Positions 1 to 64,000 of a stretch of 64,000 bases of DNA are shown here, piece by piece. The translations under genes were made by a program, and so were the position numbers. The stretch's first letter is position 1. Each line of letters starts with the position of its first letter. Below the pieces are notes generated by a model. The model was not told where the DNA came from. It saw only the letters and a program-made list of their open reading frames with translations, and made no database searches. Origin of the DNA: Bradyrhizobium liaoningense (GTDB taxonomy: Bacteria > Pseudomonadota > Alphaproteobacteria > Rhizobiales > Xanthobacteraceae); the NCBI RefSeq assembly GCF_018130955.1, contig NZ_JAFCJM010000028.1, positions 1-64,000 on the forward strand. The letters are read 5' to 3'.

Positions 1-98
1 GCCGCCACGCTCGAGGGCTATGCTCTTGCCACCCAAGAACAAAATCCGGGAATCCCCTAGCCCACAAGGGGAGAGGGTGCAGCAACTGCGTGGCGAAC

Positions 99-719
99 TT
101 AATCCCCCTTCGCCCCCTTCAACGCCGCAACCTCCGCCTCCAGCTCCGCGATCCGTTCATCGCGTTGGGCCAGCACTGCCGCGACATCCGCCGCATCAAA
201 CTTCTGCGGGATGTGCTGCGGGCAGTTGGTGTCCCAGGCCAAAATCTTGAACAGGACGACCTGCTCGGGCCGCGCCTTGTAGCCCCTGGGAAACAGCGAC
301 TGGACCAGCGCCGGATCGTCCTCGACCACGCGCGCCTCGCCCCAGATCTTCACGCGGCGGCGATGAGCGTAGTCCATGACGAAGATGTGGGCCTTGGCAT
401 TCTCCGACAGGTTGCCCTGCGTGAGGTATTGCCGGTTGCCGGCATAATCGGCGAAGGCGAGCGTCGACTTGTCCAGCACCTTCAGAAAGCCTTTTGGCCC
501 GCCGCGGTGCTGGATGTAGGGCTGGCCGTCGGCCGAGGCGGTGGCGAGATAGAAACTGCTGGCATCGGCCAGGAATGCGGCGAGGTTTTCGTCAACCTCG
601 GTGCGCCAGCCGCGCTGTTCGACATGCGCATAGGCCTCGCGCGAACCCTTTCGCGCTTGAACGGCCTTCACCGCGGGCGTGAAGGCGACATCGCTTGCAT
701 AAGTGATGGCGGACGTCAT
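99..719 (-). CDS. Pyridoxamine 5'-phosphate oxidase-like FMN-binding split-barrel protein
   Basis: The 206-residue product has the core of the flavin split-barrel family (a stretch around FYLATASADGQPYIQHRGG and FADYAGNRQY), which binds FMN and usually carries out oxidoreductase or quenching roles; the substrate is unknown. The C-terminal ~25 residues are a charged, heptad-like helix (RDERIAELEAEVAALKG), probably a short coiled coil. I chose the ATG at 719 over an upstream in-frame start at 812 because an AGGAGAAGG ribosome site lies just ahead of it and the family homology starts there. It diverges from the LysR gene at 842 across a 122-bp gap, so control by that regulator is likely (inference). 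Confidence 0.85.
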   Translation of the reverse strand: MTSAITYASDVAFTPAVKAVQARKGSREAYAHVEQRGWRTEVDENLAAFLADASSFYLATASADGQPYIQHRGGPKGFLKVLDKSTLAFADYAGNRQYLTQGNLSENAKAHIFVMDYAHRRRVKIWGEARVVEDDPALVQSLFPRGYKARPEQVVLFKILAWDTNCPQHIPQKFDAADVAAVLAQRDERIAELEAEVAALKGAKGD

Positions 720-819
720 CGGACCTTCTCCTGAAACTCCGGCGCGATTTTCGCGTCTTTCGGCACCTAAGATGCTCCCTCCCGATCTTAAAACAATCTG
801 CAGTCTTGACACTTCATCA

Positions 820-834
820 TTGCGATATATGCAA
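820..834. promoter_or_regulatory. Putative LysR operator (T-N11-A dyad)
   Basis: TTGC N7 GCAA forms a dyad between the divergent split-barrel and LysR genes, containing a T-N11-A (821 to 833). It starts 8 bp downstream of a TTGACA (806-811) and ends 7 bp before the LysR ATG. The placement fits autorepression and divergent control. This is seen in sequence; function is inferred. Confidence 0.4.
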
Positions 835-841
835 TAATGTC

Positions 842-1723
842 ATGGACCGTCTCGATGCCATGCGGGTCTTCGTCACAGTTGCCGATCTCAGCGGCTTTGC
901 GCCAGCGGCGCGCAAGCTGCGGCTGTCGCCGTCGGCGGTGACGCGGATGATTGCCGCGCTGGAAGAGCATCTCGGCGCGCGGCTGCTGCAGCGGACCACG
1001 CGATCGGTCACGTTGACCGATGTCGGCACGCGCTATCTCGAGCGCGCGCGGCGAATTCTCGCCGACGTCGAGGAGGCCGACAATTCGACGCGAGAGGAGC
1101 GCAACCGGCCGAGCGGACGGCTCGTGGTGTCAGCGCCCGTCGGCTTCGGCCGGCTCCATGTCGGCCCGGTAATGTCGGCCTATCTGAAGCGCTATCCCGA
1201 CGTGACCGGCGAGCTGCGGCTGTCGGATCATCTCATCAACCTCGTCGAGGACGCCGTCGACGTTGCGGTCAGGATCGGTCACCTCGCCGATTCCTCGCTG
1301 GTCGCGCGCCAGGTCGGCGAGATGCGGCGCATCGTGGTCGCCTCGCCTGACTATCTCAAGCGCCATGGCGAGCCGAAAGCGCCGGAAGAATTGCGCGCGC
1401 ACCAGGCCATCCAGTTCGGCCCGACGCCCTGGCACTTTGTCCGCGACAACAGCGACATCGAGGTGACGCCGGCCCCGCGCTTCACCAGCAACAGCGCCGA
1501 CGCCGTGCTGCAATACGCCGAACAAGGCGGCGGCGTGACGCGCGTGCTGGCCTATCAGGCCGCCGACGGGCTGAAGCGCGGACGGCTGAAGATCGTGCTT
1601 GCGAAGTATGAACAGCCCGCGCTGCCGGTCCATGTCGTCTATCCGACGTCGCGTCTGCTCTCCGCGAAAGTGCGGGCGTTCATCGATCTGGTGGTGGAGA
1701 GCACGAATTGGAAGTTCGGGTAG
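842..1723 (+). CDS. LysR-family transcriptional regulator
   Basis: The 293-residue product has an N-terminal winged helix-turn-helix (MDRLDAMRVFVTVADLSGF onward, with PSAVTRMIAALEEHLG as recognition helix region) and a periplasmic-binding-like effector domain. The overall pattern (RPSGRLVVSAPVGFGRLHVGP) matches the large CrgA/DsdC-like LysR subgroup that often controls a divergent oxidoreductase. The start is set at 842 rather than 806 because LysR proteins conventionally begin at this MDRLDAM motif. It most likely regulates the divergent split-barrel gene through the dyad just upstream. The effector is unknown. Confidence 0.92.
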   Translation: MDRLDAMRVFVTVADLSGFAPAARKLRLSPSAVTRMIAALEEHLGARLLQRTTRSVTLTDVGTRYLERARRILADVEEADNSTREERNRPSGRLVVSAPVGFGRLHVGPVMSAYLKRYPDVTGELRLSDHLINLVEDAVDVAVRIGHLADSSLVARQVGEMRRIVVASPDYLKRHGEPKAPEELRAHQAIQFGPTPWHFVRDNSDIEVTPAPRFTSNSADAVLQYAEQGGGVTRVLAYQAADGLKRGRLKIVLAKYEQPALPVHVVYPTSRLLSAKVRAFIDLVVESTNWKFG

Positions 1724-1737
1724 CTATCCCCTCTCCG

Positions 1738-1861
1738 TCATGGCCGGGCATAGTTGTCCGAAGGACGGCGTGGCTTCCGCTCGCCTATGTCCCGGCCATC
1801 CACGCGCCTCCATGCATGCGGCGCCAAAGACGTGGATGCCCGGGTCAAGCCCGGGCATGAC
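1738..1861. repeat. Palindromic intergenic repeat (GTCATGGCCGGGC family)
   Basis: The region between the LysR and thioesterase genes starts with GTCATGGCCGGGC and ends with a complementary GCCCGGGCATGAC, with further internal arms. It is a long imperfect hairpin with no coding signal, of the type scattered between genes in Bradyrhizobium. It lies between two convergent genes, where it could also end transcription. Confidence 0.7.
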
Positions 1862-1876
1862 GATGAGGGAGTGATG

Positions 1877-2296
1877 TCACCCCTTCTTCGGCACCACGCG
1901 AAACGTGCCGTTGGCGCGTGCGATCACGGCATCGTCGGCCTTGATCAGGCTCTGCGCGAAGCAGATCGTCGCGCCGGTCTTGATCACTTCGCTCTCGACC
2001 GCAAGCCACTGGCCTGTCTCGGCCGAGCCGATGAAATCGACCGCGAGCGAGATCGTCACGAAGGACGTGGTCCAGCCGGTCGCCTGCGCGCAGCTATAGC
2101 CCATCGCATTGTCGGCGAGGGACGCGATGAGCCCGCCATGGATCAGGCCGCGGGCATTCGTATGCGGCGTGGCCAGCCGCAATCCCATGACGACGGCTTT
2201 TTCGGTGCGCTTTGAATAGAGCGGCTCCCAGGGATCGGTGAGCGGGCTTTTGCGGAAATGCGGCTTGAAGCCATCGGGGATGTCGGTGGGTGTCAT
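1877..2296 (-). CDS. PaaI-type hotdog-fold thioesterase
   Basis: The 139-residue product is of normal length for a single-hotdog PaaI/YbgC-like thioesterase. It carries the signature NARGLIHGGLIASLADNAMG, in which the HGG segment and the following Asp form the usual active-site region, and a later TISLAVDFIGSA strand. Such enzymes hydrolyse aryl- or acyl-CoA thioesters, releasing stalled CoA intermediates. It stands alone, convergent with the LysR gene. The substrate cannot be read from sequence. Confidence 0.88.
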   Translation of the reverse strand: MTPTDIPDGFKPHFRKSPLTDPWEPLYSKRTEKAVVMGLRLATPHTNARGLIHGGLIASLADNAMGYSCAQATGWTTSFVTISLAVDFIGSAETGQWLAVESEVIKTGATICFAQSLIKADDAVIARANGTFRVVPKKG

Positions 2297-2707
2297 CTGT
2301 CGCTCGCGTTGAGTTCGCTACCGTCATTGAACGCGAACGACGTGACGGGTTCATCACGTACAAAGTTTTAAACGGGATTTGCGCGGACGTTTGAAACGCC
2401 CTGGCGGCTGTGCGCATAGCGAACAGCGCGCCGGTTACGCAGGGGTGACCATGCGTGCGACTTTTGTCGCACCTTCTCGGTTCACCTCACTGTACGGGCT
2501 CGCTTGTCGCCATCATCCGCCCGCGATACTTATGACCTATAACGTTTGGGCAGCGGGAGAACAGTTCGCCGCATCGCGACAAATCGGTGTCGGGTTAAGG
2601 GCGCGGGGCCGCCTGTTCCAGCTTGAACAAACGCGCCAATTATATAACATGTTAACTAACGAGACCGGGCCGACGAAGCCTGCGCTCACTAAAAGGGAGA
2701 GCCGTCG
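2297..2707. promoter_or_regulatory. Upstream region of the TRAP transporter genes
   Basis: This 411-bp non-coding stretch separates the divergent thioesterase and TRAP genes. I see no supported gene in it. An AT-rich patch near 2640-2656 contains the perfect 10-bp palindrome TAACATGTTA (2645-2654), about 53 bp before the binding-protein start. This would be a sensible place for an operator or promoter, possibly for a GntR- or IclR-type regulator encoded elsewhere (inference). Confidence 0.4.
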
Positions 2708-3724
2708 ATGAGGAAAGCGTGGTTGGCGTTGCTGGTGGCCGCCAGCGTGACGCCTGCGTTCGGGCAGGACAAGACCTTCGAGCTGAAGATCTCGCATTGG
2801 GTGCCGGCCTCGCACCCGCTGCAGAAATCGCTGGAAGACTGGGCTGCCGCGGTGGAGAAGGACTCCGGCGGCACCATCAAGAGCAAGGTCTTCCCGGCGC
2901 AGCAGCTCGGCAAGGCTTTTGACCATTACGACATGGCCCGCGACGGCATCGCCGACGTCACTTACGTCAATCCCGGCTATCAACCCGGCCGTTTCCCGAT
3001 CGTCGGTGCCGGCGAACTGCCGTTCCTGATCTCCGACGCCAAGGGCGGCTCGGCGGGGCTCGACGCCTGGTACCGCAAATATGCCGAGAAAGAGATGAAG
3101 GACGTCAAGTACTGTCTCGCCTTCGTCCACTCGCCCTCCTCCTTCCACTCCCGCACCAAGAAGATCGTGGTGCCGGAGGACGTCAAGGGCATGAAGATCC
3201 GCCCGGCGCACGCCACCATGGCGAACTTCGTGACCTCGCTCGGCGGCACCAATGTGCAGTCGTCCGCACCGGAAGTGCGCGACATCATCGAGCGCGGCGT
3301 CGCCGACGGCGTCACCTTCCCCTGGGGCTCGCTGCTTCTGTTCGGCATCGACAAGGTGACGAAGTACGACATGGAGGCGCCGCTCTACGTCACGACCTTC
3401 GTGTTCGTGATGAACAAGGACAAGTACAACTCGATGTCCGACAAGCAGAAGGCGGCGATCGACAAGAACTGCACGACCGAGATGGCCGGCGTCATCGGCG
3501 AGCACTGGGGCAAGTTCGAGGATGCCGGTATCGAGAAGATCAAGGCAGAATCCGGTCACGACGTCTACAAGCTGACACCGGAGCAGACCGCGCAGTGGAA
3601 GAAGGCCGCCGAGCCGCTGGTCAAGACCTGGGGCGACGGCGTGAAGAAGAACGGCGGCGATCCGGGTGCGGCGCTGACCGAACTGAAGGACTCGCTGAAG
3701 AAGTACAACGCACTCGCGGAGTAG
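2708..3724 (+). CDS. TRAP transporter substrate-binding protein (DctP family)
   Basis: The 338-residue periplasmic receptor has a signal peptide (about residues 1-19, ending AFG|QDK) and the DctP fold. Visible landmarks are ISHWVPASHPLQKSLEDWA near the N terminus, the EDVKGMKIRP segment holding the conserved carboxylate-binding Arg, and the FPWGSLLLFGIDKV region typical of the C4-dicarboxylate/aromatic-acid type. It delivers an organic acid to the membrane subunits encoded next. A 255-bp repeat-filled gap separates it from the small permease, so expression may be uncoupled. The ligand is unknown. Confidence 0.93.
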   Translation: MRKAWLALLVAASVTPAFGQDKTFELKISHWVPASHPLQKSLEDWAAAVEKDSGGTIKSKVFPAQQLGKAFDHYDMARDGIADVTYVNPGYQPGRFPIVGAGELPFLISDAKGGSAGLDAWYRKYAEKEMKDVKYCLAFVHSPSSFHSRTKKIVVPEDVKGMKIRPAHATMANFVTSLGGTNVQSSAPEVRDIIERGVADGVTFPWGSLLLFGIDKVTKYDMEAPLYVTTFVFVMNKDKYNSMSDKQKAAIDKNCTTEMAGVIGEHWGKFEDAGIEKIKAESGHDVYKLTPEQTAQWKKAAEPLVKTWGDGVKKNGGDPGAALTELKDSLKKYNALAE

Positions 3725-3751
3725 CGTGACGGCATCGGGGGAAGCTCTTCT

Positions 3752-3926
3752 ACCCCCTCTCCCCGTTCTTACGGGGCCGCGACGAGCTTCGCTCGCGCTG
3801 AGAGGGTTGGGGTGAGGGGCTGCTTCCGCAACGATGGCGGCAGTTTGACTCGCGGAGAGTCCCCCTCACCCGAAATTCAAGCTCCGCTTGAATTTCGACC
3901 TCTCCCCGCAAGCGGGGCGAGGTGAA
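3752..3926. repeat. Paired palindromic repeat inside the TRAP gene cluster
   Basis: The gap between the binding protein and the small permease holds two inverted copies of a motif of the type CCTCTCCCCGCAAGCGGGG ... GGGTTGGGGTGAGGGG, with an inner arm AAATTCAAGC / GCTTGAATTT. It is the same family as the element at 5859-6000. It probably folds as mRNA and could lower expression of the permeases relative to the abundant binding protein (inference). Confidence 0.7.
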
Positions 3927-3979
3927 GTGCGCGGTGGCACCGCGATCAAACAAGTGACGTCACACCACAGGACACTCCC

Positions 3980-4489
3980 ATGAAGCGCGCCTGGATGGAT
4001 CGCATCATCGATACGATCGAATGGATCGCCGCCGGCTTCGTCGGCCTTGTCGCGCTCGACATCTTCGTCTCTGTCCTCCTGCGCAACACGCTGAACTATT
4101 CGATCCCCGATTCCTTCGACATCGGCCGCATGCTACTCGGCATCCTCATCTTCTGGGGCATCGCGGCAACCTCCTATCGCGGCACGCACATCACGGTCGA
4201 CCTGGTCTGGGGCAATGTCGGCCCGAAATATCAGCGCTGGATCGACGTGTTCGCGACGCTAGTGCTGCTGTTCGTGGTCACCGTGCAGACCTGGACCCTG
4301 TTCGACAAGGTGCGCGGCACCTACAACGACAATGTGCAGACGTTCGACATGCACATGCCGACCTGGCCGTTCTTCGCGGTCGCCTGGATCGGCGACGTGT
4401 CCGCCGTGCTGCTGATCGCGATTCGAACCTACCGGCTGATCTTCCATCCCGAAGAAATGCACGATCCCAAGTTGAAGGCGACGGAGTAA
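3980..4489 (+). CDS. TRAP transporter small permease subunit (DctQ family)
   Basis: The 169-residue protein has about four transmembrane segments (roughly residues 12-32, 48-68, 90-110 and 130-150) and the GIAATSYRGTHITVDLVW motif characteristic of DctQ subunits. It pairs with the large permease to form the secondary transporter. It ends 2 bp before the large permease ATG, so the two are translationally coupled. The start at 3980 is preceded by an AGGACA-like site. Confidence 0.93.
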   Translation: MKRAWMDRIIDTIEWIAAGFVGLVALDIFVSVLLRNTLNYSIPDSFDIGRMLLGILIFWGIAATSYRGTHITVDLVWGNVGPKYQRWIDVFATLVLLFVVTVQTWTLFDKVRGTYNDNVQTFDMHMPTWPFFAVAWIGDVSAVLLIAIRTYRLIFHPEEMHDPKLKATE

Positions 4490-4491
4490 TC

Positions 4492-5808
4492 ATGAGCACC
4501 GATGCCGTCGCCGTAATCGGCTTCGTTTCCTTGTTTCTCCTGATGCTGCTGCGCGTGCCCGTCGGCATGGCCATGGGCCTGGTCGGCGTCTGCGGCTTCT
4601 CTTACCTTGTCAGCGGAACGGCGGCGCTGAAACTGGTCGGCCAGACCTCGATGCGCACGGTCACCGACTACACCTTCGGCGTCATCCCGATGTTCCTGCT
4701 GATGGGCTCCTTCGTCAGCCATTCCGGCATGAGCCGCGAGCTGTTCCGCGCCGCCAACGGATTTGTCGGACATTTGCGCGGCGGCCTTGGGATTGCGACC
4801 GTCGGCGCCTGCGGCGGCTTTGCCGCGATCTGCGGCTCGTCAGTCGCGACCGCCGCCACCTTCTCCGCAGTCGCCTATCCGGAGATGCGGCGCTTCGGCT
4901 ACCCGCAGTCGTTTGCCACCGGCGTGATCGCGGCGGGCGGCACGCTGGGCGCGATGCTGCCGCCCTCCACCGTGCTCGCGGTCTACGGCATCATCACCGA
5001 GCAGGACATTGGAAAGCTCTTTATCGCCGGTATCATCCCGGGCCTGCTGGCGATGACCATGTACATGATCACGATCGGCCTGATCGGCTATTTCCGTCCC
5101 GACTTCCTGCCCAAGGGCAAGAGGCTGCCGTGGGGTGAGCGGTTTGCCGGATTGAAGGACATCTGGGCGCCGGTGCTGCTGTTCATCTTCGTCATCGGCG
5201 GTCTCTATGGCCTGCCCTATTTGCCGCGCTTTACGCCGACGGAGGCCGGCGGTGTCGGCGCCGCCGGCGCCTTCATCATCGGCGTGCTCACCGGGCGGCT
5301 GGACAAGGAAAAAATCCTGGCTTCGCTGCTGCAGGCGACGCGCACGGCGGCCGCCGTGTTCACCGTGCTGATCGGCGCGCTGATCTTCGGCTACTTCCTC
5401 ACGGTGACGCAGACCCCGCAGAAGGTGACGGAATTCCTGACCGGCCTCGGCCTCGGCTCCTACGGCGTGCTGGCGCTGATCATGGTGATGTATCTCGTGC
5501 TGGGATGCCTGATGGATGCCATGGCGATGATCATCCTCACCGTACCGATCATCTTCCCCGTGATCACGCATCTCGGCTTCGACCCGATCTGGTTCGGCGT
5601 CATCATCGTGATGACGGTCGAGCTCGGCCTGATCCACCCGCCGGTCGGCATGAACGTCTTTGTCATCAAGAGCGTGGTGAAGGACGTCTCCTTCTCCACC
5701 ATCTTCAAGGGCGTCATCCCCTTCGTGGTCACCGACCTGATCCGCCTCGTGATCCTGATCGCCTTCCCACTGCTGGCGACATGGCTGCCGACACGGATGA
5801 TGCAGTAG
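4492..5808 (+). CDS. TRAP transporter large permease subunit (DctM family)
   Basis: The 438-residue polytopic protein of about 12 helices shows DctM hallmarks: LLRVPVGMAMGLVG near the N terminus, PMFLLMGSFVSHSGMS, GGTLGAMLPPSTVLAVYGI and the late IHPPVGMNVFVIKSV segment. It forms the Na+-coupled translocation pathway for the solute captured by the upstream binding protein. I set the start at the ATG at 4492, directly after the DctQ stop. A longer open frame runs back to 4021 but overlaps DctQ and has no homology. Confidence 0.95.
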   Translation: MSTDAVAVIGFVSLFLLMLLRVPVGMAMGLVGVCGFSYLVSGTAALKLVGQTSMRTVTDYTFGVIPMFLLMGSFVSHSGMSRELFRAANGFVGHLRGGLGIATVGACGGFAAICGSSVATAATFSAVAYPEMRRFGYPQSFATGVIAAGGTLGAMLPPSTVLAVYGIITEQDIGKLFIAGIIPGLLAMTMYMITIGLIGYFRPDFLPKGKRLPWGERFAGLKDIWAPVLLFIFVIGGLYGLPYLPRFTPTEAGGVGAAGAFIIGVLTGRLDKEKILASLLQATRTAAAVFTVLIGALIFGYFLTVTQTPQKVTEFLTGLGLGSYGVLALIMVMYLVLGCLMDAMAMIILTVPIIFPVITHLGFDPIWFGVIIVMTVELGLIHPPVGMNVFVIKSVVKDVSFSTIFKGVIPFVVTDLIRLVILIAFPLLATWLPTRMMQ

Positions 5809-5858
5809 AAGTGACGCAGGGGACGAGACCACCCTGCAGCCCCGCCGGCGCTGCGCTC

Positions 5859-6000
5859 CCTCGCCCCGCTTGCGGGGAGAGGGTTGGGGTGAGGGGGAGC
5901 CTCCGCGAGGGACGGAGGCAGTTGGACTCGCGGAGGCTCCCCCTCACCCGGAATTCAAGCGATGCTTGAATTCCGGCCTCTCCCCGCAAGCGGGGCGAGG
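5859..6000. repeat. MITE-like element with 24-bp perfect terminal inverted repeats
   Basis: Bases 5859-5882 and 5977-6000 are exact inverted copies of each other (CCTCGCCCCGCTTGCGGGG followed by AGAGG). They enclose further nested palindromes including GGAATTCAAGC / GCTTGAATTCC. The 142-bp unit has no coding capacity. It sits between the large TRAP permease and the DUF3237 gene and matches the family at 3752-3926. Confidence 0.75.
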
Positions 6001-6040
6001 CGAAAAGGCCGCGCCACCTAATTGCACGACAGAGATCACT

Positions 6041-6499
6041 ATGACCCCCACCCTCGAGACCAAATACGTCTTCACCATCACCGCGCACATCGGCAACGTC
6101 ACCAGCGCCGGCGATATCGGCACCGGCGTCCGCCGCATCATCCCGATCGTCGGCGGCGAGGTGAAAGGCACGATCAACGGCAAGGTGCTGCCGTTCGGCG
6201 CCGACTTCCAGATCATCCGCCCCAACGAACTGATCGAGCTCGAAGCCAAATACGCCTTCGAGACCGACGACGGCGCCACCGTCTATGTCGAGAACAAGGG
6301 GCTTCGCTTCGGCCCCGTAGATCTGCTGCAAAAGCTCAAGCGCGGCGAGCCGGTCGATCCCAAGCTGATCTACTTTCGCACCGTGCCGAAGTTCGAGACC
6401 GGGCACGAAAAGTACCGCTGGCTGATGGAGCATATCTTCGTGGCGTCCGCAGCACGGCACGCCGATCGCGTCGTGATCGATGTGCATCAGGTGATGTGA
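6041..6499 (+). CDS. DUF3237 domain protein
   Basis: The 152-residue protein matches the DUF3237 beta-barrel family: GNVTSAGDIGTGVRRIIPIVGG near the N terminus, VLPFGADFQIIRPN and the C-terminal YFRTVPKFETG. The molecular function of the family is not established, but its genes often lie beside aromatic or dicarboxylate catabolism and transport genes, as here next to a TRAP system. The ATG at 6041 starts the conserved domain. The upstream open frame is translated repeat DNA. Confidence 0.85.
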   Translation: MTPTLETKYVFTITAHIGNVTSAGDIGTGVRRIIPIVGGEVKGTINGKVLPFGADFQIIRPNELIELEAKYAFETDDGATVYVENKGLRFGPVDLLQKLKRGEPVDPKLIYFRTVPKFETGHEKYRWLMEHIFVASAARHADRVVIDVHQVM

Positions 6500-6578
6500 G
6501 AAATGCGCCTTTGACATGGGGCCAACCCGGTTCAGGATGTGTCTTGCGCAAGGTTGCGCAGACCACGGGAGTGCCACC

Positions 6579-7259
6579 ATGTCCCTTATGGCTTCCAGCG
6601 ACTCAAGTCCGCGACACAGCTTCGATCCTGCCGAAATGGGCGCCATCGCCCATCTCTACCGCGGCGAGGTCTATCGCTCGACGATCTGGCGAACGCGGCT
6701 CGACAACACGACCAACTGGTCGATCGTCACGATGGGTATCGCGCTGTCGACGACCTTTTCGAGTCCGGGGGCGTCGCCCCTGCCGCTCGTGCTCGTCGGC
6801 CTGCTGGTCGCCGCGTTCCTCGCGATGGAGGCGCGGCGCTATCGCTATTTCAACGTCTGGCGTGCCCGCGCTCGCTGGCTGGAGAAGAATTTCTATGCCC
6901 CGATGTTCACGGGCGAGGCGCATGACGACAGCTGGCAGGCAATTCTTGCACGCGACTACACCGCGCCCCGTCATCACATTTCGTTCGTCCGCGCCGCGGG
7001 GCGGCGGTTGCGCCGCAACTACGTTTGGATTCTCGTCATCCAGGCGGTCGCCTATTACGGCAAGATTGCAATCCATCCGACGCCGGCAGTGAGCCTCGCG
7101 GAATTCATCGATCGCGCCGCCGTCGGACCGCTTCCCGGCTGGGTCGTCCTGATCATGGGCTTTGCCTACGATTTCGGCTGGCTGGCGTTTGCGCTCGGCA
7201 CGCTGTGGCTCGACCAGCGCGAGCACGGGACCAAGGGCGACGGAGTGGCAATGGGCTAG
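6579..7259 (+). CDS. DUF2270 predicted integral membrane protein
   Basis: The 226-residue product looks like the DUF2270 family: PAEMGAIAHLYRGEVYRSTIWRTRLD in the N terminus, two hydrophobic segments around residues 50-80, the EARRYRYFNVWRARARWLE motif, and two more hydrophobic segments in the C-terminal half. No biochemical role is known to me. It lies 79 bp after the DUF3237 gene and may share its transcript. The start at 6579 is preferred over 6516 because the conserved region begins shortly after it. Confidence 0.8.
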   Translation: MSLMASSDSSPRHSFDPAEMGAIAHLYRGEVYRSTIWRTRLDNTTNWSIVTMGIALSTTFSSPGASPLPLVLVGLLVAAFLAMEARRYRYFNVWRARARWLEKNFYAPMFTGEAHDDSWQAILARDYTAPRHHISFVRAAGRRLRRNYVWILVIQAVAYYGKIAIHPTPAVSLAEFIDRAAVGPLPGWVVLIMGFAYDFGWLAFALGTLWLDQREHGTKGDGVAMG

Positions 7260-7351
7260 CGACAGGGCGTTGCGGCCGGAGCGCCTGCGCGGCCGCGGCC
7301 GCCTCATGGAGCGCCGCGGAACCAAGCCTCATATTGACTCCTCCGAAATTC

Positions 7352-7366
7352 GTTATAGAACATAAC
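7352..7366. promoter_or_regulatory. Putative operator of catabolic module I
   Basis: GTTAT N5 ATAAC is a perfect short dyad 19 bp before the hydratase start, downstream of a TTGACT (7334-7339) that could be a -35 box. AT-rich dyads of this kind are typical of MarR-family sites, which commonly control hydroxycinnamate genes. No MarR gene is visible in the window, so the regulator is unassigned. Confidence 0.4.
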
Positions 7367-7385
7367 TATTCTGAAAAGGACGCAA

Positions 7386-8195
7386 ATGACACAGGGAAAC
7401 GCCGATACCGCTGTCGCGGGTGCCTCCGGGCTGCTCAAAATCGAGAGGGCGGACAAGGTCTTGACCGTTGGCCTGAACCGGCCGGCCAAGCGCAACGCGC
7501 TCAATGACGGCATCATCCTTGAGATCGGCGACTGCTTTGCGACACTGCCCGACGACATCGGGGCGGTGGTCATCCACGGTTTCGGCGATCATTTCTCCTC
7601 CGGCCTCGATCTCTCCGAATTGCAGGACCACGACGCCACCGGCGGCCTGCTGCACTCCCAGATGTGGCACCGGGTGTTCGACCGCATCCAGTACAGCCGC
7701 GTGCCCGTCATTGCCGCGCTGAAAGGCGCCGTGATCGGCGGCGGGCTCGAGCTCGCCTGCGCTGCCCATATCCGCGTCGCCGAGCCCTCGACCTATTTCG
7801 CGCTGCCGGAGGGCCAGCGCGGCATCTTCGTCGGCGGCGGCGGCTCGGTGCGACTGCCGCGCCTGATCGGCGTGGCGCGCATGATGGACATGATGCTGAC
7901 GGGCCGCGTCTATTCCGCCACCGAGGGCGCCTCCTACGGCTTTGCGCAATATCTGACCGAAGCCGGCAACGGGCTCGGCAAGGCGCTGGAGCTTGCCCAG
8001 CGCATCGCCTCCAACGCGCCGCTGACCAATTTCGCCGTGCTCCAGGCGCTGCCGATGATCGCGGAAGCCAATCCGCAGACCGGCCTGTTGATGGAATCGC
8101 TGATGGCGACGGTGGCGCAGAGCGACAAGGAAGCCAAGCGCCGCATCCGCGCATTCCTCGAGCACAAGACTGCCAAGGTGAAGCCCAAATCATGA
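7386..8195 (+). CDS. Enoyl-CoA hydratase/isomerase (crotonase) of module I
   Basis: The 269-residue crotonase shows the first oxyanion-hole motif (HFSSGLDLSEL), the second (KGAVIGGGLELACAAHIRVAE), and the active-site segment FALPEGQRGIFVGGGGSVRLPR. It is the first gene of an apparent five-gene operon. Its stop overlaps the ligase start by 4 bp (ATGA), so they are co-translated. It most likely hydrates the alpha,beta-unsaturated CoA thioester made by that ligase. It does not resemble the canonical p-hydroxycinnamoyl-CoA hydratase-lyase N terminus, so hydration only, without aldol cleavage, is my preferred reading. Confidence 0.9.
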   Translation: MTQGNADTAVAGASGLLKIERADKVLTVGLNRPAKRNALNDGIILEIGDCFATLPDDIGAVVIHGFGDHFSSGLDLSELQDHDATGGLLHSQMWHRVFDRIQYSRVPVIAALKGAVIGGGLELACAAHIRVAEPSTYFALPEGQRGIFVGGGGSVRLPRLIGVARMMDMMLTGRVYSATEGASYGFAQYLTEAGNGLGKALELAQRIASNAPLTNFAVLQALPMIAEANPQTGLLMESLMATVAQSDKEAKRRIRAFLEHKTAKVKPKS

Positions 8196-10075
8196 ACGCC
8201 CAGCCGTCCGCCTCTGCATCCGACCGCGGCGCGAGCACCGCCCCGCTGCGGCCGATCTCGTTCGGCACGCCCGTCGTCACTATCGAGCGGCGCGACGACG
8301 GCACGATCTACCTCAGGCCGAAACAGCCGCTCAGCGATTATCCGGTCCGCCTCACCGATCGCCTGCACCACTGGGCCAAGACGACGCCGGACCGCGTCTT
8401 CATGGCCGAGCGCGAGGGCGGCCGCGGCTGGCGGAAGATCACCTATGCCGAGCTTCTCGCCTCCTCCAGGCACATTGCCTCCGGCCTGATCCAGCGCGGG
8501 CTCTCCCCCGAGAGGCCCGTCGTCATCCTCTCCGGCAATTCGATCGACCACGCGCTGCTCGCCTTCGGCGCGTTCTACGCCGGCGTGCCGTTCTGCCCGG
8601 TCTCGCCGGCCTATTCGCTGGTCTCGAAGGACTACGGCAAGCTCGCCTATCTGATGAAGCTGTTGACGCCCGGCCTCGTCTTCGCCGAGGACGCCGACAG
8701 ATTTTCCGACGCGCTCGCCGCCAACGTTTCGCCCGGCACCGAGATCGCGGCGTCATACGGCACGGTGGCGGGACGCGACGTCACGCTGCTCGCCGACCTC
8801 ATGGCGACGCCGATCCACCCCAACCTCGACGACGTCCATGGCAAGATCGGCCCCGACACGATCGCAAAATTCCTGCTCACCTCGGGCTCGACCGGCAATC
8901 CCAAGGCCGTCATCAACACCCAGCGCATGATCTGCGCCAACCAGGTGATGCTGCGCGAGACGCTGGCCTTCCTGAAGGACGAGCCGCCCGTCATCATCGA
9001 CTGGCTGCCCTGGAACCACACCTTTGGCGGCAACCACAATATCGGTCTGACGCTCTACAACGGCGGCTCGATGTATCTCGACGCCGGCAAGCCGGTGCCG
9101 GGCGGCATCGAGGAGACCGTGCGCAATCTCCAGGAGATTTCGCCGACCGTCTATTTCAACGTCCCGAAGGGCTACGAGTCGCTGCTGCCATACCTGCGCG
9201 ACGATCAGGGCCTGCGCGCAAAATTCTTCGACCGGCTGCATGCGATGTTCTTCTCGGGCGCGGCACTGTCGCCCTTCGTCTGGAACAGCCTCGACGAGCT
9301 CGCGGTGAAGGAGAAGGGTTATCGCGTGCCGATGCTGACGGGTCTCGGCGCCACCGAGACCGCACCGTTCTTCATGTCGGTCAATCCGCACACCAGCCGT
9401 TCCGGCCATGTCGGCCTGCCCGTCTCCGGCAACGACGCAAAACTCGTGCCCAACAACGGCAAGATGGAAGTACGCGCCAAGGGGCCGAACGTGATGCCCG
9501 GCTACTGGCGCCAGCCCGAGATCACCGCAAAGTCCTTCGACGAGGAAGGTTTTTACAAGCTCGGCGACGCGCTCAAGCCTGCCGATCCCGATGATCTCAA
9601 CGCCGGCTTCGATTTCGACGGCCGCGTCAGCGAGGATTTCAAGCTCGCCAGCGGCACCTGGGTCAGCGTCGGTCCCCTGCGCGCGCGTTTCGTCGCGGCC
9701 TGCGCCCCGCTGGTGCGCGACGTCGTCATCGCCGGCATCAACCGCGACGAGATTTCCGCGCTCGTCCTGCTCGACCTCGACGGCTGCCGCCTGGTCAACC
9801 CGACGCTGCCAGCCGACGACCTCGTCGTCACCGCGCGCGACCGCCTGATCCGCGAAGCCTTCCGCGAGCGCCTTGCCGGTTTCCTCGGCTCTGCGACCGG
9901 TTCATCGACGCGGATCACCCGCGCGGTGCTGCTCGATGTGCCGCTCTCGATCGACAAGGGCGAAGTCACCGACAAGGGCTCCATCAACCAGCGCGCGGTG
10001 CTCGAGCATCGCAATGCCTTGATCGACGAGCTCTATGCTGCAAACCCATCGGACCGCGTGATAACGGTCGGCTAG
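8192..10075 (+). CDS. Feruloyl-CoA-synthase-like aryl-acid CoA ligase (module I)
   Basis: The 627-residue adenylate-forming enzyme carries [18 protein letters not shown] (P-loop motif A3), [22 protein letters not shown] (A5), MPGYWRQPE and [18 protein letters not shown], and ends with [12 protein letters not shown], whose Lys suits the final catalytic position. The [10 protein letters not shown] and INTQ features are diagnostic of the feruloyl-CoA synthase subfamily. It would activate ferulate, p-coumarate or a related acid in the cytoplasm. The open frame extends upstream, but the ATG at 8192 is the domain-consistent start and gives the ATGA overlap with the hydratase. A paralogue lies at 32466-34337. 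Confidence 0.92.
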
Positions 10076-10101
10076 AACAAATACCGCCAAAGGAGAAAGC
10101 C

Positions 10102-10863
10102 ATGTTGTTGAAGGATCAGGCAGCCATCGTCACCGGCGGCGCATCGGGGTTGGGCGCGGCGACCGCACGTAAGCTTGCTGCGCAGGGCGCCAAGGTCGCG
10201 GTGTGCGACCTCAATGCCAAGCTCGCCGAGACCGTCGCCGCCGAGATCAAGGGCGTCGCTGTCGTGTGCGACGTCTCCGACGCCGCATCGGCCGAGGCTG
10301 CCGTTGCGGCTGCCGCAAAAGCCCACGGCCCGGCCCGCGTGCTGGTCAACTGCGCCGGCATCGGCGTCGCAAAGCGCGTGGTCGGCCGCGACGGTCCGAT
10401 GGCGCTCGCCGATTTCGACAAGGTGATCAAGGTCAACCTGATCGGCACCTTCAACATGCTGCGCCTTGCTGCGACCGAGATGTCAAAACTCGAGCCGCAG
10501 GCGAGCGGCGAGCGCGGCGTCATCATCAACACGGCGTCGGTCGCGGCGTATGACGGCCAGATCGGCCAGTCGGCCTATTCGGCCTCCAAGGGCGGCATCG
10601 TCGGCATGACGCTGCCGATCGCGCGCGAGCTCGCGCAGTTCGGCGTCCGCGTGCTGACGATTGCGCCCGGCCTGTTCCTGACCCCCCTGCTCGCCAACCT
10701 GCCGCAGGAAGCCCAGGATTCGCTTGCCGCCGCCATTCCCTTCCCGCGCCGACTCGGCAGCGCCGACGAGTTCGCAGCGCTCGCGCTGCACATGGTCGAG
10801 AACGCCTATCTCAACGGCGAAGTGGTGCGCCTCGACGGCTCGCTGCGCATGGCGCCGAAGTAA
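10102..10863 (+). CDS. SDR, 3-hydroxyacyl-CoA dehydrogenase (HSD17B10)-like, module I
   Basis: The 253-residue short-chain dehydrogenase has the NAD-binding TGGASGLG motif (residues 11-18), NCAG at 83-86 and the catalytic Ser146, Tyr159 and Lys163. Asp36 after the second strand points to NAD+ rather than NADP+. The closest recognisable type is the mitochondrial HSD17B10 / 3-hydroxy-2-methylacyl-CoA dehydrogenase group. It follows the ligase by 26 bp with a good AAAGGAGAAAG site. It probably oxidises the 3-hydroxyacyl-CoA formed by the hydratase. A paralogue is at 35381-36139. Confidence 0.9.
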
Positions 10864-10875
10864 GGCGCGCGACGC

Positions 10876-11295
10876 ATGTTCGCGAACCGGCGCGAGGTCC
10901 AGATCCAGTGGGGCGACTGCGACCCCGCCAACATCGTCTATTACCCGCGCTATTTCGCGATGTTCGACGATTCGACGTCGACGCTGTTCGAGGTGGCCGG
11001 GTTCTCCAAGCAGGACCTGGTCAAGAAGTACGGCCTGGTCGGCATCCCCATGGTCGACACGCGGGCCAAATTCTACATCCCCTCGACCTATGGCGACTGG
11101 ATCACCATCGAAACGAAGATCGAGAGCATCAAGCGCTCGAGCTTCGAGGTGAAGCACAATGTCTACAAGAGCGAGGCGCTGGCGATGGAGGGCTTTGAGA
11201 CCCGCGTCCTCGTCGGCCGCGACCCCGTTAACCCCGACAAGCTGAAATCCGCGCCATTTCCTCCGGAAATGGTAGCGAAATTCACGGGGAGCTAA
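10876..11295 (+). CDS. 4-Hydroxybenzoyl-CoA-type acyl-CoA thioesterase (module I)
   Basis: The 139-residue single-hotdog protein has QWGDCDPANIVYYPRYF, the signature of 4-hydroxybenzoyl-CoA thioesterase-type enzymes, in which the Asp of GDCDPA is the catalytic carboxylate. It starts 12 bp after the SDR stop and is clearly in the same operon. In this setting it would release an aromatic acid from its CoA thioester at the end of side-chain shortening (inference). It differs in type from the PaaI-like thioesterase at 1877-2296. Confidence 0.88.
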   Translation: MFANRREVQIQWGDCDPANIVYYPRYFAMFDDSTSTLFEVAGFSKQDLVKKYGLVGIPMVDTRAKFYIPSTYGDWITIETKIESIKRSSFEVKHNVYKSEALAMEGFETRVLVGRDPVNPDKLKSAPFPPEMVAKFTGS

Positions 11296-11373
11296 ATCGC
11301 CGCACCATCCAAAGACGGGGCTGAAATCCCGCTCGATTTCTGCTTTCAAACAAACACACCAGGGAGGAATTTG

Positions 11374-12525
11374 ATGAAACGCTTTTACCTGACGGCCGCG
11401 ATCGCAGCCGCGTCGCTCGCGCTGCCGGCGCTGCCCGCACTTAGCCAGACCGCCGAGGTCACCATCGGCATCACCACCACCACGACCGGCCCGGGTGCCG
11501 CACTCGGCATTCCCGAGCGCAATGCGCTGGAATTCGTGCCGAAGGAAATCGGCGGCGTGCCGTTGAAGGTGATCGTGCTCGACGACGGTGGCGATCCGAC
11601 CACCGCGACCACCAATGCGCGGCGCTTCGTCACCGAATCCAAGGCCGACATCATCATGGGCTCGGCGCTGACGCCGCCGACGATCGCGGTGTCGAACGTC
11701 GCCAACGAAGCCGGCATTCCGCACTTCGGCCTCGCCCCCTTCCCGATCACGCCGGAACGCATGAAGTGGTCGGTGGCGATGCCGCAGCCGATTCCGATCG
11801 TCGGCAAGGTGCTGTACGACCACATGAAGTCGAAGGGCATCAAGACCCTCGGCTATATCGGCTATTCCGACAGCTATGGCGACCTCTGGTTCAACGATTT
11901 GAAGGCCCAGGCCGTGCCGATGGGCATGACCATCGTCGACGAAGAGCGCTTTGCCCGTCCCGACACCTCGGTGACCGGACAGGTGCTGAAGCTCGTTGCC
12001 GCCAATCCCGACGCGATCCTGGTCGGCGCCTCCGGCACCGCGGCAGCCCTGCCACAGACCGAGTTGCGCGAGCGCGGCTACCAGGGCCTGATCTACCAGA
12101 CCCATGGTGCTGCCAGCATGGACTTCATCCGCATCGCGGGGAAGGCCGCCGAAGGCGTGCTGATGGCCTCCGGGCCGGTCATGGATCCGGAAGACCAGCC
12201 GGACGAGGCCCAGACCAAGAAGCCGGGCCTTGCGCTCAACACGGCCTATGAAGCCAAGTACGGTCCGAACAGCCGCAGCCAGTTCGCCGGCCACTCCTTC
12301 GACGCCTTCGAGATCCTGAAGCGCATCATTCCGACGGCGCTGAAGACGGCCAAGCCCGGCACGCCGGAGTTCCGCGAGGCGATCCGCCAGGCCCTGCTCA
12401 GCGAGAAGGAATTGGCGGCGAGCCAGGGCGTCTACAACTTCACCGAAAAGGATCGCTACGGGCTCGATGAGCGCTCGCGCATCCTGCTGACGGTGAAGGA
12501 CGGCAAGTACAAGCTCGTCAGGTAA
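11374..12525 (+). CDS. ABC transporter periplasmic binding protein, branched-chain amino acid/aromatic acid type
   Basis: The 383-residue protein has a clear signal peptide (about residues 1-24, ending LPALSQ) and the type I periplasmic-binding fold (VTIGITTTTTGPGAALGIPERNA, DDGGDPTTATTNARRFVTE, YIGYSDSYGDLW). Proteins of this group include receptors for lignin-derived aromatic acids as well as for amino acids. No permease or ATPase genes lie near it, so it must share membrane components encoded elsewhere. The ATG at 11374 has an AGGGAGGAA site, and a TTG three bases earlier is less likely. It closes module I before a strong terminator. Confidence 0.88.
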   Translation: MKRFYLTAAIAAASLALPALPALSQTAEVTIGITTTTTGPGAALGIPERNALEFVPKEIGGVPLKVIVLDDGGDPTTATTNARRFVTESKADIIMGSALTPPTIAVSNVANEAGIPHFGLAPFPITPERMKWSVAMPQPIPIVGKVLYDHMKSKGIKTLGYIGYSDSYGDLWFNDLKAQAVPMGMTIVDEERFARPDTSVTGQVLKLVAANPDAILVGASGTAAALPQTELRERGYQGLIYQTHGAASMDFIRIAGKAAEGVLMASGPVMDPEDQPDEAQTKKPGLALNTAYEAKYGPNSRSQFAGHSFDAFEILKRIIPTALKTAKPGTPEFREAIRQALLSEKELAASQGVYNFTEKDRYGLDERSRILLTVKDGKYKLVR

Positions 12526-12549
12526 GCGGCGAAAGCCTCGAGACGACCA

Positions 12550-12581
12550 GAGCCGGCCCCTCGGGCCGGCTCTTTTCTTTT
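12550..12581 (+). terminator. Rho-independent terminator of module I
   Basis: A perfect 10-bp stem, GAGCCGGCCC / GGGCCGGCTC (12550-12559 and 12563-12572), with a 3-nt loop is followed by TTTTCTTTT. It lies 25 bp after the binding-protein stop and marks the end of the operon. Confidence 0.9.
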
Positions 12582-12672
12582 GGCTCTGAAATCGAGCCGC
12601 GACCCCGGATGTCGCTGCGCCCCCTCTCCCGCAAGCGGGAGAGGTGCAGCGAGCCCGCGGATGCGCCGAGCG

Positions 12673-13401
12673 CTAAGCCGCCTTGCGCAGCTTGGTCCAG
12701 GCAAATTCCGGATAGTACTCGCCCATCATGCGGTCGACATAGGCCGTGAGGTTGGCAAACCCCTCGGCGCGTTCGCGCAGCTTGGATTCGAAGAACGGAG
12801 TCAATATGCCTGCGAGCGCGCCGAAGGCGGTGGCGTCGACGCCGGCAGGCTTCTCGCCCATCAGGTAGGATTTGTCGCCGAGTTGCACCGACAGAGCGAA
12901 CAGCGAACGCACAGCGAGATCGACGTCGTCATCGGGCCCGTGGCGACCAAGACCGCTGAGGAGATAGTTTTCGGCAACGCGGAATTGCGCATCCTCGCGC
13001 AGCTTCTCGCGGCTGTGCTCCGGCGCACCGTCAAAGAAATGCGATGGCCCCTTGGCGAAGTTGACGGGGTCGACCCAGCGCGCCCCGACCAGGCCCCAAT
13101 AGACGTGATGCTCGATCATGCGCTCGAACGCCCAGGCCTGCGCGCGCTCGGCCAGCGACAGGCCGGCGTCGAAATCGAAACCATAGCGGCGCTCGATATG
13201 GGCGCGGATGAAGGTGGAATCGGCGACCGCCTCGCCGTCATCATCGATGAACGGCAACTGCCCCTTCGGCGAGGCCGGCGGCATCGCCCGCTCCTTGCGA
13301 TAGGGCAATCCTGCCATCTTCAACTGTACCTCCGTCTTGGTGACGAAGGGGCTGATTTCCGGCAGGCCGAACCCGGTGCCGAAGCCATAAAGCGTGATCA
13401 T
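12673..13401 (-). CDS. Glutathione S-transferase family protein
   Basis: The 242-residue protein has an N-terminal thioredoxin-like domain (ITLYGFGTGFGLPEISPFVTK, then PKGQLPFIDDDGEAVADSTFI, whose cis-Pro/Asp-Ser segment contacts glutathione) and an all-helical C-terminal domain. The type resembles the metaxin/Tom37-like bacterial GSTs. It is convergent with module I across the terminator. Its upstream region holds the 24-bp palindrome at 13447-13470, and a WYL regulator lies divergent at 13801. That pairing recurs at 25.0-26.7 kb. Confidence 0.87.
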   Translation of the reverse strand: MITLYGFGTGFGLPEISPFVTKTEVQLKMAGLPYRKERAMPPASPKGQLPFIDDDGEAVADSTFIRAHIERRYGFDFDAGLSLAERAQAWAFERMIEHHVYWGLVGARWVDPVNFAKGPSHFFDGAPEHSREKLREDAQFRVAENYLLSGLGRHGPDDDVDLAVRSLFALSVQLGDKSYLMGEKPAGVDATAFGALAGILTPFFESKLRERAEGFANLTAYVDRMMGEYYPEFAWTKLRKAA

Positions 13402-13435
13402 TCTAAACTCCCGATCCCTGAAAGCTGGTTGGAAC

Positions 13436-13687
13436 CTAGCGCCACGCTGCTGCCACCATGGTGGCAGCAGCCGTGATATCGTTTGCGGACCGGGCGCCCT
13501 TCCAGGCGCGGCCCATGACGTGACGGACCAGGGCGTTCGACGCCCGGACCAGCGAGCGCGTCAGAAGCGCAATCAGCGCCAAACGGAGATCGACGACCGT
13601 GAGATCGAACGAGACAAGGCGCCCCAGCGCCCAGAGATGCGCCCGCCCCAATGGGCCGGCCATGCCGAGATGGATGGGAGTGAACAT
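13436..13687 (-). CDS. Small hypothetical protein
   Basis: This is an 83-residue open frame starting at an ATG with a GAAGAGGAT site 7 bp ahead. It is hydrophobic and basic, with a central helix (LTVVDLRLALIALLTRSLV) and no recognised domain. It sits between the glutathione transferase and the WYL regulator. Its last codons coincide with the 24-bp palindrome at 13447-13470. It might be a real small gene of this detoxification locus or simply leader sequence; the coding case rests only on the ribosome site and frame length. Confidence 0.45.
   Translation of the reverse strand: MFTPIHLGMAGPLGRAHLWALGRLVSFDLTVVDLRLALIALLTRSLVRASNALVRHVMGRAWKGARSANDITAAATMVAAAWR
13447..13470. promoter_or_regulatory. 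24-bp perfect palindrome upstream of the glutathione transferase
   Basis: Each arm is CTGCTGCCACCA and the two arms abut with no spacer. The centre-proximal TGCCA half-sites resemble the palindromes next to the other two WYL regulators. It lies 46 bp before the glutathione transferase start. Operator function is inferred. Confidence 0.5.
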
Positions 13688-13735
13688 GGACAAATCCTCT
13701 TCATTCGAAGCGTTGTCCCGGTATAGAACCCCCCT

Positions 13736-13769
13736 GCTGCCAACATCCTGTCAGCATCAGCGCGACAGG
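13736..13769. promoter_or_regulatory. Inverted repeats before WYL regulator 1
   Basis: GCTGCCA at 13736-13742 faces TGTCAGC at 13749-13755 as an imperfect dyad, and CCTGTC / GACAGG form a second dyad up to 13769. The ATG follows at 13801. The half-sites again contain TG(A/C)CA, consistent with autoregulation. Confidence 0.35.
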
Positions 13770-13800
13770 TTTTGAGCGGCTCGCCCAAAAGAGAGAAATC

Positions 13801-14499
13801 ATGAGACGCGCCGACCGGCTGTTTCAGATCATCCAGGTGCTGCGACGCAGCCGCAAGCCATTGACCGCGGACGCGATCGCGGCCGAGCTCGAAACATCGA
13901 AGCGCACTGTCTATCGCGATATCGCCACCCTGATCGGCCAACGCGTGCCCATCCGCGGCGAAGCCGGCATGGGCTACATCCTGGAAAAGGGTTTTGACCT
14001 GCCGCCTTTGATGCTGACCCCTGACGAGATCGAGGCTGCCGTGCTCGGCGCGCAATGGGTCGCGGGCCACGCCGATACGGCGCTGGCGCGGGCCGCCGAA
14101 GACCTCATGGCCAAGATCGCCGACACCGTGCCGGAGCGCCTGCGTCCCTTCGTGCTGGAGCCCGCGAGCCGCGCGCGGCCGAGCTGGAACAGGGAGCCCG
14201 ATCGCATGGACATGGTGCGCACGCGCACGCAGATCCATGAGGGCAAGAAGATCACGCTGCGCTACCGCGACGAGCAGGGCCGCGACAGCCAGCGCACGAT
14301 CTGGCCGATCGCGGTCGGCTATCTCGAAGCGGTACGGCTGCTGGCGGCCTGGTGCGAGCTACGCAGCGACTTTCGCAGTTTTCGCACCGACCGCGTCGTC
14401 GATGCGACGTATCTCGACGAAAAATATCCGGAAAGGCGCGATGTGCTGCGCGCAAAGTGGCGGCAGAGCCTGGTCTGGGGCCCGCCGAAGGACACTTGA
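13801..14499 (+). CDS. YafY-type HTH/WYL transcriptional regulator (1)
   Basis: The 232-residue regulator has an N-terminal HTH of the DeoR/HTH_11 type (RADRLFQIIQVLRRSRKPLTA, with TSKRTVYRDIATL as recognition helix) and a C-terminal WYL effector domain (LRYRDEQG ... WPIAVGYLEAVRLLAAWCELR ... FRSFRTDRV). Members of this family sense small ligands and usually control an adjacent gene. It diverges from the glutathione transferase unit, with palindromes in between. It is closely similar to the regulators at 21478 and 25731, especially the first. Confidence 0.92.
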   Translation: MRRADRLFQIIQVLRRSRKPLTADAIAAELETSKRTVYRDIATLIGQRVPIRGEAGMGYILEKGFDLPPLMLTPDEIEAAVLGAQWVAGHADTALARAAEDLMAKIADTVPERLRPFVLEPASRARPSWNREPDRMDMVRTRTQIHEGKKITLRYRDEQGRDSQRTIWPIAVGYLEAVRLLAAWCELRSDFRSFRTDRVVDATYLDEKYPERRDVLRAKWRQSLVWGPPKDT

Positions 14500-14504
14500 G
14501 CAAT

Positions 14505-14819
14505 ATGGACGAGACCGCCGCGATCGATCTCTCAAAACTCTGCCAGAGCTGCGGGGCCTGCTGCGGCTATTCGGCGAACTGGCCGCGCTTCTCGATCGAA
14601 AGCGACGAGGAGCTGGAGAAAATTCCGCCAGCCTTCGTCAACGAACGGCAGTCCGGCATGCGCTGCGATGGCGACCGTTGCTCGGCCCTGCAAGGCAAGA
14701 TCGGGGTTTCGACGTCGTGCGGGATCTACGCGGTGCGCCCCGAGGTGTGCCGCACCTGCATGCCGGGCGACGCGGAATGCGCGATGGCGCGGCGCAAATT
14801 TGGATTGCCTGTCGTCTAG
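14505..14819 (+). CDS. YkgJ-type cysteine cluster protein
   Basis: The 104-residue protein has the metal-binding cysteine pattern of the YkgJ/CxxCxxCC family: CQSCGACCGY near residue 15, then CDGDRCSAL, SCGIYAVRPEVCRTC and a final Cys in DAECAM. The family is thought to bind zinc or iron, and its function is unknown. It begins 5 bp after the WYL regulator stop, so they form an operon. The upstream in-frame start at 14352 lies inside the regulator and is rejected. Confidence 0.85.
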   Translation: MDETAAIDLSKLCQSCGACCGYSANWPRFSIESDEELEKIPPAFVNERQSGMRCDGDRCSALQGKIGVSTSCGIYAVRPEVCRTCMPGDAECAMARRKFGLPVV

Positions 14820-15068
14820 GCCGTGCACCCATAAATCGGAGTGCTAGGTAAGGGCACCTGACGTCCGCTGTCCGCCCATAGCGGCGGAACAGTCGACGCC
14901 GCCGGAGGTCGCAGAAGGGCCACTCGCCGACATACTTCGCAAGGAACGAGCAATTGCCGTCCTTGCGCGCCCAAAAGCGAGTATCCCGGTGCCGCTCCGT
15001 TGGCGCAGGAACAGAGGCCCCCGTGCTTTTGTTCAATCTCCAGCCAATTAACGCAAAGGAGAAAGGCT

Positions 15069-15503
15069 ATGAGTGTTGCCAACAGACTAATGATCTTAAG
15101 CGCGCTGCTCGCCTTCAGCGCAAGCTCGGCTAATGCCGGTCCCTGTAACACCGCAAGCCGCGATGCGGGCTCCGGGAACGTGCCGGGCTATACCGGACAG
15201 ACAGTCGGTTCCACAGCGACGGACCAGCAGCACCCGCCAACATCCACCATGAACAAAGCGGCGGAGAACACCGCAACCTCATCAGAAGACGCGCAGCGGC
15301 AGATGCAGGCCCAGCCTACCGGTGCGGAGCAATCACAGCAGACCAAGCCAGCCCCCTCCGAGCAATCACAGAAAATGACGGCAGGCACGGCCGAGCAGAC
15401 CCAGCCCGCGCCAAGTGAAGCATCAAAGAAGATGACTGCTGGTGCGGCCCAGCCCGCGCCCTCCGAAAAGAAGCCGGTCGGAGCGTCCGACGAAGGCTGC
15501 TAG
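15069..15503 (+). CDS. Exported low-complexity protein with PAPSE repeats
   Basis: The 144-residue protein has a signal peptide (about residues 1-23, ending SSANA|GPC). The mature part is rich in Gln, Ala, Ser, Pro and Thr. The unit PAPSE followed by Q/A, S and KKMTAG-like residues occurs three times near the C terminus. There is no recognised domain. An AAGGAGAAAGG site precedes the ATG at 15069. The stop codon overlaps the first base of a palindromic repeat. It is probably a periplasmic or surface protein of unknown role. Confidence 0.65.
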   Translation: MSVANRLMILSALLAFSASSANAGPCNTASRDAGSGNVPGYTGQTVGSTATDQQHPPTSTMNKAAENTATSSEDAQRQMQAQPTGAEQSQQTKPAPSEQSQKMTAGTAEQTQPAPSEASKKMTAGAAQPAPSEKKPVGASDEGC

Positions 15504-15550
15504 AGCTTGATCCGGAAAAGTGTGAAGCGGTTTTCCGAAAGATCATGCTC
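15502..15550. repeat. Rhizobiales palindromic repeat
   Basis: The element runs from AGAGCTTGATCCGGAAAA to TTTTCCGAAAGATCATGCTC, two inverted arms around a short GTGTGAAGCGG loop. This form is very common between genes in Bradyrhizobium and its relatives. It starts on the stop codon of the exported protein gene and may act as its transcript end. Confidence 0.8.
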
Positions 15551-15560
15551 AAGCGAGGAC

Positions 15561-15603
15561 CTAAAGCGCGATGGCGATTCATCCAGAATTCATCGCGCTT
15601 TAG
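15561..15603. repeat. Second palindrome, CTAAAGCGCGATG family
   Basis: CTAAAGCGCGATG at the left and its inverted copy ending CATCGCGCTTTAG at the right enclose about 17 bp. It lies 10 bp after the previous palindrome. The tandem of two different palindromes is a compact hairpin array. Confidence 0.7.
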
Positions 15604-15752
15604 TCGGCGAAAGGAAGTCGCGCCGTTGTTTTCCGAAGGTCCACCTTCTTGGACGGCAGCCGGTGCCAATATCTGACGACCTCGTTAGTAACTTGCGGGG
15701 CTGACGTGCGCTCCCGCCCCGCTCGCGATGCCCTCACGGCGGGGCTGTTTCT

Positions 15753-16472
15753 CTAGACATAGTTGACCTTTGGAAAGAAATCGCCCCGGCCCTCAGGCGT
15801 CATGTCGAGAAGTCCCCAGAGCGGGTCGACGAGGTCGCCGGCGCGGTGGTGCTGTTTGGGAACAGCAGGGGCAAAGCTCATCTCCGAGCCCCAGAAGTGT
15901 CTGGTCTCGCCATTCTTCTTCACGAAGACGTTGAAAATTGTTTCGTCCCAGTTCTCTCCGTCCGGAACTCGATGTTGCGTGCGCATTCCCTTTGAAAACT
16001 TTGACGTGTCACCAAAGTAATCCGCGTCGTAGCTGTTGCCCGCGGTAGACAGTAAGAAGAGGTTTTCCCAACCACGTTCGTGCGCCCAGGCGGCGAGACG
16101 TGCGATTGGCGATTTGGCGACAATGTGAAGCCCGGCGCGTTGACCTATATGCCGCGCGGCGCCATCAAGACCATCGAGCAGGTGGGTGCAGCCGGGACAC
16201 GGCAATTCGCGTTCGGGCCCGTACATGAAGCTGTACAAGATCAGTGTGTCGTGCGGACCGAACAGCTCAGACATCTTCACAGTCTCTGGCATGCTGGTCT
16301 TGCCGATCCGCTCGAAGACATAGTCCTTGGGTACTTTGCCGCCGAGCGGCAGCGCACGACGTTTCGCCGCAACGGCTTCAATCTGTGCCCTCAGTGCAAT
16401 CTCTTCATCTAGAAGCGCGTTTCGGGCGGCACGATATTCGGCACTTTCACCGGGGTAATGGAGATGTTCCAT
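15753..16472 (-). CDS. DUF899 thioredoxin-like family protein
   Basis: The 239-residue protein has the DUF899 pattern: an N-terminal helical segment (YRAARNALLDEEIALRAQIE), KDYVFE, and the thioredoxin-like core YSFMYGPERELPCPGCTHLLDG containing a CPGC motif, followed by NSYDADYFGDT. The family adopts a thioredoxin-like fold, but its reaction is unknown to me. It is a single gene on the minus strand with a GAGGGTAGG ribosome site. The length is normal for the family. Confidence 0.85.
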   Translation of the reverse strand: MEHLHYPGESAEYRAARNALLDEEIALRAQIEAVAAKRRALPLGGKVPKDYVFERIGKTSMPETVKMSELFGPHDTLILYSFMYGPERELPCPGCTHLLDGLDGAARHIGQRAGLHIVAKSPIARLAAWAHERGWENLFLLSTAGNSYDADYFGDTSKFSKGMRTQHRVPDGENWDETIFNVFVKKNGETRHFWGSEMSFAPAVPKQHHRAGDLVDPLWGLLDMTPEGRGDFFPKVNYV

Positions 16473-16609
16473 GGCCTACCCTCTCAGACGTTGAGAAACT
16501 CGTTCGAAGGTAAACTCACCCTTGAAACTGGCGTTCCTTGCCTGGTGAGGTCTGGTGCCTGCAAGAACTGTTGAGCCAGGAGGGCGCTGGAAGGGACCAG
16601 GAGGAACGG

Positions 16610-16885
16610 ATGATAATCGCCCTCTACATCGTTGCAGCTGTCGTCATGGCTGTCGGGAGCATCTATTTGGCGTGGCATTACAGGGACTTTCGCAAATTTC
16701 TGGCAGGCGCGTTCTTCGTGTCATCCGGCATTTTGTTCTATCTCTATCTCGCCGATGTTTCGGTACCTCTGTTGGGGACAAGTTTCGTCGAAACACCTCA
16801 GATCAGCGGTGACCGATCCATCGTCCACTTCATCCTCTTCTTGCTCTGTTTGTATTTTGGCTTCGTCAGGAAGCTAGAGGCTTGA
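16610..16885 (+). CDS. Small three-helix membrane protein
   Basis: The 91-residue hydrophobic protein has three predicted transmembrane segments: residues about 2-22, 30-50 and 70-86. A strong AGGAGGAAC site precedes the ATG at 16610, which is why I prefer it to the upstream start at 16538. I know no functional domain. It diverges from the DUF899 gene and is followed by transposase remnants. Confidence 0.7.
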   Translation: MIIALYIVAAVVMAVGSIYLAWHYRDFRKFLAGAFFVSSGILFYLYLADVSVPLLGTSFVETPQISGDRSIVHFILFLLCLYFGFVRKLEA

Positions 16886-16895
16886 AACCGACGCG

Positions 16896-17075
16896 ATGTC
16901 CGGCAAAACCCACGGGACGGTCGCGCGCGGATTGACGAGCAAGATTCATGCGCTCGTAGATACCAGCGGCCTGCGCTGGCCCTGACCTGGCGACGCGCTG
17001 CGACAAACCCGTCGCCAACTAGCTCGCCTTCGACAAGCTTGCATCAATCAGGTTGTGGCTGCGCCACGCCAGCTC
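16896..17075 (+). pseudogene. Remnant of an IS5-family transposase
   Basis: Bases 16896-16979 read MSGKTHGTVARG then LTSKIHALVDTSGLRWP before a stop. This matches the central GGLTTKIHALVD-type motif of IS5-group transposases. From 16990 a different frame reads ATRCDKPVAN, stop, LAFDKLASIRLWLRHA, which is the typical IS5 transposase C terminus. The catalytic middle has been deleted, and the two pieces are out of frame (offset 94 bp). I see no intact inverted ends. Confidence 0.75.
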
Positions 17076-17486
17076 TCAGGCCGGAACGGCGTCGACCAGA
17101 TCGCCGTCGAGTTCGTCGTCGAGATCGTCCTCGAGCGGCGCGAGCACCGAGAGCGGTTTTGTCGACAGCGTGATCGGCTTGCGGCCGCCCGACAGCGACG
17201 GCGTCGCCTTCGTCGCTCCCGCGCGCGACAGCGCGTAGAGAGTCGAGCCGACGCGACCGCCGGTATCGACCAGGTCGCGCTCGCTGCAGCTTGCGGCAAT
17301 CGCGACCGCCAGCGAGTGCAGATGGCTGCGGCGATAGCAGAACAACGCCAGGCGCGCGCGTGCGTCGGGGGAAACACTCTCAACCAGCCTCGGCAGGCCG
17401 CTTTCACTGGCGCGGTACATCTCGCCAAGGAGCTCGTCGCGGACCGGGCAGAAATCGCTTTCGTAGGCTTCGCGGCTTGAAAACAT
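17076..17486 (-). CDS. Hypothetical protein
   Basis: The 136-residue protein has a GGGAGAACC ribosome site and normal codon use for the window. The N-terminal half (FSSREAYESDFCPVRDELLGEMY ... RARLALFCYRRSHLHSLAVAIA) looks helical, and the C terminus is a short acidic tail (LEDDLDDELDGDLVD). I recognise no domain. Its stop abuts the transposase remnant, so the C terminus may have been altered by that insertion. Confidence 0.6.
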   Translation of the reverse strand: MFSSREAYESDFCPVRDELLGEMYRASESGLPRLVESVSPDARARLALFCYRRSHLHSLAVAIAASCSERDLVDTGGRVGSTLYALSRAGATKATPSLSGGRKPITLSTKPLSVLAPLEDDLDDELDGDLVDAVPA

Positions 17487-17617
17487 TGCGGTTCTCCCTC
17501 TACCGGGAAGATGCCGCGCAATTCTCTAATGAAGGGTTAACCACGCCGGCCGGTGGTCGCACGGGGTCCTTGCGCCTTTGCCGCGAATCAGCGCGGCCGC
17601 CGGACAGCGGGCCCGCG

Positions 17618-18004
17618 TCAGTTGGCTGCCATGAAGATGGAGAGGCCAAAACCCGTGAGGTGGTGCAGCGCCTGGTCGATCCCGATCACGGTCCAGAACC
17701 AGGGGTGCTCCTGGTTGACGCCGAGATTGGCTGACACCAGCCCCTTGGCGCGATCGACCGTGATGTGGATGGCGAAGTCGATGAAGGCCACGAACCAGAA
17801 CCGCGGCGCGAGGATCAGGATCAGCGGCAGCGCAACCGCAAGATGAATCAGGCAGTGCGTCAGCAATGGCAGCGCCCAGCCGGTCTTCTGGTCCTTGCCG
17901 TGCGCCATCCAGGAATTTTGCAGCACGAAGTCGGCGATGATGTGCTTGACCGTGAGCAGCACCATCCAGCCAATGAGCGCGTCGACCGGAACCGCCGATG
18001 ACAT
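17618..18004 (-). CDS. DUF3307 membrane protein
   Basis: The 128-residue protein is of the DUF3307 family: LTVKHIIADFVLQNSWMAHGK near the N terminus, LPLLTHCLIHLAVALPLILI, HITVDRAKG and DQALHHLTG, with about four transmembrane helices carrying conserved His and Asp residues. The family's role is unknown, although it is often found near phage-defence or regulatory genes in other bacteria. The ATG at 18004 is used; a TTG at 18019 is possible. Confidence 0.85.
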   Translation of the reverse strand: MSSAVPVDALIGWMVLLTVKHIIADFVLQNSWMAHGKDQKTGWALPLLTHCLIHLAVALPLILILAPRFWFVAFIDFAIHITVDRAKGLVSANLGVNQEHPWFWTVIGIDQALHHLTGFGLSIFMAAN

Positions 18005-18375
18005 GGGTGGAAACGACAAAGCTAAACGCCCTCATGACGTGGAAACGGAAATAATGGAGCGTTCAGCGCAACTTCTTCTTGGGCCCGGCCGGATCGCCGA
18101 GGTCTATCTTTTATGACATCTCCCGCGCCGGATTGCATCCGGGGGGAACCGGAAAATTCGCAAACTGTGGCCGAACGGCGATAGCCGGCCAAGCGCGGCG
18201 CCGGTCGCGGTAACGTTACCTCCGGCTCGAAATTTGCATTCTGTCGCCAGACGACTATCATCTCCAGGTAGAGATTATCGTTCTTTTTTCAGGCGTTTAC
18301 GAATTTTTCGGGCGCCCGCACAGGCTCTTTCGCCAATGCCGCAGCCCGGCAACCGGATAAGGCCAGAGTGCTGCC
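18005..18375. promoter_or_regulatory. Non-coding region between DUF3307 and TAXI genes
   Basis: This 371-bp stretch has no supported gene. It contains the perfect 12-bp palindrome GGTAACGTTACC (18209-18220), about 155 bp before the TAXI start, and a T-rich patch near 18290. It presumably holds both divergent promoters. Confidence 0.4.
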
Positions 18376-19848
18376 ATGAGTGCTGAAGGCCCCATGCCCG
18401 CCAACGACCAACCCCCGTCGCGGCCCAAGGTGATCAAGACCAACCAGCAGCAGGTCGTGCTGTATGTCGTGCTGACCCTGATCCTGTCGCTGATCACCGT
18501 CTGGGGCGGGCGGACGCTGTTGCGGAATTCGGAGACGCTGACCTTTGCGGTCGGCGACGCCAGCAGCGACCAGGCGCGCTTCGCGGCCAAGCTCGCAGAC
18601 GTCCTGAAGAACAACACGTCGCGCTTCCGCCTGAAGATCGTCAACAATCCAGACAATGCCAAGGCGCTTGCCCAATTCGACCGCAAGCAGGCCGATCTTG
18701 CCATCGTGCGGACCGACAACAAGGTACCCCCGCGGGCGCGGACGCTGGCGATCCTCGAGCACGACCTCGTGCTGCTGCTCGGCCCTGGCAACAAGAAGAT
18801 CAAGTCGCTCGCCGAGCTGAAGAAGAAAAAGGTCGCTGTCGTGGCCGAGAACGACAGTTCGCTTGCCTTCGTGCGCACTATGCTCGACGCCCCCGAGGGC
18901 TCGGAGGCAGCAGCTAAGATCCAGATGGCGCCGCAGGGCATCCCGCTGGACAAGCTGTTTTCGCCCGGCGGCTATGGCGCCGTGATCGCCATCGTCCATG
19001 CCACAAGGGCGGTCAGGGACAAGGCCTATGAGCAGGTCGCCCGGCGCGGCGGCTTCACGCTGAACGCCATCGACGAGTCCAAGGCGCTGGCACGCAAGAT
19101 CCCCGGCATCTACGACGAGACGCTGACGGCCGGCACGCTGTCGGCCTCGCCTGAAATTCCCGACGACGACCTCGAAACCATCGGACTGGAATGGCTCCTG
19201 GTCACGCAATCGCGGATGTCGCTCAGCTCGGCCGGCGAGCTGGCCCGCATCATCTACGAGAACAAGTCCGAGCTCGGGCTGGAGAACGGCTTCGCCACGC
19301 GGATCGAGCCGGCCTCCGTCGACAAGGACGCCTTCGTGATGGCGCACCAGGGCGCCGCCGACTACATCAACGACGACACCAAGTCGTTCATGGATAAGTA
19401 CAGCGACATGATGTATCTGGGCGCCGGCGCGCTCAGCGTCATCGGTTCGATCTTCGCGGGACTCTACGCCAAGGTCACGCGTATCGCCCCTGAGCGGGCC
19501 GGCCAGCTCTCGACAGCCATCCTCGATATCGGCGAACGCATCGAGCATGCCCATTCGCTGGATGAACTCGAATGCCTCCAGGAGGAGCTCGAGGGCATTC
19601 TGCGCGGCGCGATCGTGGGACTGAGAGACGGCTCCATAAGTACCGACGGGCTTGATACGTTCAAGCTCGGTTACGAGTTCGTCCGCGACGAGATCGGCAT
19701 GCGCCGCGACTACCTCAAACGGCACGCCGGCGATGCCGAAAGACGGCACGCCGGCGATGCCGACAAGCGCCCAGCCGACGCCGACAAGCCGACCCTGCCC
19801 AATGACGACACCAATGTCGTCGTGGTGAAGACCGCCCAAAGCGCCTGA
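18376..19848 (+). CDS. Membrane-tethered TAXI-family TRAP-type solute-binding protein
   Basis: The 490-residue protein has an uncleaved N-terminal helix (about residues 27-48) followed by a TAXI-type solute-binding domain (LTFAVGDASSDQARFAAKLA ... LAIVRTDN ... GYGAVIAI). A second hydrophobic segment lies near residues 345-365 (YLGAGALSVIGSIFAGLYAKV), followed by a cytoplasmic-looking helical tail. Normal TAXI receptors are soluble periplasmic proteins of about 320 residues. There are no TRAP permease genes beside it. The C terminus carries a duplicated RHAGDA motif coded by two exact 20-bp repeats (19720-19739, 19744-19763). Confidence 0.85.
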   Translation: MSAEGPMPANDQPPSRPKVIKTNQQQVVLYVVLTLILSLITVWGGRTLLRNSETLTFAVGDASSDQARFAAKLADVLKNNTSRFRLKIVNNPDNAKALAQFDRKQADLAIVRTDNKVPPRARTLAILEHDLVLLLGPGNKKIKSLAELKKKKVAVVAENDSSLAFVRTMLDAPEGSEAAAKIQMAPQGIPLDKLFSPGGYGAVIAIVHATRAVRDKAYEQVARRGGFTLNAIDESKALARKIPGIYDETLTAGTLSASPEIPDDDLETIGLEWLLVTQSRMSLSSAGELARIIYENKSELGLENGFATRIEPASVDKDAFVMAHQGAADYINDDTKSFMDKYSDMMYLGAGALSVIGSIFAGLYAKVTRIAPERAGQLSTAILDIGERIEHAHSLDELECLQEELEGILRGAIVGLRDGSISTDGLDTFKLGYEFVRDEIGMRRDYLKRHAGDAERRHAGDADKRPADADKPTLPNDDTNVVVVKTAQSA

Positions 19849-19910
19849 GCCCGACCCGTCGGCAGGCGACCTCGGACCCCTGGGGCCGCGGTATTTCTTG
19901 GCCGCCCACC

Positions 19911-19942
19911 AAAAACATCGAAAACAACCCCATGCAAAGTAG
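19911..19942. repeat. 32-nt conserved element, copy 1
   Basis: The core CAACCCCATGCAAAGTAG and its A-rich left part recur at 60576-60607 with 31 of 32 identical bases. Neither copy lies in a supported gene. On the minus strand it would read CTACTTTGC then ATG GGG TTG TTT. Confidence 0.7.
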
Positions 19943-20039
19943 CCGGCGGGGTGTCTCCACAGAGAGGCTCCCTGAATGCAGAGAGTGCGAATCCGGCGCT
20001 TCGCGTCACAAAAATAAGCAATTTCAGTGTCTTACATCA

Positions 20040-20060
20040 TACTGACAAAATCTGTCAGTA
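20040..20060. promoter_or_regulatory. Perfect operator-like palindrome before the NTF2-like gene
   Basis: TACTGACA N5 TGTCAGTA, with exact 8-bp arms, lies 41 bp before the gene at 20102. It has the same TGACA N5 TGTCA core and the same 5-bp spacer as the palindrome at 25691-25719. It is probably bound by a WYL regulator, most simply that at 21478. Confidence 0.65.
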
Positions 20061-20101
20061 CCATGCGCTAGTGTCAGCTCATCATCCCGATGAAAGGAAA
20101 C

Positions 20102-20476
20102 ATGATGACTGAACGCACAGCACTTGCGATCGCCCGCGCCTACGTCGAGGCCATCGTGAACAAGGATGTCGAGGCAATTATCTCGAACTCATCCGACAAC
20201 GTTGTCTGCATCTCGCCGACCGGACGCATCGCCGGTACGGAGGCATTCCGCGGATTTCACGACGGCTTCGCCCGCATGATCAAGAAGATCACGGTCCTCG
20301 CCACTTACGGCGACGATGAGCAGGCCGTCATCGTCTACAACGCGGAAACCCACCCCGTTCCGAACTCCATCGTTGCCGAACTCATCAAGGTCAAGAGCGG
20401 CAAGATCGCCTCGACCGAGGTGATTTACGACGCAACACGGTTCGCCGCCTACATGGCGACGGTGCAGCCTCACTAA
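20102..20476 (+). CDS. NTF2/ketosteroid isomerase-like protein
   Basis: The 124-residue product is of SnoaL/NTF2-like fold: ARAYVEAIVNKDVEAIISNSS, then GRIAGTEAFRGFHDGFARM and the C-terminal strand IVAELIKVKSGKIASTEVIYD. Such proteins bind small hydrophobic ligands in a cone-shaped pocket, and some are isomerases or cyclases. The ATG at 20102 has an AAAGGAAA site; 20090 and 20105 are alternatives. It lies 22 bp before the oxidoreductase gene and seems co-transcribed with it. Confidence 0.82.
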   Translation: MMTERTALAIARAYVEAIVNKDVEAIISNSSDNVVCISPTGRIAGTEAFRGFHDGFARMIKKITVLATYGDDEQAVIVYNAETHPVPNSIVAELIKVKSGKIASTEVIYDATRFAAYMATVQPH

Positions 20477-20498
20477 CCCTCGCCGATGGAGTGCATTT

Positions 20499-21431
20499 GT
20501 GAAACGCATTCAGTACCGCCGGTATGGCGGCCCCGAGACGATGAAGCTCGAAAGCTTCGAGCTTGAACCCCCGCGGCAAGGCCAGGTCGCGGTGAAGGTC
20601 AGGTTCGTCGCGATCAACCCCATCGATTGGAAGGTACGCCGCGGCGCGCTCAAGATGATGACGGGCAACGCCTTCCCTCGCGCGATGGGCAGCGACTTTT
20701 CCGGGACGGTGATTTCGGTCGGCGCTGGCGTGACGCGCTTCAAGCCGGGCGATGCCGTGTTCGGGCTCGCCCGCCTGAAGGAGAGCGGTGCGCTCGGTGA
20801 AGCCGTTGTCACCAACGAAACCTTCCTCGCGAAAAAGCCGGACAATTTGCCCTTCGAGGATGCGGCCTGCCTCGGAACTCCCGGTGTCACGGCTTGGAAC
20901 GGCCTCGTCGACAAGGCCGGGCTCAAGCGCGGGCAATCCGTCTTCATCAACGGCTGTACCGGCGCGGTTGGGGAAGCCGCCGTTCAGATTGCCCGGATGC
21001 TTGGCGCGACGGTTTCGGGCAGTTGCAGCGCCGAGGCCATGCCGCGAGCCCGCGATCTCGGTGTGCAGAACATCTTCGACTACCGCACCACGGATTTCTC
21101 CGCGCTGCGTGATCGGTTCGACGTGGTCTACGATACGGCCGCGGTGATGCCGACGGCCACGGGCTTGCACCTCGCGGGCAGGAAGGGCGTGTTTCTGGAT
21201 ATCGATCCGACGCCCATGAAATTTCTTCGCGCGCTTTTCAACCGCCGCCTGAAGCCTGTCGTTTGCTCGCCGCGATCGGACATCCTCAACGGAATCGCGC
21301 GGGCGGCAGGAGACGGAAAGCTACGGCTCCGGATTGGCGAGATGGTATCGCTCGACCAGGCGATCCCGCTCGTGACTGCCCTTGAGAAAAGCCAGAAGCT
21401 CGCCGGCAAGGGGCTGGTTGCGATAGCCTGA
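20499..21431 (+). CDS. Zinc-free MDR quinone oxidoreductase-like protein
   Basis: The 310-residue medium-chain dehydrogenase/reductase has the GroES-like domain (FVAINPIDWKVRRGAL, MGSDFSGTVISVGAGV) and a Rossmann domain with NGCTGAVGEAAVQIA. The zinc ligands of alcohol dehydrogenases are absent, placing it with NADPH:quinone oxidoreductase or enone-reductase types. It starts at GTG with a GGAG site 9 bp upstream. It sits between the NTF2-like gene and the WYL regulator, which suggests one regulated redox or detoxification unit. Confidence 0.88.
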   Translation: MKRIQYRRYGGPETMKLESFELEPPRQGQVAVKVRFVAINPIDWKVRRGALKMMTGNAFPRAMGSDFSGTVISVGAGVTRFKPGDAVFGLARLKESGALGEAVVTNETFLAKKPDNLPFEDAACLGTPGVTAWNGLVDKAGLKRGQSVFINGCTGAVGEAAVQIARMLGATVSGSCSAEAMPRARDLGVQNIFDYRTTDFSALRDRFDVVYDTAAVMPTATGLHLAGRKGVFLDIDPTPMKFLRALFNRRLKPVVCSPRSDILNGIARAAGDGKLRLRIGEMVSLDQAIPLVTALEKSQKLAGKGLVAIA

Positions 21432-21440
21432 AGTGCCTGC

Positions 21441-21455
21441 TGCCAAATTTTGGCA
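21441..21455. promoter_or_regulatory. Palindrome before WYL regulator 2
   Basis: TGCCAAATTTTGGCA is a perfect 7-bp-arm palindrome around a central T, 22 bp before the regulator ATG. It shares the TGCCA half-site with the glutathione transferase palindrome at 13447. It is a likely autoregulatory operator. Confidence 0.6.
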
Positions 21456-21477
21456 TGAGCCGTGGTAGGCTGCTTCC

Positions 21478-22179
21478 ATGTCCAAAAGCGAACGGCTTTT
21501 CGATCTCATGCAGATGCTCCGCCGGCATCCGCGCCCCGTGCCGGGCAGCGATCTTGCGCGCGAAGCTGGCGTGTCGTTGCGGACGGTCTATCGCGACATC
21601 GCGGCCTTGCAGGCACTGGGCGCCGAGATCGATGGGGAGCCGGGCGTTGGATATGTGTTGCGCCCGGGCTTTCTCTTGCCGCCATTGATGTTCTCGGAAG
21701 AGGAGATTCAGGCCGTGGCGCTCGGCGTCCAATGGGTGCAGCGGCAGACGGACGAGGGACTTGCCTTTGCCGCGAATAACGCACTCTCAAAGATCGTCGC
21801 GGTGCTTCCTGCGGAGCTGCGCGACAAGGTGGACGACCGAAGTTTTCATGTCAGCCGCCGTCCGCCGAAGGCGCCCATCGTGGATCTCCAGATGCTGCGG
21901 CAGGCGATGCGCGAGCAGCGCAAGCTGCGCATGGCCTATCGCGACCCCAAGGGAGCTGAAACGGAGCGCGTCATCTGGCCGATCATGCTTGGGTTCTTCG
22001 AAGCTCGGCGCATCATTGCTGGCTGGTGCGAGCTTCGGAAGGATTTCCGCACCTTCCGCGCGGACCGGATCGTGCACATCAAGCTCTTGAAAGAGCGCTA
22101 TCCCGGCCGCAGGCGCGACCTGGTCAAGCGGTGGCGGGCGCAAGTTGACGAGCAGAGCGCGTCGAGCGCTTCGTCCTAA
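21478..22179 (+). CDS. YafY-type HTH/WYL transcriptional regulator (2)
   Basis: The 233-residue regulator has an N-terminal HTH (SERLFDLMQMLRRHPRPVPG, SLRTVYRDIAALQALG) and a C-terminal WYL domain (LRMAYRDPKGAETERVIWPI ... RIIAGWCELRKDFRTFRADRI). It is nearly collinear with the regulator at 13801, including YVLRPGFLLPPLMFSEEE against YILEKGFDLPPLMLTPDE. It probably controls the upstream NTF2-like/oxidoreductase pair and itself. Confidence 0.92.
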   Translation: MSKSERLFDLMQMLRRHPRPVPGSDLAREAGVSLRTVYRDIAALQALGAEIDGEPGVGYVLRPGFLLPPLMFSEEEIQAVALGVQWVQRQTDEGLAFAANNALSKIVAVLPAELRDKVDDRSFHVSRRPPKAPIVDLQMLRQAMREQRKLRMAYRDPKGAETERVIWPIMLGFFEARRIIAGWCELRKDFRTFRADRIVHIKLLKERYPGRRRDLVKRWRAQVDEQSASSASS

Positions 22180-22369
22180 AGGACAAGTGGCGCATTCAGT
22201 CCCTTGGGCTTGCGGCCCCGCCGGGGCCGGATTCCCGGCGGGCTCCGGCCGCCGTCGCACCTGCGAGAAACGACAGGTCGTTGACGGGCCCGGCCCGCAC
22301 GGGCAGTTTGGCGCAAGCGTCCCAGCCGGGACGGACACGCCAACCCAAGGACCAGGCTACCCTCGCCGC

Positions 22370-23479
22370 ATGTCAAAACCGTCGATCCCCGTTCTGGCGC
22401 GGTTTGTGGCCGCCACGGCCGGCCGCAACATGACCCGGGCGGCCTATTTGGCGGTGGCGGTCGGCGTCGCGACCATGGTGCTGCTGACCGTCGATCCGGC
22501 CTATGCGGCGGCGCACCGCTGGGTCGACGGTGTGTTGTGGGTGTGCCTTGCCTATTTCGTGTTCGAATGGGTCGTGCGCCTGCGCCATATGGCAGCGCAG
22601 AAGCGTCTGCCGCTCTATCTGCTCTCCTCCAGCGGCATCGTCGATACGATCGGCGCGCTGGCAATCCCGCTTGCCCTCGTGGCGGGGGTCGAGCCCAGGA
22701 CCGCGTGGCTGCTCAGCGTGCTCTGGGTGCTGAAGGTGGTGCCGGGCATTCCGGGCCTGCGCCAGCTCCGCCGCGTGCTGGTGCTGGAATCGGGACCGCT
22801 GCTCAGCGTGCTAGTGATCTTCCTGATGGTGGTGCTGCTCGCCTCCGTCGCCGAATACTTCCTCGAGCACGACGTGCAGCCGCAGACCTTCGGCAGCGTG
22901 CCATCCGCGTTGTGGTGGGCGGTGGTGACCTTGACCACGACCGGCTATGGCGACGTCGTCCCGGTGACACCGCTCGGGCGCCTGGTGGCGGGGCTGGTGA
23001 TGATCTCGGGCCTCGGCGTGTTCGGCCTCTGGACCGGTATTCTGGCGACCGGCTTTGCCGCCGAGACACGGCGCGACAATTTCCTCAAGACCTGGGAGAC
23101 CGTCAGCAACGTGCCGTTCTTTGCGGCGCTCGGGCCGGCCGCGATCGCCGACGTCACCCACATGCTGCGCACCATGGACCTGCCCGCGCGCACCATGATC
23201 ATCAGGAAGGGCCAGCAGGGCGACTGCATGTATTTCATCGCCTCCGGCGAAGTCGCGGTCGATCTGCCCGGAAAAAAGGTGCAGCTCGGCGAAGGCGCCT
23301 TCTTCGGCGAGATGGCGCTGCTCGGCAACAATGTCCGCGGGGCAAATGTCACGACCACGAAAGTGTCGCGACTCCTGGTGCTCGACCTCGTCGATTTCCG
23401 CGTGCTGATGGCGCGGCACCCCGATCTCGCCGAGACCATCGATGCCGAGGCCAAGCGCCGCGCGCTGGAAAACAAATAG
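22370..23479 (+). CDS. MloK1-like cyclic-nucleotide-gated potassium channel
   Basis: The 369-residue protein has six transmembrane helices, a pore loop with the K+ selectivity filter TTGYGD (residues 190-195) and a C-terminal cyclic-nucleotide-binding domain. That domain has the phosphate-binding cassette GEGAFFGEMALLGNNVRGANV, including the Arg expected to bind cAMP phosphate. The architecture and WWAVVTLTTTGYGD ... FGLWTGILATGFAAE follow Mesorhizobium MloK1. The S4 region (LKVVPGIPGLRQLRRVL) carries few charges, as in that non-voltage-gated channel. The ATG at 22370 starts the protein; the longer frame back to 22145 overlaps the regulator. Confidence 0.92.
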   Translation: MSKPSIPVLARFVAATAGRNMTRAAYLAVAVGVATMVLLTVDPAYAAAHRWVDGVLWVCLAYFVFEWVVRLRHMAAQKRLPLYLLSSSGIVDTIGALAIPLALVAGVEPRTAWLLSVLWVLKVVPGIPGLRQLRRVLVLESGPLLSVLVIFLMVVLLASVAEYFLEHDVQPQTFGSVPSALWWAVVTLTTTGYGDVVPVTPLGRLVAGLVMISGLGVFGLWTGILATGFAAETRRDNFLKTWETVSNVPFFAALGPAAIADVTHMLRTMDLPARTMIIRKGQQGDCMYFIASGEVAVDLPGKKVQLGEGAFFGEMALLGNNVRGANVTTTKVSRLLVLDLVDFRVLMARHPDLAETIDAEAKRRALENK

Positions 23480-23505
23480 CAAGAAGCCGAGAAACGGAGA
23501 CGATC

Positions 23506-24291
23506 ATGTCTGACGCGGCCGACACCGCCAGCCCCCCTGTGCTCGAGCTCGACGGCGCGCGCGCCACCATTCGCCTCAACCGTCCGAGGCACCTCAACCG
23601 GCTTCAGGCCGAGGATCTCGGCGAACTCGTCAGGCTGTTCGACCGGATCGAGGCCGATCCCAAAATCCGCGTGCTGGTGCTGACCGGCACGGGACGCGCC
23701 TTCTCGGCCGGCTATGACCTCAATTCCGTCGCCGAGCGCGCAGTCAGCGCCAATGAGCAGCAGAGCGCGGGCTCGGCCTTCGAGGTCGTGGTCAACCGGC
23801 TGGAGGATCTCGGCGTGCCGACGATCTGCCGGCTCAATGGCGGGGTCTATGGCGGCTCGACCGATCTTGCGCTCGCCTGTGACTTCCGCATCGGCGTCGA
23901 CACATCAGAGATGTTCATGCCGGCCGCGCGCCTCGGGCTGCACTACTACACGAGCGGCATCAAGCGCTACGTCACGCGGCTCGGCGTCGACAACGCGAAG
24001 AAGCTGTTCTTGACCGCGCAAAAGATCAGCGCACCGGAAATGCTGCGCATCGGCTACCTCACCGCCATGGTGGCCGAGGAACTCCTGGACGAGGAGGTCG
24101 ACAGTCTTGCGACCATTCTTGCCGGCAACGCGCCGATGGCGATGGCCGGCATGAAGCGCGCCATCAACGAATTTTGCCGCGGCGAGCTCGACGAAGTAGC
24201 CGCCGACCGCCGTCACCGCGAGAGCATGCGCGGCGACGAGATCAAGGAAGGCATCAAGGCCTTTGCGGAGAAGCGGGCGCCGCGGTTTTGA
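23506..24291 (+). CDS. Enoyl-CoA hydratase/isomerase family protein
   Basis: The 261-residue crotonase-fold protein has the oxyanion motifs GRAFSAGYDLNSVAE and CRLNGGVYGGSTDLALACDFRIG. The usual catalytic Glu of the PE(x)G segment is not evident: the equivalent region reads MPAARLGLHYYTSGIKRY, so it may be an isomerase, hydrolase or other crotonase type rather than a hydratase. It starts 26 bp after the K+ channel stop and may share its transcript, an unusual pairing. Confidence 0.82.
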   Translation: MSDAADTASPPVLELDGARATIRLNRPRHLNRLQAEDLGELVRLFDRIEADPKIRVLVLTGTGRAFSAGYDLNSVAERAVSANEQQSAGSAFEVVVNRLEDLGVPTICRLNGGVYGGSTDLALACDFRIGVDTSEMFMPAARLGLHYYTSGIKRYVTRLGVDNAKKLFLTAQKISAPEMLRIGYLTAMVAEELLDEEVDSLATILAGNAPMAMAGMKRAINEFCRGELDEVAADRRHRESMRGDEIKEGIKAFAEKRAPRF

Positions 24292-24330
24292 GTGGGGCTG
24301 GGGAGTGCAAGGCCGCGCCTCATACTCCGT

Positions 24331-24470
24331 GTCGTCCCGGCGAAGGCCGGACCCATAACCCCAGGGAAAAGTTGTGGCGCGAAGCGGGTAACCCCGTGTC
24401 TTCGTCAAACCTCTCCCTGTGGTTATGGGTCCCCGATCTGCGCTCGCTCCGCTCACTTGTCCGGGACGAC
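24331..24470. repeat. 140-bp palindromic repeat, GTCGTCCCGGCG family, copy 1
   Basis: It starts GTCGTCCCGGCGAAGGCCGG and ends CCGGGACGAC, with an inner GACCCATAACC / GGTTATGGGTC arm pair. The same architecture recurs at 44516-44658 and, shortened, at 38201-38226. It is non-coding and lies between convergent genes. Confidence 0.75.
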
Positions 24471-24548
24471 GAGGGGGGATTGATGCAGCGCCGTCGCGAC
24501 AAATCGAGCTGTCGTTCCGGCTTTTGGCCGGACGACAGTGCGGACGTT

Positions 24549-24983
24549 TCACGCCCGCTTCGATCGCATCGCGCGGACCTGGGTAAGTTTGGGATCCTTG
24601 GCCAGCGCCTGGTAGCGCTTGCTGTCGACGGCGTAGATCGCGATGCGGCCTTCGCTGTCGGCGTGAATGCCCCAGCCAAAGCGCTTGCCGAGGCCGGAGG
24701 CGCGCATGCAGGCCTGGCCGCGGGAGAAGTACGCCTCGCGGGCCGCGCTCTTCTCCTTCTTCGTCGCCTTGGCGCCCAGTTCGCGGCCGGGCGCCGACGT
24801 GGCAAAAATCACGTCGTCGGACGTGTAGGTGTAGGGCGCGCTCGCGATCATCGCATACTGCAGGCCCGCGACCGTCGCGTTGCCCGCGCGCGGCGGCGGC
24901 TCCTCCCCGGTGCGCGCGGGGCAATCTTCTGCGACCCGGATGAAAGTGTCGAAGCAGTTTGTCGTGTGCAAAGCCTTGCTCAT
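24549..24983 (-). CDS. DUF6157 family protein
   Basis: The 144-residue protein matches the uncharacterised family with N-terminal TTNCFDTFIRVAEDCP, the central QYAMIASAPYTYTSDDVIF and a later FSRGQACMRASGLGKRFGWG. The function is unknown. It is transcribed with the same orientation as the glutathione transferase 18 bp upstream, suggesting an operon controlled by the palindrome at 25691-25719. Confidence 0.78.
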   Translation of the reverse strand: MSKALHTTNCFDTFIRVAEDCPARTGEEPPPRAGNATVAGLQYAMIASAPYTYTSDDVIFATSAPGRELGAKATKKEKSAAREAYFSRGQACMRASGLGKRFGWGIHADSEGRIAIYAVDSKRYQALAKDPKLTQVRAMRSKRA

Positions 24984-25001
24984 CTGATCATCCGTCGTCC
25001 T

Positions 25002-25646
25002 TCAGCCGCCGGCTGCGGCGGCGTGTTGCGCCGCCATCTCGTCATCGGCGGCGTTGACCCGCTGGTAGGCGGGGCGCGCGGCGATGCGCTCGGCGTAGCG
25101 CACGAAAACATCCTTGCGCGGCACGATACCGAACATCATCGTCCAGGTGAAGGCAACGCCCCAGAGGATGTCGGCCGCCGTCATCCGCCCGCCGAGAAGA
25201 TAGGGGCCTTTCGCAAGCTGCGTCTCCAGCGCGCCGAGCATGGTGTCGTAGTCGGCATAGGGCGACTGCGTGATCGGTGCGGGCTCGCGCTGCATGAACT
25301 TGTCGATCATCGCGGGCTCGAACGAGGACCCGTAATAGGCGATCCAGCGCAGGTAGGGACCGCGGAGCGGATCGTTCAGCGCTGGCGTGAGGCCGGCTTG
25401 CGGGAACAAATCGGCGAGATAAATAGTGATCGCGACCTGCTCGGTCACCAGCGCGTCGCCATGACGAATCGCCGGCACCTTGCCGAGCGGATTGACGGAG
25501 AGATAAGCGGGCCGGCGCTGCTCGCCCGCCTTCATGTTGAGGACGTGGAGATCATAGGGAGCGCCGAGTTCCTCCAAAAGCACCCGCGTGCCGGTTGCGC
25601 GGCTCTGCGGCGAGTAATAGAGGGTGATGCGATCGGTTGCGGTCAT
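25002..25646 (-). CDS. Glutathione S-transferase family protein
   Basis: The 214-residue enzyme has the thioredoxin-like N-terminal domain (ITLYYSPQSRATGTRVLLEELG, VNPLGKVPAIRHGDALVTEQVA, the last Glu-Gln replacing the usual Glu-Ser that contacts glutathione) and a helical C-terminal domain. The N-terminal Ser of YYSPQS is the likely thiol-activating residue of beta-class-like enzymes. I used the ATG at 25646, with AAAGGAGA ahead, rather than the GTG-type start at 25703, which lies in the operator. It diverges from WYL regulator 3. Confidence 0.9.
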   Translation of the reverse strand: MTATDRITLYYSPQSRATGTRVLLEELGAPYDLHVLNMKAGEQRRPAYLSVNPLGKVPAIRHGDALVTEQVAITIYLADLFPQAGLTPALNDPLRGPYLRWIAYYGSSFEPAMIDKFMQREPAPITQSPYADYDTMLGALETQLAKGPYLLGGRMTAADILWGVAFTWTMMFGIVPRKDVFVRYAERIAARPAYQRVNAADDEMAAQHAAAAGG

Positions 25647-25690
25647 TGGCGGTCTCCTTTCGATCTCGGCGAGGCGCCCCTTATGCGCGA

Positions 25691-25719
25691 CCATACCTGA
25701 CATCCTGTGTCAGGTATGG
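25691..25719. promoter_or_regulatory. 29-bp perfect palindrome between glutathione transferase and WYL regulator 3
   Basis: CCATACCTGACA and its exact inverted copy TGTCAGGTATGG flank a 5-bp spacer. It is 45 bp from the transferase ATG and 12 bp from the regulator ATG, an ideal place for shared control. The core TGACA N5 TGTCA equals that of the site at 20040. Confidence 0.75.
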
Positions 25720-25730
25720 TCTAAGGGACC

Positions 25731-26729
25731 ATGCGTGCGAGCCGGCTGTTGTCGATCCTCACCACCCTCCAGGCGCGGGGGCGCGTCACCGCGCCCGAGC
25801 TGGCGGAGGCTTGCGAGGTGTCGGTGCGCACCATCTATCGCGACGTCGATGCGCTCGCGGCGGCAGGCATCCCCGTCTATGCCGATCGCGGCGCGGAAGG
25901 CGGCTATCGCCTGCTCGACGGCTACCGGGTGCGGCTGAACGGATTTTCGCCGCCGGAGGCCGAGGCGCTGTTCCTGGCCGGATTGCCCGGGCCCGCGGCC
26001 GCGCTCGGTCTCGATGCCGCGATGGTGGCGGCGCAGAACAAGCTGATGGCGGCGCTGCCGCAGAATTTGCGCCAAAGCGCCGGCCGAATGCAGGAGCGCT
26101 TTCATCTCGATGCACCCGGCTGGTTCGGCGAAGTCGAGGAGCCAACACATCTGCGCGCCATCGCCGGCGCGTTGCTGCGCGAGAGCCTGATCAGGATCCG
26201 CTACCAGAGCTGGCGGGCCGAGAAGCAGCGGCGTGTCGCGCCGCTTGGCCTCGTGCTGAAGGGCGGCAGCTGGTATCTCGCGGGTAGCGTCGACGGCAGC
26301 GTGCGCACCTACCGCGTCGCGCGCATTCTCGATTGCAGCATTCTCGACGCACGCTTCGAGCGCCCCGCCGATTTCGATCTCGCCACTTATTGGCAGGCCG
26401 CGACGCTTCGGCTCGAAGCCGAATTGCATCCGCAGGTCGCGAAGGTGCGGCTGTCGCCGTTTGGCGTCAAACTGCTGAACGCGCTGAGCCAGCCTTATGT
26501 ACGGTCGCGGACGCGGATCGATGAAGCCGTTGATGCCGACGGCTGGCGCATCGCGCATGTGCCGATCGGCAAAACCGTGTGGCATGCCGCCGCAGAGCTG
26601 TTGCGCCTCGGTCCCGAGGCCGAAGTGATGGAGCCGGCTGAGCTGCGCGAGAAGATGGTAGAGTTAACGCAAGCGATGGCTACGCGCTATCGGCAGCGCC
26701 CAGGCCGCGCGATGGCGCGAAAAGCCTGA
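25731..26729 (+). CDS. YafY-type HTH/WYL transcriptional regulator (3)
   Basis: The 332-residue protein is longer than the other two WYL regulators here because it has a full C-terminal extension (WCX-like) after the WYL domain. The HTH reads RLLSILTTLQARGRVTAPELA and VSVRTIYRDVDALAAAG, and the WYL core reads IRIRYQSWRAEKQRRVAPLGL and GGSWYLAGSVDG. It diverges from the second glutathione transferase across a 29-bp palindrome. The simplest model is ligand-relieved repression of that gene and of itself. Confidence 0.92.
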   Translation: MRASRLLSILTTLQARGRVTAPELAEACEVSVRTIYRDVDALAAAGIPVYADRGAEGGYRLLDGYRVRLNGFSPPEAEALFLAGLPGPAAALGLDAAMVAAQNKLMAALPQNLRQSAGRMQERFHLDAPGWFGEVEEPTHLRAIAGALLRESLIRIRYQSWRAEKQRRVAPLGLVLKGGSWYLAGSVDGSVRTYRVARILDCSILDARFERPADFDLATYWQAATLRLEAELHPQVAKVRLSPFGVKLLNALSQPYVRSRTRIDEAVDADGWRIAHVPIGKTVWHAAAELLRLGPEAEVMEPAELREKMVELTQAMATRYRQRPGRAMARKA

Positions 26730-26864
26730 CGGCGCGCAACACAGGCGTTTCCACGAAACAATCCTGAAACACGATTCCCGTCCACGCGAGTGAACGCATC
26801 CCGCCGTCACGCCGACCGAGAAGCAGGGACGCAACAACGGCCTCGCGCCACATGGAGAATGAAG

Positions 26865-27104
26865 ATGTTTCGTAAGCTTGCTCTTGGACTGATCGCTGCC
26901 GGTTCGCTCGGCGCTGCCGCCCTCGCCCCCAGCGCGGCCTCCGCCCACGGCATCGGTTTCCATCATCACTGGAATCCCGGCTGGGGCTATGGCGGCCTCT
27001 ACATCAACACCGGCGTCAGCAACTGCTATCAGGAGCGCCTGGTCCAGACCCGTCACGGCCTGCGCGTCCGCCTCGTGAACGTCTGCGGCTACACCGTCTA
27101 CTGA
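26865..27104 (+). CDS. Small exported protein
   Basis: The 79-residue protein has a signal peptide (about residues 1-26, ending AASA|HG) and a mature part with a His/Trp/Gly/Tyr-rich N terminus (HGIGFHHHWNPGWGYGG) followed by two Cys (SNCYQERL, NVCGYTVY) that could form a disulfide. The ATG at 26865 has GGAGA at the right distance; 26859 is also possible. The His cluster could bind metal (speculative). A hairpin terminator follows at once. Confidence 0.75.
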   Translation: MFRKLALGLIAAGSLGAAALAPSAASAHGIGFHHHWNPGWGYGGLYINTGVSNCYQERLVQTRHGLRVRLVNVCGYTVY

Positions 27105-27127
27105 GACGAAAGACTTTTGCCACGAAG

Positions 27128-27158
27128 CCCCGGTTGCAACTCGCGACCGGGGTTTTGT
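27128..27158 (+). terminator. Rho-independent terminator
   Basis: CCCCGGT (27128-27134) pairs with ACCGGGG (27146-27152), followed by TTTTGTTG. It lies 23 bp after the small exported protein gene. Confidence 0.8.
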
Positions 27159-27165
27159 TGCTCCT

Positions 27166-27227
27166 CTTACCCTCCCCTGGAGGGGGTTCGCTTTGAGCGC
27201 AGCGAAATGCGAAGCGGGGTGGGGTGA
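27166..27227. repeat. Left inverted repeat flanking the DUF559 gene
   Basis: It begins CTTACCCTCCCCTGG, passes AGCGCAGCGAAATGCGAAGC and ends GGGGTGGGGTGA. The copy at 27638-27703 is the same unit inverted. Only 4 bp separate it from the DUF559 stop codon. Confidence 0.85.
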
Positions 27228-27231
27228 CAGT

Positions 27232-27627
27232 CTATCGTCGTCGGCGGTGCTTCAATGGCGTCGCTTCAGCCCCGAGGGAACCGTACAGTTCTGCGTAAAC
27301 GCGCTCCAGCACTGCCGTCATGTCCTCGACGATCTCTGAATTCCAGAACCGGAGGACGCGATAGCCCTCGCTCTCGAGCCATGACTGCCGCTCGCGATCC
27401 CTGGCAGCATTCTTGTCCTCGTTATGGTGCCCACCATCGAGCTCGATGATCAGGCGCTTGGCATGACAGAAAAAGTCAACGACATACGGACCAATTGGCA
27501 CCTGCCGCCGAAAGTGCGTCCCTTCACTCGGAATTTCCTTCAGCGCGCGCCACAATAGACGCTCATGGGGCGTCGTGTTAGCGCGCAGCTTCTTCGCGGC
27601 TGCCCGGCGAATCGATGTCGAGACCAT
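27232..27627 (-). CDS. DUF559 endonuclease-domain protein
   Basis: The 131-residue protein is a complete DUF559 / Vsr-like (PD-(D/E)XK) nuclease-fold domain. It shows LRANTTPHERLLWRALK, FRRQVPIGPYVVDFFCHAKRLIIELDGGHH (the motif holding catalytic Asp and Glu), DRERQSWLESEGYRVLRFWN and a final helix. The family resembles very-short-patch repair nucleases, but its physiological substrate is not established. The gene fills the space between two inverted repeats, with 4 bp and 10 bp margins. I start it at 27627 because the longer frame to 27711 is translated repeat DNA. Confidence 0.9.
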   Translation of the reverse strand: MVSTSIRRAAAKKLRANTTPHERLLWRALKEIPSEGTHFRRQVPIGPYVVDFFCHAKRLIIELDGGHHNEDKNAARDRERQSWLESEGYRVLRFWNSEIVEDMTAVLERVYAELYGSLGAEATPLKHRRRR

Positions 27628-27637
27628 CTTTGTGGCT

Positions 27638-27703
27638 TCACCCCACCCCGCTACGCATTCCGCTTCGCGCAATGCGTAGCGACCCTCCCCAGGGGAGGGT
27701 AAG
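27638..27703. repeat. Right inverted repeat flanking the DUF559 gene
   Basis: It is the inverted counterpart of 27166-27227, starting TCACCCCACCCCG and ending GGGGAGGGTAAG. The inner loop differs (CTACGCATTCCGCTTCGCG), so the two copies are related but not identical. Confidence 0.85.
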
Positions 27704-27745
27704 AAGATCACGCTTCCTAGTTGTGTGGCAAGAGCCGACGAGACT

Positions 27746-28444
27746 TCACTCGTCCAGAAACGTCACGGTCTCCGCGACGCTCGCGCGCGAGGTGCGGTAG
27801 CTGTTGACCTTGTGGGCGTGGTCGGCATAGCCGAACGAGATGCCGCAGACGACACGGCGATCGTCGGGCAGATCAAAGTGGCGGCGGATCAGGCCGGAGT
27901 GACGCGCGAGCGCCGCCTGCGGAATGGTGCCGAGCCCGAGCGCCTGGGCGGCCAGCATGAAGTTGCTGACATAGGCGCCGCAATCGATTGCGCCGTAAAT
28001 GCCGAGCGGCTCGTTGGTGTGGATGATGGCGACATGCGGCGCGCCGAAAAAATTGTAGTTCTCCAGCGCCTGCTTCGCATAGGCCATCTTGTCGCCTCTG
28101 ATGATGCCGAGCGTGTTGTAGAGCTGAAAGCCGCTCTCGCGGCGGCGCTTGAGATAGACACCGACATATTCGCGTGGCGGCGTGAAATCATGATCGTCCT
28201 TGGCGCCTGACGCGGCTTCCGCGTAGATCGTCTTGCGAAAACGTTCCTTGGCCGCGCCGCTTGCGATCAAGACCTGCCAGGGCTGGCTGTTGCACCAGGA
28301 CGCGGTGCGCTGTGCGGTGGTCAGTACGTGCGCGATGGTGTCGCGGTCGACTTCCTTCGGTAGGAAGGCGCGGACGGAGTAGCGCTCGTTCAGGAGTTCG
28401 TCGAGCACGCCGATGCGGTCGTTCTGGTTGACTTTAGCGTCCAT
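27746..28444 (-). CDS. Nitroreductase family protein
   Basis: The 232-residue flavoenzyme has the N-terminal RYSVRAFLPKEVDRDTIAHVL, the FMN-contacting TASWCNSQPWQVLIASG and a C-terminal LPDDRRVVCGISFGYAD. This is the NfnB/NfsB-like nitroreductase fold that reduces nitro groups, quinones or activated double bonds with NAD(P)H. It is the last gene of the minus-strand module II run, 159 bp after an acyl-CoA dehydrogenase and separated from it by a palindromic repeat. A redox role on the same substrate class is possible but unproven. Confidence 0.9.
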   Translation of the reverse strand: MDAKVNQNDRIGVLDELLNERYSVRAFLPKEVDRDTIAHVLTTAQRTASWCNSQPWQVLIASGAAKERFRKTIYAEAASGAKDDHDFTPPREYVGVYLKRRRESGFQLYNTLGIIRGDKMAYAKQALENYNFFGAPHVAIIHTNEPLGIYGAIDCGAYVSNFMLAAQALGLGTIPQAALARHSGLIRRHFDLPDDRRVVCGISFGYADHAHKVNSYRTSRASVAETVTFLDE

Positions 28445-28459
28445 GGATCAGCTCTCTTC

Positions 28460-28600
28460 GTAGGGTGGGTTAGCCCCGCGGATTGCGCGAAGCGCAAACC
28501 GCTCGGCATAACCCACCTCTTTTGTTTCCGCGTCGGCAGAAGTGATGGGTTACGCCACGCGGATTGCGCTTCGCGCATCCGCGTGGCTAACCCACCCTAC
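28460..28600. repeat. Palindromic repeat, GTAGGGTGGGTTAG family
   Basis: It opens with GTAGGGTGGGTTAG and closes with CTAACCCACCCTAC, with inner arms around GATTGCGC / GCGCAATC. It fills the gap between the nitroreductase and acyl-CoA dehydrogenase genes. Confidence 0.75.
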
Positions 28601-28603
28601 AAT

Positions 28604-29848
28604 TCACCGCCCCTTGGTCGGGATCTTGTTATACGGCACGTCCTTGTCAACGCGGATGTCGCCGGGCAGGCCCAGCACGCGCTCGGCGATGATATTGCGC
28701 AAAATCTCGTCGGTGCCGCCGGCGATGCGCATCGAGGGCGAGGACAGCAGCATCTGCTGGAACTGGCCGTGCACGGTTTCCTCGTCCATGCCGGTGAGAA
28801 CGCCGGCCGCGCCCTGCAGGTCCATCGCATAGGTCGCGATGTCCTGGAGCATCATGCCCGAGACCAGCTTGCCGATGGAGTTTTCCGGACCGGGACGCTC
28901 GCCCTTGGACAGCGACGAGATCGCGCGGTAGCTGGTGTACTTCAGCCCGCTCGACTTCACCGCCCAGGTCGCGAGTTTCGAGCGCACGGCGGGATCGTCG
29001 ATCGCAAGCCCGTCCTCGAGCATCAGGTTCGAGCAGAAGTCGAACATTTCGGGCACGCCGGTCGCAAGCCGCGAGCCGATCGACATGCGCTCGTTCATCA
29101 GCGTGGTCAGCGAGACGTTCCAGCCGTCGCCGACCGCACCGAGCCGCTGGCTGTCCGGGATAACGACGTCGGTGAAATAGACCTCGTTGAACTCCTGCAT
29201 GCCGTTGGCCTGCTTGATCGGCCGCACCTCGACACCCTTGCTCTTCATGTCCAGGAAGAACATGGTGAGGCCCTTGTGCTTGGGCACGTTCGGATCGGTG
29301 CGCGCAATCAATAGGCCATAGTCGGAATAATGCGCGCCCGACGTCCAGATTTTCTGGCCGTTGACGACCCAGTCGTTGCCCTTCTTCTCCGCGCGGGTGC
29401 GCAGGCCCGCGACGTCGGAGCCGGCCGACGGCTCGGAGAAGAGCTGGCACCAGATCTCTTCGCCCGAAGCGAGCTTCGGCAGATAGCGGCGCTTAGCCTC
29501 TTCGCTGCCCCAGGCCATCACGGTCGGGCCGCACATGCCCTCGCCGATCTGGAACGGCTGCGTCAGCTTGCCGTAGACGCCCTCCTCCTGCTGCCAGATC
29601 ACCTTCTCGATCGGGGTCGCGCCGCGGCCGCCATATTCCTTCGGCCAATGCAGGCAGGCCCAGCCGCCTTCCGCCTTCTTCTTCTGCCAGGCCTTTCCGA
29701 CCTCGACCATGTCGTGCTTCGCGAGCCGGATGCGGCCGAGCGAGGATTTTGACAATTCCTCCTCGAACTCCTTCGGCGCGTTGGCGGCGACCCATTTGCG
29801 AGCGGTTGCGCGAAATTCGGCTTCCTGCGGGGTGTCGTCGAAATTCAT
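28604..29848 (-). CDS. Acyl-CoA dehydrogenase (module II, copy A)
   Basis: The 414-residue flavoprotein has the FAD-binding WCQLFSEPSAGSDVAGLRTRA segment, KIWTSGAHYSDYGLLIARTD, and the C-terminal GGTDEILRNIIAERVLGLPGD. At the place where medium-chain enzymes have the catalytic Glu (EGT) it reads GGT, so the base must come from elsewhere, as in the FadE types of steroid and aromatic side-chain degradation. It is strongly similar along its length to the next gene (29966-31213), so the two arose by tandem duplication. Confidence 0.93.
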   Translation of the reverse strand: MNFDDTPQEAEFRATARKWVAANAPKEFEEELSKSSLGRIRLAKHDMVEVGKAWQKKKAEGGWACLHWPKEYGGRGATPIEKVIWQQEEGVYGKLTQPFQIGEGMCGPTVMAWGSEEAKRRYLPKLASGEEIWCQLFSEPSAGSDVAGLRTRAEKKGNDWVVNGQKIWTSGAHYSDYGLLIARTDPNVPKHKGLTMFFLDMKSKGVEVRPIKQANGMQEFNEVYFTDVVIPDSQRLGAVGDGWNVSLTTLMNERMSIGSRLATGVPEMFDFCSNLMLEDGLAIDDPAVRSKLATWAVKSSGLKYTSYRAISSLSKGERPGPENSIGKLVSGMMLQDIATYAMDLQGAAGVLTGMDEETVHGQFQQMLLSSPSMRIAGGTDEILRNIIAERVLGLPGDIRVDKDVPYNKIPTKGR

Positions 29849-29866
29849 GGCGGCTTCTCTCTTTCT

Positions 29867-29962
29867 GTCATTCCGGGGCGCCCGAAGGGCGAACCCGGAA
29901 TCTAGAGGCTACTTCCTCATCTCGAGATTCCGGGTTCGACGCTTCGCATCGCCCCGGAATGA
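29867..29962. repeat. Palindromic repeat, GTCATTCCGGGGC family, copy 1
   Basis: It starts GTCATTCCGGGGCGCCCGAAG and ends GCCCCGGAATGAC, with an inner ACCCGGAATC / GATTCCGGGT pair. Other copies are at 49088-49167 and 52000-52129. It lies between the two tandem acyl-CoA dehydrogenase genes. Confidence 0.8.
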
Positions 29963-29965
29963 CGG

Positions 29966-31213
29966 CTAATTCCTTCCCTTGGTCGGGATCTTGTTGAACG
30001 GCACGTCCTTGTCGACACGGATGTCGCCGGGCAAGCCCAGCACGCGCTCGGCGATGATATTGCGCATGATCTCGTCGGTGCCGCCTTCGACGCGCGTGCC
30101 CGGCGCGCGCAGCAGCATGGCCTGGAAGCGGCCGGCGACTTCGGCGTCCTCCGGACCGCTGACCACGCCGGCGGCGCCTTGCAGGTCGAGTGCGTAGGTC
30201 GCAACGTCCTGGATCATGGAGCCCGCCACCAGCTTGCCGATGGAGTTTTCCGGCCCCGGACGCTCGCCCTTCGACAGCGCGGAGATCGCGCGCATGCTGG
30301 TGTATTTCAGCCCGCTCGCCGTCACCGCCCAGCTCGCAAGTTTTGAGCGCACCGCTGCGTTCTCAATCGCAGGGCCCTCGTCCAGCATCAGGCTGGAGCA
30401 ATAGTCGAACAGCTCGGGGAAGCCGGTCGAGACACCCGCGCCGATCGACATGCGTTCGTTCATCAGCGTGGTCAGCGAGACGTTCCAGCCGTCATTGACT
30501 TCGCCAAGGCGCTGGTGATCGGGAATGCGGACGTTTGTGAAGTAGACCTCGTTGAAGTCGGAGGCGCCGCTCGCCTGCTTGATCGGCCGCACCTCGACGC
30601 CGGGACTCTTCATGTCCAGGAAGAACATGGTGAGGCCCTTGTGCTTGGGCACGGTCGGATCGGTGCGGGTGAGCAAAATGCCGTAGTCGGAATAATGCGC
30701 GCCCGAGGTCCAGATCTTTTGGCCGTTGATGACCCACTCGTCGCCGTCCTTCTCCGCACGCGTGCGCAGGCCCGCGACGTCGGAGCCGCCGGCGGGCTCG
30801 GAGAAGAGCTGGCACCAGACCTTTTCGCCGGAGGCGAGCGGCGGCAGATAGGTGCGCTTATGCTCCTCGCGCGCGAATGCCATCATGGTCGGCCCGCACA
30901 TGCCGTGGCCGATGATGAACATGCCGGAGAGCTTTCCGAACGGACCTTCTTCCTGCTGCCAGATCACGCGCTCGATCGGCGACGAGCCGCGACCGCCATA
31001 TTCCTTGGGCCAGTGCAGGCAGGCCCAGCCGGTATCGGCCTTCTTCTTCTGCCAGGCTTTTGCGACTTCGAGGATGTTGGCGTTCTTGAGCTGCGTGCGG
31101 CCGAGCGAGGATTTGCGCAGCTCGTCCTCGTACTGCTTGGGCGCATTCGCCGCGATCCAGGCACGCGCGGTGGCGCGGAACGCAGCTTCCTGCGGGGTGT
31201 CTTCGAAGTTCAT
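29966..31213 (-). CDS. Acyl-CoA dehydrogenase (module II, copy B)
   Basis: The 415-residue enzyme is collinear with copy A (WCQLFSEPAGGSDVAGLRTRA, SGAHYSDYGILLTRTDPT, GGTDEIMRNIIAERVLGLPGD). It also lacks the medium-chain-type catalytic Glu position. It begins 15 bp after the stop of the shorter dehydrogenase (31229-32356), so that pair is tightly coupled. Such long/short pairs form alpha2beta2 acyl-CoA dehydrogenases in steroid-degrading actinobacteria. A similar heteromer is plausible here (inference). Confidence 0.93.
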   Translation of the reverse strand: MNFEDTPQEAAFRATARAWIAANAPKQYEDELRKSSLGRTQLKNANILEVAKAWQKKKADTGWACLHWPKEYGGRGSSPIERVIWQQEEGPFGKLSGMFIIGHGMCGPTMMAFAREEHKRTYLPPLASGEKVWCQLFSEPAGGSDVAGLRTRAEKDGDEWVINGQKIWTSGAHYSDYGILLTRTDPTVPKHKGLTMFFLDMKSPGVEVRPIKQASGASDFNEVYFTNVRIPDHQRLGEVNDGWNVSLTTLMNERMSIGAGVSTGFPELFDYCSSLMLDEGPAIENAAVRSKLASWAVTASGLKYTSMRAISALSKGERPGPENSIGKLVAGSMIQDVATYALDLQGAAGVVSGPEDAEVAGRFQAMLLRAPGTRVEGGTDEIMRNIIAERVLGLPGDIRVDKDVPFNKIPTKGRN

Positions 31214-31228
31214 GACGATGTCCTTCGC

Positions 31229-32356
31229 TTACGCCGCGTTCTTCTTGCGCATGCGGTCGATCAACTGGTCTTCCCAATAGGACAGGCTGCCGAGGCCGAG
31301 CGCCATGGCGTTGGCACGGCGATAGTACATGTGGCAGTCGAACTCCCAGGTGAAACCCATGCCGCCGTGAACCTGGATGTTGTTCTTGGCGCAGTGCTGG
31401 AACGCCTGCGTCGCGCTGATGCGCGCGGCGGCCGCGGCCTCCGGCAATTCCGACGCGTTGGTCGAGAGCGCCCAGGCGCCATAGTAGCTGTTGGAGCGCG
31501 CCAAGGTCGCCGAGACATACATATCCGCGAGCATGTGCTTGACCGCCTGGAACGAGCCGATCGGACGACCGAAGGCGATGCGGTCGAGCGCGTAGTCGCG
31601 GCCCATTTCCAGCGCGCGGTCGGAGCCACCGACCTGCTCGAAGGCGCAGAGCACGGCGGCACGATCGAGCACCTGCGAAAGAATGCTCCAGCCTTCGCCG
31701 GCCGCGCCCAGCGGCTCGGCCTTGCAATTCTTGAAGGTCAGCTCGGCCTGGCCGCGGGTCGGATCGAGATTGGTCAGGCTCTTCACCTCGACGCCGCCGG
31801 CCCTGAGATCGACGAGGAACAGCGAGATGTCGCCATCGCGTCCGCCCGAGCCAGTGCGTGCAGCAACCACCGCGAAATCGGCAATCGCAGCATCGGGCAC
31901 CGGTTTCTTCACGCCGTTGAGCGTGCCGCCCGATGCCGCGAGCTTGATGTTCTTCGGCGACGGATTGCCCTTGCCCTCGAACAACGCCAGCGTGCCGATC
32001 GCCTCGCCGGAGGCGATCGCGGGCAGCCACTTTTTCTTCTGCGCGTCACTGCCGGCGATCAGCAGCGCTTCGGCTGCGAGATACACGGTGGAGGAGAACG
32101 GCACCGGCGCATTGGCGCGGCCCATTTCCTCGGCGATCACGCACAGCTCGAGATGGCCGGCGCCCGCGCCGCCGAACTCCTCGGGGATCGCGACGCCGAG
32201 AAAACCCATCTCGGCGAGGCCCTTCCAGAGCTCCTTGTCATAGGGCGCCTTGCCGTCGAGCACGACACGCACCGCCTTGGGCGAGCATTTTTCGGCCAGG
32301 AATTTTCGCGCCTGATCACGGAGCTGCTTTTGGTCGTCAGAGAAATCGAAATTCAT
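31229..32356 (-). CDS. Acyl-CoA dehydrogenase, short type (module II, copy C)
   Basis: The 375-residue protein is shorter and more divergent than copies A and B: FDFSDDQKQLRDQARKFLAEK, FEQVGGSDRALEMGRDYALDRIAFGRPIGSFQ and QVHGGMGFTWEFDCHMYYRRA at the C terminus. It lacks the WCQLFSEP-type FAD segment, showing ASGEAIGTLALFEGKGNP instead. It may therefore be the partner subunit of a heteromeric dehydrogenase. The ATG at 32356 is used; a GTG at 32365 is possible. A palindromic repeat separates it from the ligase gene upstream. Confidence 0.92.
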   Translation of the reverse strand: MNFDFSDDQKQLRDQARKFLAEKCSPKAVRVVLDGKAPYDKELWKGLAEMGFLGVAIPEEFGGAGAGHLELCVIAEEMGRANAPVPFSSTVYLAAEALLIAGSDAQKKKWLPAIASGEAIGTLALFEGKGNPSPKNIKLAASGGTLNGVKKPVPDAAIADFAVVAARTGSGGRDGDISLFLVDLRAGGVEVKSLTNLDPTRGQAELTFKNCKAEPLGAAGEGWSILSQVLDRAAVLCAFEQVGGSDRALEMGRDYALDRIAFGRPIGSFQAVKHMLADMYVSATLARSNSYYGAWALSTNASELPEAAAAARISATQAFQHCAKNNIQVHGGMGFTWEFDCHMYYRRANAMALGLGSLSYWEDQLIDRMRKKNAA

Positions 32357-32381
32357 GGCGGGCACCCTGTTTTGCTGTTCT

Positions 32382-32460
32382 GTAGGATGGGTGGAGCGAA
32401 GCGATACCCATCAATTGTCGGACTAAGGCGATGGGTTTCGCTGCGCTCTACCCATCCTAC
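32382..32460. repeat. Palindromic repeat, GTAGGATGGGT family
   Basis: It starts GTAGGATGGGTGGAGCGAAGC and ends ACCCATCCTAC. It fills most of the 109-bp gap between the ligase and the short acyl-CoA dehydrogenase. I see no other copy of this variant in the window. Confidence 0.7.
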
Positions 32461-32465
32461 GAATT

Positions 32466-34337
32466 TCATCGCAGCACGATCACGTCTTGATCGGGCTTGT
32501 CGGCATAGAGCCGCTCAACCAGCGCAGCGCGGCGCTCGAGGCCGGCGCGCTGGTTGATGTAGCCCTTGTCGGTGAGCTCATTGCCGTCGATTGAAGGCGG
32601 CTCGACCATCAGCATGGCGCGCGCGATGATGCGGCTGCTCGCGCCTTCGCAGTCCCTGTTGTGCGCCTCCAGCCCGCGCTTGAAGCAGGCGATCACCTCG
32701 GGATGTCTTACGGCATCCTCAAAACTGAGATCGGCGTTGCCAACGAGCTGGCGGCAGGCATGCAGGTTCGGCCAGGCGAGCAGCCCGATGAACGGACGAT
32801 CCTGCCCCGCGACCAGCGCGTCATGCACGACGGGCGTTGCGGCCGCGATCGTATCGGTGCGTAGCGATCCGACATGGACGAAGGTGCCGGTGGTGAGCTT
32901 GAAATCCTCCACCACGCGCCCCGCGAAGATGATGCCCTGCACGGGATCCTTGTCGTCGACGAAAATGCCGGCGTCGCCGATGCAGTAGAAACCCTCCTCG
33001 TCGAACATTTTCTTGGTCAGCTCGGCCTGGCCAAAATAACCGGGCGTGACGTTGACGCCGCGCAGGCGCAATTCGTACTTCGAACCACACGGCACCATCT
33101 TCAGTTCGACGCCGGGGAACGGCAAGCCGATCAGGCCGACGCGCTCGGTGTCCCAATAGGTGCCGGTCGAGGTCGGCGCGGTCTCGGTCGAGCCCCAGCC
33201 GGTGTAGAACACGATGCGTTCGCCTGTCGTCTTCACTGCGAGCGCCTGCATACGGTCGTAGAGATCATCCGGTAGCCGCGCGCCGCCATAGGCCATGATC
33301 GAGAGGTTCTTGAAGAAGGAGCGGCAAAGCGCCTCGTCTTTCTCCATCGCCGCCGCAAGCGCGGCGTAGCCGGCGGGCACGTTGGCGTAATAGGTCGGCG
33401 AGATCTCGTGCAGATTCCGCAGCGTCTCCTCGAACTGGCCCGGCATCGGCCGGCCGTCGTCGATATAGAGCGTGCCACCATCGACCAGGATCGGGTGGAA
33501 CGCCGCGTTGCCGCCCATGGTGTGATTCCACGGCATCCAGTCGAGCATGGTCGCGATCGGGCCATCGGGCGAGCGCGGCCGCACCTGCATCATCATCGCC
33601 GCATTGGCGCACATCATCGCCTGCGTGTTGATGACGGCTTTGGGCATGCCGGTCGAGCCCGACGTGAACAAGAGCTTGCCGACGGTGTCAGGCGTGATTT
33701 TTGCGATGGAGGCGTCGACATCCTTCGTCACGGGCGTTGCTGCGAGATCGGCGAAGCTGACGCTTTTGATGCCGTCGCAGGGACGCAAGACGTGCACGAC
33801 CGTGACGCTGGTGAGATCAAGCGCCTTCAATGCTTTCTCAAACGTCGGACCGTCCTGCACCATGATGACGGCCGGCTTGATCAGGTCGAACAAATATTTC
33901 AGCTTGACGTGATCGTGGCTCATCAGCGAGTAGGCCGGCGACACGGGAGCCGCCGGCGAGCGCGCCTGCATCGCGGCCTGCGTCATCAGCGCGTGCTCGA
34001 TCGAATTGCCGGAAAGGATCGTGACCGGCCGTCCTTCGATGCCGAGGTTGAGCAGACCCTGCGTCAGCGCATCGACAATGCGCTTGGCTTCGCCGTAGGA
34101 GACTTTTCGCCACGCGCGATCGGGACCGCCTCGCTGCGCGAGCCAGATGCGCTCAGGCGCTTGCCTAGCCCACTTTGCGAGCGAAGCCGGGATATGCTTC
34201 TCGTAAGCCTGCAGCGGGATGCGCGACTTCAACACGACCGTGCCGTCGGCGCGCCGCTCGACATCGATGTCGCGCGCGATCCACTCGACCTTGCGAAAGG
34301 CGGGCTTCGTCATCACCGCCGCCGCATTCCCACTCAT
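32466..34337 (-). CDS. Feruloyl-CoA-synthase-like CoA ligase (module II)
   Basis: The 623-residue adenylate-forming enzyme is a paralogue of the ligase at 8192: [75 protein letters not shown] and ELTDKGYINQRA. It would form the CoA thioester of an aryl or other bulky carboxylic acid. The ATG at 34337 has a GGGAGACG site and matches the N terminus of the module I enzyme. The frame extends to 34775 but overlaps the hydratase. It lies 41 bp after the hydratase stop. Confidence 0.92.
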   Translation of the reverse strand: MSGNAAAVMTKPAFRKVEWIARDIDVERRADGTVVLKSRIPLQAYEKHIPASLAKWARQAPERIWLAQRGGPDRAWRKVSYGEAKRIVDALTQGLLNLGIEGRPVTILSGNSIEHALMTQAAMQARSPAAPVSPAYSLMSHDHVKLKYLFDLIKPAVIMVQDGPTFEKALKALDLTSVTVVHVLRPCDGIKSVSFADLAATPVTKDVDASIAKITPDTVGKLLFTSGSTGMPKAVINTQAMMCANAAMMMQVRPRSPDGPIATMLDWMPWNHTMGGNAAFHPILVDGGTLYIDDGRPMPGQFEETLRNLHEISPTYYANVPAGYAALAAAMEKDEALCRSFFKNLSIMAYGGARLPDDLYDRMQALAVKTTGERIVFYTGWGSTETAPTSTGTYWDTERVGLIGLPFPGVELKMVPCGSKYELRLRGVNVTPGYFGQAELTKKMFDEEGFYCIGDAGIFVDDKDPVQGIIFAGRVVEDFKLTTGTFVHVGSLRTDTIAAATPVVHDALVAGQDRPFIGLLAWPNLHACRQLVGNADLSFEDAVRHPEVIACFKRGLEAHNRDCEGASSRIIARAMLMVEPPSIDGNELTDKGYINQRAGLERRAALVERLYADKPDQDVIVLR

Positions 34338-34378
34338 TTTGCGTCTCCCGGAATTATTGTTCTTTGCGGGTCTTGTCG

Positions 34379-35185
34379 TCAGCGCCTGATATAGACAGGC
34401 TTTCGCTTCTCTAGGAAGGCCCTGATGCCTTCCGAAAATTCCTCGGAGCGGCTGCACAGCACCTGGTTGCGATCCTCCATCGCGATGGCGGCTTCCAGCG
34501 AGCCAGCGTCGACGCTCATGTTGAGGCATTCCTTGGAGAGGCGCAGGCCTGTCGGCGACGCCGTCATCATCGCATCGACGTAAGGCTCGGCGGCGTCGTC
34601 GAGCTTGTCCTCGTCGACGACTTCGGAGACAAGACCGACCGCTAGCGCGCGCTCGGCGCCGATGAAGCGGCCAGTGAGGATCAGTTCGGAGGCGACGGAG
34701 ACGCCGACGAGGCGCGGCAGGAAATAGCTGGTGCCGATATCGCAGCCGCCGAGCCCAAGCTTGATGAAGGCGCAATTCATCCGCGCCGATTTGGTCGCGA
34801 TGCGGATGTCGGAGGCGAGCGCCAGCGCAAAACCGCCGCCGGCGGCCGCGCCCTGCAGGAGAGAAATGATCGGCTGCGGGCAGCGCCGCATCAGCATCAC
34901 GATGTCGGCGATGCGCCGCTGCGAGTCCAAGGACGCGGTGACGCCGGGCGGCTCCTGCTGCTTGGTGCGGCGGGCGATCGCGGCCTTGAGATCAAGGCCC
35001 GCGCAAAAGTTCTTGCCGGCACCCTTCAGCACCACAACGCGCGTGTCGCGGTTGCGCTGCAGGCCCTGAAAGTAGACGTTGAGCGCATCGATCAGCGCAG
35101 GATCAAGCGCGTTGAGGTTCTCCGGGCGATTCAGCGTCAGCCGGTCGAGGCCGTCATTGTGCTCGATCAGCAGCGGTTGGGACAT
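34379..35185 (-). CDS. Enoyl-CoA hydratase/isomerase (crotonase) of module II
   Basis: The 268-residue crotonase has GLDRLTLNRPENLNALDPAL, the first oxyanion motif AGKNFCAGLDLKAAI, the second LLQGAAAGGGFALALASDIR and FIKLGLGGCDIGTSYFLPRLVG. It probably hydrates the enoyl-CoA made by the acyl-CoA dehydrogenases. I set the start at 35185 (MSQPLLIEHN) because the frame upstream to 35227 is non-conserved and runs into repeat DNA. Confidence 0.9.
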   Translation of the reverse strand: MSQPLLIEHNDGLDRLTLNRPENLNALDPALIDALNVYFQGLQRNRDTRVVVLKGAGKNFCAGLDLKAAIARRTKQQEPPGVTASLDSQRRIADIVMLMRRCPQPIISLLQGAAAGGGFALALASDIRIATKSARMNCAFIKLGLGGCDIGTSYFLPRLVGVSVASELILTGRFIGAERALAVGLVSEVVDEDKLDDAAEPYVDAMMTASPTGLRLSKECLNMSVDAGSLEAAIAMEDRNQVLCSRSEEFSEGIRAFLEKRKPVYIRR

Positions 35186-35222
35186 GCGAGCCTCGTGCCT
35201 TCGTGCCACGCGGTGACCGTCT

Positions 35223-35280
35223 CCCACCCTCCCCTGGAGGGGGAGGGTCGATCGCGCGCAGCGCGAGCGGGGTGGGGTGA
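35223..35280. repeat. Repeat of the DUF559-flanking family, gene-less pair, left copy
   Basis: It reads CCCACCCTCCCCTGGAGGGG through GCGCAGCGCGAGCGGGGTGGGGTGA, the same unit as 27166-27227 in the same orientation. It pairs with the inverted copy 37 bp downstream. Confidence 0.8.
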
Positions 35281-35317
35281 AGGTGTTTCCCCATCGAATA
35301 GCGCCCGAGTGGAGAGA

Positions 35318-35369
35318 TCACCCCACCCCGGCGCTTCGCGCCGACCCTCCCCCTCCAGGGGAGGGTAAG
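35318..35369. repeat. Repeat of the DUF559-flanking family, gene-less pair, right copy
   Basis: It starts TCACCCCACCCCGGCGCTTCG and ends AGGGGAGGGTAAG, the inverted partner of 35223-35280. The pair encloses only 37 bp, against 410 bp with the DUF559 gene at 27.2-27.7 kb. Confidence 0.8.
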
Positions 35370-35380
35370 AGGAGAGCGCC

Positions 35381-36139
35381 TTACCTTGGCGCCATGCGGA
35401 TGGCGCCGTCGAGGCGGATGGTTTCGCCGTTGAGCATCGCGTTCTCGACGATGTGCACTGCGAGCGCGCCGTATTCCTTGGCGTCGCCGAGACGCGAGGG
35501 ATGCGGCACCTGGGCGCCCAGGCTCTTGCGGGCCTCTTCGTTCAGACCCATCAGCAGCGGCGTGAAGAACAGGCCGGGCGCAATGGTATTGACGCGGATT
35601 TTTTGGCTCGCGAGATCGCGCGCAGCCGGCAGTGTGAGACCGACGACGCCTCCCTTGGAGGCGGAGTAAGCGATCTGGCCGATCTGGCCTTCGTAAGCGG
35701 CAACCGATGCCGTGTTGATGATGACGCCGCGCTCTTCACCCACCGGCTCGATCGTGACGAGGCGCTCGGCGAACAGCCGCAGGCAGTTGAAGGTGCCGAT
35801 CAGGTTGACGTTGATGATGCGCGCGAACTTTTCCAGCGGGTAAACGCCGTCGCGGCCGACGATGCGCTGCGAGCCGCCGATGCCGGCGCAGTTCATCAGC
35901 ACGCGGGCGATGCCGTGCGCGGCTTCAGCTTTCGCAATCGCCGCCTTGATCTGCTCCTCGGAGGTGACATCGGCATGCAGGGCAACGCCCTTCACTTCGG
36001 CGGCGACCTTCTCGGCGTTTTCCTTGTTCTGGTCGATCACGCCGATCTTGGCGCCCTTTGCCGCCATGGCGCGGGCGGTCGCCTCGCCGAGGCCCGAACC
36101 ACCACCGGTGATGAGAACGGCTACGTCTTTCAACTGCAT
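35381..36139 (-). CDS. SDR, 3-hydroxyacyl-CoA dehydrogenase (HSD17B10)-like, module II
   Basis: The 252-residue enzyme is a paralogue of the SDR at 10102 (TGGGSGLG at 11-18, MNCAGIG, catalytic Ser145, Tyr158 and Lys162, the shared APGLFFTPLL stretch and the C-terminal RLDGAIRMAP). Asp36 favours NAD+. It would oxidise the 3-hydroxyacyl-CoA produced by the adjacent hydratase and feed the divergent thiolase. A good GGAAAGGTAG site precedes its ATG. Confidence 0.92.
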   Translation of the reverse strand: MQLKDVAVLITGGGSGLGEATARAMAAKGAKIGVIDQNKENAEKVAAEVKGVALHADVTSEEQIKAAIAKAEAAHGIARVLMNCAGIGGSQRIVGRDGVYPLEKFARIINVNLIGTFNCLRLFAERLVTIEPVGEERGVIINTASVAAYEGQIGQIAYSASKGGVVGLTLPAARDLASQKIRVNTIAPGLFFTPLLMGLNEEARKSLGAQVPHPSRLGDAKEYGALAVHIVENAMLNGETIRLDGAIRMAPR

Positions 36140-36195
36140 CGCAAACTACCTTTCCTTGGACGTTTCTTCTCTGGACTTGATAGGTTCTGGCCGGA

Positions 36196-36855
36196 TCATC
36201 CGGCCGCGACGGCCTCCTCGGCTTGCGTGAGGATGCCGCCGCAGATCAGCGTTTCCATGTGTTTGATGTATTGCCGGCAGACTTCATCGGTGACCGGACC
36301 GACGCCGGTCGCACGTGACATCGCGTGCCGGCCGAAGAACAGGTGATCGCAGGCGCCGATCAGGCTGGTGTAGAACAGCACCGGATCGGTCTGGCGGAAC
36401 TCGCCGCGGCTGACGCCTTCGGCGAGAAGCCGGCGATGGAAATCGAGAAGCGGCGCGACGAAGAACTTTGACACCTCGTCGGCGGAGCCGGCCGTGGTCT
36501 CGTGCAGGAGATAATGGATCAGGCGATTCATGTAGGGGAACCGGTAGTAGGCGCGGATGATGCCGCCGATATGCAGCTTCAGCTTCGCGGTCGGCGTGAT
36601 CGGCTGGGCCAACAGATATTCGAGATTGGAGAGCTCGGTCGCGGCGTCGCGCGCGAGCAGCGCCAGCAGCAACCCGTCCTTGTTGCCAAAGTGGTATTTC
36701 ACCAGTGCGGCGTTCGCGCCGGATTTTTGCGCGATGTCGCTCAGGGAGATCTCGATCGAGGAGCGTTCGATCATCAACTCGCTCGCGGCCACCAGCAGCT
36801 TTTCCGCCGTGGAACTTTTCGCAGCCGGAAGCCTGTTCGGTACGCTGGTAGTCAC
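36196..36855 (-). CDS. TetR-family transcriptional regulator
   Basis: The 219-residue regulator has an N-terminal TetR HTH (TAEKLLVAASELMIERSS, LSDIAQKSGANAALVKYHFGNK) and a helical ligand-binding domain with ILICGG-like C terminus. I chose the GTG at 36855 (with AGGGATCT ahead), though a GTG at 36912 is open. It heads the minus-strand module II genes and diverges from the thiolase gene, with a palindrome between them. An acyl-CoA intermediate is the likely inducer (inference from context). Confidence 0.9.
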   Translation of the reverse strand: MTTSVPNRLPAAKSSTAEKLLVAASELMIERSSIEISLSDIAQKSGANAALVKYHFGNKDGLLLALLARDAATELSNLEYLLAQPITPTAKLKLHIGGIIRAYYRFPYMNRLIHYLLHETTAGSADEVSKFFVAPLLDFHRRLLAEGVSRGEFRQTDPVLFYTSLIGACDHLFFGRHAMSRATGVGPVTDEVCRQYIKHMETLICGGILTQAEEAVAAG

Positions 36856-36916
36856 GGAGATCCCTGTCTGGCCGAAAGAGGCCGCAGATAAGCGCAAGCA
36901 GCGCCTCACCACAAGA

Positions 36917-36934
36917 GTTAATTGATCAATTGAC
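36917..36934. promoter_or_regulatory. Putative TetR operator of module II
   Basis: GTTAATTGATCAATTGAC is an 18-bp near-perfect palindrome (16 of 18 positions), with the exact core AATTGATCAATT, between the divergent tetR and thiolase genes. AT-rich dyads of this form are typical of TetR regulators of acyl-CoA catabolism. Confidence 0.6.
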
Positions 36935-37007
36935 TAAATGAGGAGTGGCCCCTTAAAACCGCCCCCGACAACCCCAACCCATTCAGAATAAACAGGGAGA
37001 AACCGAA

Positions 37008-38180
37008 ATGGCCGAGGCTTACATCGTCGCCGCTGCGCGCACCGCGGGCGGGCGCAAGGGGGGCCGCCTCGCCGGCTGGCATCCGGCCGATCTCGCCGCA
37101 AAGGTGCTGGACGAACTGGTCGATCGCACCAAGGTCGATCCCGCCCTAGTCGAAGACGTCATCATGGGCTGCGTGATGCAGGTCGGCGAGCAGTCGAACA
37201 ACGTCGCGCGCAACGCCATCATGGCCTCGAAGCTGCCGGAGAGCGTGCCGGGCACCTCGATCGATCGGCAGTGCGGCTCCTCGCAGCAGGCGCTGCACTT
37301 TGCGGCGCAAGCTGTGATGTCCGGCACGATGGACGTCGTGATCGCCGCCGGCGTGGAATCCATGACCCGCGTGCCGATGGGCTTGTCCTCGCAGCTCCCC
37401 GCCAAGAACGGCTTTGGCAATTACAAGAGCCCCGGCATCGAGCAGCGTTATCCGAACATCGTGTTCAGCCAGTTCACCGGCGCCGAGATGATGGCCGAGA
37501 AGTACGGCCTGTCAAAGGACGAGCTCGACGAATACTCCTACAACAGCCACCAGCGCGCGATTGCGGCCACGCAAGCCGGCCACTTCAAGAAAGAGATCGT
37601 GCCGCTCGAGATCGTCAGGGCCGACGGCTCCAAGGACACCCATCACATCGACGAGGGCATCCGCTTCGACGCCACGATCGAAGGTATCAAGGGCGTCAAG
37701 CTGATCGCCGAGAACGGCAAGCTGACCGCGGCCAGCGCCAGCCAGATCTGCGACGGCGCCTCCGGCGTGATGGTCGTCAACGAGCGCGGGTTGAAGCAGC
37801 TCGGCGTAAAACCGCTGGCGCGCGTGCATCACATGACCATGACCGGCGGCGACCCCGTGATCATGCTGGACGCCCCGCTGCACGCCACCAGGAAGGCGCT
37901 GGAAAAGGCCGGCATGAAGATCGACGACATCGACCTGTTCGAGGTCAACGAAGCCTTTGCCTCGGTGCCGACCGCCTGGCTCAAGACCACCGGCGCCGAT
38001 CCTAGCAGGCTCAACGTCAATGGCGGCGCGATCGCGCTCGGTCATCCCCTCGGCGGCTCCGGCACCAAGCTGATGACCACGCTGGTGCACGCGCTCCAGC
38101 AGCGCGGCAAGCGCTACGGCCTGCAGACCATGTGCGAAGGCGGCGGCATGGCCAACGTGACGATCGTGGAGCGGCTGTAA
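37008..38180 (+). CDS. Acetyl-CoA acyltransferase (thiolase), FadA5-like
   Basis: The 390-residue thiolase has the nucleophile Cys89 in DRQCGSSQQALHFA, His346 in GHPLGGSG and Cys376 in MCEGGGMANV, so the catalytic set is complete. The segment GCVMQVGEQSNNVARNA resembles steroid/cholate side-chain thiolases (FadA5 type) more than the short-chain biosynthetic enzymes. It would perform the final thiolytic step of module II. It diverges from tetR and is followed by an acyl-CoA synthetase gene. Confidence 0.93.
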   Translation: MAEAYIVAAARTAGGRKGGRLAGWHPADLAAKVLDELVDRTKVDPALVEDVIMGCVMQVGEQSNNVARNAIMASKLPESVPGTSIDRQCGSSQQALHFAAQAVMSGTMDVVIAAGVESMTRVPMGLSSQLPAKNGFGNYKSPGIEQRYPNIVFSQFTGAEMMAEKYGLSKDELDEYSYNSHQRAIAATQAGHFKKEIVPLEIVRADGSKDTHHIDEGIRFDATIEGIKGVKLIAENGKLTAASASQICDGASGVMVVNERGLKQLGVKPLARVHHMTMTGGDPVIMLDAPLHATRKALEKAGMKIDDIDLFEVNEAFASVPTAWLKTTGADPSRLNVNGGAIALGHPLGGSGTKLMTTLVHALQQRGKRYGLQTMCEGGGMANVTIVERL

Positions 38181-38200
38181 GCTGCAGCCACAATAAAGGT

Positions 38201-38235
38201 GTCGTCCCGGCGAAGGCCGGGACGACGCACTTTTT
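38201..38235 (+). terminator. Repeat-derived hairpin between thiolase and synthetase
   Basis: A perfect 11-bp stem, GTCGTCCCGGC / GCCGGGACGAC, with a GAAG loop (38201-38226) is followed by GCACTTTTT. It is a minimal copy of the repeat at 24331 and has terminator form. It may attenuate transcription into the synthetase, which starts 17 bp later. Confidence 0.5.
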
Positions 38236-38251
38236 GCCTCGGGACCTCTCG

Positions 38252-39796
38252 ATGACCCATCCCTCCGTCTACGCAAAGACCACGCCCGACAAGATCGCCT
38301 ATCAGATGGCGTCGACCGGCAAAGCCATCACCTATCGCGAGCTCGATGAGCTCTCGAACCAGGGCGCCAACCTGTTCCGCTCGCTGGGGCTGAAGGCGGG
38401 GGATCACATCGCGCTGTTGATGGAGAACCGGCTCGCCTTCATGGAGATCTGCTGGGCCGCACAGCGGAGCGGGCTCTATTACACCGCGATCAGCCGCTAC
38501 CTGAAGCAGGACGAGATCGACTACATCGTGAAAGACTGCGGCGCCAAGGTCGTGATCACCACGCCGAAATGCGCCGACCAGATCAAGGATCTGATCAAGG
38601 GCGTGCCGGGCGAACCGATTTTCTACACGGTCGATGAACCCATGCCCGGCTTCCGCTCCTACGACAAGGAGGCGGCCGCGCAGCCGACGACGCCGATCGC
38701 GGACGAGGTCGCCGGCTACGACATGCTGTATTCATCGGGAACGACCGGCCGCCCCAAGGGCGTCAAGAAGGAGTTCGAAGGCAAGCCGATCGACGAGCCG
38801 AACGCGTTCCTGCGCGTGCTCTGCGCCGACATGTGCGGCATGAACGCGGACAGCACCTATCTCTCGCCGGCGCCGCTCTATCACGCGGCTCCGCTGCGTT
38901 TCAACATGATGGCGATCACGCTGGGCGGCACCTCCATCATCATGGAGCATTTCGACGCCGAGGAATTCCTGAAGCTGGTCGAGAAGTACAAGGTGACGCA
39001 ATCGCAGCTCGTGCCGACCATGTTCGTGCGCATGCTGAAGCTGCCTGATGAAGTCCGCACGAAGTACAGTGTCTCGACGCTGAAGGGCGCGATCCACGCC
39101 GCCGCGCCCTGCCCGGTCGATGTGAAGGCAAAAATGATCGATTGGTGGGGACCGATCCTGATCGAGTATTACGCGGGCTCCGAAGGCAACGGCGTCACCG
39201 TCTGCAACTCGAAGCAATGGCTGGAGCATCGCGGCAGCGTGGGGCGCGCCGTGGTCGGCAAGATCAAGATCTTGGACGAGAACGACGAGGAGCAGCCGGT
39301 TGGTGAGATCGGCACAGTCTATTTCGCCGACGCGCCGGTGTTCTCCTATCACAACGATCCCGACAAGACGAAGAAGGCCTACAACGCCAAGGGATGGTCG
39401 ACACTCGGCGATGTCGGCTATCTCGACAAGGACGGTTTTCTGTTCCTCACCGACCGCAAGTCCTACATGATCATCTCCGGCGGCGTGAACATTTATCCGC
39501 AGGAGACCGAGGACGTTCTGATCACCCACCCCGAGGTCGCCGACGTCGCCGTGTTCGGCGTACCGAACGAGGAGATGGGCGAAGAGGTCAAGGCGGTGGT
39601 GCAGCCGCACGACATGAATCGCGCAGGCCAAGCGCTCGAGGCCGACCTGATCGCCTACTGCAAGACGCGCCTGTCAGCCATCAAATGCCCACGCTCGATC
39701 GACTTCGAAGCCGAGCTGCCGCGCACGCCGACCGGCAAGCTGGTGAAGCGGCATTTGCGCGACAAGTACTGGCCGAAGACCGCGGTGAAGATTTAG
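38252..39796 (+). CDS. Acyl-CoA synthetase (FadD type), module II
   Basis: The 514-residue AMP-forming ligase has MLYSSGTTGRPKGVKKEFEG (P-loop), AGSEGNGVTVCNS (A5), STLGDVGYLDKDGFLFLTDR (A7-A8), SGGVNIYPQE and the C-terminal PRTPTGKLVKR, whose Lys is the adenylation residue. It belongs to the FadD group rather than the feruloyl-CoA synthase group, so module II has two distinct ligases and may accept two substrate types. The frame extends upstream to 38132, but the ATG at 38252 starts the homologous region. Confidence 0.92.
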   Translation: MTHPSVYAKTTPDKIAYQMASTGKAITYRELDELSNQGANLFRSLGLKAGDHIALLMENRLAFMEICWAAQRSGLYYTAISRYLKQDEIDYIVKDCGAKVVITTPKCADQIKDLIKGVPGEPIFYTVDEPMPGFRSYDKEAAAQPTTPIADEVAGYDMLYSSGTTGRPKGVKKEFEGKPIDEPNAFLRVLCADMCGMNADSTYLSPAPLYHAAPLRFNMMAITLGGTSIIMEHFDAEEFLKLVEKYKVTQSQLVPTMFVRMLKLPDEVRTKYSVSTLKGAIHAAAPCPVDVKAKMIDWWGPILIEYYAGSEGNGVTVCNSKQWLEHRGSVGRAVVGKIKILDENDEEQPVGEIGTVYFADAPVFSYHNDPDKTKKAYNAKGWSTLGDVGYLDKDGFLFLTDRKSYMIISGGVNIYPQETEDVLITHPEVADVAVFGVPNEEMGEEVKAVVQPHDMNRAGQALEADLIAYCKTRLSAIKCPRSIDFEAELPRTPTGKLVKRHLRDKYWPKTAVKI

Positions 39797-39814
39797 CGCG
39801 CGTGCGCTCGCTTC

Positions 39815-39905
39815 GTAGGGTGGGCAAAGGCGCAAAGCGCCGTGCCCACCATCTCTCCAAGATGGAACGAGAAGAGGTGGGCACGCTTCGCTTTGCCCAC
39901 CCTGC
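39815..39905. repeat. Palindromic repeat, GTAGGGTGGGCAAAG family, copy 1
   Basis: It starts GTAGGGTGGGCAAAGGCG and ends CTTTGCCCACCCTGC, with an inner GTGCCCACC / GGTGGGCAC pair. A second copy is at 63487-63576. It lies between convergent genes. Confidence 0.8.
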
Positions 39906-39916
39906 AACGTCGGAGA

Positions 39917-40423
39917 TTAGAGCGACGTCGCTGGCGCGCATGTCGCGGACGACGCCGCGCGCAGATGCAACTGTCCTCGTCGCCCGGAGTCACTTGTAGT
40001 CCACTGCGCGTCGATTCCCTGAAGGTCTTCCGACAGAGTACCGCGATGGCTGCCGCCGGTCTCGAAAGACGCGGTCCCGTCAGGCGACCGCTCGAAAATC
40101 TCCACTTGGCGGTCGGACAACCTGACGAACATTCGGACTTTTATCTTCGTCACCTGGCGGCCGTCTTCGTAGACACCGCATCCAAGCGCTTCGGCATTCC
40201 GTTCATCGAGAGACCGCACCTGCTCGAATGTGATGACGACGTTTTGCACGACCGCATCGCCGTCCCACCGAAATTCGCCGACATAGGCGCGCGGCAATTT
40301 CTCGGTCAGATCATTCATCTCCATGGCATGAACGACAGGACCGAGAAGGAGGCATGCGGCCAGGAGCGCGACGTAGAGACCCGAAAACCAGCCTTCCAAG
40401 CCTCTCGACCTCGACAAGCGCAT
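39917..40423 (-). CDS. Hypothetical exported protein
   Basis: The 168-residue protein has a hydrophobic N-terminal signal or anchor (about residues 13-33, FSGLYVALLAACLLLGPVVHA) and a beta-rich mature part (YVGEFRWDGDAVVQNVVITFEQV ... DGRQVTKIKVRMFVRLSDRQVEIFE). There is no recognised domain. The ATG at 40423 follows an excellent AAGGAGAACG site, so I reject the longer frame to 40489. A periplasmic location is likely. Confidence 0.65.
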   Translation of the reverse strand: MRLSRSRGLEGWFSGLYVALLAACLLLGPVVHAMEMNDLTEKLPRAYVGEFRWDGDAVVQNVVITFEQVRSLDERNAEALGCGVYEDGRQVTKIKVRMFVRLSDRQVEIFERSPDGTASFETGGSHRGTLSEDLQGIDAQWTTSDSGRRGQLHLRAASSATCAPATSL

Positions 40424-40591
40424 GCAACGTTCTCCTTGAACCAAGTGGGAGTTATTCGATCGTCCCGGGAAGCAACGATTCAGGACCACTCATGTTGTCC
40501 TTTGAGACAAGCATAGGTAGCATTCGGCATCCCGCGGCGGACTGTCAAGCGCAGTGCATGTGCGGCAAGGCTCATCCAGGTCACCCGCGAA

Positions 40592-41737
40592 ATGACATCC
40601 CTCCCCGACATCCCCCTGCCCGCCGGCATCCGCTCGCGCTATGTCGAAAACATCAACGGCCTGCGCATGCACGTGCTCGAAGCCGGCTTCGAGACGCGCG
40701 GGCGGCGTTGCGTACTGCTGCTGCACGGTTTTCCGGAGCTCGCCTTCTCCTGGCGCAAGGTGATGCCCACGCTCGCGGCCGCCGGCTATCACGTGATTGC
40801 GCCGGACCAGCGCGGCTATGGCCGCACGACGGGGTGGAGCGCGGACTATGACGGCGACCTCGCGCCGTTTCGGCTGTTTAATCTGGTGCGCGATGCGCTC
40901 GGGCTGGTGTCGGCGTTCGGCTACAGAAGCGTCGACGTCGTCGGGCACGATTTTGGCAGCCCGGTCGCGACCTGGTGCGCGCTGATACGGCCCGACGTGT
41001 TCCGCTCGCTCACGATGATGAGTGCGCCGTTCGGCGGCGCGCCGCCGCTGCCGTTCAACACCGCTGATAATCCAGCGAAGCCGCCTGTAGACGATCCCGT
41101 GCATCGCGAGCTCGCCGCGCTGCCGCGGCCGCGCAAGCATTACCAATGGTACTATTCGACACGCGAGGCTGATGCCGACATGCTTCGTGCGCCGCAAGGC
41201 GTGCATGATTTCCTGCGCGCCTATTATCATCACAAGAGCGCTGACTGGGCGGACAACAAGCCTTATCCGCTAAAGTCCTGGTCGGCGGGAGAGCTGGCAA
41301 GGCTGCCGAGCTATTACGTGATGGATCTCAACGAGACCATGGCGGAAACGGTGGCGAAGGAGATGCCGTCAGCGGCCGCGATCGCCGCCAACACATGGCT
41401 GCCGGACAGCGAGCTCGCCTTCTACAGGGCCGAGTACACGCGCACGGGATTCCAGGGCGGGCTGCAATGGTATCGCTGCGGTACGAGCGGCGCGTTCAAC
41501 AACGAGCTGCAACTGCTGTCCGGCCGCACCATCGACGTGCCGTCCTGCTTCATCTCCGGCAGGCAGGACTGGGGCACGTATCAGCGCCCCGGCGTGTTCG
41601 AGGCGATGCAGAAGAGTGCCTGCACCAACATGCTCGGCTGCCATCTCGTCGATGGCGCCGGCCATTGGGTGCAGCAGGAGCAGCCGGAAGCGGTCAGCCG
41701 CCTCCTGCTCGACTTCCTCGCGCGAAGCAGCGCATAG
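40592..41737 (+). CDS. Alpha/beta hydrolase, epoxide hydrolase-like
   Basis: The 381-residue protein has LLLHGFPELAFSWR (oxyanion HGFPE at 45-49), DQRGYGRT, the nucleophile elbow VVGHDFGS with Asp120 as nucleophile, and the catalytic His in GAGHWVQQEQPE. An Asp nucleophile plus HGFPE marks it as an epoxide hydrolase or haloalkane-type enzyme rather than an esterase. It is larger than typical bacterial enzymes (~300 residues) because of an expanded cap. It is a single gene next to mbfA. Confidence 0.88.
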   Translation: MTSLPDIPLPAGIRSRYVENINGLRMHVLEAGFETRGRRCVLLLHGFPELAFSWRKVMPTLAAAGYHVIAPDQRGYGRTTGWSADYDGDLAPFRLFNLVRDALGLVSAFGYRSVDVVGHDFGSPVATWCALIRPDVFRSLTMMSAPFGGAPPLPFNTADNPAKPPVDDPVHRELAALPRPRKHYQWYYSTREADADMLRAPQGVHDFLRAYYHHKSADWADNKPYPLKSWSAGELARLPSYYVMDLNETMAETVAKEMPSAAAIAANTWLPDSELAFYRAEYTRTGFQGGLQWYRCGTSGAFNNELQLLSGRTIDVPSCFISGRQDWGTYQRPGVFEAMQKSACTNMLGCHLVDGAGHWVQQEQPEAVSRLLLDFLARSSA

Positions 41738-41772
41738 GCGGCATGATTTGACCCGGAAACGGCGCGCCTCTA

Positions 41773-41795
41773 TAATTTAGAACCATTCTAAATTA
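41773..41795. promoter_or_regulatory. Iron control element (Irr box) of mbfA
   Basis: TAATTTAGAA N3 TTCTAAATTA is a perfect 10-bp-arm inverted repeat. It overlaps a TATAAT (41771-41776) that is the probable -10 box. It matches the iron control element bound by Irr in Bradyrhizobium, and overlap with the -10 fits repression under low iron. Confidence 0.85.
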
Positions 41796-41812
41796 GTTCA
41801 ACAGGACGCGCC

Positions 41813-42784
41813 GTGAAGAATTTTGCCGATCTGACCGAGCGCGAGGTGCTGGCGGTGGCGATCTCCTCCGAGGAGGAGGACAGCCGCATCTACATGACCT
41901 TCGCGGAGGATCTGAGGGAGCGCTATCCGGACTCCGCGAGGATCTTTGAGGAGATGGCCGAAGAGGAACGCGGCCACCGGCATCGTCTTCTCCAGCTGTA
42001 TGAGGAGCGGTTCGGCCCGCATCTGCCGCCGATCCGTCGCGACGACGTCAAAGGTTTCCTCAAGCGCCGCCCGATCTGGCTGACCAAGAACCTGCCGCTC
42101 GACACCATCCGGAAAGAAGTCGAGACGATGGAGCTGGAGGCCGAGCGCTTCTATGCGCGCGCCGCCGATCAGGCCGAGGATGTCGGCGTGCGCCGCCTGC
42201 TCGGCGATCTCGCCGAGGAAGAGAAGCATCACGAGAATCTCGCCGTGAAGCTCACCGGCGAAATCCTCAAGCCTGACGTGCGCGACGAGGAAGACCGCAC
42301 GCGGCGGCGCATGTTCGTGCTGCAATATGTGCAGCCGGGTCTCGCCGGCCTGATGGACGGTTCGGTCTCCACTTTGGCGCCGCTGTTCGCAGCCGCCTTC
42401 GCCACGCATCAGAACTGGCAGACCTTTCTGGTCGGCCTCGCCGCCTCGATCGGCGCCGGCATCAGCATGGGCTTTGCCGAAGCGCTGTCCGACGACGGCT
42501 CGCTCACCGGCCGCGGCTCACCCTGGCTGCGCGGCATCACCTGCGGATTGATGACGACGCTGGGCGGGCTCGGCCACACCATGCCGTATCTCGTACCCGA
42601 CACCTGGCCCAACGCATTCTGGATCGCGACCGCGATCGCCTGCATCGTCGTGTTCTTCGAACTCTGGGCGATCGCCTATATCCGCGCGCGCTACATGGAT
42701 ACGCCGTTCCTTCAAGCCGTGTTCCAGATCGTGCTGGGCGGCGCGATCGTGCTCGCGGTGGGCATATTGATCGGCGCGGCGTAG
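41813..42784 (+). CDS. mbfA: Membrane-bound ferritin/VIT1-like iron exporter MbfA
   Basis: The 323-residue protein has an N-terminal ferritin-like (rubrerythrin) domain with two iron-ligand motifs, EEERGH (50-55) and EEEKHH (135-140). It is joined to a C-terminal VIT1-like membrane domain of about five helices (QYVQPGLAGLMDGSVSTLAPLFAAAF, GAGISMGFAEALSDDG). This is the architecture of Bradyrhizobium/Agrobacterium MbfA, an inner-membrane iron exporter that protects against iron and peroxide stress and is repressed by Irr. It starts at GTG with an ACAGGA site. The Irr box lies 18 bp upstream. Confidence 0.95.
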   Translation: MKNFADLTEREVLAVAISSEEEDSRIYMTFAEDLRERYPDSARIFEEMAEEERGHRHRLLQLYEERFGPHLPPIRRDDVKGFLKRRPIWLTKNLPLDTIRKEVETMELEAERFYARAADQAEDVGVRRLLGDLAEEEKHHENLAVKLTGEILKPDVRDEEDRTRRRMFVLQYVQPGLAGLMDGSVSTLAPLFAAAFATHQNWQTFLVGLAASIGAGISMGFAEALSDDGSLTGRGSPWLRGITCGLMTTLGGLGHTMPYLVPDTWPNAFWIATAIACIVVFFELWAIAYIRARYMDTPFLQAVFQIVLGGAIVLAVGILIGAA

Positions 42785-42796
42785 GTATTCTCCAGT

Positions 42797-42916
42797 GTCA
42801 TCGCCCGCCTTGTGCGCACTTGCGCACTGGGGCGGGCGATCCAGTATTCCAGAGGCGTCGAGGCTCACAACAACTGCCGCGGCGTACTGGATCGCCCGGC
42901 CAAGCCGGGCGATGAC
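42797..42916. repeat. Palindromic repeat, GTCATCGCCCG family, copy 1
   Basis: It starts GTCATCGCCCGCC and ends GGCGATGAC-type sequence (GCCGGGCGATGAC), with an inner GATCCAGTA / TACTGGATC pair. A second copy is at 45066-45165. It fills the gap between mbfA and the amidase. Confidence 0.75.
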
Positions 42917-43037
42917 GAGCATCTTTTGTGTGGCGTCGCCACAAACACATTTCTCCGCACGGCAATAGCTGTCAAACGACGGTTGCCACATCAGGCCAAA
43001 CTGAGCATCATCCTTCCAACGAGAGCAGGAGAATGCC

Positions 43038-44510
43038 GTGGCCAAATCGCAATGGAGCTTCAAGAGCGCAGTCGAATTGTCGGCTGCGCTGACTGCCAAA
43101 AAGGTCTCTTCCGTCGAGCTGACCGAGGAGGCCATCGGCCGCATCGAGCGTCACGACGGCAAGATCAACGCGGTCTGCGTGCGCGATTTCGACCGGGCGC
43201 TCGCCGCGGCCCGCGCAGCCGACGCCGCGATCGCACGCGGCGAGAACAAGCCGCTGCTCGGCCTGCCCATGGCGATCAAGGAATCCTTCAACATCGCGGG
43301 CCTACCCACGACCTGGGGTTACCCGCCGCAGAAGAATTTCAGGCCAGCGCAAGACGCGCTTCCCGTGACGCGGATCAAGGACGCCGGCGGCGTAATCCTC
43401 GGCAAGACCAACGTGCCGGTGGGACTTGCCGACTGGCAGAGCTACAACGAGATCTACGGCACGACCAACAACCCCTACGATCTCGGCCGCACGCCGGGCG
43501 GATCCTCCGGCGGATCGTCGGCTTCGCTTGCGGCAGGCTTCTGCGCGCTCGCGACGGGCTCGGACATCGGCGGCTCGCTGCGCACGCCGGCGTTTCATTG
43601 CGGCGTCTTCGCGCACAAGCCGACCATCAATCTCTGCGCTGCGCGGGGCGAAACACCGCCGCCATTTCCCGCGCTTCCCCGCGTCGACGACCTCGCCGTC
43701 ATCGGGCCGATGGCGCGCAGTGCCGCGGATCTCACCTTGCTGCTCGACGTGATGGCAGGCCCCGACCCGCTCGAAGGTGGTGTCGCCTACCGCCTTGAAC
43801 TGCCCGCAGCGCGCCATCAGGCGCTGAGGGACTTCAGGGTACTCGTCATCGACAGCCACCCGCTGTTGCCGACCGACGAGGACGTGCGCGGCAGCATCGA
43901 GAAGCTCGCGGCCGGCCTCACCCGCGCCGGCGTCACGGTTGCACGCGAGAGCCCGCTATTGCCGGACTTTGCGATCACCTCGCGTCTCTATTCGCGCATG
44001 CTGCTCGGCTTCCTCGGCGCATTCTTCCCGCCCGAAATCTATGCCGGCGCGCTGGCAGGCGCGAGCCAGCTTTCGGCCGACGACAGGAGCCTCGGCGCCG
44101 AGCGCCTGCGCGGCATCACCGCGAGCCACCGCGCCTGGATCCTCGATGCCGGCGCCCGCATCGGCCTGCGCGCGCAGTGGCGCGCGTTGTTTGGGAGTTT
44201 CGATGCGGTGATCTGCCCGATCATGCCGACGCCGGCCTATCCGCACGATCATGCGCCGGAAATGGACCTGCGGCGCATCGTCATTGACGGCAAGGAGTAC
44301 CCCTATTCCGATCAGCTCGCCTGGCCCGGCATCGCAACCCTGCCCGGCCTGCCCGCAACGGCTGTCCCGCTCGGGCTCTCGAAGCAGGGCCTGCCGCTGG
44401 GTGTGCAGATCGTCGGGCCGTTCCTTGAGGATCGGACGCCGCTGAAGCTTGCCGAGCTGATCGAGCGCGAGTTCGGCGGGTTTGTGCCGCCGCCGATGTT
44501 CGATGATTAG
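43038..44510 (+). CDS. Amidase (amidase-signature family)
   Basis: The 490-residue enzyme has the complete Ser-cisSer-Lys triad: Lys81 in PMAIKESFN, the cis-Ser in TPGGSSGGSSA (about residue 156) and the nucleophile Ser180 in TGSDIGGS. It hydrolyses an amide or related bond in the cytoplasm; the substrate is unknown. It starts at GTG after a GCAGGAGAA site. It differs from the amidase at 60771 and has no small companion gene. Confidence 0.92.
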   Translation: MAKSQWSFKSAVELSAALTAKKVSSVELTEEAIGRIERHDGKINAVCVRDFDRALAAARAADAAIARGENKPLLGLPMAIKESFNIAGLPTTWGYPPQKNFRPAQDALPVTRIKDAGGVILGKTNVPVGLADWQSYNEIYGTTNNPYDLGRTPGGSSGGSSASLAAGFCALATGSDIGGSLRTPAFHCGVFAHKPTINLCAARGETPPPFPALPRVDDLAVIGPMARSAADLTLLLDVMAGPDPLEGGVAYRLELPAARHQALRDFRVLVIDSHPLLPTDEDVRGSIEKLAAGLTRAGVTVARESPLLPDFAITSRLYSRMLLGFLGAFFPPEIYAGALAGASQLSADDRSLGAERLRGITASHRAWILDAGARIGLRAQWRALFGSFDAVICPIMPTPAYPHDHAPEMDLRRIVIDGKEYPYSDQLAWPGIATLPGLPATAVPLGLSKQGLPLGVQIVGPFLEDRTPLKLAELIEREFGGFVPPPMFDD

Positions 44511-44515
44511 TCACC

Positions 44516-44658
44516 GTCGTCCTGGCGAAAGCCAGGAGAACTCAGGGGACCCATTACCCCAGTGAGTGGTTTGACGAAGACCGGTTGCCCAAGAATGCGC
44601 AACAGCTACGTCTTGGGGTAATGGGCCCTGGATCTGCGCTTCGCTTGTCCAGGACGAC
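44516..44658. repeat. 143-bp palindromic repeat, GTCGTCCTGGCG family, copy 2
   Basis: It has the same plan as 24331-24470: GTCGTCCTGGCGAAAGCCAGG at the left, CCAGGACGAC at the right, and inner GGGACCCATTACCCC / GGGGTAATGGGCCC arms. The internal loops differ, which suggests compensatory drift around a conserved fold. Confidence 0.75.
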
Positions 44659-44696
44659 ATCGAGATTCTGGTGACGAACAGCAGGGAGAAAGCCAA

Positions 44697-45050
44697 ATGA
44701 GCGGGGACCTCGAAGCGCTCACCGCACTCAACCGCGACTACGTCGCCTCCGTGCAAAACTGCGACGTCAAGCGCTTCGACGAGATCCTGGCGCCGGAGTT
44801 TTATTGCTCCAATCCCGACAAGACGCTGGTCGACCGCGCCGCCTTTCTGGAGCAGACGGCGCGGCCGATCGCGATCCGCAATCTGCACGCCCACGACGTC
44901 GTGATCCGCATCCTCGGCGACTTCGCCATCATCCACGCCGCGACCAGCTACACGACGCCGGACGGCCAGCAAGCCACCGGCCGCTATACGGATTGCTGGG
45001 CGAAACAGAACGGAAAGTGGCTCGCGGTGTCGGCGCATGTGTCGCGGTGA
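44697..45050 (+). CDS. NTF2-like protein
   Basis: The 117-residue product has the SnoaL/NTF2-like (DUF4440-type) fold: LTALNRDYVASVQNCDVKRFDEILAPEF, FLEQTARPIAIRNLHAHDVVIRI and RYTDCWAKQNGKWLAVSAHVSR. It starts after an AGGGAGAAAG site. It lies 187 bp after the amidase across a repeat and may be a separate unit. The ligand or reaction is unknown. Confidence 0.85.
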   Translation: MSGDLEALTALNRDYVASVQNCDVKRFDEILAPEFYCSNPDKTLVDRAAFLEQTARPIAIRNLHAHDVVIRILGDFAIIHAATSYTTPDGQQATGRYTDCWAKQNGKWLAVSAHVSR

Positions 45051-45065
45051 GCCACGCCCTCCACT

Positions 45066-45165
45066 GTCATGCCCCGCGAAGGCGGGGCATCCAGTACGCC
45101 GCGGCTTTTCCGTATCACGGCGCCGTCTCTGGGATACTGGATCGCCCGCCTTCGCGGGCGATGAC
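45066..45165. repeat. Palindromic repeat, GTCATCGCCCG family, copy 2
   Basis: GTCATGCCCCGCGAAGGCGG at the left pairs with CGCCTTCGCGGGCGATGAC at the right, with an inner CATCCAGTA / TACTGGATC pair as in 42797-42916. It lies between convergent genes and could form a terminator for both. Confidence 0.75.
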
Positions 45166-45179
45166 ACCGTCCTCTGGGA

Positions 45180-46268
45180 CTAGCTATCGAACACGATCAC
45201 GCTGCGCAGCGTCTTGCCGGCCTTCATGTTGGCAAAGCCTTCGTTGATCTCGGAGAGCTTCAGCTTGGCCGAGATCCAGTCCTCCAGATGCAGCCGGCCG
45301 CGCAAATAGAAATCGACCAGGCGCGGCATGTCGACGCGAAAATGGTTGGAGCCCATCGACGAGCCCTGGATCTTGCGCTCGCGCAGGAAGTCGAATCCGT
45401 GGAGCTCGATCTTCTGGCCGAACGGGATCATGCCGACGATGGTCGCGGTGCCGCCCGGCGCCAGCATGCCAAAAGCCTGCTCCGCGGTTTCTTTCCGGCC
45501 CAGCACCTCGAAGGAGTGATGCACGCCGCCGCCGGTCAGCTCGCGCACCTGCTGGATCACGTCACCATTGCGGGGGTCGACCACGTCGGTGGCCCCCAAC
45601 TTGGTCGCGAGCTGCAGTTTTGCCGGGTTGGTGTCGATGGCGATGATGCGGCCGGCGCCAGCGATCTGCGCACCGTTGATCGCGGCCATGCCGACACCGC
45701 CGCAGCCGATCACAGCCACGCTCTCGCCGGCCGTGACCTTCGCGGTGTTGACGACGGCGCCGTAGCCGGTGATGACGCCGCAGCCGATCAGGGCGGCGAG
45801 ATCGAGCGGCATCTCCTTCCTGATTTTGACGATGGCGTTCTCATGCACCAGCATCTGCTCGGCAAAGGAGGAAAGATTGAGGAACTGGTGCAGCTTTTCC
45901 GAGCGCGACCACTGCATGCGGTTGGACGCACCCGGCAGCATCTTCACGGTGGTGTCGGTGCAGAGCACGGTGCGCCCGGTCGTGCAATTGTCGCAGGTGC
46001 CGCAGAACACCGAGAGGCAGGTGACGACGTGATCGCCCGGCTTCACATAGGTGACGTCGGAGCCGACCTGCTCGACAACGCCGGCCGATTCATGGCCGAG
46101 CACCGCGGGCAGCGGATGCGGATAGAGGCCTTCCATGAAGTGCAGATCGGAATGGCAGAGACCGGCGACGGACGTGCGGATCAAGACCTCGCGCGGGCCG
46201 GGCTTTGGCAGGCTGACATCCTCGATGACCAGCGGCTTGTTGACTTCATGGAGGACGGCGGCCTTCAT
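45180..46268 (-). CDS. Zinc-dependent alcohol dehydrogenase
   Basis: The 362-residue medium-chain dehydrogenase has catalytic zinc ligands Cys38 (GLCHSD) and His59-Glu60 (GHES), structural zinc cysteines at 89, 92, 95 and 103, and the NAD-binding GCGGVGMAAI with a following Asp. It resembles class III/long-chain-type alcohol dehydrogenases that oxidise primary or aryl alcohols. It follows the AidB-like gene by 75 bp in the same direction, with a short CTCTCCCGCAGGGAGAG hairpin between them. Confidence 0.92.
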   Translation of the reverse strand: MKAAVLHEVNKPLVIEDVSLPKPGPREVLIRTSVAGLCHSDLHFMEGLYPHPLPAVLGHESAGVVEQVGSDVTYVKPGDHVVTCLSVFCGTCDNCTTGRTVLCTDTTVKMLPGASNRMQWSRSEKLHQFLNLSSFAEQMLVHENAIVKIRKEMPLDLAALIGCGVITGYGAVVNTAKVTAGESVAVIGCGGVGMAAINGAQIAGAGRIIAIDTNPAKLQLATKLGATDVVDPRNGDVIQQVRELTGGGVHHSFEVLGRKETAEQAFGMLAPGGTATIVGMIPFGQKIELHGFDFLRERKIQGSSMGSNHFRVDMPRLVDFYLRGRLHLEDWISAKLKLSEINEGFANMKAGKTLRSVIVFDS

Positions 46269-46344
46269 CGGTGTTTCCCTCGTTGTTGTGTTTTCGTTGA
46301 GTCCGTGTCTTCACCTCTCCCGCAGGGAGAGGTGAAGCAGGAGC

Positions 46345-48129
46345 CTACGCTGCCAGGACCAGTTCGCCAACCTCGGCCATTTTGGCGTCGCGCTCGCCGA
46401 GCAGCAGGGATGCGATGGTCTGCTGCGCGGCATTTTCCGTGAGCCGGAACGGATCACCCACCGACACGCGGTGATCGATCACCAGCCGCGACAGCAGCAG
46501 CCGTCGCGCATCGCCGCGCATCGCCGAGATGCGATCGGCCTCCCAGGCGAGCGCGACGGCGCTTGCGACATGATAGAGCACGCTGGTAGCGCGCCGCGCA
46601 TCCGCCTCGTTGTCGGCACGGCTTGCGACCTCGCGCGCAAAGCCGACGGCCTTGTCGGTAAGGCCGCGCAATTTGTCGCGCCAGGCTTGCGGCACCGTGG
46701 AGCTGTCGTCGAGCCGCGCATGCAGGTCCGCCGCGAGCGCGGATTCCGCGCCATGACGGCCAACCGCGCGCCGCAGCGCATCGATCGCGACGATATTGCC
46801 GGTGCCTTCCCAGACCGAGCCGAGATGGGCATCGCGCAACAGGCGCGGGGTGGCGAATTCTTCGATGTAACCGATGCCGCCGCGCATCTCCAGCGCATCG
46901 CCGCAAACCTTTCGCGCGTCGCGCGTGGCGCGGAATTTCAGCGTCGGAGTCAGGATGCGCAGGAGCGCGGCCGCATCCTGGCTGCCGGCCTCGGCGCGGT
47001 CGAGCGCGTCGGCGGTGAGAAAGCTCATCGACAGCGCCTGCTCCACCGGCAGCATGATCTTCAGCATCTGCCGCCGCCCGAGCGGCAAATCGAGGATGCG
47101 GCTGCCGAACACCACGCGGTTCTTCGCCACCGTCATCGCATCGTGATAGGCGCGGCGCATAAGCGCGGTGGATTTGACGCCGTTGGAGAGCCGCGAGGAG
47201 TTCACCATCTCGGCCATCTGCACGAAGCCGCGGTCGAGCTTGCCGACGGCGTAGGCGATCGCGCCTTCGAGCTTGATCTCGCCCGAGGCCATCGAGCGGG
47301 TGCCGAGCTTGTCCTTGAGACGCACGATCCGGTAGTGGTTCTGCGAACCGTCGTCGAGGAAGCGCGGCATCAGGAACAGGCCGACGCCGCGCGTGCCGGG
47401 GCCGGCGCCTTCCGGGCGCGCCAGGAGCATCACCACCTTCGCATCGGCATTCGAGCAGAACCATTTTTCGCCATAGAGCCGCCAGTGGTCGCCCTCCTGC
47501 ACCGCAGTTGTCGTGAGCGTGCCGACGTCGGAGCCGCCTTCCTTCTCGGTCATGAACTGGCCGCCCTGGGTCAGCTTGCTCATGTCGGTCTGCGTCAGGC
47601 CATCGAGATATTTGGCCTTCAGCGCCTCGCTGCCGAAATTCGTCAAAAGCTTGGCGCAGCCGTCGGTGACGTTGATCGGGCAGCCCATGCCGAATTCGGT
47701 CTGGTTGAACAGGAAGGTGAAGGCGTGTTTGGCCACGACGGGATATTTGTCCGGCCAGCCCATGATGCCCTTGCGGATCGACAGCGCGTGAATGCCGAAC
47801 TCGCCGAACGCAGCCTTCTCCAGCTCGCGATAGGCCGGGTGATATTCGATCCACTGCGCGTCGCGACCGAACTTGTCGCGCTGGTGCAGCACCGGCGTGT
47901 GCCGGTCGGCGAGCCGCGCGCATTCATCCAGATAGCCCCCGGCGAGCTCGCCGAGGCGATCGAGATGCGGCTCGATGTGACGGAAGAGCTGATCGGGCAG
48001 ATGGATGCGCAACAGGTCGGTCAGCGCCGGATCGGCGCGGTAAAAATTCATTCCCGTGGTGTCGGGCGCAAGCAGGCCCGGCTGATTGGCGGGCGCATCC
48101 GTCCGATGCGATCCGATGTGCCTGTGCAT
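46345..48129 (-). CDS. AidB-like acyl-CoA dehydrogenase family protein
   Basis: The 594-residue flavoprotein has the long acyl-CoA dehydrogenase build (GQFMTEKEGGSDVGTLTTTA, MLPVEQALSMSFLTADALDRAEAG, EMRGGIGYIEEFATPRLLRDA, VWEGTGNIVAIDALR). The EGT near the C terminus supplies the acyl-CoA dehydrogenase-type Glu, and the overall length and plan match the AidB/bacterial ACAD11-like group. A true adaptive-response role cannot be told from sequence. The ATG at 48129 is chosen over a start at 48171 because of the GAGGTTAG site. Confidence 0.9.
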   Translation of the reverse strand: MHRHIGSHRTDAPANQPGLLAPDTTGMNFYRADPALTDLLRIHLPDQLFRHIEPHLDRLGELAGGYLDECARLADRHTPVLHQRDKFGRDAQWIEYHPAYRELEKAAFGEFGIHALSIRKGIMGWPDKYPVVAKHAFTFLFNQTEFGMGCPINVTDGCAKLLTNFGSEALKAKYLDGLTQTDMSKLTQGGQFMTEKEGGSDVGTLTTTAVQEGDHWRLYGEKWFCSNADAKVVMLLARPEGAGPGTRGVGLFLMPRFLDDGSQNHYRIVRLKDKLGTRSMASGEIKLEGAIAYAVGKLDRGFVQMAEMVNSSRLSNGVKSTALMRRAYHDAMTVAKNRVVFGSRILDLPLGRRQMLKIMLPVEQALSMSFLTADALDRAEAGSQDAAALLRILTPTLKFRATRDARKVCGDALEMRGGIGYIEEFATPRLLRDAHLGSVWEGTGNIVAIDALRRAVGRHGAESALAADLHARLDDSSTVPQAWRDKLRGLTDKAVGFAREVASRADNEADARRATSVLYHVASAVALAWEADRISAMRGDARRLLLSRLVIDHRVSVGDPFRLTENAAQQTIASLLLGERDAKMAEVGELVLAA

Positions 48130-48377
48130 GGCTAACCTCGTCGTTTCCGTCCCGCGGCATTCGCGGCTCACGCGGTTTACCGCTTGCCGCGTTGGATGAT
48201 GTGGATCATGCTCCAGACGAGAGGCTGGATAAAGCCCGCAAAAATTCAGGGCGGCATGACCTCAGGGATGGACCGGCCCGCTCTGCGGAATTGTGATCGA
48301 CCTGCCTTGGCGCCGCGTCTAGTTGTCCGTCTCATCCGTGCATAGATGCGCTGCTCCTGCCCTCCGAGGATCGTCCC

Positions 48378-49079
48378 ATGGAACACCCAAAGTACAACAT
48401 CGCGCTGATCGTCGGCGCCGGCGAAGGATTGAGCGCCTCGCTGGCGCGGCTGCTCTCGCGCCAGGGCCTGCGCGTGGCGCTTGCCGCCCGCAAGGTGGAA
48501 AAGCTCGGCGCGCTCTGCGGCGAGACCGGCGCAAAAGCCTATGCCTGCGACGCGACCCAGCCCGAGGAGGTCGAGCGCCTGTTCGGCCTCGTCGAGCGCG
48601 AGATCGGCACGCCCGACCTCGTGATCTACAACGCCAGCGGCCGGACGCGTGGACCGATCGTCGAGCTGGTGCCGGCCGATGTCGCGCAGGCGATCGCGGT
48701 CAGTGCCTATGGCGGCTTTCTGGTGGGGCAGCAGGCCGCGCTGCGCATGCTGCCAAAGAAGCACGGCGCGATCCTGTTCACGGGCGCCTCGGCGAGCGTC
48801 AAGGGTTATGCGCAGTCGGCGCCGTTCGCGATGGGCAAATTCGCGCTGCGCGGGCTGGCGCAGAGCATGGCGCGCGAGCTGTCGCCGCAAGGCATTCATG
48901 TCGCGCATTTCGTCATCGACGGCGGCATCCGCAGCGCCGCACGCGGCGAGCCGGCGGACCGGCCGGATTCGATGCTCGATCCTGACGCCATCGCCGAGAG
49001 CTATTGGAACGTGCTGCAGCAGCCGCGCAGCGCCTGGGCCTGGGAAATGGAGCTGCGGCCCTGGGTGGAGAAGTTTTAG
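48378..49079 (+). CDS. Short-chain dehydrogenase with Tyr-to-Phe change in the active site
   Basis: The 233-residue SDR has a modified cofactor motif VGAGEGLSASLAR (12-24), the NAS segment YNASGRT, and the active-site region TGASASVKGYAQSAPFAMGK. The YxxxK Tyr is replaced by Phe150, with Lys154 retained. The frame is intact and codon use is normal, so this is a family feature rather than decay. Tyr144 might substitute, or the protein may not be a classical reductase. It diverges from the AidB-like gene and precedes an enoyl-CoA hydratase gene by 109 bp. Confidence 0.85.
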   Translation: MEHPKYNIALIVGAGEGLSASLARLLSRQGLRVALAARKVEKLGALCGETGAKAYACDATQPEEVERLFGLVEREIGTPDLVIYNASGRTRGPIVELVPADVAQAIAVSAYGGFLVGQQAALRMLPKKHGAILFTGASASVKGYAQSAPFAMGKFALRGLAQSMARELSPQGIHVAHFVIDGGIRSAARGEPADRPDSMLDPDAIAESYWNVLQQPRSAWAWEMELRPWVEKF

Positions 49080-49087
49080 AGCTGATC

Positions 49088-49167
49088 GTCATCCCGGGGC
49101 GGCTCAAAGAGCCGAACCCGGGATCTCGAGATTCCGGGTTCGATGCTTCGCATCGCCCCGGAATGAC
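49088..49167. repeat. Palindromic repeat, GTCATTCCGGGGC family, copy 2
   Basis: GTCATCCCGGGGCGGC at the left and GCCCCGGAATGAC at the right flank ACCCGGGATC / GATTCCGGGTT arms. It occupies most of the gap between the SDR and hydratase genes. Confidence 0.8.
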
Positions 49168-49188
49168 AAAAACAAAACGGGGAGCGAG

Positions 49189-50019
49189 ATGACCACTGAG
49201 ACCACCATCGACACCGGCACCAATGAACTGCTCTGCGTCATCCGCGACCGCGTCGCCGTGATCACGCTAAACCGGCCCGACGCGCGCAATTCGCTCTCCG
49301 ACAACCTCACGCCGGCGCTGCGCACGATGATCCGGACCTGCGGCGAGGACCCCAATGTCGGCGCGCTGCTCATCACCGGTGCCGGGCAGGCCTTCTGCGC
49401 CGGCGGCAACGTCAAAGGCATGGGCGCGCATCGCGACAAGGCGAAGCTCGAGATGCCCTTCGACGCAAAAGTCGCCGATCTCCAGGAGCGGCAGCGCCTG
49501 TTGACCGGCGCGCTGGTCGCGGTGCGCAAGCCGACGATCGCGGCCCTGCCCGGGCCTGCGGTTGGCGCTGGCCTTGCGATAGCGATGGCCTGTGACATCC
49601 GCATCGCCGCGCAATCAGCCTTCATCGCGACCGGCTACGCCCGCGTCGCGCTCAGCGGCGACTACGGCATCGCCTGGCTGCTGACGCGCCTCGTCGGCAC
49701 CTCGCGGGCACGCGAATTGATGTTCACCGGTGACAAGGTTGATGCGGCAAGGTGCGAGGCGATCGGGCTGGTCAACCGGGTCGTGCCGGATGAGACGCTG
49801 CAGGCCGAAGCCTTTGCGCTGGCAAAATCACTCGCGGAGGGGCCGCGGCTGGCACTGCGCTACATGAAGGACAATCTCGACGAGGCACTGCTGTTCGACT
49901 TCGAAACCGCCCGCGATCACGAAGCCGAGCGGCTGATCAGGCTCACCGCGACGGCCGATCACAAGGAAGCCGTGCAGGCCTTCATCGACAAGCGCAAGCC
50001 GCAGTTCACGGGGAAATAA
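49189..50019 (+). CDS. Enoyl-CoA hydratase/isomerase
   Basis: The 276-residue crotonase has DRVAVITLNRPDARNSLSD, oxyanion motifs GAGQAFCAGGNVKGM and AALPGPAVGAGLAIAMACDIR, and ATGYARVALSGDYGIAWLL. The usual catalytic Glu of hydratases is replaced in this segment by Ser-Gly-Asp, so the Asp may act instead, as in some isomerases. A GGGGAGCGAG site precedes the ATG at 49189. The open frame continues far upstream but overlaps the SDR. Confidence 0.9.
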   Translation: MTTETTIDTGTNELLCVIRDRVAVITLNRPDARNSLSDNLTPALRTMIRTCGEDPNVGALLITGAGQAFCAGGNVKGMGAHRDKAKLEMPFDAKVADLQERQRLLTGALVAVRKPTIAALPGPAVGAGLAIAMACDIRIAAQSAFIATGYARVALSGDYGIAWLLTRLVGTSRARELMFTGDKVDAARCEAIGLVNRVVPDETLQAEAFALAKSLAEGPRLALRYMKDNLDEALLFDFETARDHEAERLIRLTATADHKEAVQAFIDKRKPQFTGK

Positions 50020-50021
50020 AA

Positions 50022-50053
50022 GAAAGCCCGGCTCTGGATCAGCAGAGCCGGGC
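50022..50053 (-). terminator. Rho-independent terminator of the GNAT gene
   Basis: An 11-bp perfect stem, GCCCGGCTCTG / CAGAGCCGGGC, with a 6-nt loop (50026-50053) is followed on the minus strand by TTTCTTTT. It ends the acetyltransferase transcript and may also stop the convergent hydratase. Confidence 0.85.
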
Positions 50054-50063
50054 CTCGAGTGGT

Positions 50064-50687
50064 TCAGGCCGCGGCTGAGGGGCTGGCGGCCTGACGGGAA
50101 AGGGCGGCGAGACGCCAGCTCGCGCACGGAATCTCCTTCGGCGCGACGGCGATCTGCTTGTCGAAGCGGACGAGCTTCCAGTCGTCCGGATGATTGATGA
50201 AGGCGAAGCCGGATTTGCGGGCAAGCGAGATCATGGTCTCGTTGGAGCGCAGCGTGTCTCCGTAGAGATGCTCGGCGCCAAGCGACGCCGCGCGGCATTC
50301 GAGATTCCTGAGAAGCGCCGAGCCGATGCCGTGGCCCTGCCAGCGGTCGTCAACCGACAGGCCGAACTCGACGGTGGCCGTCTCGGCGTGGAAGGCGTAG
50401 CGAACTTCGCCGACGATGGTCTCGAAACCGTCGACCATCATGGTCGCCACCGCGCTGAAGCGCTCGCGTTCGCCGACCTGGAGGAAATCGTGGAGTAGAC
50501 TCTTCGGCAGTTCGCTGATCGCGCCGAAGAAGCGGTTGTAGCGCGAGCGGATCGAGAGCGAGCGGAAATAGTGCTGCAGTTCCTCGGTATCGCCCGGCTC
50601 GACGAAGCGCACGTTCAGGGGTGCGCCGTGGCGGGTGCGCAAGGCATCGGAGTATTGCTTGAGGTCATCGAGGCGAAGGCTGCTCAC
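50064..50687 (-). CDS. GNAT-family N-acetyltransferase
   Basis: The 207-residue protein has the Gcn5-related fold: VRFVEPGDTEELQHYFRSLS, VEFGLSVDDRWQGHGIGSALLRNLE (the acetyl-CoA pyrophosphate-binding loop, QGHGIG) and GDTLRSNETMISLARKSGF. It transfers an acetyl group to an unknown amine. It starts at GTG after a CGGGAGCG site. The N-terminal region (SIRSRYNRFFG) matches the subgroup often fused to acyl-CoA synthetase/Pat proteins, but here it stands alone. A DUF1127 gene lies 68 bp upstream in the same direction. Confidence 0.87.
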   Translation of the reverse strand: MSSLRLDDLKQYSDALRTRHGAPLNVRFVEPGDTEELQHYFRSLSIRSRYNRFFGAISELPKSLLHDFLQVGERERFSAVATMMVDGFETIVGEVRYAFHAETATVEFGLSVDDRWQGHGIGSALLRNLECRAASLGAEHLYGDTLRSNETMISLARKSGFAFINHPDDWKLVRFDKQIAVAPKEIPCASWRLAALSRQAASPSAAA

Positions 50688-50755
50688 GACACGCTCCCGC
50701 GGAAAGAAAGGGACCGCCGGCGCCCCTGATCAGGCGGCGCCGGCCCGGCGGCCAA

Positions 50756-50974
50756 TCAGGCCCGCCAGAAGGGTTTGTCGGCTTCGTAGGCAATGTCACT
50801 CCAGGAAAGGCCGACGTCCTGGAGATCGCGGGTGGTCCACTGGGAGAGCTCGCGCCGGGTGCGGTAGCGCTCGTGCCAGACGTGAAGGGTCTCGCCGATC
50901 TGGTAGAGCAGGCTCTGCGCGTGATGACTTGGCGCATGATGATTTGTCATCGAATGGGTGGTGTACGTAGACAT
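50756..50974 (-). CDS. DUF1127 small protein
   Basis: The 72-residue protein ends with the DUF1127 motif: RTRRELSQWTTRDLQDVGLSWSDI, a Trp- and Arg-rich helix pair. Related alphaproteobacterial small proteins influence phosphate, carbon or sRNA metabolism, but I cannot assign a role here. The N terminus is His-rich (NHHAPSHHAQ). A GAGGAGCTG site precedes the ATG. It diverges from a GcvA-like LysR gene. Confidence 0.85.
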   Translation of the reverse strand: MSTYTTHSMTNHHAPSHHAQSLLYQIGETLHVWHERYRTRRELSQWTTRDLQDVGLSWSDIAYEADKPFWRA

Positions 50975-51053
50975 TTTCAGCTCCTCGAGCTAACGTTGGA
51001 GCGTAATATCTGCCTGCGCCGAGCCTTCCACAAACGACAATTTGTACCTATTC

Positions 51054-51072
51054 GCATGAAATAAACTCATGC
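51054..51072. promoter_or_regulatory. Putative LysR operator
   Basis: GCATGA N7 TCATGC is a perfect dyad containing T-N11-A (51057 to 51069). It lies 24 bp before the LysR ATG and about 80 bp from the divergent DUF1127 start. Confidence 0.5.
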
Positions 51073-51096
51073 ATATGCTGACAATCCTGCTGCCAA

Positions 51097-51996
51097 ATGA
51101 CCTCCAGACTACCTTCCCTGAACGGTTTACGGGCCTTTGAGGCCGCCGCCCGCCATTTGAGCTTCACACTGGCCGCGGCCGAGCTGAATGTGACGCAGAC
51201 GGCGATCAGCCATCAGATCCGCCGGCTCGAGGAGGAGCTCGGCATCCGCCTGTTCGTCCGGCAAAACCGGGCGCTGGCGCTGACCCCCGAGGCACGCGAC
51301 TACCTGCCGGGCGTGCGCGCCGCCTTCAACGACCTCAGGCTTGCGACCGACCGCCTGCTGCGCAAGGACGACGACAAGGTGCTGACCGTCTCGACGCTGG
51401 CCTCGCTCGCCGCAAAATGGCTGCTGCCGCGGCTCAGCGACTTCCAGGAGGCGCATCCCGGCATCGACGTGCGCATCACCACGTCGGCCAGCCTGATCGA
51501 TTTCCAGCGCGACAATGTCGATGCCGGAATCCGCTACGGGCGCGGGCAATGGCCGGGCGTGCGCGCCGACTGGCTGATGGCGGACGAGCTGTTTCCCGTG
51601 TGCAGCCCGGGACTGCTTCGCGGCGACAAGCCGCTGCGCTGCCCGGAAGACCTCAAGGACCATGTGCTGCTGCACACCTCCAACGCCAACAGCGACGACT
51701 GGCGGCTGTGGCTGACGGCGGCCGGCCTGCCGACCGACATCGCCCGGCAGCCCGGCATCACCTTCGACATGATCTTCATGACCGTGCAGGCCGCGATCGA
51801 CGGCATCGGCGTTGCGATGGGGCGCACCGCCTATGTGCAGGACGACATCGCCAAGGGCCGCCTCGTGGTCCCCTTCCGCATCGCGCTGCCGACCGATGCC
51901 GGCTTCTACCTGGTCTCGCCCGAGGGCCGCCGCGACGCCCCGAAGCTATCAGCGTTCCGGGAGTGGGTGGTCGCTGCGGCGCAGAATAAGGCCTAG
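51097..51996 (+). CDS. GcvA-like LysR-family regulator
   Basis: The 299-residue LysR protein has SLNGLRAFEAAARHLSFTLAA, the recognition region NVTQTAISHQIRRLEEELG, and an effector domain with SLAAKWLLPRLSDFQEAHPGI and DAGIRYGRGQWPG, all characteristic of the GcvA group. It diverges from DUF1127 across a T-N11-A dyad and may regulate it and itself. Members of this group control glycine cleavage, beta-lactamase or other single targets, so the real target is uncertain. Confidence 0.93.
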   Translation: MTSRLPSLNGLRAFEAAARHLSFTLAAAELNVTQTAISHQIRRLEEELGIRLFVRQNRALALTPEARDYLPGVRAAFNDLRLATDRLLRKDDDKVLTVSTLASLAAKWLLPRLSDFQEAHPGIDVRITTSASLIDFQRDNVDAGIRYGRGQWPGVRADWLMADELFPVCSPGLLRGDKPLRCPEDLKDHVLLHTSNANSDDWRLWLTAAGLPTDIARQPGITFDMIFMTVQAAIDGIGVAMGRTAYVQDDIAKGRLVVPFRIALPTDAGFYLVSPEGRRDAPKLSAFREWVVAAAQNKA

Positions 51997-51999
51997 TTC

Positions 52000-52129
52000 G
52001 TCATTCCGGGGCGCCCGAAGGGCGAGCCCGGAATCCATTTCTCCCAGCGTTCACGTGGCACTATGGATTCCGGGCTCGATGCTCTCGGGCCGCGCTTTGC
52101 GCGGTCCCGTCGCATCGCCCCGGAATGAC
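52000..52129. repeat. Palindromic repeat, GTCATTCCGGGGC family, copy 3
   Basis: It starts GTCATTCCGGGGCGCCCGAAG and ends GCCCCGGAATGAC, with GGAATCCAT / ATGGATTCC inner arms and an extra GCGCTTTGCGC hairpin. It separates the convergent LysR and Rieske genes. Confidence 0.8.
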
Positions 52130-52136
52130 GGCGGGG

Positions 52137-52550
52137 CTACAGCTCCACAATCACGTAGTCGCTCTCGACGGTGACGGGGATCGTCTCCGCGACATACGGC
52201 CCCTTCACAACACTCGCACCCGGCTCGACATGGGCCGGATAGGCCTTCACGCGAAAGCGGCGGGGGTCGCAGTAGGACTGGCCGGTGCGGACGTCGAACT
52301 CCCAGCCATGCCAGGGGCAGCGGATGATCTCACCGAGTTTTGTGTATTCGATCTCGCCGGGATTTTTGGATTGCGCCAGGCCGATGAGCGGACCCTCGCA
52401 CAGCGCCGCGCCCTGATGCGGGCAGCGATTGAGCAGGCCGAAATACTCGCCCTTGATGTTGAAGACCGCGATCGGCCTTCCATCAATCTCAAGAAACTTT
52501 CGCGTGCCCGGCGGCAGTTCGTCCACCGGGGCAATCACATGCCGCGCCAT
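52137..52550 (-). CDS. Rieske [2Fe-2S] protein
   Basis: The 137-residue protein is a stand-alone Rieske domain with cluster ligands Cys43 and His45 (CPHQGA) and Cys78 and His81 (CPWHGW). It resembles Rieske ferredoxins of ring-hydroxylating oxygenases. Its ATG overlaps the stop of the upstream amidohydrolase (TGATG), so it is the third gene of an amidohydrolase-amidohydrolase-Rieske operon. No oxygenase large subunit is nearby, so the electron acceptor is unknown. Confidence 0.92.
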   Translation of the reverse strand: MARHVIAPVDELPPGTRKFLEIDGRPIAVFNIKGEYFGLLNRCPHQGAALCEGPLIGLAQSKNPGEIEYTKLGEIIRCPWHGWEFDVRTGQSYCDPRRFRVKAYPAHVEPGASVVKGPYVAETIPVTVESDYVIVEL

Positions 52551-53659
52551 CAGGAGATGCCGTAGAGCTTCTGCGCGTTGCCGAAATAGAACGCCGCGCG
52601 ATTGGCTTCGCTGACGCCCGCCGGCAGCACGCGCGACGGCTCGTCATAATCCCAATGCGGATAGTCGGTCGCGAACAACAGCCGGTCCCAGCCGATCCAT
52701 TTGATGACGTCGAAGAGGTCTTCGCGCCGCTCCGGATCCTCCATCGGCTGCGTGGTCCACCACACCTGCTCGCGGATATATTCGGACGGCGGCCGTCTGA
52801 CATGCGGCACTTCGCTGCGCAGGCGCTGCCAGGCCTTGTCCAGCCGCCACGCCAGCGACGGCGCCCAGCCAAAGCCGGCCTCGATCATCACCATTTTCAG
52901 TTTCGGGAAGCGCTCGAACACGCCTTCGAGCACGAGGCTCGCCAGCGCCGATTGCTGGCACTGCGAATGTCCGACCATCTCCTCGATGTAGTAGGACGGC
53001 CAGCCCGACGGCGTGATCGGGTTGCCGCCGAAGCCGAAGGCGTGGACGCCGACGGGCAGCCCCGCCTCTTCCGCAGCCTGATAGATCGGCCAGTAGCGGC
53101 GCTGTCCCAGCGGCTCGACGTTGCGGCTCAGCAGCAGCACCTGCACAAAATTCTTGTCGCCGGCGCGCTCGCGGATTTCGGCGGCGGCCGTCATCCCATC
53201 CTCATTGCCGACGACGATCGAGGCCTTCAGCCGCTTGTCTTTGGAGGTCCATTTGTCGATCTGCCAGTCGTTGACCGCCGAGCAGAGTGCCGCGGAGAGC
53301 TCGTGATTGCGGATACCCTGCCCGGTGTTGAGCGGATTGAGCACCCCTAATTGCACGTTGTTCGGATCGAGAAGCTGCTTCTGCATGAAGGACAGCGAAG
53401 AACCCTGCGGGCCGCCTTCCGGCGGATAGGCATCGCGGCGCGATGCGTTGGGCTGGGCTTTTGGATAGGGCGGGCCTTCCATCATGCCCTGATAGGCGTG
53501 CACGCCGTAGACTTCGAGATGATGCTGCCAGCGTTTGGCGAGATACGGGTAAAGCTCGGTTCGGGTCGCGCGTGCCGGATGAATGTCGCAGTCCGCAATC
53601 GCGGTCTTGGTGGTGAGGGGAGAGGCGGATTCCGTTCGTTCGCGGAACTGGATGTTCAT
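52550..53659 (-). CDS. Amidohydrolase-2 family protein (ACMSD-like), second of pair
   Basis: The 369-residue TIM-barrel protein shows ADCDIHPA (a DxHP in place of the usual HxH), GLPVGVHAFGFGG with the metal His, VMIEAGFGWAP and the C-terminal FATDYPHWDYD, whose Asp is a catalytic ligand. Relatives are metal-dependent decarboxylases or hydrolases such as aminocarboxymuconate-semialdehyde decarboxylase. Its start overlaps the stop of the upstream paralogue by 4 bp. Confidence 0.9.
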   Translation of the reverse strand: MNIQFRERTESASPLTTKTAIADCDIHPARATRTELYPYLAKRWQHHLEVYGVHAYQGMMEGPPYPKAQPNASRRDAYPPEGGPQGSSLSFMQKQLLDPNNVQLGVLNPLNTGQGIRNHELSAALCSAVNDWQIDKWTSKDKRLKASIVVGNEDGMTAAAEIRERAGDKNFVQVLLLSRNVEPLGQRRYWPIYQAAEEAGLPVGVHAFGFGGNPITPSGWPSYYIEEMVGHSQCQQSALASLVLEGVFERFPKLKMVMIEAGFGWAPSLAWRLDKAWQRLRSEVPHVRRPPSEYIREQVWWTTQPMEDPERREDLFDVIKWIGWDRLLFATDYPHWDYDEPSRVLPAGVSEANRAAFYFGNAQKLYGIS

Positions 53660-54741
53660 GGCCTTGCCTCCTTGGGAGGGAGTTCTTTCAGGCGGGGGTA
53701 GGTCGCGTGCGGATTATCGATCATGATCTTGCGCACGAGATCGGGGGTGAGACCTTCGGGCAGCGCGTCCTGACCGTCGAATTGCCAGTGCGGATAGTCC
53801 GTGGAGAATAGGACTAATTCGTCGGACTGCATATGCTCAAACAGCCGATTTAACATTGCGGGTTCCGGCGGAGCATCGACCGGCTGCAACGAGAAGCGGA
53901 TGTTGCTGCGCACAATCTCCAACGGCGCGCGATCGACCCAGGGCGTCTCCATCCGCACCCCGCGCCAGAACTTGTGCAGCCTCCAGAGATAGGGCGGCAG
54001 CCACGTGAAGCCGGATTCCAGCATCACCATTTTCAGGCGTGGATGGCGTGCGAACACGCCCTCCACGATCAAGCTGGTGAGTTGGGTCTGGAACGCCTGC
54101 GCTTGGCCGACATAGTCCTCGATATGATAGGACCCCCAGCCCACCGCGGTCGGCGGATTGTGATAGGCGGAACCCGCGTGGACGCCGATCGGCAATTCCA
54201 GCCGCTCCGCCGCAGCGTAGATCGGCCACAGCGCACGTTTGCCGAGCGGCGTGTCGCCCATGACAAGCAACAGCACCTGGACGAAGCGCGGGTCCTTTGC
54301 GCAGCGCTCGATCTCGGCGACGGCCTTCTCGACGCTTTGGAGGGAAACGACGATTGAGCCGCGCAGCCGCGGATCGCGGTCGAGCCATTCCTTGACAAGC
54401 CAGTCGTTCAGCGCGCGGCAGAAGGCATCCGCCATGTCCTCCGAAAACACCATCTGCACGCCGTAGAGCGGGTTGCAGATCGCGCAGGAGAGCTGGAAGA
54501 GATCGAGCACGTGGCGTTGCATGTCGCCCAGATGCTCGCCCGGCTTGCCCTGCTCGGGCCGCCAGTCCGGACACGCCGTGATCGGCGACCTCGCGGGATA
54601 GGATTGCGAGACCAGATCGACCATCCCGCGCGTCGTCACCTGGTCGCGCCAGTAATCGCTGAGATACGGCAGCAGACTGGTGAGATGCGGCACCGCCGGA
54701 TGCACGTCGCAATCCACGCCGCCGGCGATCAGGGACGTCAT
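53656..54741 (-). CDS. Amidohydrolase-2 family protein (ACMSD-like), first of pair
   Basis: The 361-residue protein is a paralogue of the next gene: VDCDVHPAVPHL, LPIGVHAGSAYHN, VMLESGFTWLPPYLWRLHK and FSTDYPHWQFDG. The ATG at 54741 is used because conservation starts at MTSLIAGGVDCDVH; the frame to 54837 is open but unsupported. Two adjacent paralogues of about the same length suggest a heterodimer or two successive reactions. It diverges from the CinA gene. Confidence 0.9.
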   Translation of the reverse strand: MTSLIAGGVDCDVHPAVPHLTSLLPYLSDYWRDQVTTRGMVDLVSQSYPARSPITACPDWRPEQGKPGEHLGDMQRHVLDLFQLSCAICNPLYGVQMVFSEDMADAFCRALNDWLVKEWLDRDPRLRGSIVVSLQSVEKAVAEIERCAKDPRFVQVLLLVMGDTPLGKRALWPIYAAAERLELPIGVHAGSAYHNPPTAVGWGSYHIEDYVGQAQAFQTQLTSLIVEGVFARHPRLKMVMLESGFTWLPPYLWRLHKFWRGVRMETPWVDRAPLEIVRSNIRFSLQPVDAPPEPAMLNRLFEHMQSDELVLFSTDYPHWQFDGQDALPEGLTPDLVRKIMIDNPHATYPRLKELPPKEARP

Positions 54742-54882
54742 GACGTTTCCTCGTGCAGCGCGTGGTCCGCGCCGCGTGCTGTTGCCATTGAAGCAGGCCG
54801 GCGCGCGGCCTGCAACTTGGGCCAGCGCTGCGCTCATATGCTAGGAAGAGGCAGGAAGGTCTTGGACGGAGCAGAGCGGACT

Positions 54883-55365
54883 ATGAAGGAACTCGTTGGG
54901 ATTGCGGAGCAGGTCGCGGCCAGGCTGATTGCGCGCAAGGAAACCATTGCGGTCGCGGAGTCTTCGTCCGGCGGGTTGATCGCGGCCAGCCTGCTCGCGG
55001 TGCCCGGCGCCTCCGCCTATTTCCTCGGCGGCGCCGTGGTCTATACCCGCGATGCCAGGCGTGTGCTGATGGATATTTCGGACGAAGGAATGAAGGGCTT
55101 TCGATCCTCATCAGAGCCCTACGCAAAACTGCTCGCCGAACAGATGCGCAGCCGCTTCGGCAGCATCTGGGGCCTGTCGGAAACCGGCGCGGCGGGACCG
55201 ACCGGCAACCGCTACGGCGACGCCGCAGGCCATAGCTGCATGGCGGTGGCGGGCGGCACCTCCGAAGTGATCACGCTGGAGACCGGCAGCAACGACCGGT
55301 TTGCCAACATGCAGGTGTTTGCCAAGACGGCGCTGAAGCTGTTGCTGAGGAATTTGCAGGAGTGA
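54883..55365 (+). CDS. CinA C-terminal domain protein (PncC-like)
   Basis: The 160-residue protein is a single CinA/PncC domain: ETIAVAESSSGGLIAASLLAVPGASAYFLGG, then LLAEQMRSRFGSIWGLSETGAAGPTGNRYG. This domain deamidates nicotinamide mononucleotide in other bacteria, as part of the NAD salvage cycle. The N-terminal molybdopterin-like domain of full CinA is absent. The ATG at 54883 follows a purine-rich site; the longer frame overlaps the divergent amidohydrolase. Confidence 0.85.
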   Translation: MKELVGIAEQVAARLIARKETIAVAESSSGGLIAASLLAVPGASAYFLGGAVVYTRDARRVLMDISDEGMKGFRSSSEPYAKLLAEQMRSRFGSIWGLSETGAAGPTGNRYGDAAGHSCMAVAGGTSEVITLETGSNDRFANMQVFAKTALKLLLRNLQE

Positions 55366-55407
55366 CTGGCGCTAGCGGGGGGACGAATGTTCGTGCCTCG
55401 CATTTGG

Positions 55408-55597
55408 CGTCGTCCTGGCGAAACAGGCTGTGCAAAAACTCAAGATTCGGAGAGCTCGATAGAACAGGATGCTCCACGCCCCTGCTTTCAAGCTCTTTAC
55501 TGACTACTTGGTTCTCTCTTCTGTCGCGCAAGAGAATCAGATTCTACGTCGAAACGAGCGCGCTGAGTTTTTTTACGGCCTGGAAAGCCAGGACGAC
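55408..55597. repeat. Split palindromic repeat with foreign insert
   Basis: CGTCGTCCTGGCG (55408-55420) and GCCAGGACGAC (55587-55597) are the ends of the repeat family seen at 44516. Between them the normal inner arms are replaced by AT-richer DNA bounded by AAAAACTC (55434-55441) and GAGTTTTT (from 55565). This looks like a decayed insertion inside a repeat. Confidence 0.45.
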
Positions 55598-55644
55598 AGT
55601 GGGGAGACGGATCGACTGCCGGCACGACACCGAGATAGCGGCTC

Positions 55645-55920
55645 CTACTTCTCCAGATGCTTCGTAAAGATCCGCACGACATAGCCCTTGAAGCGCGGGG
55701 CCTCGTCGTAAAGGTTTGATGCGATCCGCTCGATGGTTTCGCGCAGTGAGAGGAACTGTGCCTGCCGGGCGCTGGACTCGGTGCCCTTCATACCGGCGAG
55801 ATCGTCCATCGCGGCATCGCTGATCTGGCAATCCACGGTCTCACCGTCGTTCAGCATGGTGAAGCGGAACGCGAGGCGTTCGACGTCGTGGCCTATGATC
55901 TTGTCGCGGGTCAGCGGCAT
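55645..55920 (-). CDS. DUF1488 family protein
   Basis: The 91-residue protein matches DUF1488: HDVERLAFRFTMLNDGETVDCQIS near the N terminus, AAMDDLAGMKGT and the C-terminal YVVRIFTKHLEK. The function is unknown. The ATG at 55920 starts the conserved domain; the longer frame to 56001 is not conserved. It is a single gene convergent with CinA. Confidence 0.8.
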   Translation of the reverse strand: MPLTRDKIIGHDVERLAFRFTMLNDGETVDCQISDAAMDDLAGMKGTESSARQAQFLSLRETIERIASNLYDEAPRFKGYVVRIFTKHLEK

Positions 55921-56065
55921 CCCTGGCGTCCCCCATTCGCCAGGACACGACAATGCAGGACTTGATGGCAGAGGATGGGCAAGCCGCCGCTTGCCCGCCA
56001 ATTCTTTTGCGTCCAGGCGTGACGGACGCGCGCGTTTCCGCCCGGCCGGACCCGCGCGCGGGACT

Positions 56066-56698
56066 TCAGTACACCAGCACCGTGCCGGTCGGCTTGTCGA
56101 GCGCGGCGGCCAGCGACTTGTACTCCTCGCAGCCGGTGCCGCAGATCGCGGCGATCCGGTCCAGATGATACATCGCCTGCTCGCGATTGCCCTGCTCGAG
56201 CTGCCACAGGCCGTAATACTGCCAGGTCAGCACGTGGTTCGGATCGGCCTTCAAGGCACGCTCGTACCAGACCTGCGAGAGCTTGTAGTCGCCCAGCTTG
56301 CGGTAGGAATAGCCGATGAGATTGGCAACGTTCGGATTGTCGTCGCGGCCAAGCGCCTGCAACTGCACGATTGCGCCCGCATAATCGTTGCGGTCGTAGA
56401 TGGTGTCATAGGCGGCACGGTAGGCCGCCGCAAAGGCGGGATCGGGATCGCCGATGCTGGACTGGTTGTTGGGCTTCTTGGTCTTCGTGGCCTTGGTCCC
56501 GGAGCGCTTCGGATAGGACGGCGTGCTCTGACCGTCATAGGGGCGGGCAAAGGGATCTGTGCCGGGTCCCCCACCACCACCGCCACCACCACCTCCTCCT
56601 CCGCCACCGGCCGCCAGGACCGGCGCGATCGAGGGCGCGGCGACGAGAGCCAAGAGAAACATTCCAAGAACCACAAGCCTGATCGTGAGATTGAACAT
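56066..56698 (-). CDS. Exported TPR-type protein with a 14-residue poly-glycine tract
   Basis: The 210-residue protein has a signal peptide (about residues 1-30, ending APVLAA). It continues directly into 14 consecutive Gly, a Pro/Ser/Lys-rich linker, and two to three tetratricopeptide-like helical pairs (AAYRAAYDTIYDRNDYAGAIVQLQALG, NLIGYSYRKLGDYKLSQVWYERALKADPN). A GGAGAGGC site precedes the ATG at 56698. It is the third gene in line after the type I secretion pair, 163 bp downstream. It may be an accessory or cargo protein (inference). Confidence 0.8.
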   Translation of the reverse strand: MFNLTIRLVVLGMFLLALVAAPSIAPVLAAGGGGGGGGGGGGGGPGTDPFARPYDGQSTPSYPKRSGTKATKTKKPNNQSSIGDPDPAFAAAYRAAYDTIYDRNDYAGAIVQLQALGRDDNPNVANLIGYSYRKLGDYKLSQVWYERALKADPNHVLTWQYYGLWQLEQGNREQAMYHLDRIAAICGTGCEEYKSLAAALDKPTGTVLVY

Positions 56699-56861
56699 TT
56701 GCCTCTCCGGATTCCTGACATGTCCGCCCCGGACGAGGTGATAACCCGGCATCAGCGGGGATATTCCAGGGGGACCTGTGCGCTCACGGAGACGTCAGAA
56801 ATGGCACGGCAGAGGTGCTGTCGCATCACAGGCGCGAGGCGCCCCGGGATGACGCTTCGGG

Positions 56862-58196
56862 TCACTTCTCGCGGAATGCCCGCATCAGCTGGTCGTGGAA
56901 CGGCTTCATCAGGTAGGACAGCATGGTGCGGTCGCCGGTCTGCACGAAGGCTTCCACCGGCATGCCCGGGATCAGCTTGACGTCGCCTAGGCGGGCGACC
57001 TCTTCCGCCGGCATCGAGACGCGGATGGTGTAGTAGCTCTGCCCCGTACGCTGTTCGGTGGTGACGTCGGGCGAGACGCGGGTGACGATTCCGTTGAGCT
57101 CCGGCGTGGTGCGCTGGTTGAAGGCGGAAAGACGCAACAGCGTCTTCTGTCCGATCTGAAGCTTGTCGATGTCGACCGGGTTGACCTTGGCCTCGACCTG
57201 GAGGTCGTCGGCCTGCGGCACGATCAGCATGATGGCATCGCCTGCGGTGACGACGCCGCCGACCGTGTGCACGGTCGATTGCAGCACCATGCCGTCCTGC
57301 GGCGCGCGGATGTCGACGCGGCGAAGCTGGTCCTCGGCGGTGACCTTGCGCTCGATCAGTTCGCCGATCTTGTCGTTGGTCTCGCGCAGGTCCTTGGAGA
57401 CCTCACTGACCACGTCCTTGTCGACCTGGATGATCTGCAGCTCGGTCTCGGTGATCTTGCCCTTCGCCTGGGCGCGCGCGGCGATGTACTGCGCGCGCTC
57501 GCCGTTGAGGCGGGCCGAGTCGCGCTCGAGCTGGGTCAGGCGCGAGAGCTGCACCAGGCGCTTGTCGTAGAGCTCACGCACGCCGGTCAGCTCGTTCTGG
57601 ACCAGCGCGATCTCCTGGTCCTTGGCCTTTTCCTGGGCGCTGAGGCCCGAGATCTCTTCCTTCAACTGCGTGATGCGCTCGTTGAGCTGGGCCTTCTGGC
57701 CGGCGCGGCCGTTGACGCGGACGTCGAACAGCTTGCTTTCGCTGTCGAGCAGGATCATCACGTCGGGATCGCTGGCGCGGTCGAGCAGCGCCTGCGGAAA
57801 TTCGATCCTGGCGACCCCGCGCTGCTCGGCCTGGAGGCGCGCCGCACGCGCCATCGCCGCATCGAGATTCTTGGTGACGATGGCAAGGTTCGCCTTGGTG
57901 ACGGTGTCGTCGAGCCGCACCACGACGTCACCGGCCTTGACCACGTCGCCGTCGCGGGCGCGCAACTCGCCGACGACGCCGCCGGTCGGGTGCTGCACTT
58001 TCTTGACGTTGGATTCGACCACGACCTGGCCGGGCGCGATCAGCGCGCCCGAGATCAGCACGGTCGAGGCCCAGCCGCCGAGCCCGCCGGCCAGCAGGAC
58101 CACGATCGCAAGGCCGATCATGAGGTGGGATTTGATCGACTGCCGGGCAGTCTTCTTTGCCGCGGGTTTTGCAGCCGGAAGCGCCATCGTGCTCAT
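56862..58196 (-). CDS. Type I secretion membrane-fusion protein (HlyD family)
   Basis: The 444-residue adaptor has one N-terminal transmembrane helix (about residues 26-48), a lipoyl-like segment (HPTGGVVGELRARDGDVVKAGDVVVRLDD), a long alpha-helical hairpin rich in coiled-coil heptads, and a beta-barrel domain with VHTVGGVVTAGDAIMLIVPQ. This is the PrtE/HlyD type. It links the inner-membrane ABC exporter to a TolC-like outer-membrane protein encoded elsewhere. Its ATG overlaps the ABC gene stop by 4 bp. Confidence 0.93.
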   Translation of the reverse strand: MSTMALPAAKPAAKKTARQSIKSHLMIGLAIVVLLAGGLGGWASTVLISGALIAPGQVVVESNVKKVQHPTGGVVGELRARDGDVVKAGDVVVRLDDTVTKANLAIVTKNLDAAMARAARLQAEQRGVARIEFPQALLDRASDPDVMILLDSESKLFDVRVNGRAGQKAQLNERITQLKEEISGLSAQEKAKDQEIALVQNELTGVRELYDKRLVQLSRLTQLERDSARLNGERAQYIAARAQAKGKITETELQIIQVDKDVVSEVSKDLRETNDKIGELIERKVTAEDQLRRVDIRAPQDGMVLQSTVHTVGGVVTAGDAIMLIVPQADDLQVEAKVNPVDIDKLQIGQKTLLRLSAFNQRTTPELNGIVTRVSPDVTTEQRTGQSYYTIRVSMPAEEVARLGDVKLIPGMPVEAFVQTGDRTMLSYLMKPFHDQLMRAFREK

Positions 58197-59941
58197 GGTT
58201 TGGCTACTCCGCCTTCGCTGACGATCTTGATCGGTGCGGGGGGCGCGACGCGCGGCTGGAGCACCTGCGACAGCACCTGCTCCTTCGGGCCAAAAGCCTG
58301 CATGCGGCCGTCACGCAGCACCAAGATCTGGTCGACGGCCTCGACGCCGATCGGCCGGTGCGCGACGACGACGACGATCGCCCCGCGCTCGCGGGCGGCG
58401 CGGATGGCGCGCGTCAGCGCCTCGTCGCCTTCGGTGTCGAGATTGGAGTTGGGCTCGTCGAGCACGATCAGGAACGGATTGCCGTAGAGCGCGCGCGCCA
58501 GCGCCACGCGCTGGGCCTGGCCTGCTGACAGCGAGGTGCCCTGCTCGCCGACCTGGGTGTTGTAGCCCTCGCGCATCTTGATGATCATCTCGTGCACGCC
58601 GGCTTCTTTCGCGGCGGCGATGATGCCTTCGGAGGTGGCCTCGGGATCAAAACGGCTGATGTTCTGGGCGATGGTGCCGGCGAACAGCTCGACGTCCTGC
58701 GGCAGGTAACCGACGTAGCGGCCGAGCACATCGGAGGTCCACTGGTCGAGCGCGGCACCGTCGAGCCGCACCTTGCCGCGCACCGGTTGCCAGACGCCGA
58801 CGAGTGCGCGGATCAACGACGATTTCCCGGACCCGCTCGGTCCGATGACTCCGAGCGCGCTGCCGGCGTTGAGGGCAAACGTCACCTCCTGCACGATCAC
58901 GCGCTGATCGCCGGGCGGCACGATGCTGACGGCTTCGACCGACAGCTTGCCGGAGGGAACCTGCAGCTGGGTCTGCATCGCCTGCGGCGGCATCTGATCC
59001 AGCAGGCGATTGAGGCGCTGCCAGCTCTGCCGTGCGGCGACGAAGGATTTCCAATGGGCAATCGCCAGATCGACCGGGGCGAGCGCGCGGGCCGAGAGGA
59101 TCGAGCCCGCGATGATGATGCCGGCGGTCGCCTCCTGGTGGATGACGAGATAGGCGCCGACCGCCAGCACCGCCGATTGCAGCATCATGCGCAGCACTTT
59201 TGCGACCGCGCCGAGGCCGCCGGCGACGTCGCTCGCGTGCTGATTGCCTTCGAGATATTTTTCGTTGGTCTCGCTCCAGCGCGCATTGAGTCGGCCGGCC
59301 ATGCCCATGGCGACCAGCACTTCGGCGTTGCGGCGGCTGGACGCCGCGAGGTCGTTGCGGCGCGCGGCAAGCGTCATTGCCTCGCGCGCCGGCTGGCGCG
59401 ACATGAATTCGGTGACGAGGGTGAGGCCGACCAGGATGATGGCGCCGACCAGCGCGGTGACGCCGATCAGCCAATGGAAGGCGAAGCAGATGGCGAGATA
59501 GAGCGGCAGCCAGGGCAGATCGAAGAACGCGCTCGGTCCCATGCCGCCGAGGAAGGAGCGGACATTGTCGAGGTCGCGCAACGGCTGGAGACCCTCGTTG
59601 CGGCCGCCGACCAGGAGCGGCAGGCGCACGACGGTGTCGAACACCCGCTTGTTGAGGGCCTCGTCGAGCGCGGTGCCGATGCGACCGAGGATACGGCCGC
59701 GGATCAGATCGAGCACGCCCTGCGCCATGTAGAGGCCGCCGGCGAGGATGATGAGGCCGACCAGCGTCGGGATGCTGCGGCTCGGCAGCACCCGGTCGTA
59801 GACCTCGAGCATGAAGATCGAGCCGGTCAGATAGAGCACGTTGATCATGCAGCTCATCAGCCCAACGCCGACGAACGCGCCGCGGCAGGCCCGCAAGGCG
59901 TCACCGAGTTCGGAACGGCGCACGCCGGGAACCGCTGCCAT
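58193..59941 (-). CDS. Type I secretion ABC transporter, permease-ATPase fusion (PrtD-like)
   Basis: The 582-residue protein has about six transmembrane helices in residues 20-300 and a C-terminal ATPase with Walker A GPSGSGKSS (367-375), signature LSAGQAQRVALARAL and Walker B LIVLDEPNSNLD. There is no C39 peptidase domain, so it belongs to the RTX-protease/PrtD group that exports proteins with C-terminal signals. It is the first gene of the pair with the HlyD-type adaptor. No RTX-repeat substrate is encoded nearby. Confidence 0.94.
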   Translation of the reverse strand: MAAVPGVRRSELGDALRACRGAFVGVGLMSCMINVLYLTGSIFMLEVYDRVLPSRSIPTLVGLIILAGGLYMAQGVLDLIRGRILGRIGTALDEALNKRVFDTVVRLPLLVGGRNEGLQPLRDLDNVRSFLGGMGPSAFFDLPWLPLYLAICFAFHWLIGVTALVGAIILVGLTLVTEFMSRQPAREAMTLAARRNDLAASSRRNAEVLVAMGMAGRLNARWSETNEKYLEGNQHASDVAGGLGAVAKVLRMMLQSAVLAVGAYLVIHQEATAGIIIAGSILSARALAPVDLAIAHWKSFVAARQSWQRLNRLLDQMPPQAMQTQLQVPSGKLSVEAVSIVPPGDQRVIVQEVTFALNAGSALGVIGPSGSGKSSLIRALVGVWQPVRGKVRLDGAALDQWTSDVLGRYVGYLPQDVELFAGTIAQNISRFDPEATSEGIIAAAKEAGVHEMIIKMREGYNTQVGEQGTSLSAGQAQRVALARALYGNPFLIVLDEPNSNLDTEGDEALTRAIRAARERGAIVVVVAHRPIGVEAVDQILVLRDGRMQAFGPKEQVLSQVLQPRVAPPAPIKIVSEGGVAKP

Positions 59942-60206
59942 CAGAATGATCTCTTTCCGATCTGATCGTCCGAAGGGGCCAGGGGAACAAAAACCCCTGA
60001 TTTCACAAGCAATTCTAGGGGTACTCGACCCAGATTAATACCGAGTTTTCGGTCTATCGTCCAACGCCGTGCAATTAACCTTGAGGCCTGTCGGCGAAGC
60101 TCTCGCGCAGTCGCAGCTGCGCGCAAGTGGCGAATTTCACAAGTCGTGGGCCTGCCGCAGTGAATTTCTCAAGCACTGCGGCGGGCCCATCATCGATCGA
60201 GGCGCG

Positions 60207-60476
60207 CTAGAACCGTCCGCGGCCGCGTAACAGCCGCACCACCAGCAAGAGGATGATCGCACCGATCGCCGAATAGATGATCTCGGACACGAGCCCGGTT
60301 CCGATCCGGATCCCGAGCTTCGGAAACAGAAAGCTCGCCACCAGCGCGCCGCCGATGCCGACCAGGATATCGCCGATGATGCCGAAGCCCGTCCCGCGCA
60401 CGATCTTGCCCGCGAGCCAGCCGGCCACCAGGCCGACGAACAGGATGACGAGCAAGCCTTCGTTGGAAATGTACAT
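60207..60476 (-). CDS. GlsB/YeaQ/YmgE-family membrane protein
   Basis: The 89-residue protein has three transmembrane helices and the family motif GLVAGWLAGKIVRGTGFGIIGDILVGIGGALVA in overlapping pieces (GWLAGKIVRG, DILVGIGGA). Members are called transglycosylase-associated or general-stress membrane proteins, but their mechanism is unknown. It is a single gene in front of the type I secretion genes, separated by 265 bp without further genes. Confidence 0.9.
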   Translation of the reverse strand: MYISNEGLLVILFVGLVAGWLAGKIVRGTGFGIIGDILVGIGGALVASFLFPKLGIRIGTGLVSEIIYSAIGAIILLLVVRLLRGRGRF

Positions 60477-60575
60477 AAGTTAGGTCCCTCTCCATGAACG
60501 GCCGCATGGAACGGGAACTGGGATGAACGGGGTGTGAATACCGTTCAACTCTCCCTGCTTGCCTCGCTCGGGGCA

Positions 60576-60607
60576 AAAAACCTCGAAAACAACCCCATGC
60601 AAAGTAG
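60576..60607. repeat. 32-nt conserved element, copy 2
   Basis: It matches 19911-19942 with a single mismatch (ACCTCG for ACATCG). It is located in the non-coding gap between the GlsB-like gene and the amidase. On the minus strand its downstream sequence stays open for about 17 codons. Confidence 0.7.
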
Positions 60608-60770
60608 AACTGGTTGGACCCCGGATGCACGCGGTGGAGCGCGAGAGGGAGGGGGGTGCCACGAACTCAGACCTCGCCCGGGGCTACCCCCTCCCCGACC
60701 CTGCCCGCAAGGGACCCACAACGGGGAGGGAGCGCGGCCTGTGCGTGGCCTGAAGTCTCGACGAGCTTTG

Positions 60771-62186
60771 TCATGACGGCAGCTTCGGCACCTTTTCGTG
60801 ATAATCGGTCGTGCGCTGGAACGCGGCGCCGATGGTGAGCAGCGTCGCTTCATCAAAGGAGCGGCCGATGAGCTGCATGCCGATCGGCAGGCCGGCGCTG
60901 CTGAAGCCGGACGGCACGGTAAGCGACGGCAGGCCGAGATAGTTGATGGGACGCGTGAACAGCGTCAGCCGCTGCAACATTGCGCCGGCGTTCGGGCCGG
61001 CGCCGACGTCACTTTCCACAATGGTCGGCGCCGGCAAAGGAGAGGCCGGCGCGAGCACCGCATCGACGCCAGACGTTGCCGCATTGTGCGCGGCAAGCGC
61101 GGGCCCGCGCCAGCGCATCGCTTCGAGATAGGTGACGGCGGGGACGGCGAGCCCATTCTGCAGCCGCATCAAGACCTGGTCGCCATAATCCTGCGGGCGC
61201 TCGATCAGCCAGCGCTTGTGGAAGGCGGCCGCCTCGACCGCCAGCACGAGTTGGCAAGCGGCCGACAATTGCCGCTGATCGGGCAGCTCGACCTTGACGA
61301 TGTCGGCGCCCTCGCGCTTGAGCACCGCGATGGTCTCGTCGAGCACGCGCGCGACCTCCGTATCGAGATCGTCGACGTAATAGGACGCAGGCACGCCGAT
61401 CTTCAGGCCCTTTAGCGAGCCCTTGGTCGCTGCAACGTAATCGGCGACCGGCTCATGGCTCGCGGTGGCGTCTTCCGGATCGGGACCGGCCATCAGCGCC
61501 AGCAGCAGCGCGCAATCTTCCGCCGTGCGCGCCAGCGGACCGACGGTGTCGAGCGATTGCGACAGCGGCATCGCGCCGGCACGGCTGACGCGGCCGACGG
61601 TGGTCTTCAGGCCTGTGACGCCGCAGAAATGCGCGGGCATGCGGATCGAGCCGCCGGTGTCGGAGCCGAGCGCAGCATAGGTTAACCGCGCCGCGACCGC
61701 GGAGCCCGAGCCCGACGACGAGCCGCCGGTGATGTGTGCGACGTTCCAGGGATTGCGCACGGGGCCGTAATGGCTGTTGTGGCCGGTCGGGCCATAGGCG
61801 AACTCGGCGAGATGCAGCGTGCCGAGGCGGATTTGGCCGGCATCCTTTAGCCGCTGCAAGGCGGTGGACGTCGTCGTCGCAACGAAATCACGGCGGATCA
61901 GCGAGCCGCAGGTCGTGACGTGGCCGGCGTCGTAATACATGTCCTTGTGGGCGAGCGGCACGCCATGCAGGGGCCCGAGGACCTCGCCCCTGGCGAGCGC
62001 GGCGTCGGCGCTATCTGCCGCCTTCAGCGCGGCCTCTGATTCGATCGACATGAAGGCGTTGAGATGCGGCTGCCATTGCGCGATGCGCTGCAGCAGCGCG
62101 TGCGTCACCTCATGGGAAGAGACCTGCTTCATCGCGATCGCACGCGCGACCTCGGTGAGCGTCATCAAGGCCGGTTCGCCACTCAT
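60771..62186 (-). CDS. Amidase, AtzE-like
   Basis: The 471-residue amidase-signature enzyme has Lys81 (LAHKDMYYDAG), the cis-Ser region TGGSSSGSGSAVA (about 156-157) and the nucleophile Ser180 (SDTGGSIRMPAHFCG). The gene directly upstream encodes an AtzG-like small protein and overlaps it by 4 bp (ATGA). This arrangement suggests a heteromeric AtzE/AtzG-type amidohydrolase acting on a biuret-, allophanate- or amide-like compound. The substrate is not determined. Confidence 0.9.
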   Translation of the reverse strand: MSGEPALMTLTEVARAIAMKQVSSHEVTHALLQRIAQWQPHLNAFMSIESEAALKAADSADAALARGEVLGPLHGVPLAHKDMYYDAGHVTTCGSLIRRDFVATTTSTALQRLKDAGQIRLGTLHLAEFAYGPTGHNSHYGPVRNPWNVAHITGGSSSGSGSAVAARLTYAALGSDTGGSIRMPAHFCGVTGLKTTVGRVSRAGAMPLSQSLDTVGPLARTAEDCALLLALMAGPDPEDATASHEPVADYVAATKGSLKGLKIGVPASYYVDDLDTEVARVLDETIAVLKREGADIVKVELPDQRQLSAACQLVLAVEAAAFHKRWLIERPQDYGDQVLMRLQNGLAVPAVTYLEAMRWRGPALAAHNAATSGVDAVLAPASPLPAPTIVESDVGAGPNAGAMLQRLTLFTRPINYLGLPSLTVPSGFSSAGLPIGMQLIGRSFDEATLLTIGAAFQRTTDYHEKVPKLPS

Positions 62187-62380
62187 TTCGCCACCTTCGC
62201 GGTCTGCGCGAGCACGAACAGCGACGGCTCGAGATCGAACGGCAGCGTGCCGGCGATTGCCGCAAAGCCCTCGAAAGCCGGCCCGATGGAATTGGAGATG
62301 CGAGTCGCGGTCTCCTCGTCCACGGAAATGCCGGCGATCTCGGCGGTTGCCTTGATCGCTTTGGGCGTCGGTCGTGTCAT
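62183..62380 (-). CDS. AtzG-like small protein (DUF4089 type)
   Basis: The 65-residue protein is almost all helical (AIKATAEIAGISVDEETATRI) and ends with LPFDLEPSLFVLAQTAK. Size, position and the LPFDLEP-like C terminus resemble AtzG, the small subunit that wraps and stabilises the AtzE amidase. It overlaps the amidase gene by 4 bp, so equal translation is expected. Family assignment is moderately secure only. Confidence 0.75.
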   Translation of the reverse strand: MTRPTPKAIKATAEIAGISVDEETATRISNSIGPAFEGFAAIAGTLPFDLEPSLFVLAQTAKVAK

Positions 62381-62595
62381 GCTGCTCCCTCCTGCGGCGC
62401 GGCTATGGCCTGATCCCGGGATTGCCATGTAGCACGCAGCGCCGTCCCGAGTCTCACAACCGCCCCATCTCAGACATATTCGGCAAGCCTAGCGCCGCAC
62501 TGTCGTCGCATTCCATCGATCATGTGCACTGCATGCCTGCAGGCTTACGCCCGGCAGGCATTGTTATGTGTCGTCCAACTTCATGGGGAACTGCC

Positions 62596-62790
62596 GTGAT
62601 CAAGTTCGTTATTGCCGCCGGTGCTACGCTTGCCGTGGTGACTGCCGCCAGCGCCGCCGACCTGCCGCGCCGCCAGCCTGCACCTGTCTATTCGGAAGCG
62701 CCCGTCGTCGGCAAGATGCCGATCGGCAAGTCCCCGGTCGGAAAAGCCCCCATCGGCAAGGCGCCCGGCCCGGTCGTCTCGCGCTACTAA
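62596..62790 (+). CDS. Small exported protein with P-I/V-G-K repeats
   Basis: The 64-residue protein has a signal peptide (residues 1-20, ending ASAA|DLP). Its mature part repeats GKMPIGKSPVGKAPIGKAPG, a PxGKx period of about five residues. It starts at GTG with a GGGGAAC site, inside a longer frame that is not conserved. It is basic and proline-rich, so perhaps cell-envelope associated. No domain is recognised. Confidence 0.6.
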   Translation: MIKFVIAAGATLAVVTAASAADLPRRQPAPVYSEAPVVGKMPIGKSPVGKAPIGKAPGPVVSRY

Positions 62791-62822
62791 GCGCACGCGC
62801 GCGTCGTTGAACTTGGTGGGGG

Positions 62823-63461
62823 GTGAGCGTGGCGCGTTCTCTTCAGAGATTGGGATTGTCGCTGCTTGCGGGCGTCACGCTCGCGGCCTCGCTTCCAGGC
62901 GTGAGTTCATCGGCGTCCGCACACGAACGGCACAAGCGCATCGCTGACGCGAATGCGCTTGTGTCCAGTGAGGCGCCATCGTCGTCCGCGCGGCGGCAGG
63001 TGTCCACCAAGGGGCCCTACTACGTCGATTTCCGGGCCAGGACCGCGGCGAGCTGGGGCCATGCCTTCGTCTGGTACGGCAAGACCAGCGAACGCGCTGT
63101 CGAGGTCGCGGGTCTCACGCCGGTCGGAGATACCTTTACCTATGTGCTCGGGCACCTGACATTTGTGCCGTCCGAGACCGGCGCGAGTTATGGCGATCTC
63201 GATCCGGAATATCTGACCGCGAGCTACCGCGTATACCTCACCGAGGCGGACGCAAAACGGGTGTTCGCCTATATCAAGGAGTTGCAGGCCAATTCGCCGG
63301 TGTGGAATGCCGAAACGGCCAACTGCACGTCGTTCATCGGCAGCATCGCGAGCTTCATGGGATTGAAGACGCCGGTCCGCTGGCTGAGGCCTGAGAACTA
63401 CGTCAACAGCCTCAAGGAAATGAACGGCGGCCGCCAGATGGTGCGGCTGTCGGCGGAGTAG
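62823..63461 (+). CDS. Exported protein with possible permuted papain-like (NlpC-like) fold
   Basis: The 212-residue protein has a signal peptide (about residues 1-33, ending SASA|HE). The mature domain shows RTAASWGHAFVWYGKTSE with His80, and later ETANCTSFIGSIASFMG with Cys168. A His before the Cys, with the Cys at a helix start, is the order of permuted NlpC/P60-like and LRAT-like hydrolases. The match is by motif only. It starts at GTG (62823), or at 62829. It is 32 bp after the small exported protein and may be co-transcribed. Confidence 0.65.
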   Translation: MSVARSLQRLGLSLLAGVTLAASLPGVSSSASAHERHKRIADANALVSSEAPSSSARRQVSTKGPYYVDFRARTAASWGHAFVWYGKTSERAVEVAGLTPVGDTFTYVLGHLTFVPSETGASYGDLDPEYLTASYRVYLTEADAKRVFAYIKELQANSPVWNAETANCTSFIGSIASFMGLKTPVRWLRPENYVNSLKEMNGGRQMVRLSAE

Positions 63462-63486
63462 CGGCGCGCCGTAGTCCCGCAAAATT

Positions 63487-63576
63487 GTAGGGTGGGCAAA
63501 GGCGCGCAGCGCCGTGCCCACCATGCATCCTCGTCCTCGGCTGAAATGGTGGGCACGCTACGCTTTGCCCACCCTA
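63487..63576. repeat. Palindromic repeat, GTAGGGTGGGCAAAG family, copy 2
   Basis: It begins GTAGGGTGGGCAAAGGCG and ends CTTTGCCCACCCTA, as at 39815-39905. It lies between convergent genes. Confidence 0.8.
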
Positions 63577-63582
63577 GGGTCG

Positions 63583-64000
63583 CTACTTCGTCAACAGCGC
63601 GAACGCGCCGGTCCAGTCGTCGGGCGGCGGATTTTCCTTGAAGGCGTTGATCCGCGACTCGTAGAGCTTGAACAGCTTTTCCAGCGCGTCGGCGTCCTCG
63701 CTCCTGCGGCCGCGCTCGATCGCATCAAGCGCGCCCTGCCAGTCGCGGCTGCGGTAGCAGGCGAGCATCTCGATGGTGATGTTGCGCAGGCGCTGGAACG
63801 CGGCCGAGTGCATGACATCCTCGCGACCGGCGACGGCGTAGATGACCTCCGGCTCGGTCTTGCCCTTGACCATGATGAAGTCGAGCTCGAGGATCGCGAA
63901 TTTTTCCCTGGCGGCAAGCGCGGTCTTGGAGCCGACGATGATCGGAAAACCGTACTCCTTCGTCTGCCCCTCCAGGCGCGAGGCCAGGTTGACGCTGTCG
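63583..64000 (-). CDS. Class III adenylate/guanylate cyclase, C-terminal part
   Basis: The gene runs off the window end, and only the last 138 or so codons are seen. The partial protein begins DSVNLASRLEGQTKEYGFPIIV, the highly conserved strand-helix of the class III cyclase catalytic domain (with the transition-state Asn and Arg). It continues through FIMVKGKTEPEVIYAV and ends in a helical tail (RSRDWQGALDAIERGRRSED) as in CHASE2-cyclase proteins. It would make cAMP. The apparent ATG at 63873 is internal. Confidence 0.88.
   Translation of the reverse strand, partial: DSVNLASRLEGQTKEYGFPIIVGSKTALAAREKFAILELDFIMVKGKTEPEVIYAVAGREDVMHSAAFQRLRNITIEMLACYRSRDWQGALDAIERGRRSEDADALEKLFKLYESRINAFKENPPPDDWTGAFALLTK

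Follow-up and report, generated by a model that had tools for sequence, protein, structure and literature searches.

In REPIN/RAYT systems (REPtrons), a small gene encoding an HUH Y1 transposase lies between inverted palindromic units that carry a GTAG/GTGG tag, gene-less inverted doublets of the units occur genome-wide in many copies, and each gene has its cognate repeat subtype. CGTC-tagged REPs are frequent in alphaproteobacteria and have been reported to show no association with transposase genes (PMC3733652). Holder et al. (2015; PMC4666352) described an intrastrand triplex motif (TM/PIT) with 23 copies in E. coli K-12 and occurrences in >260 genomes. They reported five inverted K-12 doublets, each combining both loop types, and excess instability, and they found neither a mobile-element association nor a common class of neighboring gene. 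On the protein side, YcjD has been assigned to the PD-(D/E)XK superfamily and its profile detects Vsr (PMC1189080), and the Caulobacter DUF559 protein VsrA has a reported functional link with a solitary cytosine methyltransferase (PMC12907096). A link between DUF559 and palindromic repeats is absent from the relevant passages of PMC12907096, PMC12308824, and PMC9403480, and we found no earlier report of one in the literature searched, which was limited to open-licence papers.

The locus described here meets two REPIN/RAYT criteria, a small gene between inverted palindromic units and many gene-less doublets across the genome, and it shares the cognate repeat subtype for each gene. Two further criteria are unmet: its gene encodes a PD-(D/E)XK nuclease rather than an HUH Y1 transposase, and its unit lacks the GTAG/GTGG tag and includes a third mirror arm.

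Structure of the locus

We analyzed a 64,000-nucleotide stretch of Bradyrhizobium liaoningense DNA (here, the window), in which a 396-bp DUF559 gene lies inside a 538-bp block (27166 to 27703) that we inspected directly at sequence level (Table 1). We read a 131-aa ORF that starts with the ATG at 27627 and whose stop codon ends at 27232; an automated ORF list gives a longer start. The protein matches the DUF559 domain with E=2.5e-36. A gap of 4 bp separates the ORF from the end of the left unit at 27227, and one of 10 bp separates the ATG from the start of the right unit at 27638. One pair of inverted arms (27189-27227/27638-27676) spans 39 nt with 87% complementarity, and a second pair (27159-27187/27682-27710) spans 29 nt with 86%. 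The left unit is more degenerate than the right one and folds weakly on its own (z -1.8), and the right unit forms two successive hairpins in single-stranded DNA (fold z -8.0). The original prediction, made from sequence alone, had described this geometry as a 396-bp gene with gaps of 4 bp and 10 bp to one unit in opposite orientations, and it held.

Table 1. Features of the window discussed in the text
Feature	Coordinates	Strand	Remarks
Left repeat unit	27166..27227	+	Palindrome ACCCTCCCCTGGAGGGGGT at 27169-27187, second hairpin, G-rich third arm GGGGTGGGGTGA at 27216-27227
DUF559 nuclease gene	27232..27627	-	131 aa, predicted Vsr / I-Bth0305I-like PD-(D/E)XK fold
Right repeat unit	27638..27703	-	Built as the left unit, opposite orientation
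Gene-less inverted doublet of the window-block unit, 37-bp spacer	35223..35369		Single-strand DNA fold z -11
Segment with gene-less doublet of sister repeat type (units 5856-5896 and another ending at 6000)	5817..6044		Absent from relative G475
Lone palindrome	12620..12644		Relative G471 has a full doublet there; probable collapse scar

Framing of DUF559 genes in other genomes

To score framing, we aligned the left flank of each gene locally against the reverse-complemented right flank and counted a score of ≥34 as a pass; this threshold was set after a first cross-locus flank comparison and left unchanged thereafter. The window locus scores 79. Within the window's phylum, 101 of 141 DUF559 loci passed, compared to 10 of 1027 shifted windows, and a stricter cut of ≥40 retained 94 of the 141 loci and 4 of the 1027 windows. 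Gene-aligned controls, for which we used the ends of the other ORFs of these loci, passed in just 8 of 727 cases, and on this basis terminator hairpins were rejected as the cause of the framing. We also considered pairing flanks across loci as a null (3.8% of 1122 pairs scored ≥50), which was dropped in favor of the shifted and gene-aligned windows because the units resemble one another between species.

The 141 loci are a non-random sample of a single phylum, made up of the five of the window genome, 56 best matches, and 80 further high-scoring places. They include syntenic orthologues (for example, L001/L064; L004/L053/L147; L045/L059/L079/L101); therefore, they are not independent, and these orthologues appear to have been inherited, not to have moved. 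A search of a named GTDB sample with a six-sequence alignment, three members of which are flanked, returned 80 loci; five near a locus end were skipped, and 59 of the 75 scored loci passed (shifted windows, 5/903). Loci outside Pseudomonadota that passed were found in Chloroflexi (L264, L265, L300), Gastranaerophilales (L290, L302, L333), Planctomycetota (L307, L315), and Desulfobacterales (L313), while loci of Trichlorobacter (L319, score 31) and Nitrospirae (L322, score 32) stayed below the threshold. Of two additional loci, L368 passed (111) and L367 failed (26). It is very likely that the association between DUF559 genes and repeats is real and general.

Framing is not universal, as 40 of the 141 loci and 16 of the 75 scored <34. 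The unframed loci do not form a clade of their own: with the ≥40 label, and with L005 and L171 left out of the tree, they are scattered on the protein tree, with 50 changes compared to a null mean of 53.7 (49 of 500 shuffles gave as few). Four named records (two E. coli, one gonococcal, one Klebsiella) failed with scores of 14 to 20, and the Klebsiella copy appears broken. The E. coli member of the family is ycjD; of 5426 genomes queried with 611 bases around this gene, 3320 contain ≥80% of the query. The MG1655 gene has sapF and fabI as its neighbors, and its triplex-like units, of which one is intact and two look decayed, are confined to the 3′ side; the gonococcal homologue is flanked on each side by units that share one orientation. 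Both of these descriptions were made by eye. Separately, in E. coli SE15 and 95-3192 (L363, L364), an MFS transporter gene and an outer-membrane efflux gene follow sapF, in the place that ycjD has in most E. coli genomes.

Identity of the flanking repeats

The units that flank DUF559 genes are the known TM/PIT repeats. The commonest unit consists of a C-arm, a loop, a G-arm, an optional second hairpin, and a third G-rich arm (e.g., CCCTCTCCC..GGGAGAGGG..GGGTGAGGG), and the most frequent third arms are GGGTGAGGG, GGGAGAGGG, and similar sequences. A usable stem was available in 227 of 304 flank arms. The purine-motif triplex code was perfect in mirror orientation in 132 of these 227 units, compared to 4.2 expected from shuffles, and perfect as a direct repeat in 73. 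Where the arms are asymmetric, the mirror reading was superior in 54 loci and the direct reading in 15, with 33 ties. This mirror-orientation test superseded a reading of the third arm as a simple copy of the G-arm (99/227 within one mismatch, 26.7 expected).

The units resemble TM/PIT as published in their C-arm, G-arm, and third G-rich arm, in their inverted doublets of two loop types, and in the associated genome instability. They differ in that the published repeats had no reported link to mobile elements or to a common class of flanking gene, whereas here the majority of tested DUF559 genes are framed. CGTC-tagged REPs are likewise palindromic but differ in sequence from the flanking units, and they were rejected as the partner repeat (0/304 flank arms). 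Other palindromes frame some loci, such as L074/L134 and L293; the last of these, a DUF559 gene of Legionella anisa, has very long inverted flanks of a different sequence type (score 252).

Co-occurrence of repeats and DUF559 genes

We compared 299 genomes of the window's phylum without correction for phylogeny. The pattern GGGAGAGGGN{1,4}GGGTGAGGG reached ≥5 copies in 36 of the 77 genomes with a strong DUF559 match versus 9 of the 222 without one; the reversed pattern was found once. When the comparison was confined to 12 genera with mixed status, at least one copy was present in 15 of 22 genomes with DUF559 versus 7 of 62 without (permutation p 1e-4). Nine genomes had ≥5 repeats but no strong DUF559 match, including one with 139 repeats; in one of the nine, G077, a DUF559 gene in two pieces lies between two same-orientation motif matches. 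Calls of DUF559 absence may include false negatives, because MG1655 carries ycjD yet E. coli is unlisted for PF04480.

Repeat subtype also tends to follow the local gene. Another repeat was present in 35 of 104 long stretches, and when the local gene's arms were ranked against those of 40 other loci, they reached a rank of ≥0.975 in 19 (mean rank 0.85). The more similar two proteins are, the more similar their repeats tend to be, but the correlation is weak (rho 0.20, against a maximum of 0.116 and an sd of 0.048 in 500 permutations).

Gene-less copies in the window genome

The third arm GGGGTGGGGTGA has 33 exact matches in the window genome and 87 at one mismatch, versus 29 for the reversed control pattern. 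These matches include 13 exact/exact inverted pairs, or 16 with one mismatch permitted on one side, spaced 48 to 53 bp start to start; the doublet at 35223-35369 is one of these. Because this spacing has no room for a gene, the 13 to 16 doublets are gene-less; the single gene-wide pair is the one around DUF559. A probable further doublet of the sister type lies at approximately 3800-3925 of the window, with GGGTTGGGGTGA as one arm (3804) and, at 3899-3922, a unit identical to 5977-6000.

This genome has three further strong DUF559 genes, each within an inverted pair different from that of the window block; the pairs of L001 and L004 are related to each other, and that of L002 is distinct. A pattern derived from L002 has 12 matches in the genome, its own two included, and a joint L001 and L004 pattern has 39 at ≤1 mismatch (reversed control, 1). 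The fifth and weaker DUF559 match, L005, has no flanking pair.

Fourteen doublets of the window genome match, with variation, both inner edges of the gene-bearing blocks L160 and L170. These edges are GACRGTCTMTC on the stop side, which includes the DUF559 stop codon, and GATCTMTC on the start side; some doublets deviate, and the blocks of the window and of G475 retain the stop-side edge only. With L160 and L170, the criterion for a MITE-type relationship, that is, gene-less copies having both ends of a gene-bearing copy, is met. The two forms likely belong to one family, although the direction of conversion is unproven because insertion of a gene into a doublet would also yield matching edges.

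A search for an Rfam identity of the doublet gave only sub-threshold plant-miRNA hairpin models. MIR1858, MIR1437, and MIR8670 match the doublet at 35218-35373 over their full length and far under their gathering scores; these may be generic matches to GC-rich long hairpins, or there may be seed content of interest.

Indications of mobility

In genome G071, one 499-bp block is present at two sites with 93.6% identity through both units, and the homology stops at the outer palindromes, with none outside. This block has 106 matches in the genome, of which two are whole and the others seen touch only the block ends. A second pair of blocks, in G331, shows 86% identity across 589 bp.

We searched 98 genomes for the window site. 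Five genomes with both flanks side by side were compared; elsewhere, the flanking genes were often far apart or on separate contigs. The site lacks the block in G455, G471, G522, and G446, and in G475 (flanks approximately 90% identical) it carries an intact block in the opposite orientation that is 75% identical. Both presence/absence and inversion are thus shown for a single site. In G522, a CGTCATTGCGAGCG-type (CGTC) REP pair occupies the orthologous intergenic site (L190).

Gene-less doublets in the 64-kb surroundings also vary among relatives, as judged from fetched stretches of four relatives rather than whole genomes. One sister-type doublet of the window is missing in G475, and a window-type doublet of G475 is missing from the window, which has a different repeat at that point. 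The lone palindrome in Table 1 resembles the collapsed remnant of the doublet retained in G471. As a separate observation, G475, G455, and G522 carry approximately 1.47 to 1.49 kb extra at window position 31217-31233.

Because the relatives are just 85 to 91% identical, junctions are blurred and gain cannot be distinguished from loss. By eye, we recognized no target-site duplications between relatives this distant, and no strain-level insertion was seen among those compared.

The DUF559 protein

An AlphaFold model of the protein (pLDDT 85) matches 3HRL (Z 15.2), the homing endonuclease I-Bth0305I (3R3P; Z 13.5, 95 residues, rmsd 2.7; phmmer E 1.6e-4), and Vsr (Z 11.1). On this predicted model, the criterion of a Vsr-like catalytic fold as in EDxHD homing endonucleases is met. 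Residues invariant over 47 homologues include E22, D51, E62, D64, and H68. The gene is under purifying selection, with dN/dS of approximately 0.05 to 0.11 in six usable pairs (the L074/L134 value was excluded as mis-framed, and G475 was outside the tree and dN/dS set). A Pfam scan returned solely DUF559 and MTES_1575. PADLOC matches were all weak, including one to its homing-endonuclease model (E 9.5e-07, 26.7 bits).

The protein resembles EDxHD homing endonucleases such as I-Bth0305I in the fold and sequence of the nuclease domain; it differs in being a single small domain, with multi-copy palindromic repeats as the ends of its block. It also resembles the very short patch repair endonuclease Vsr in fold, but its score against the NCBIfam vsr model (24 bits) does not meet the cut-off of 97.85.

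Discussion

We favor, by a modest margin, a two-tier element resembling REPIN/RAYT, with the 538-bp block as its gene-bearing form; cleavage and transposition are inferred, with no assay. The framing, the multi-copy gene-less relatives, and the shared edges are established, as is the presence of one block at two sites. The sole gene of the block encodes a small Vsr/EDxHD-type PD-(D/E)XK nuclease, and the ends of the block are two inverted TM/PIT units. The nuclease would recognize its cognate unit, either as duplex or as a single-strand fold-back at forks, and nick there, and repair or replication would then copy the entire block or a gene-less doublet into further intergenic sites. On this view, doublets without the gene would be non-autonomous derivatives, similar to MITEs or REPINs, that are maintained in trans. 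Because the terminal palindromes are self-complementary, the ends double as direct repeats, and a block or doublet may collapse to one palindrome. All of these steps, from recognition and cleavage to copying and collapse, are inferences. A Legionella study, in which a transposase/DUF559 segment in three copies formed recombination hotspots, fits a reading as an element.

We considered three other explanations. The first is that the DUF559 gene is a homing endonuclease, a parasite that cuts triplex doublets and places its own copies in the spacers, while the repeats spread by other means. In its favor, I-Bth0305I is the nearest solved relative after 3HRL, the PADLOC homing-endonuclease model matches, and the gene-less doublets, with their matching edges, resemble a possible empty target. 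Against it, the two G071 copies agree across both units, including the hairpins, as if moved whole, although gene conversion of a pre-existing doublet is not excluded. In addition, the homology that doublet spacers share with the gene edge seemingly extends beyond the stop codon to a few coding bases, as judged by eye, and repeat copy number tracks the DUF559 gene between genomes. We regard homing as unlikely.

Less likely still, and in our view very unlikely, is a host Vsr-like mismatch-repair nuclease beside whose expendable gene repeats pile up. The Vsr fold and the tie of Caulobacter VsrA to a cytosine methyltransferase support it, but it is opposed by two-sided framing with one matching subtype far in excess of gene-aligned controls, by the duplicated G071 block, and by the low vsr model score.

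A Y1 (RAYT/TIRYT) transposase that moves the repeats with DUF559 as passenger is all but excluded: the layout is REPIN-like and the TIRYT motif GGGGWSAS is similar to the third arm (PMC3733652), but 8 of 16 genomes searched have no Y1_Tnp match, six of those with DUF559, which largely rules out a hidden Y1 mover for G071, G301, G023, G063 (repeat-bearing by flank units only), G136, and G202, and the 7 of 19 Y1 loci with a flank pair scoring ≥34 have GTAG-type REPs (six, the window genome's own locus among them) or another repeat (L256), with the triplex pattern within 1.5 kb of none of the 19. The window genome itself contains a weak Y1 match framed by GTAG REPs (L249, G000:C1:18308-18643), a classical REPtron alongside the DUF559 system.

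The original prediction had read the block as a minimal mobile unit analogous to REP-associated transposases. The mobile-unit reading is supported, and the analogy is a close match with respect to inverted unit pairs, gene-less doublets, and a cognate repeat for each gene. The prediction would have been undermined if DUF559 genes elsewhere lacked such flanks or if relatives had no empty sites; both outcomes were favorable, as most tested genes are framed and related genomes have the site without the block. Cutting of the repeat by the protein, and spread as a consequence of that cutting, are still inferred. The prediction did not foresee that the repeats are a published family, that the association spans several phyla, or that gene-less doublets have both edges in common with related gene-bearing blocks.

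Because most relatives tested are framed alike and gene-less copies are scattered in the genome, the DUF559 enzyme is probably the spreader of TM/PIT repeats. A bolder version of the two-tier reading, which we can neither favor nor discount, is that these blocks are a separate class of selfish element, in which a lone Vsr/EDxHD nuclease recognizes a triplex or fold-back at its own ends and drives TM/PIT repeats. Whether its reach extends to the hundreds of bacterial genomes with TM/PIT, including E. coli K-12 with YcjD, is just as finely balanced, and it is possible, but a guess, that the nuclease recognizes the triplex fold as such.

The TM/PIT link gives a widespread nuclease family of unknown function a candidate role, and it gives a repeat family of previously unknown origin a candidate spreader in DUF559. 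If this is true, the REPIN/RAYT life style would have arisen also with an unrelated nuclease fold.
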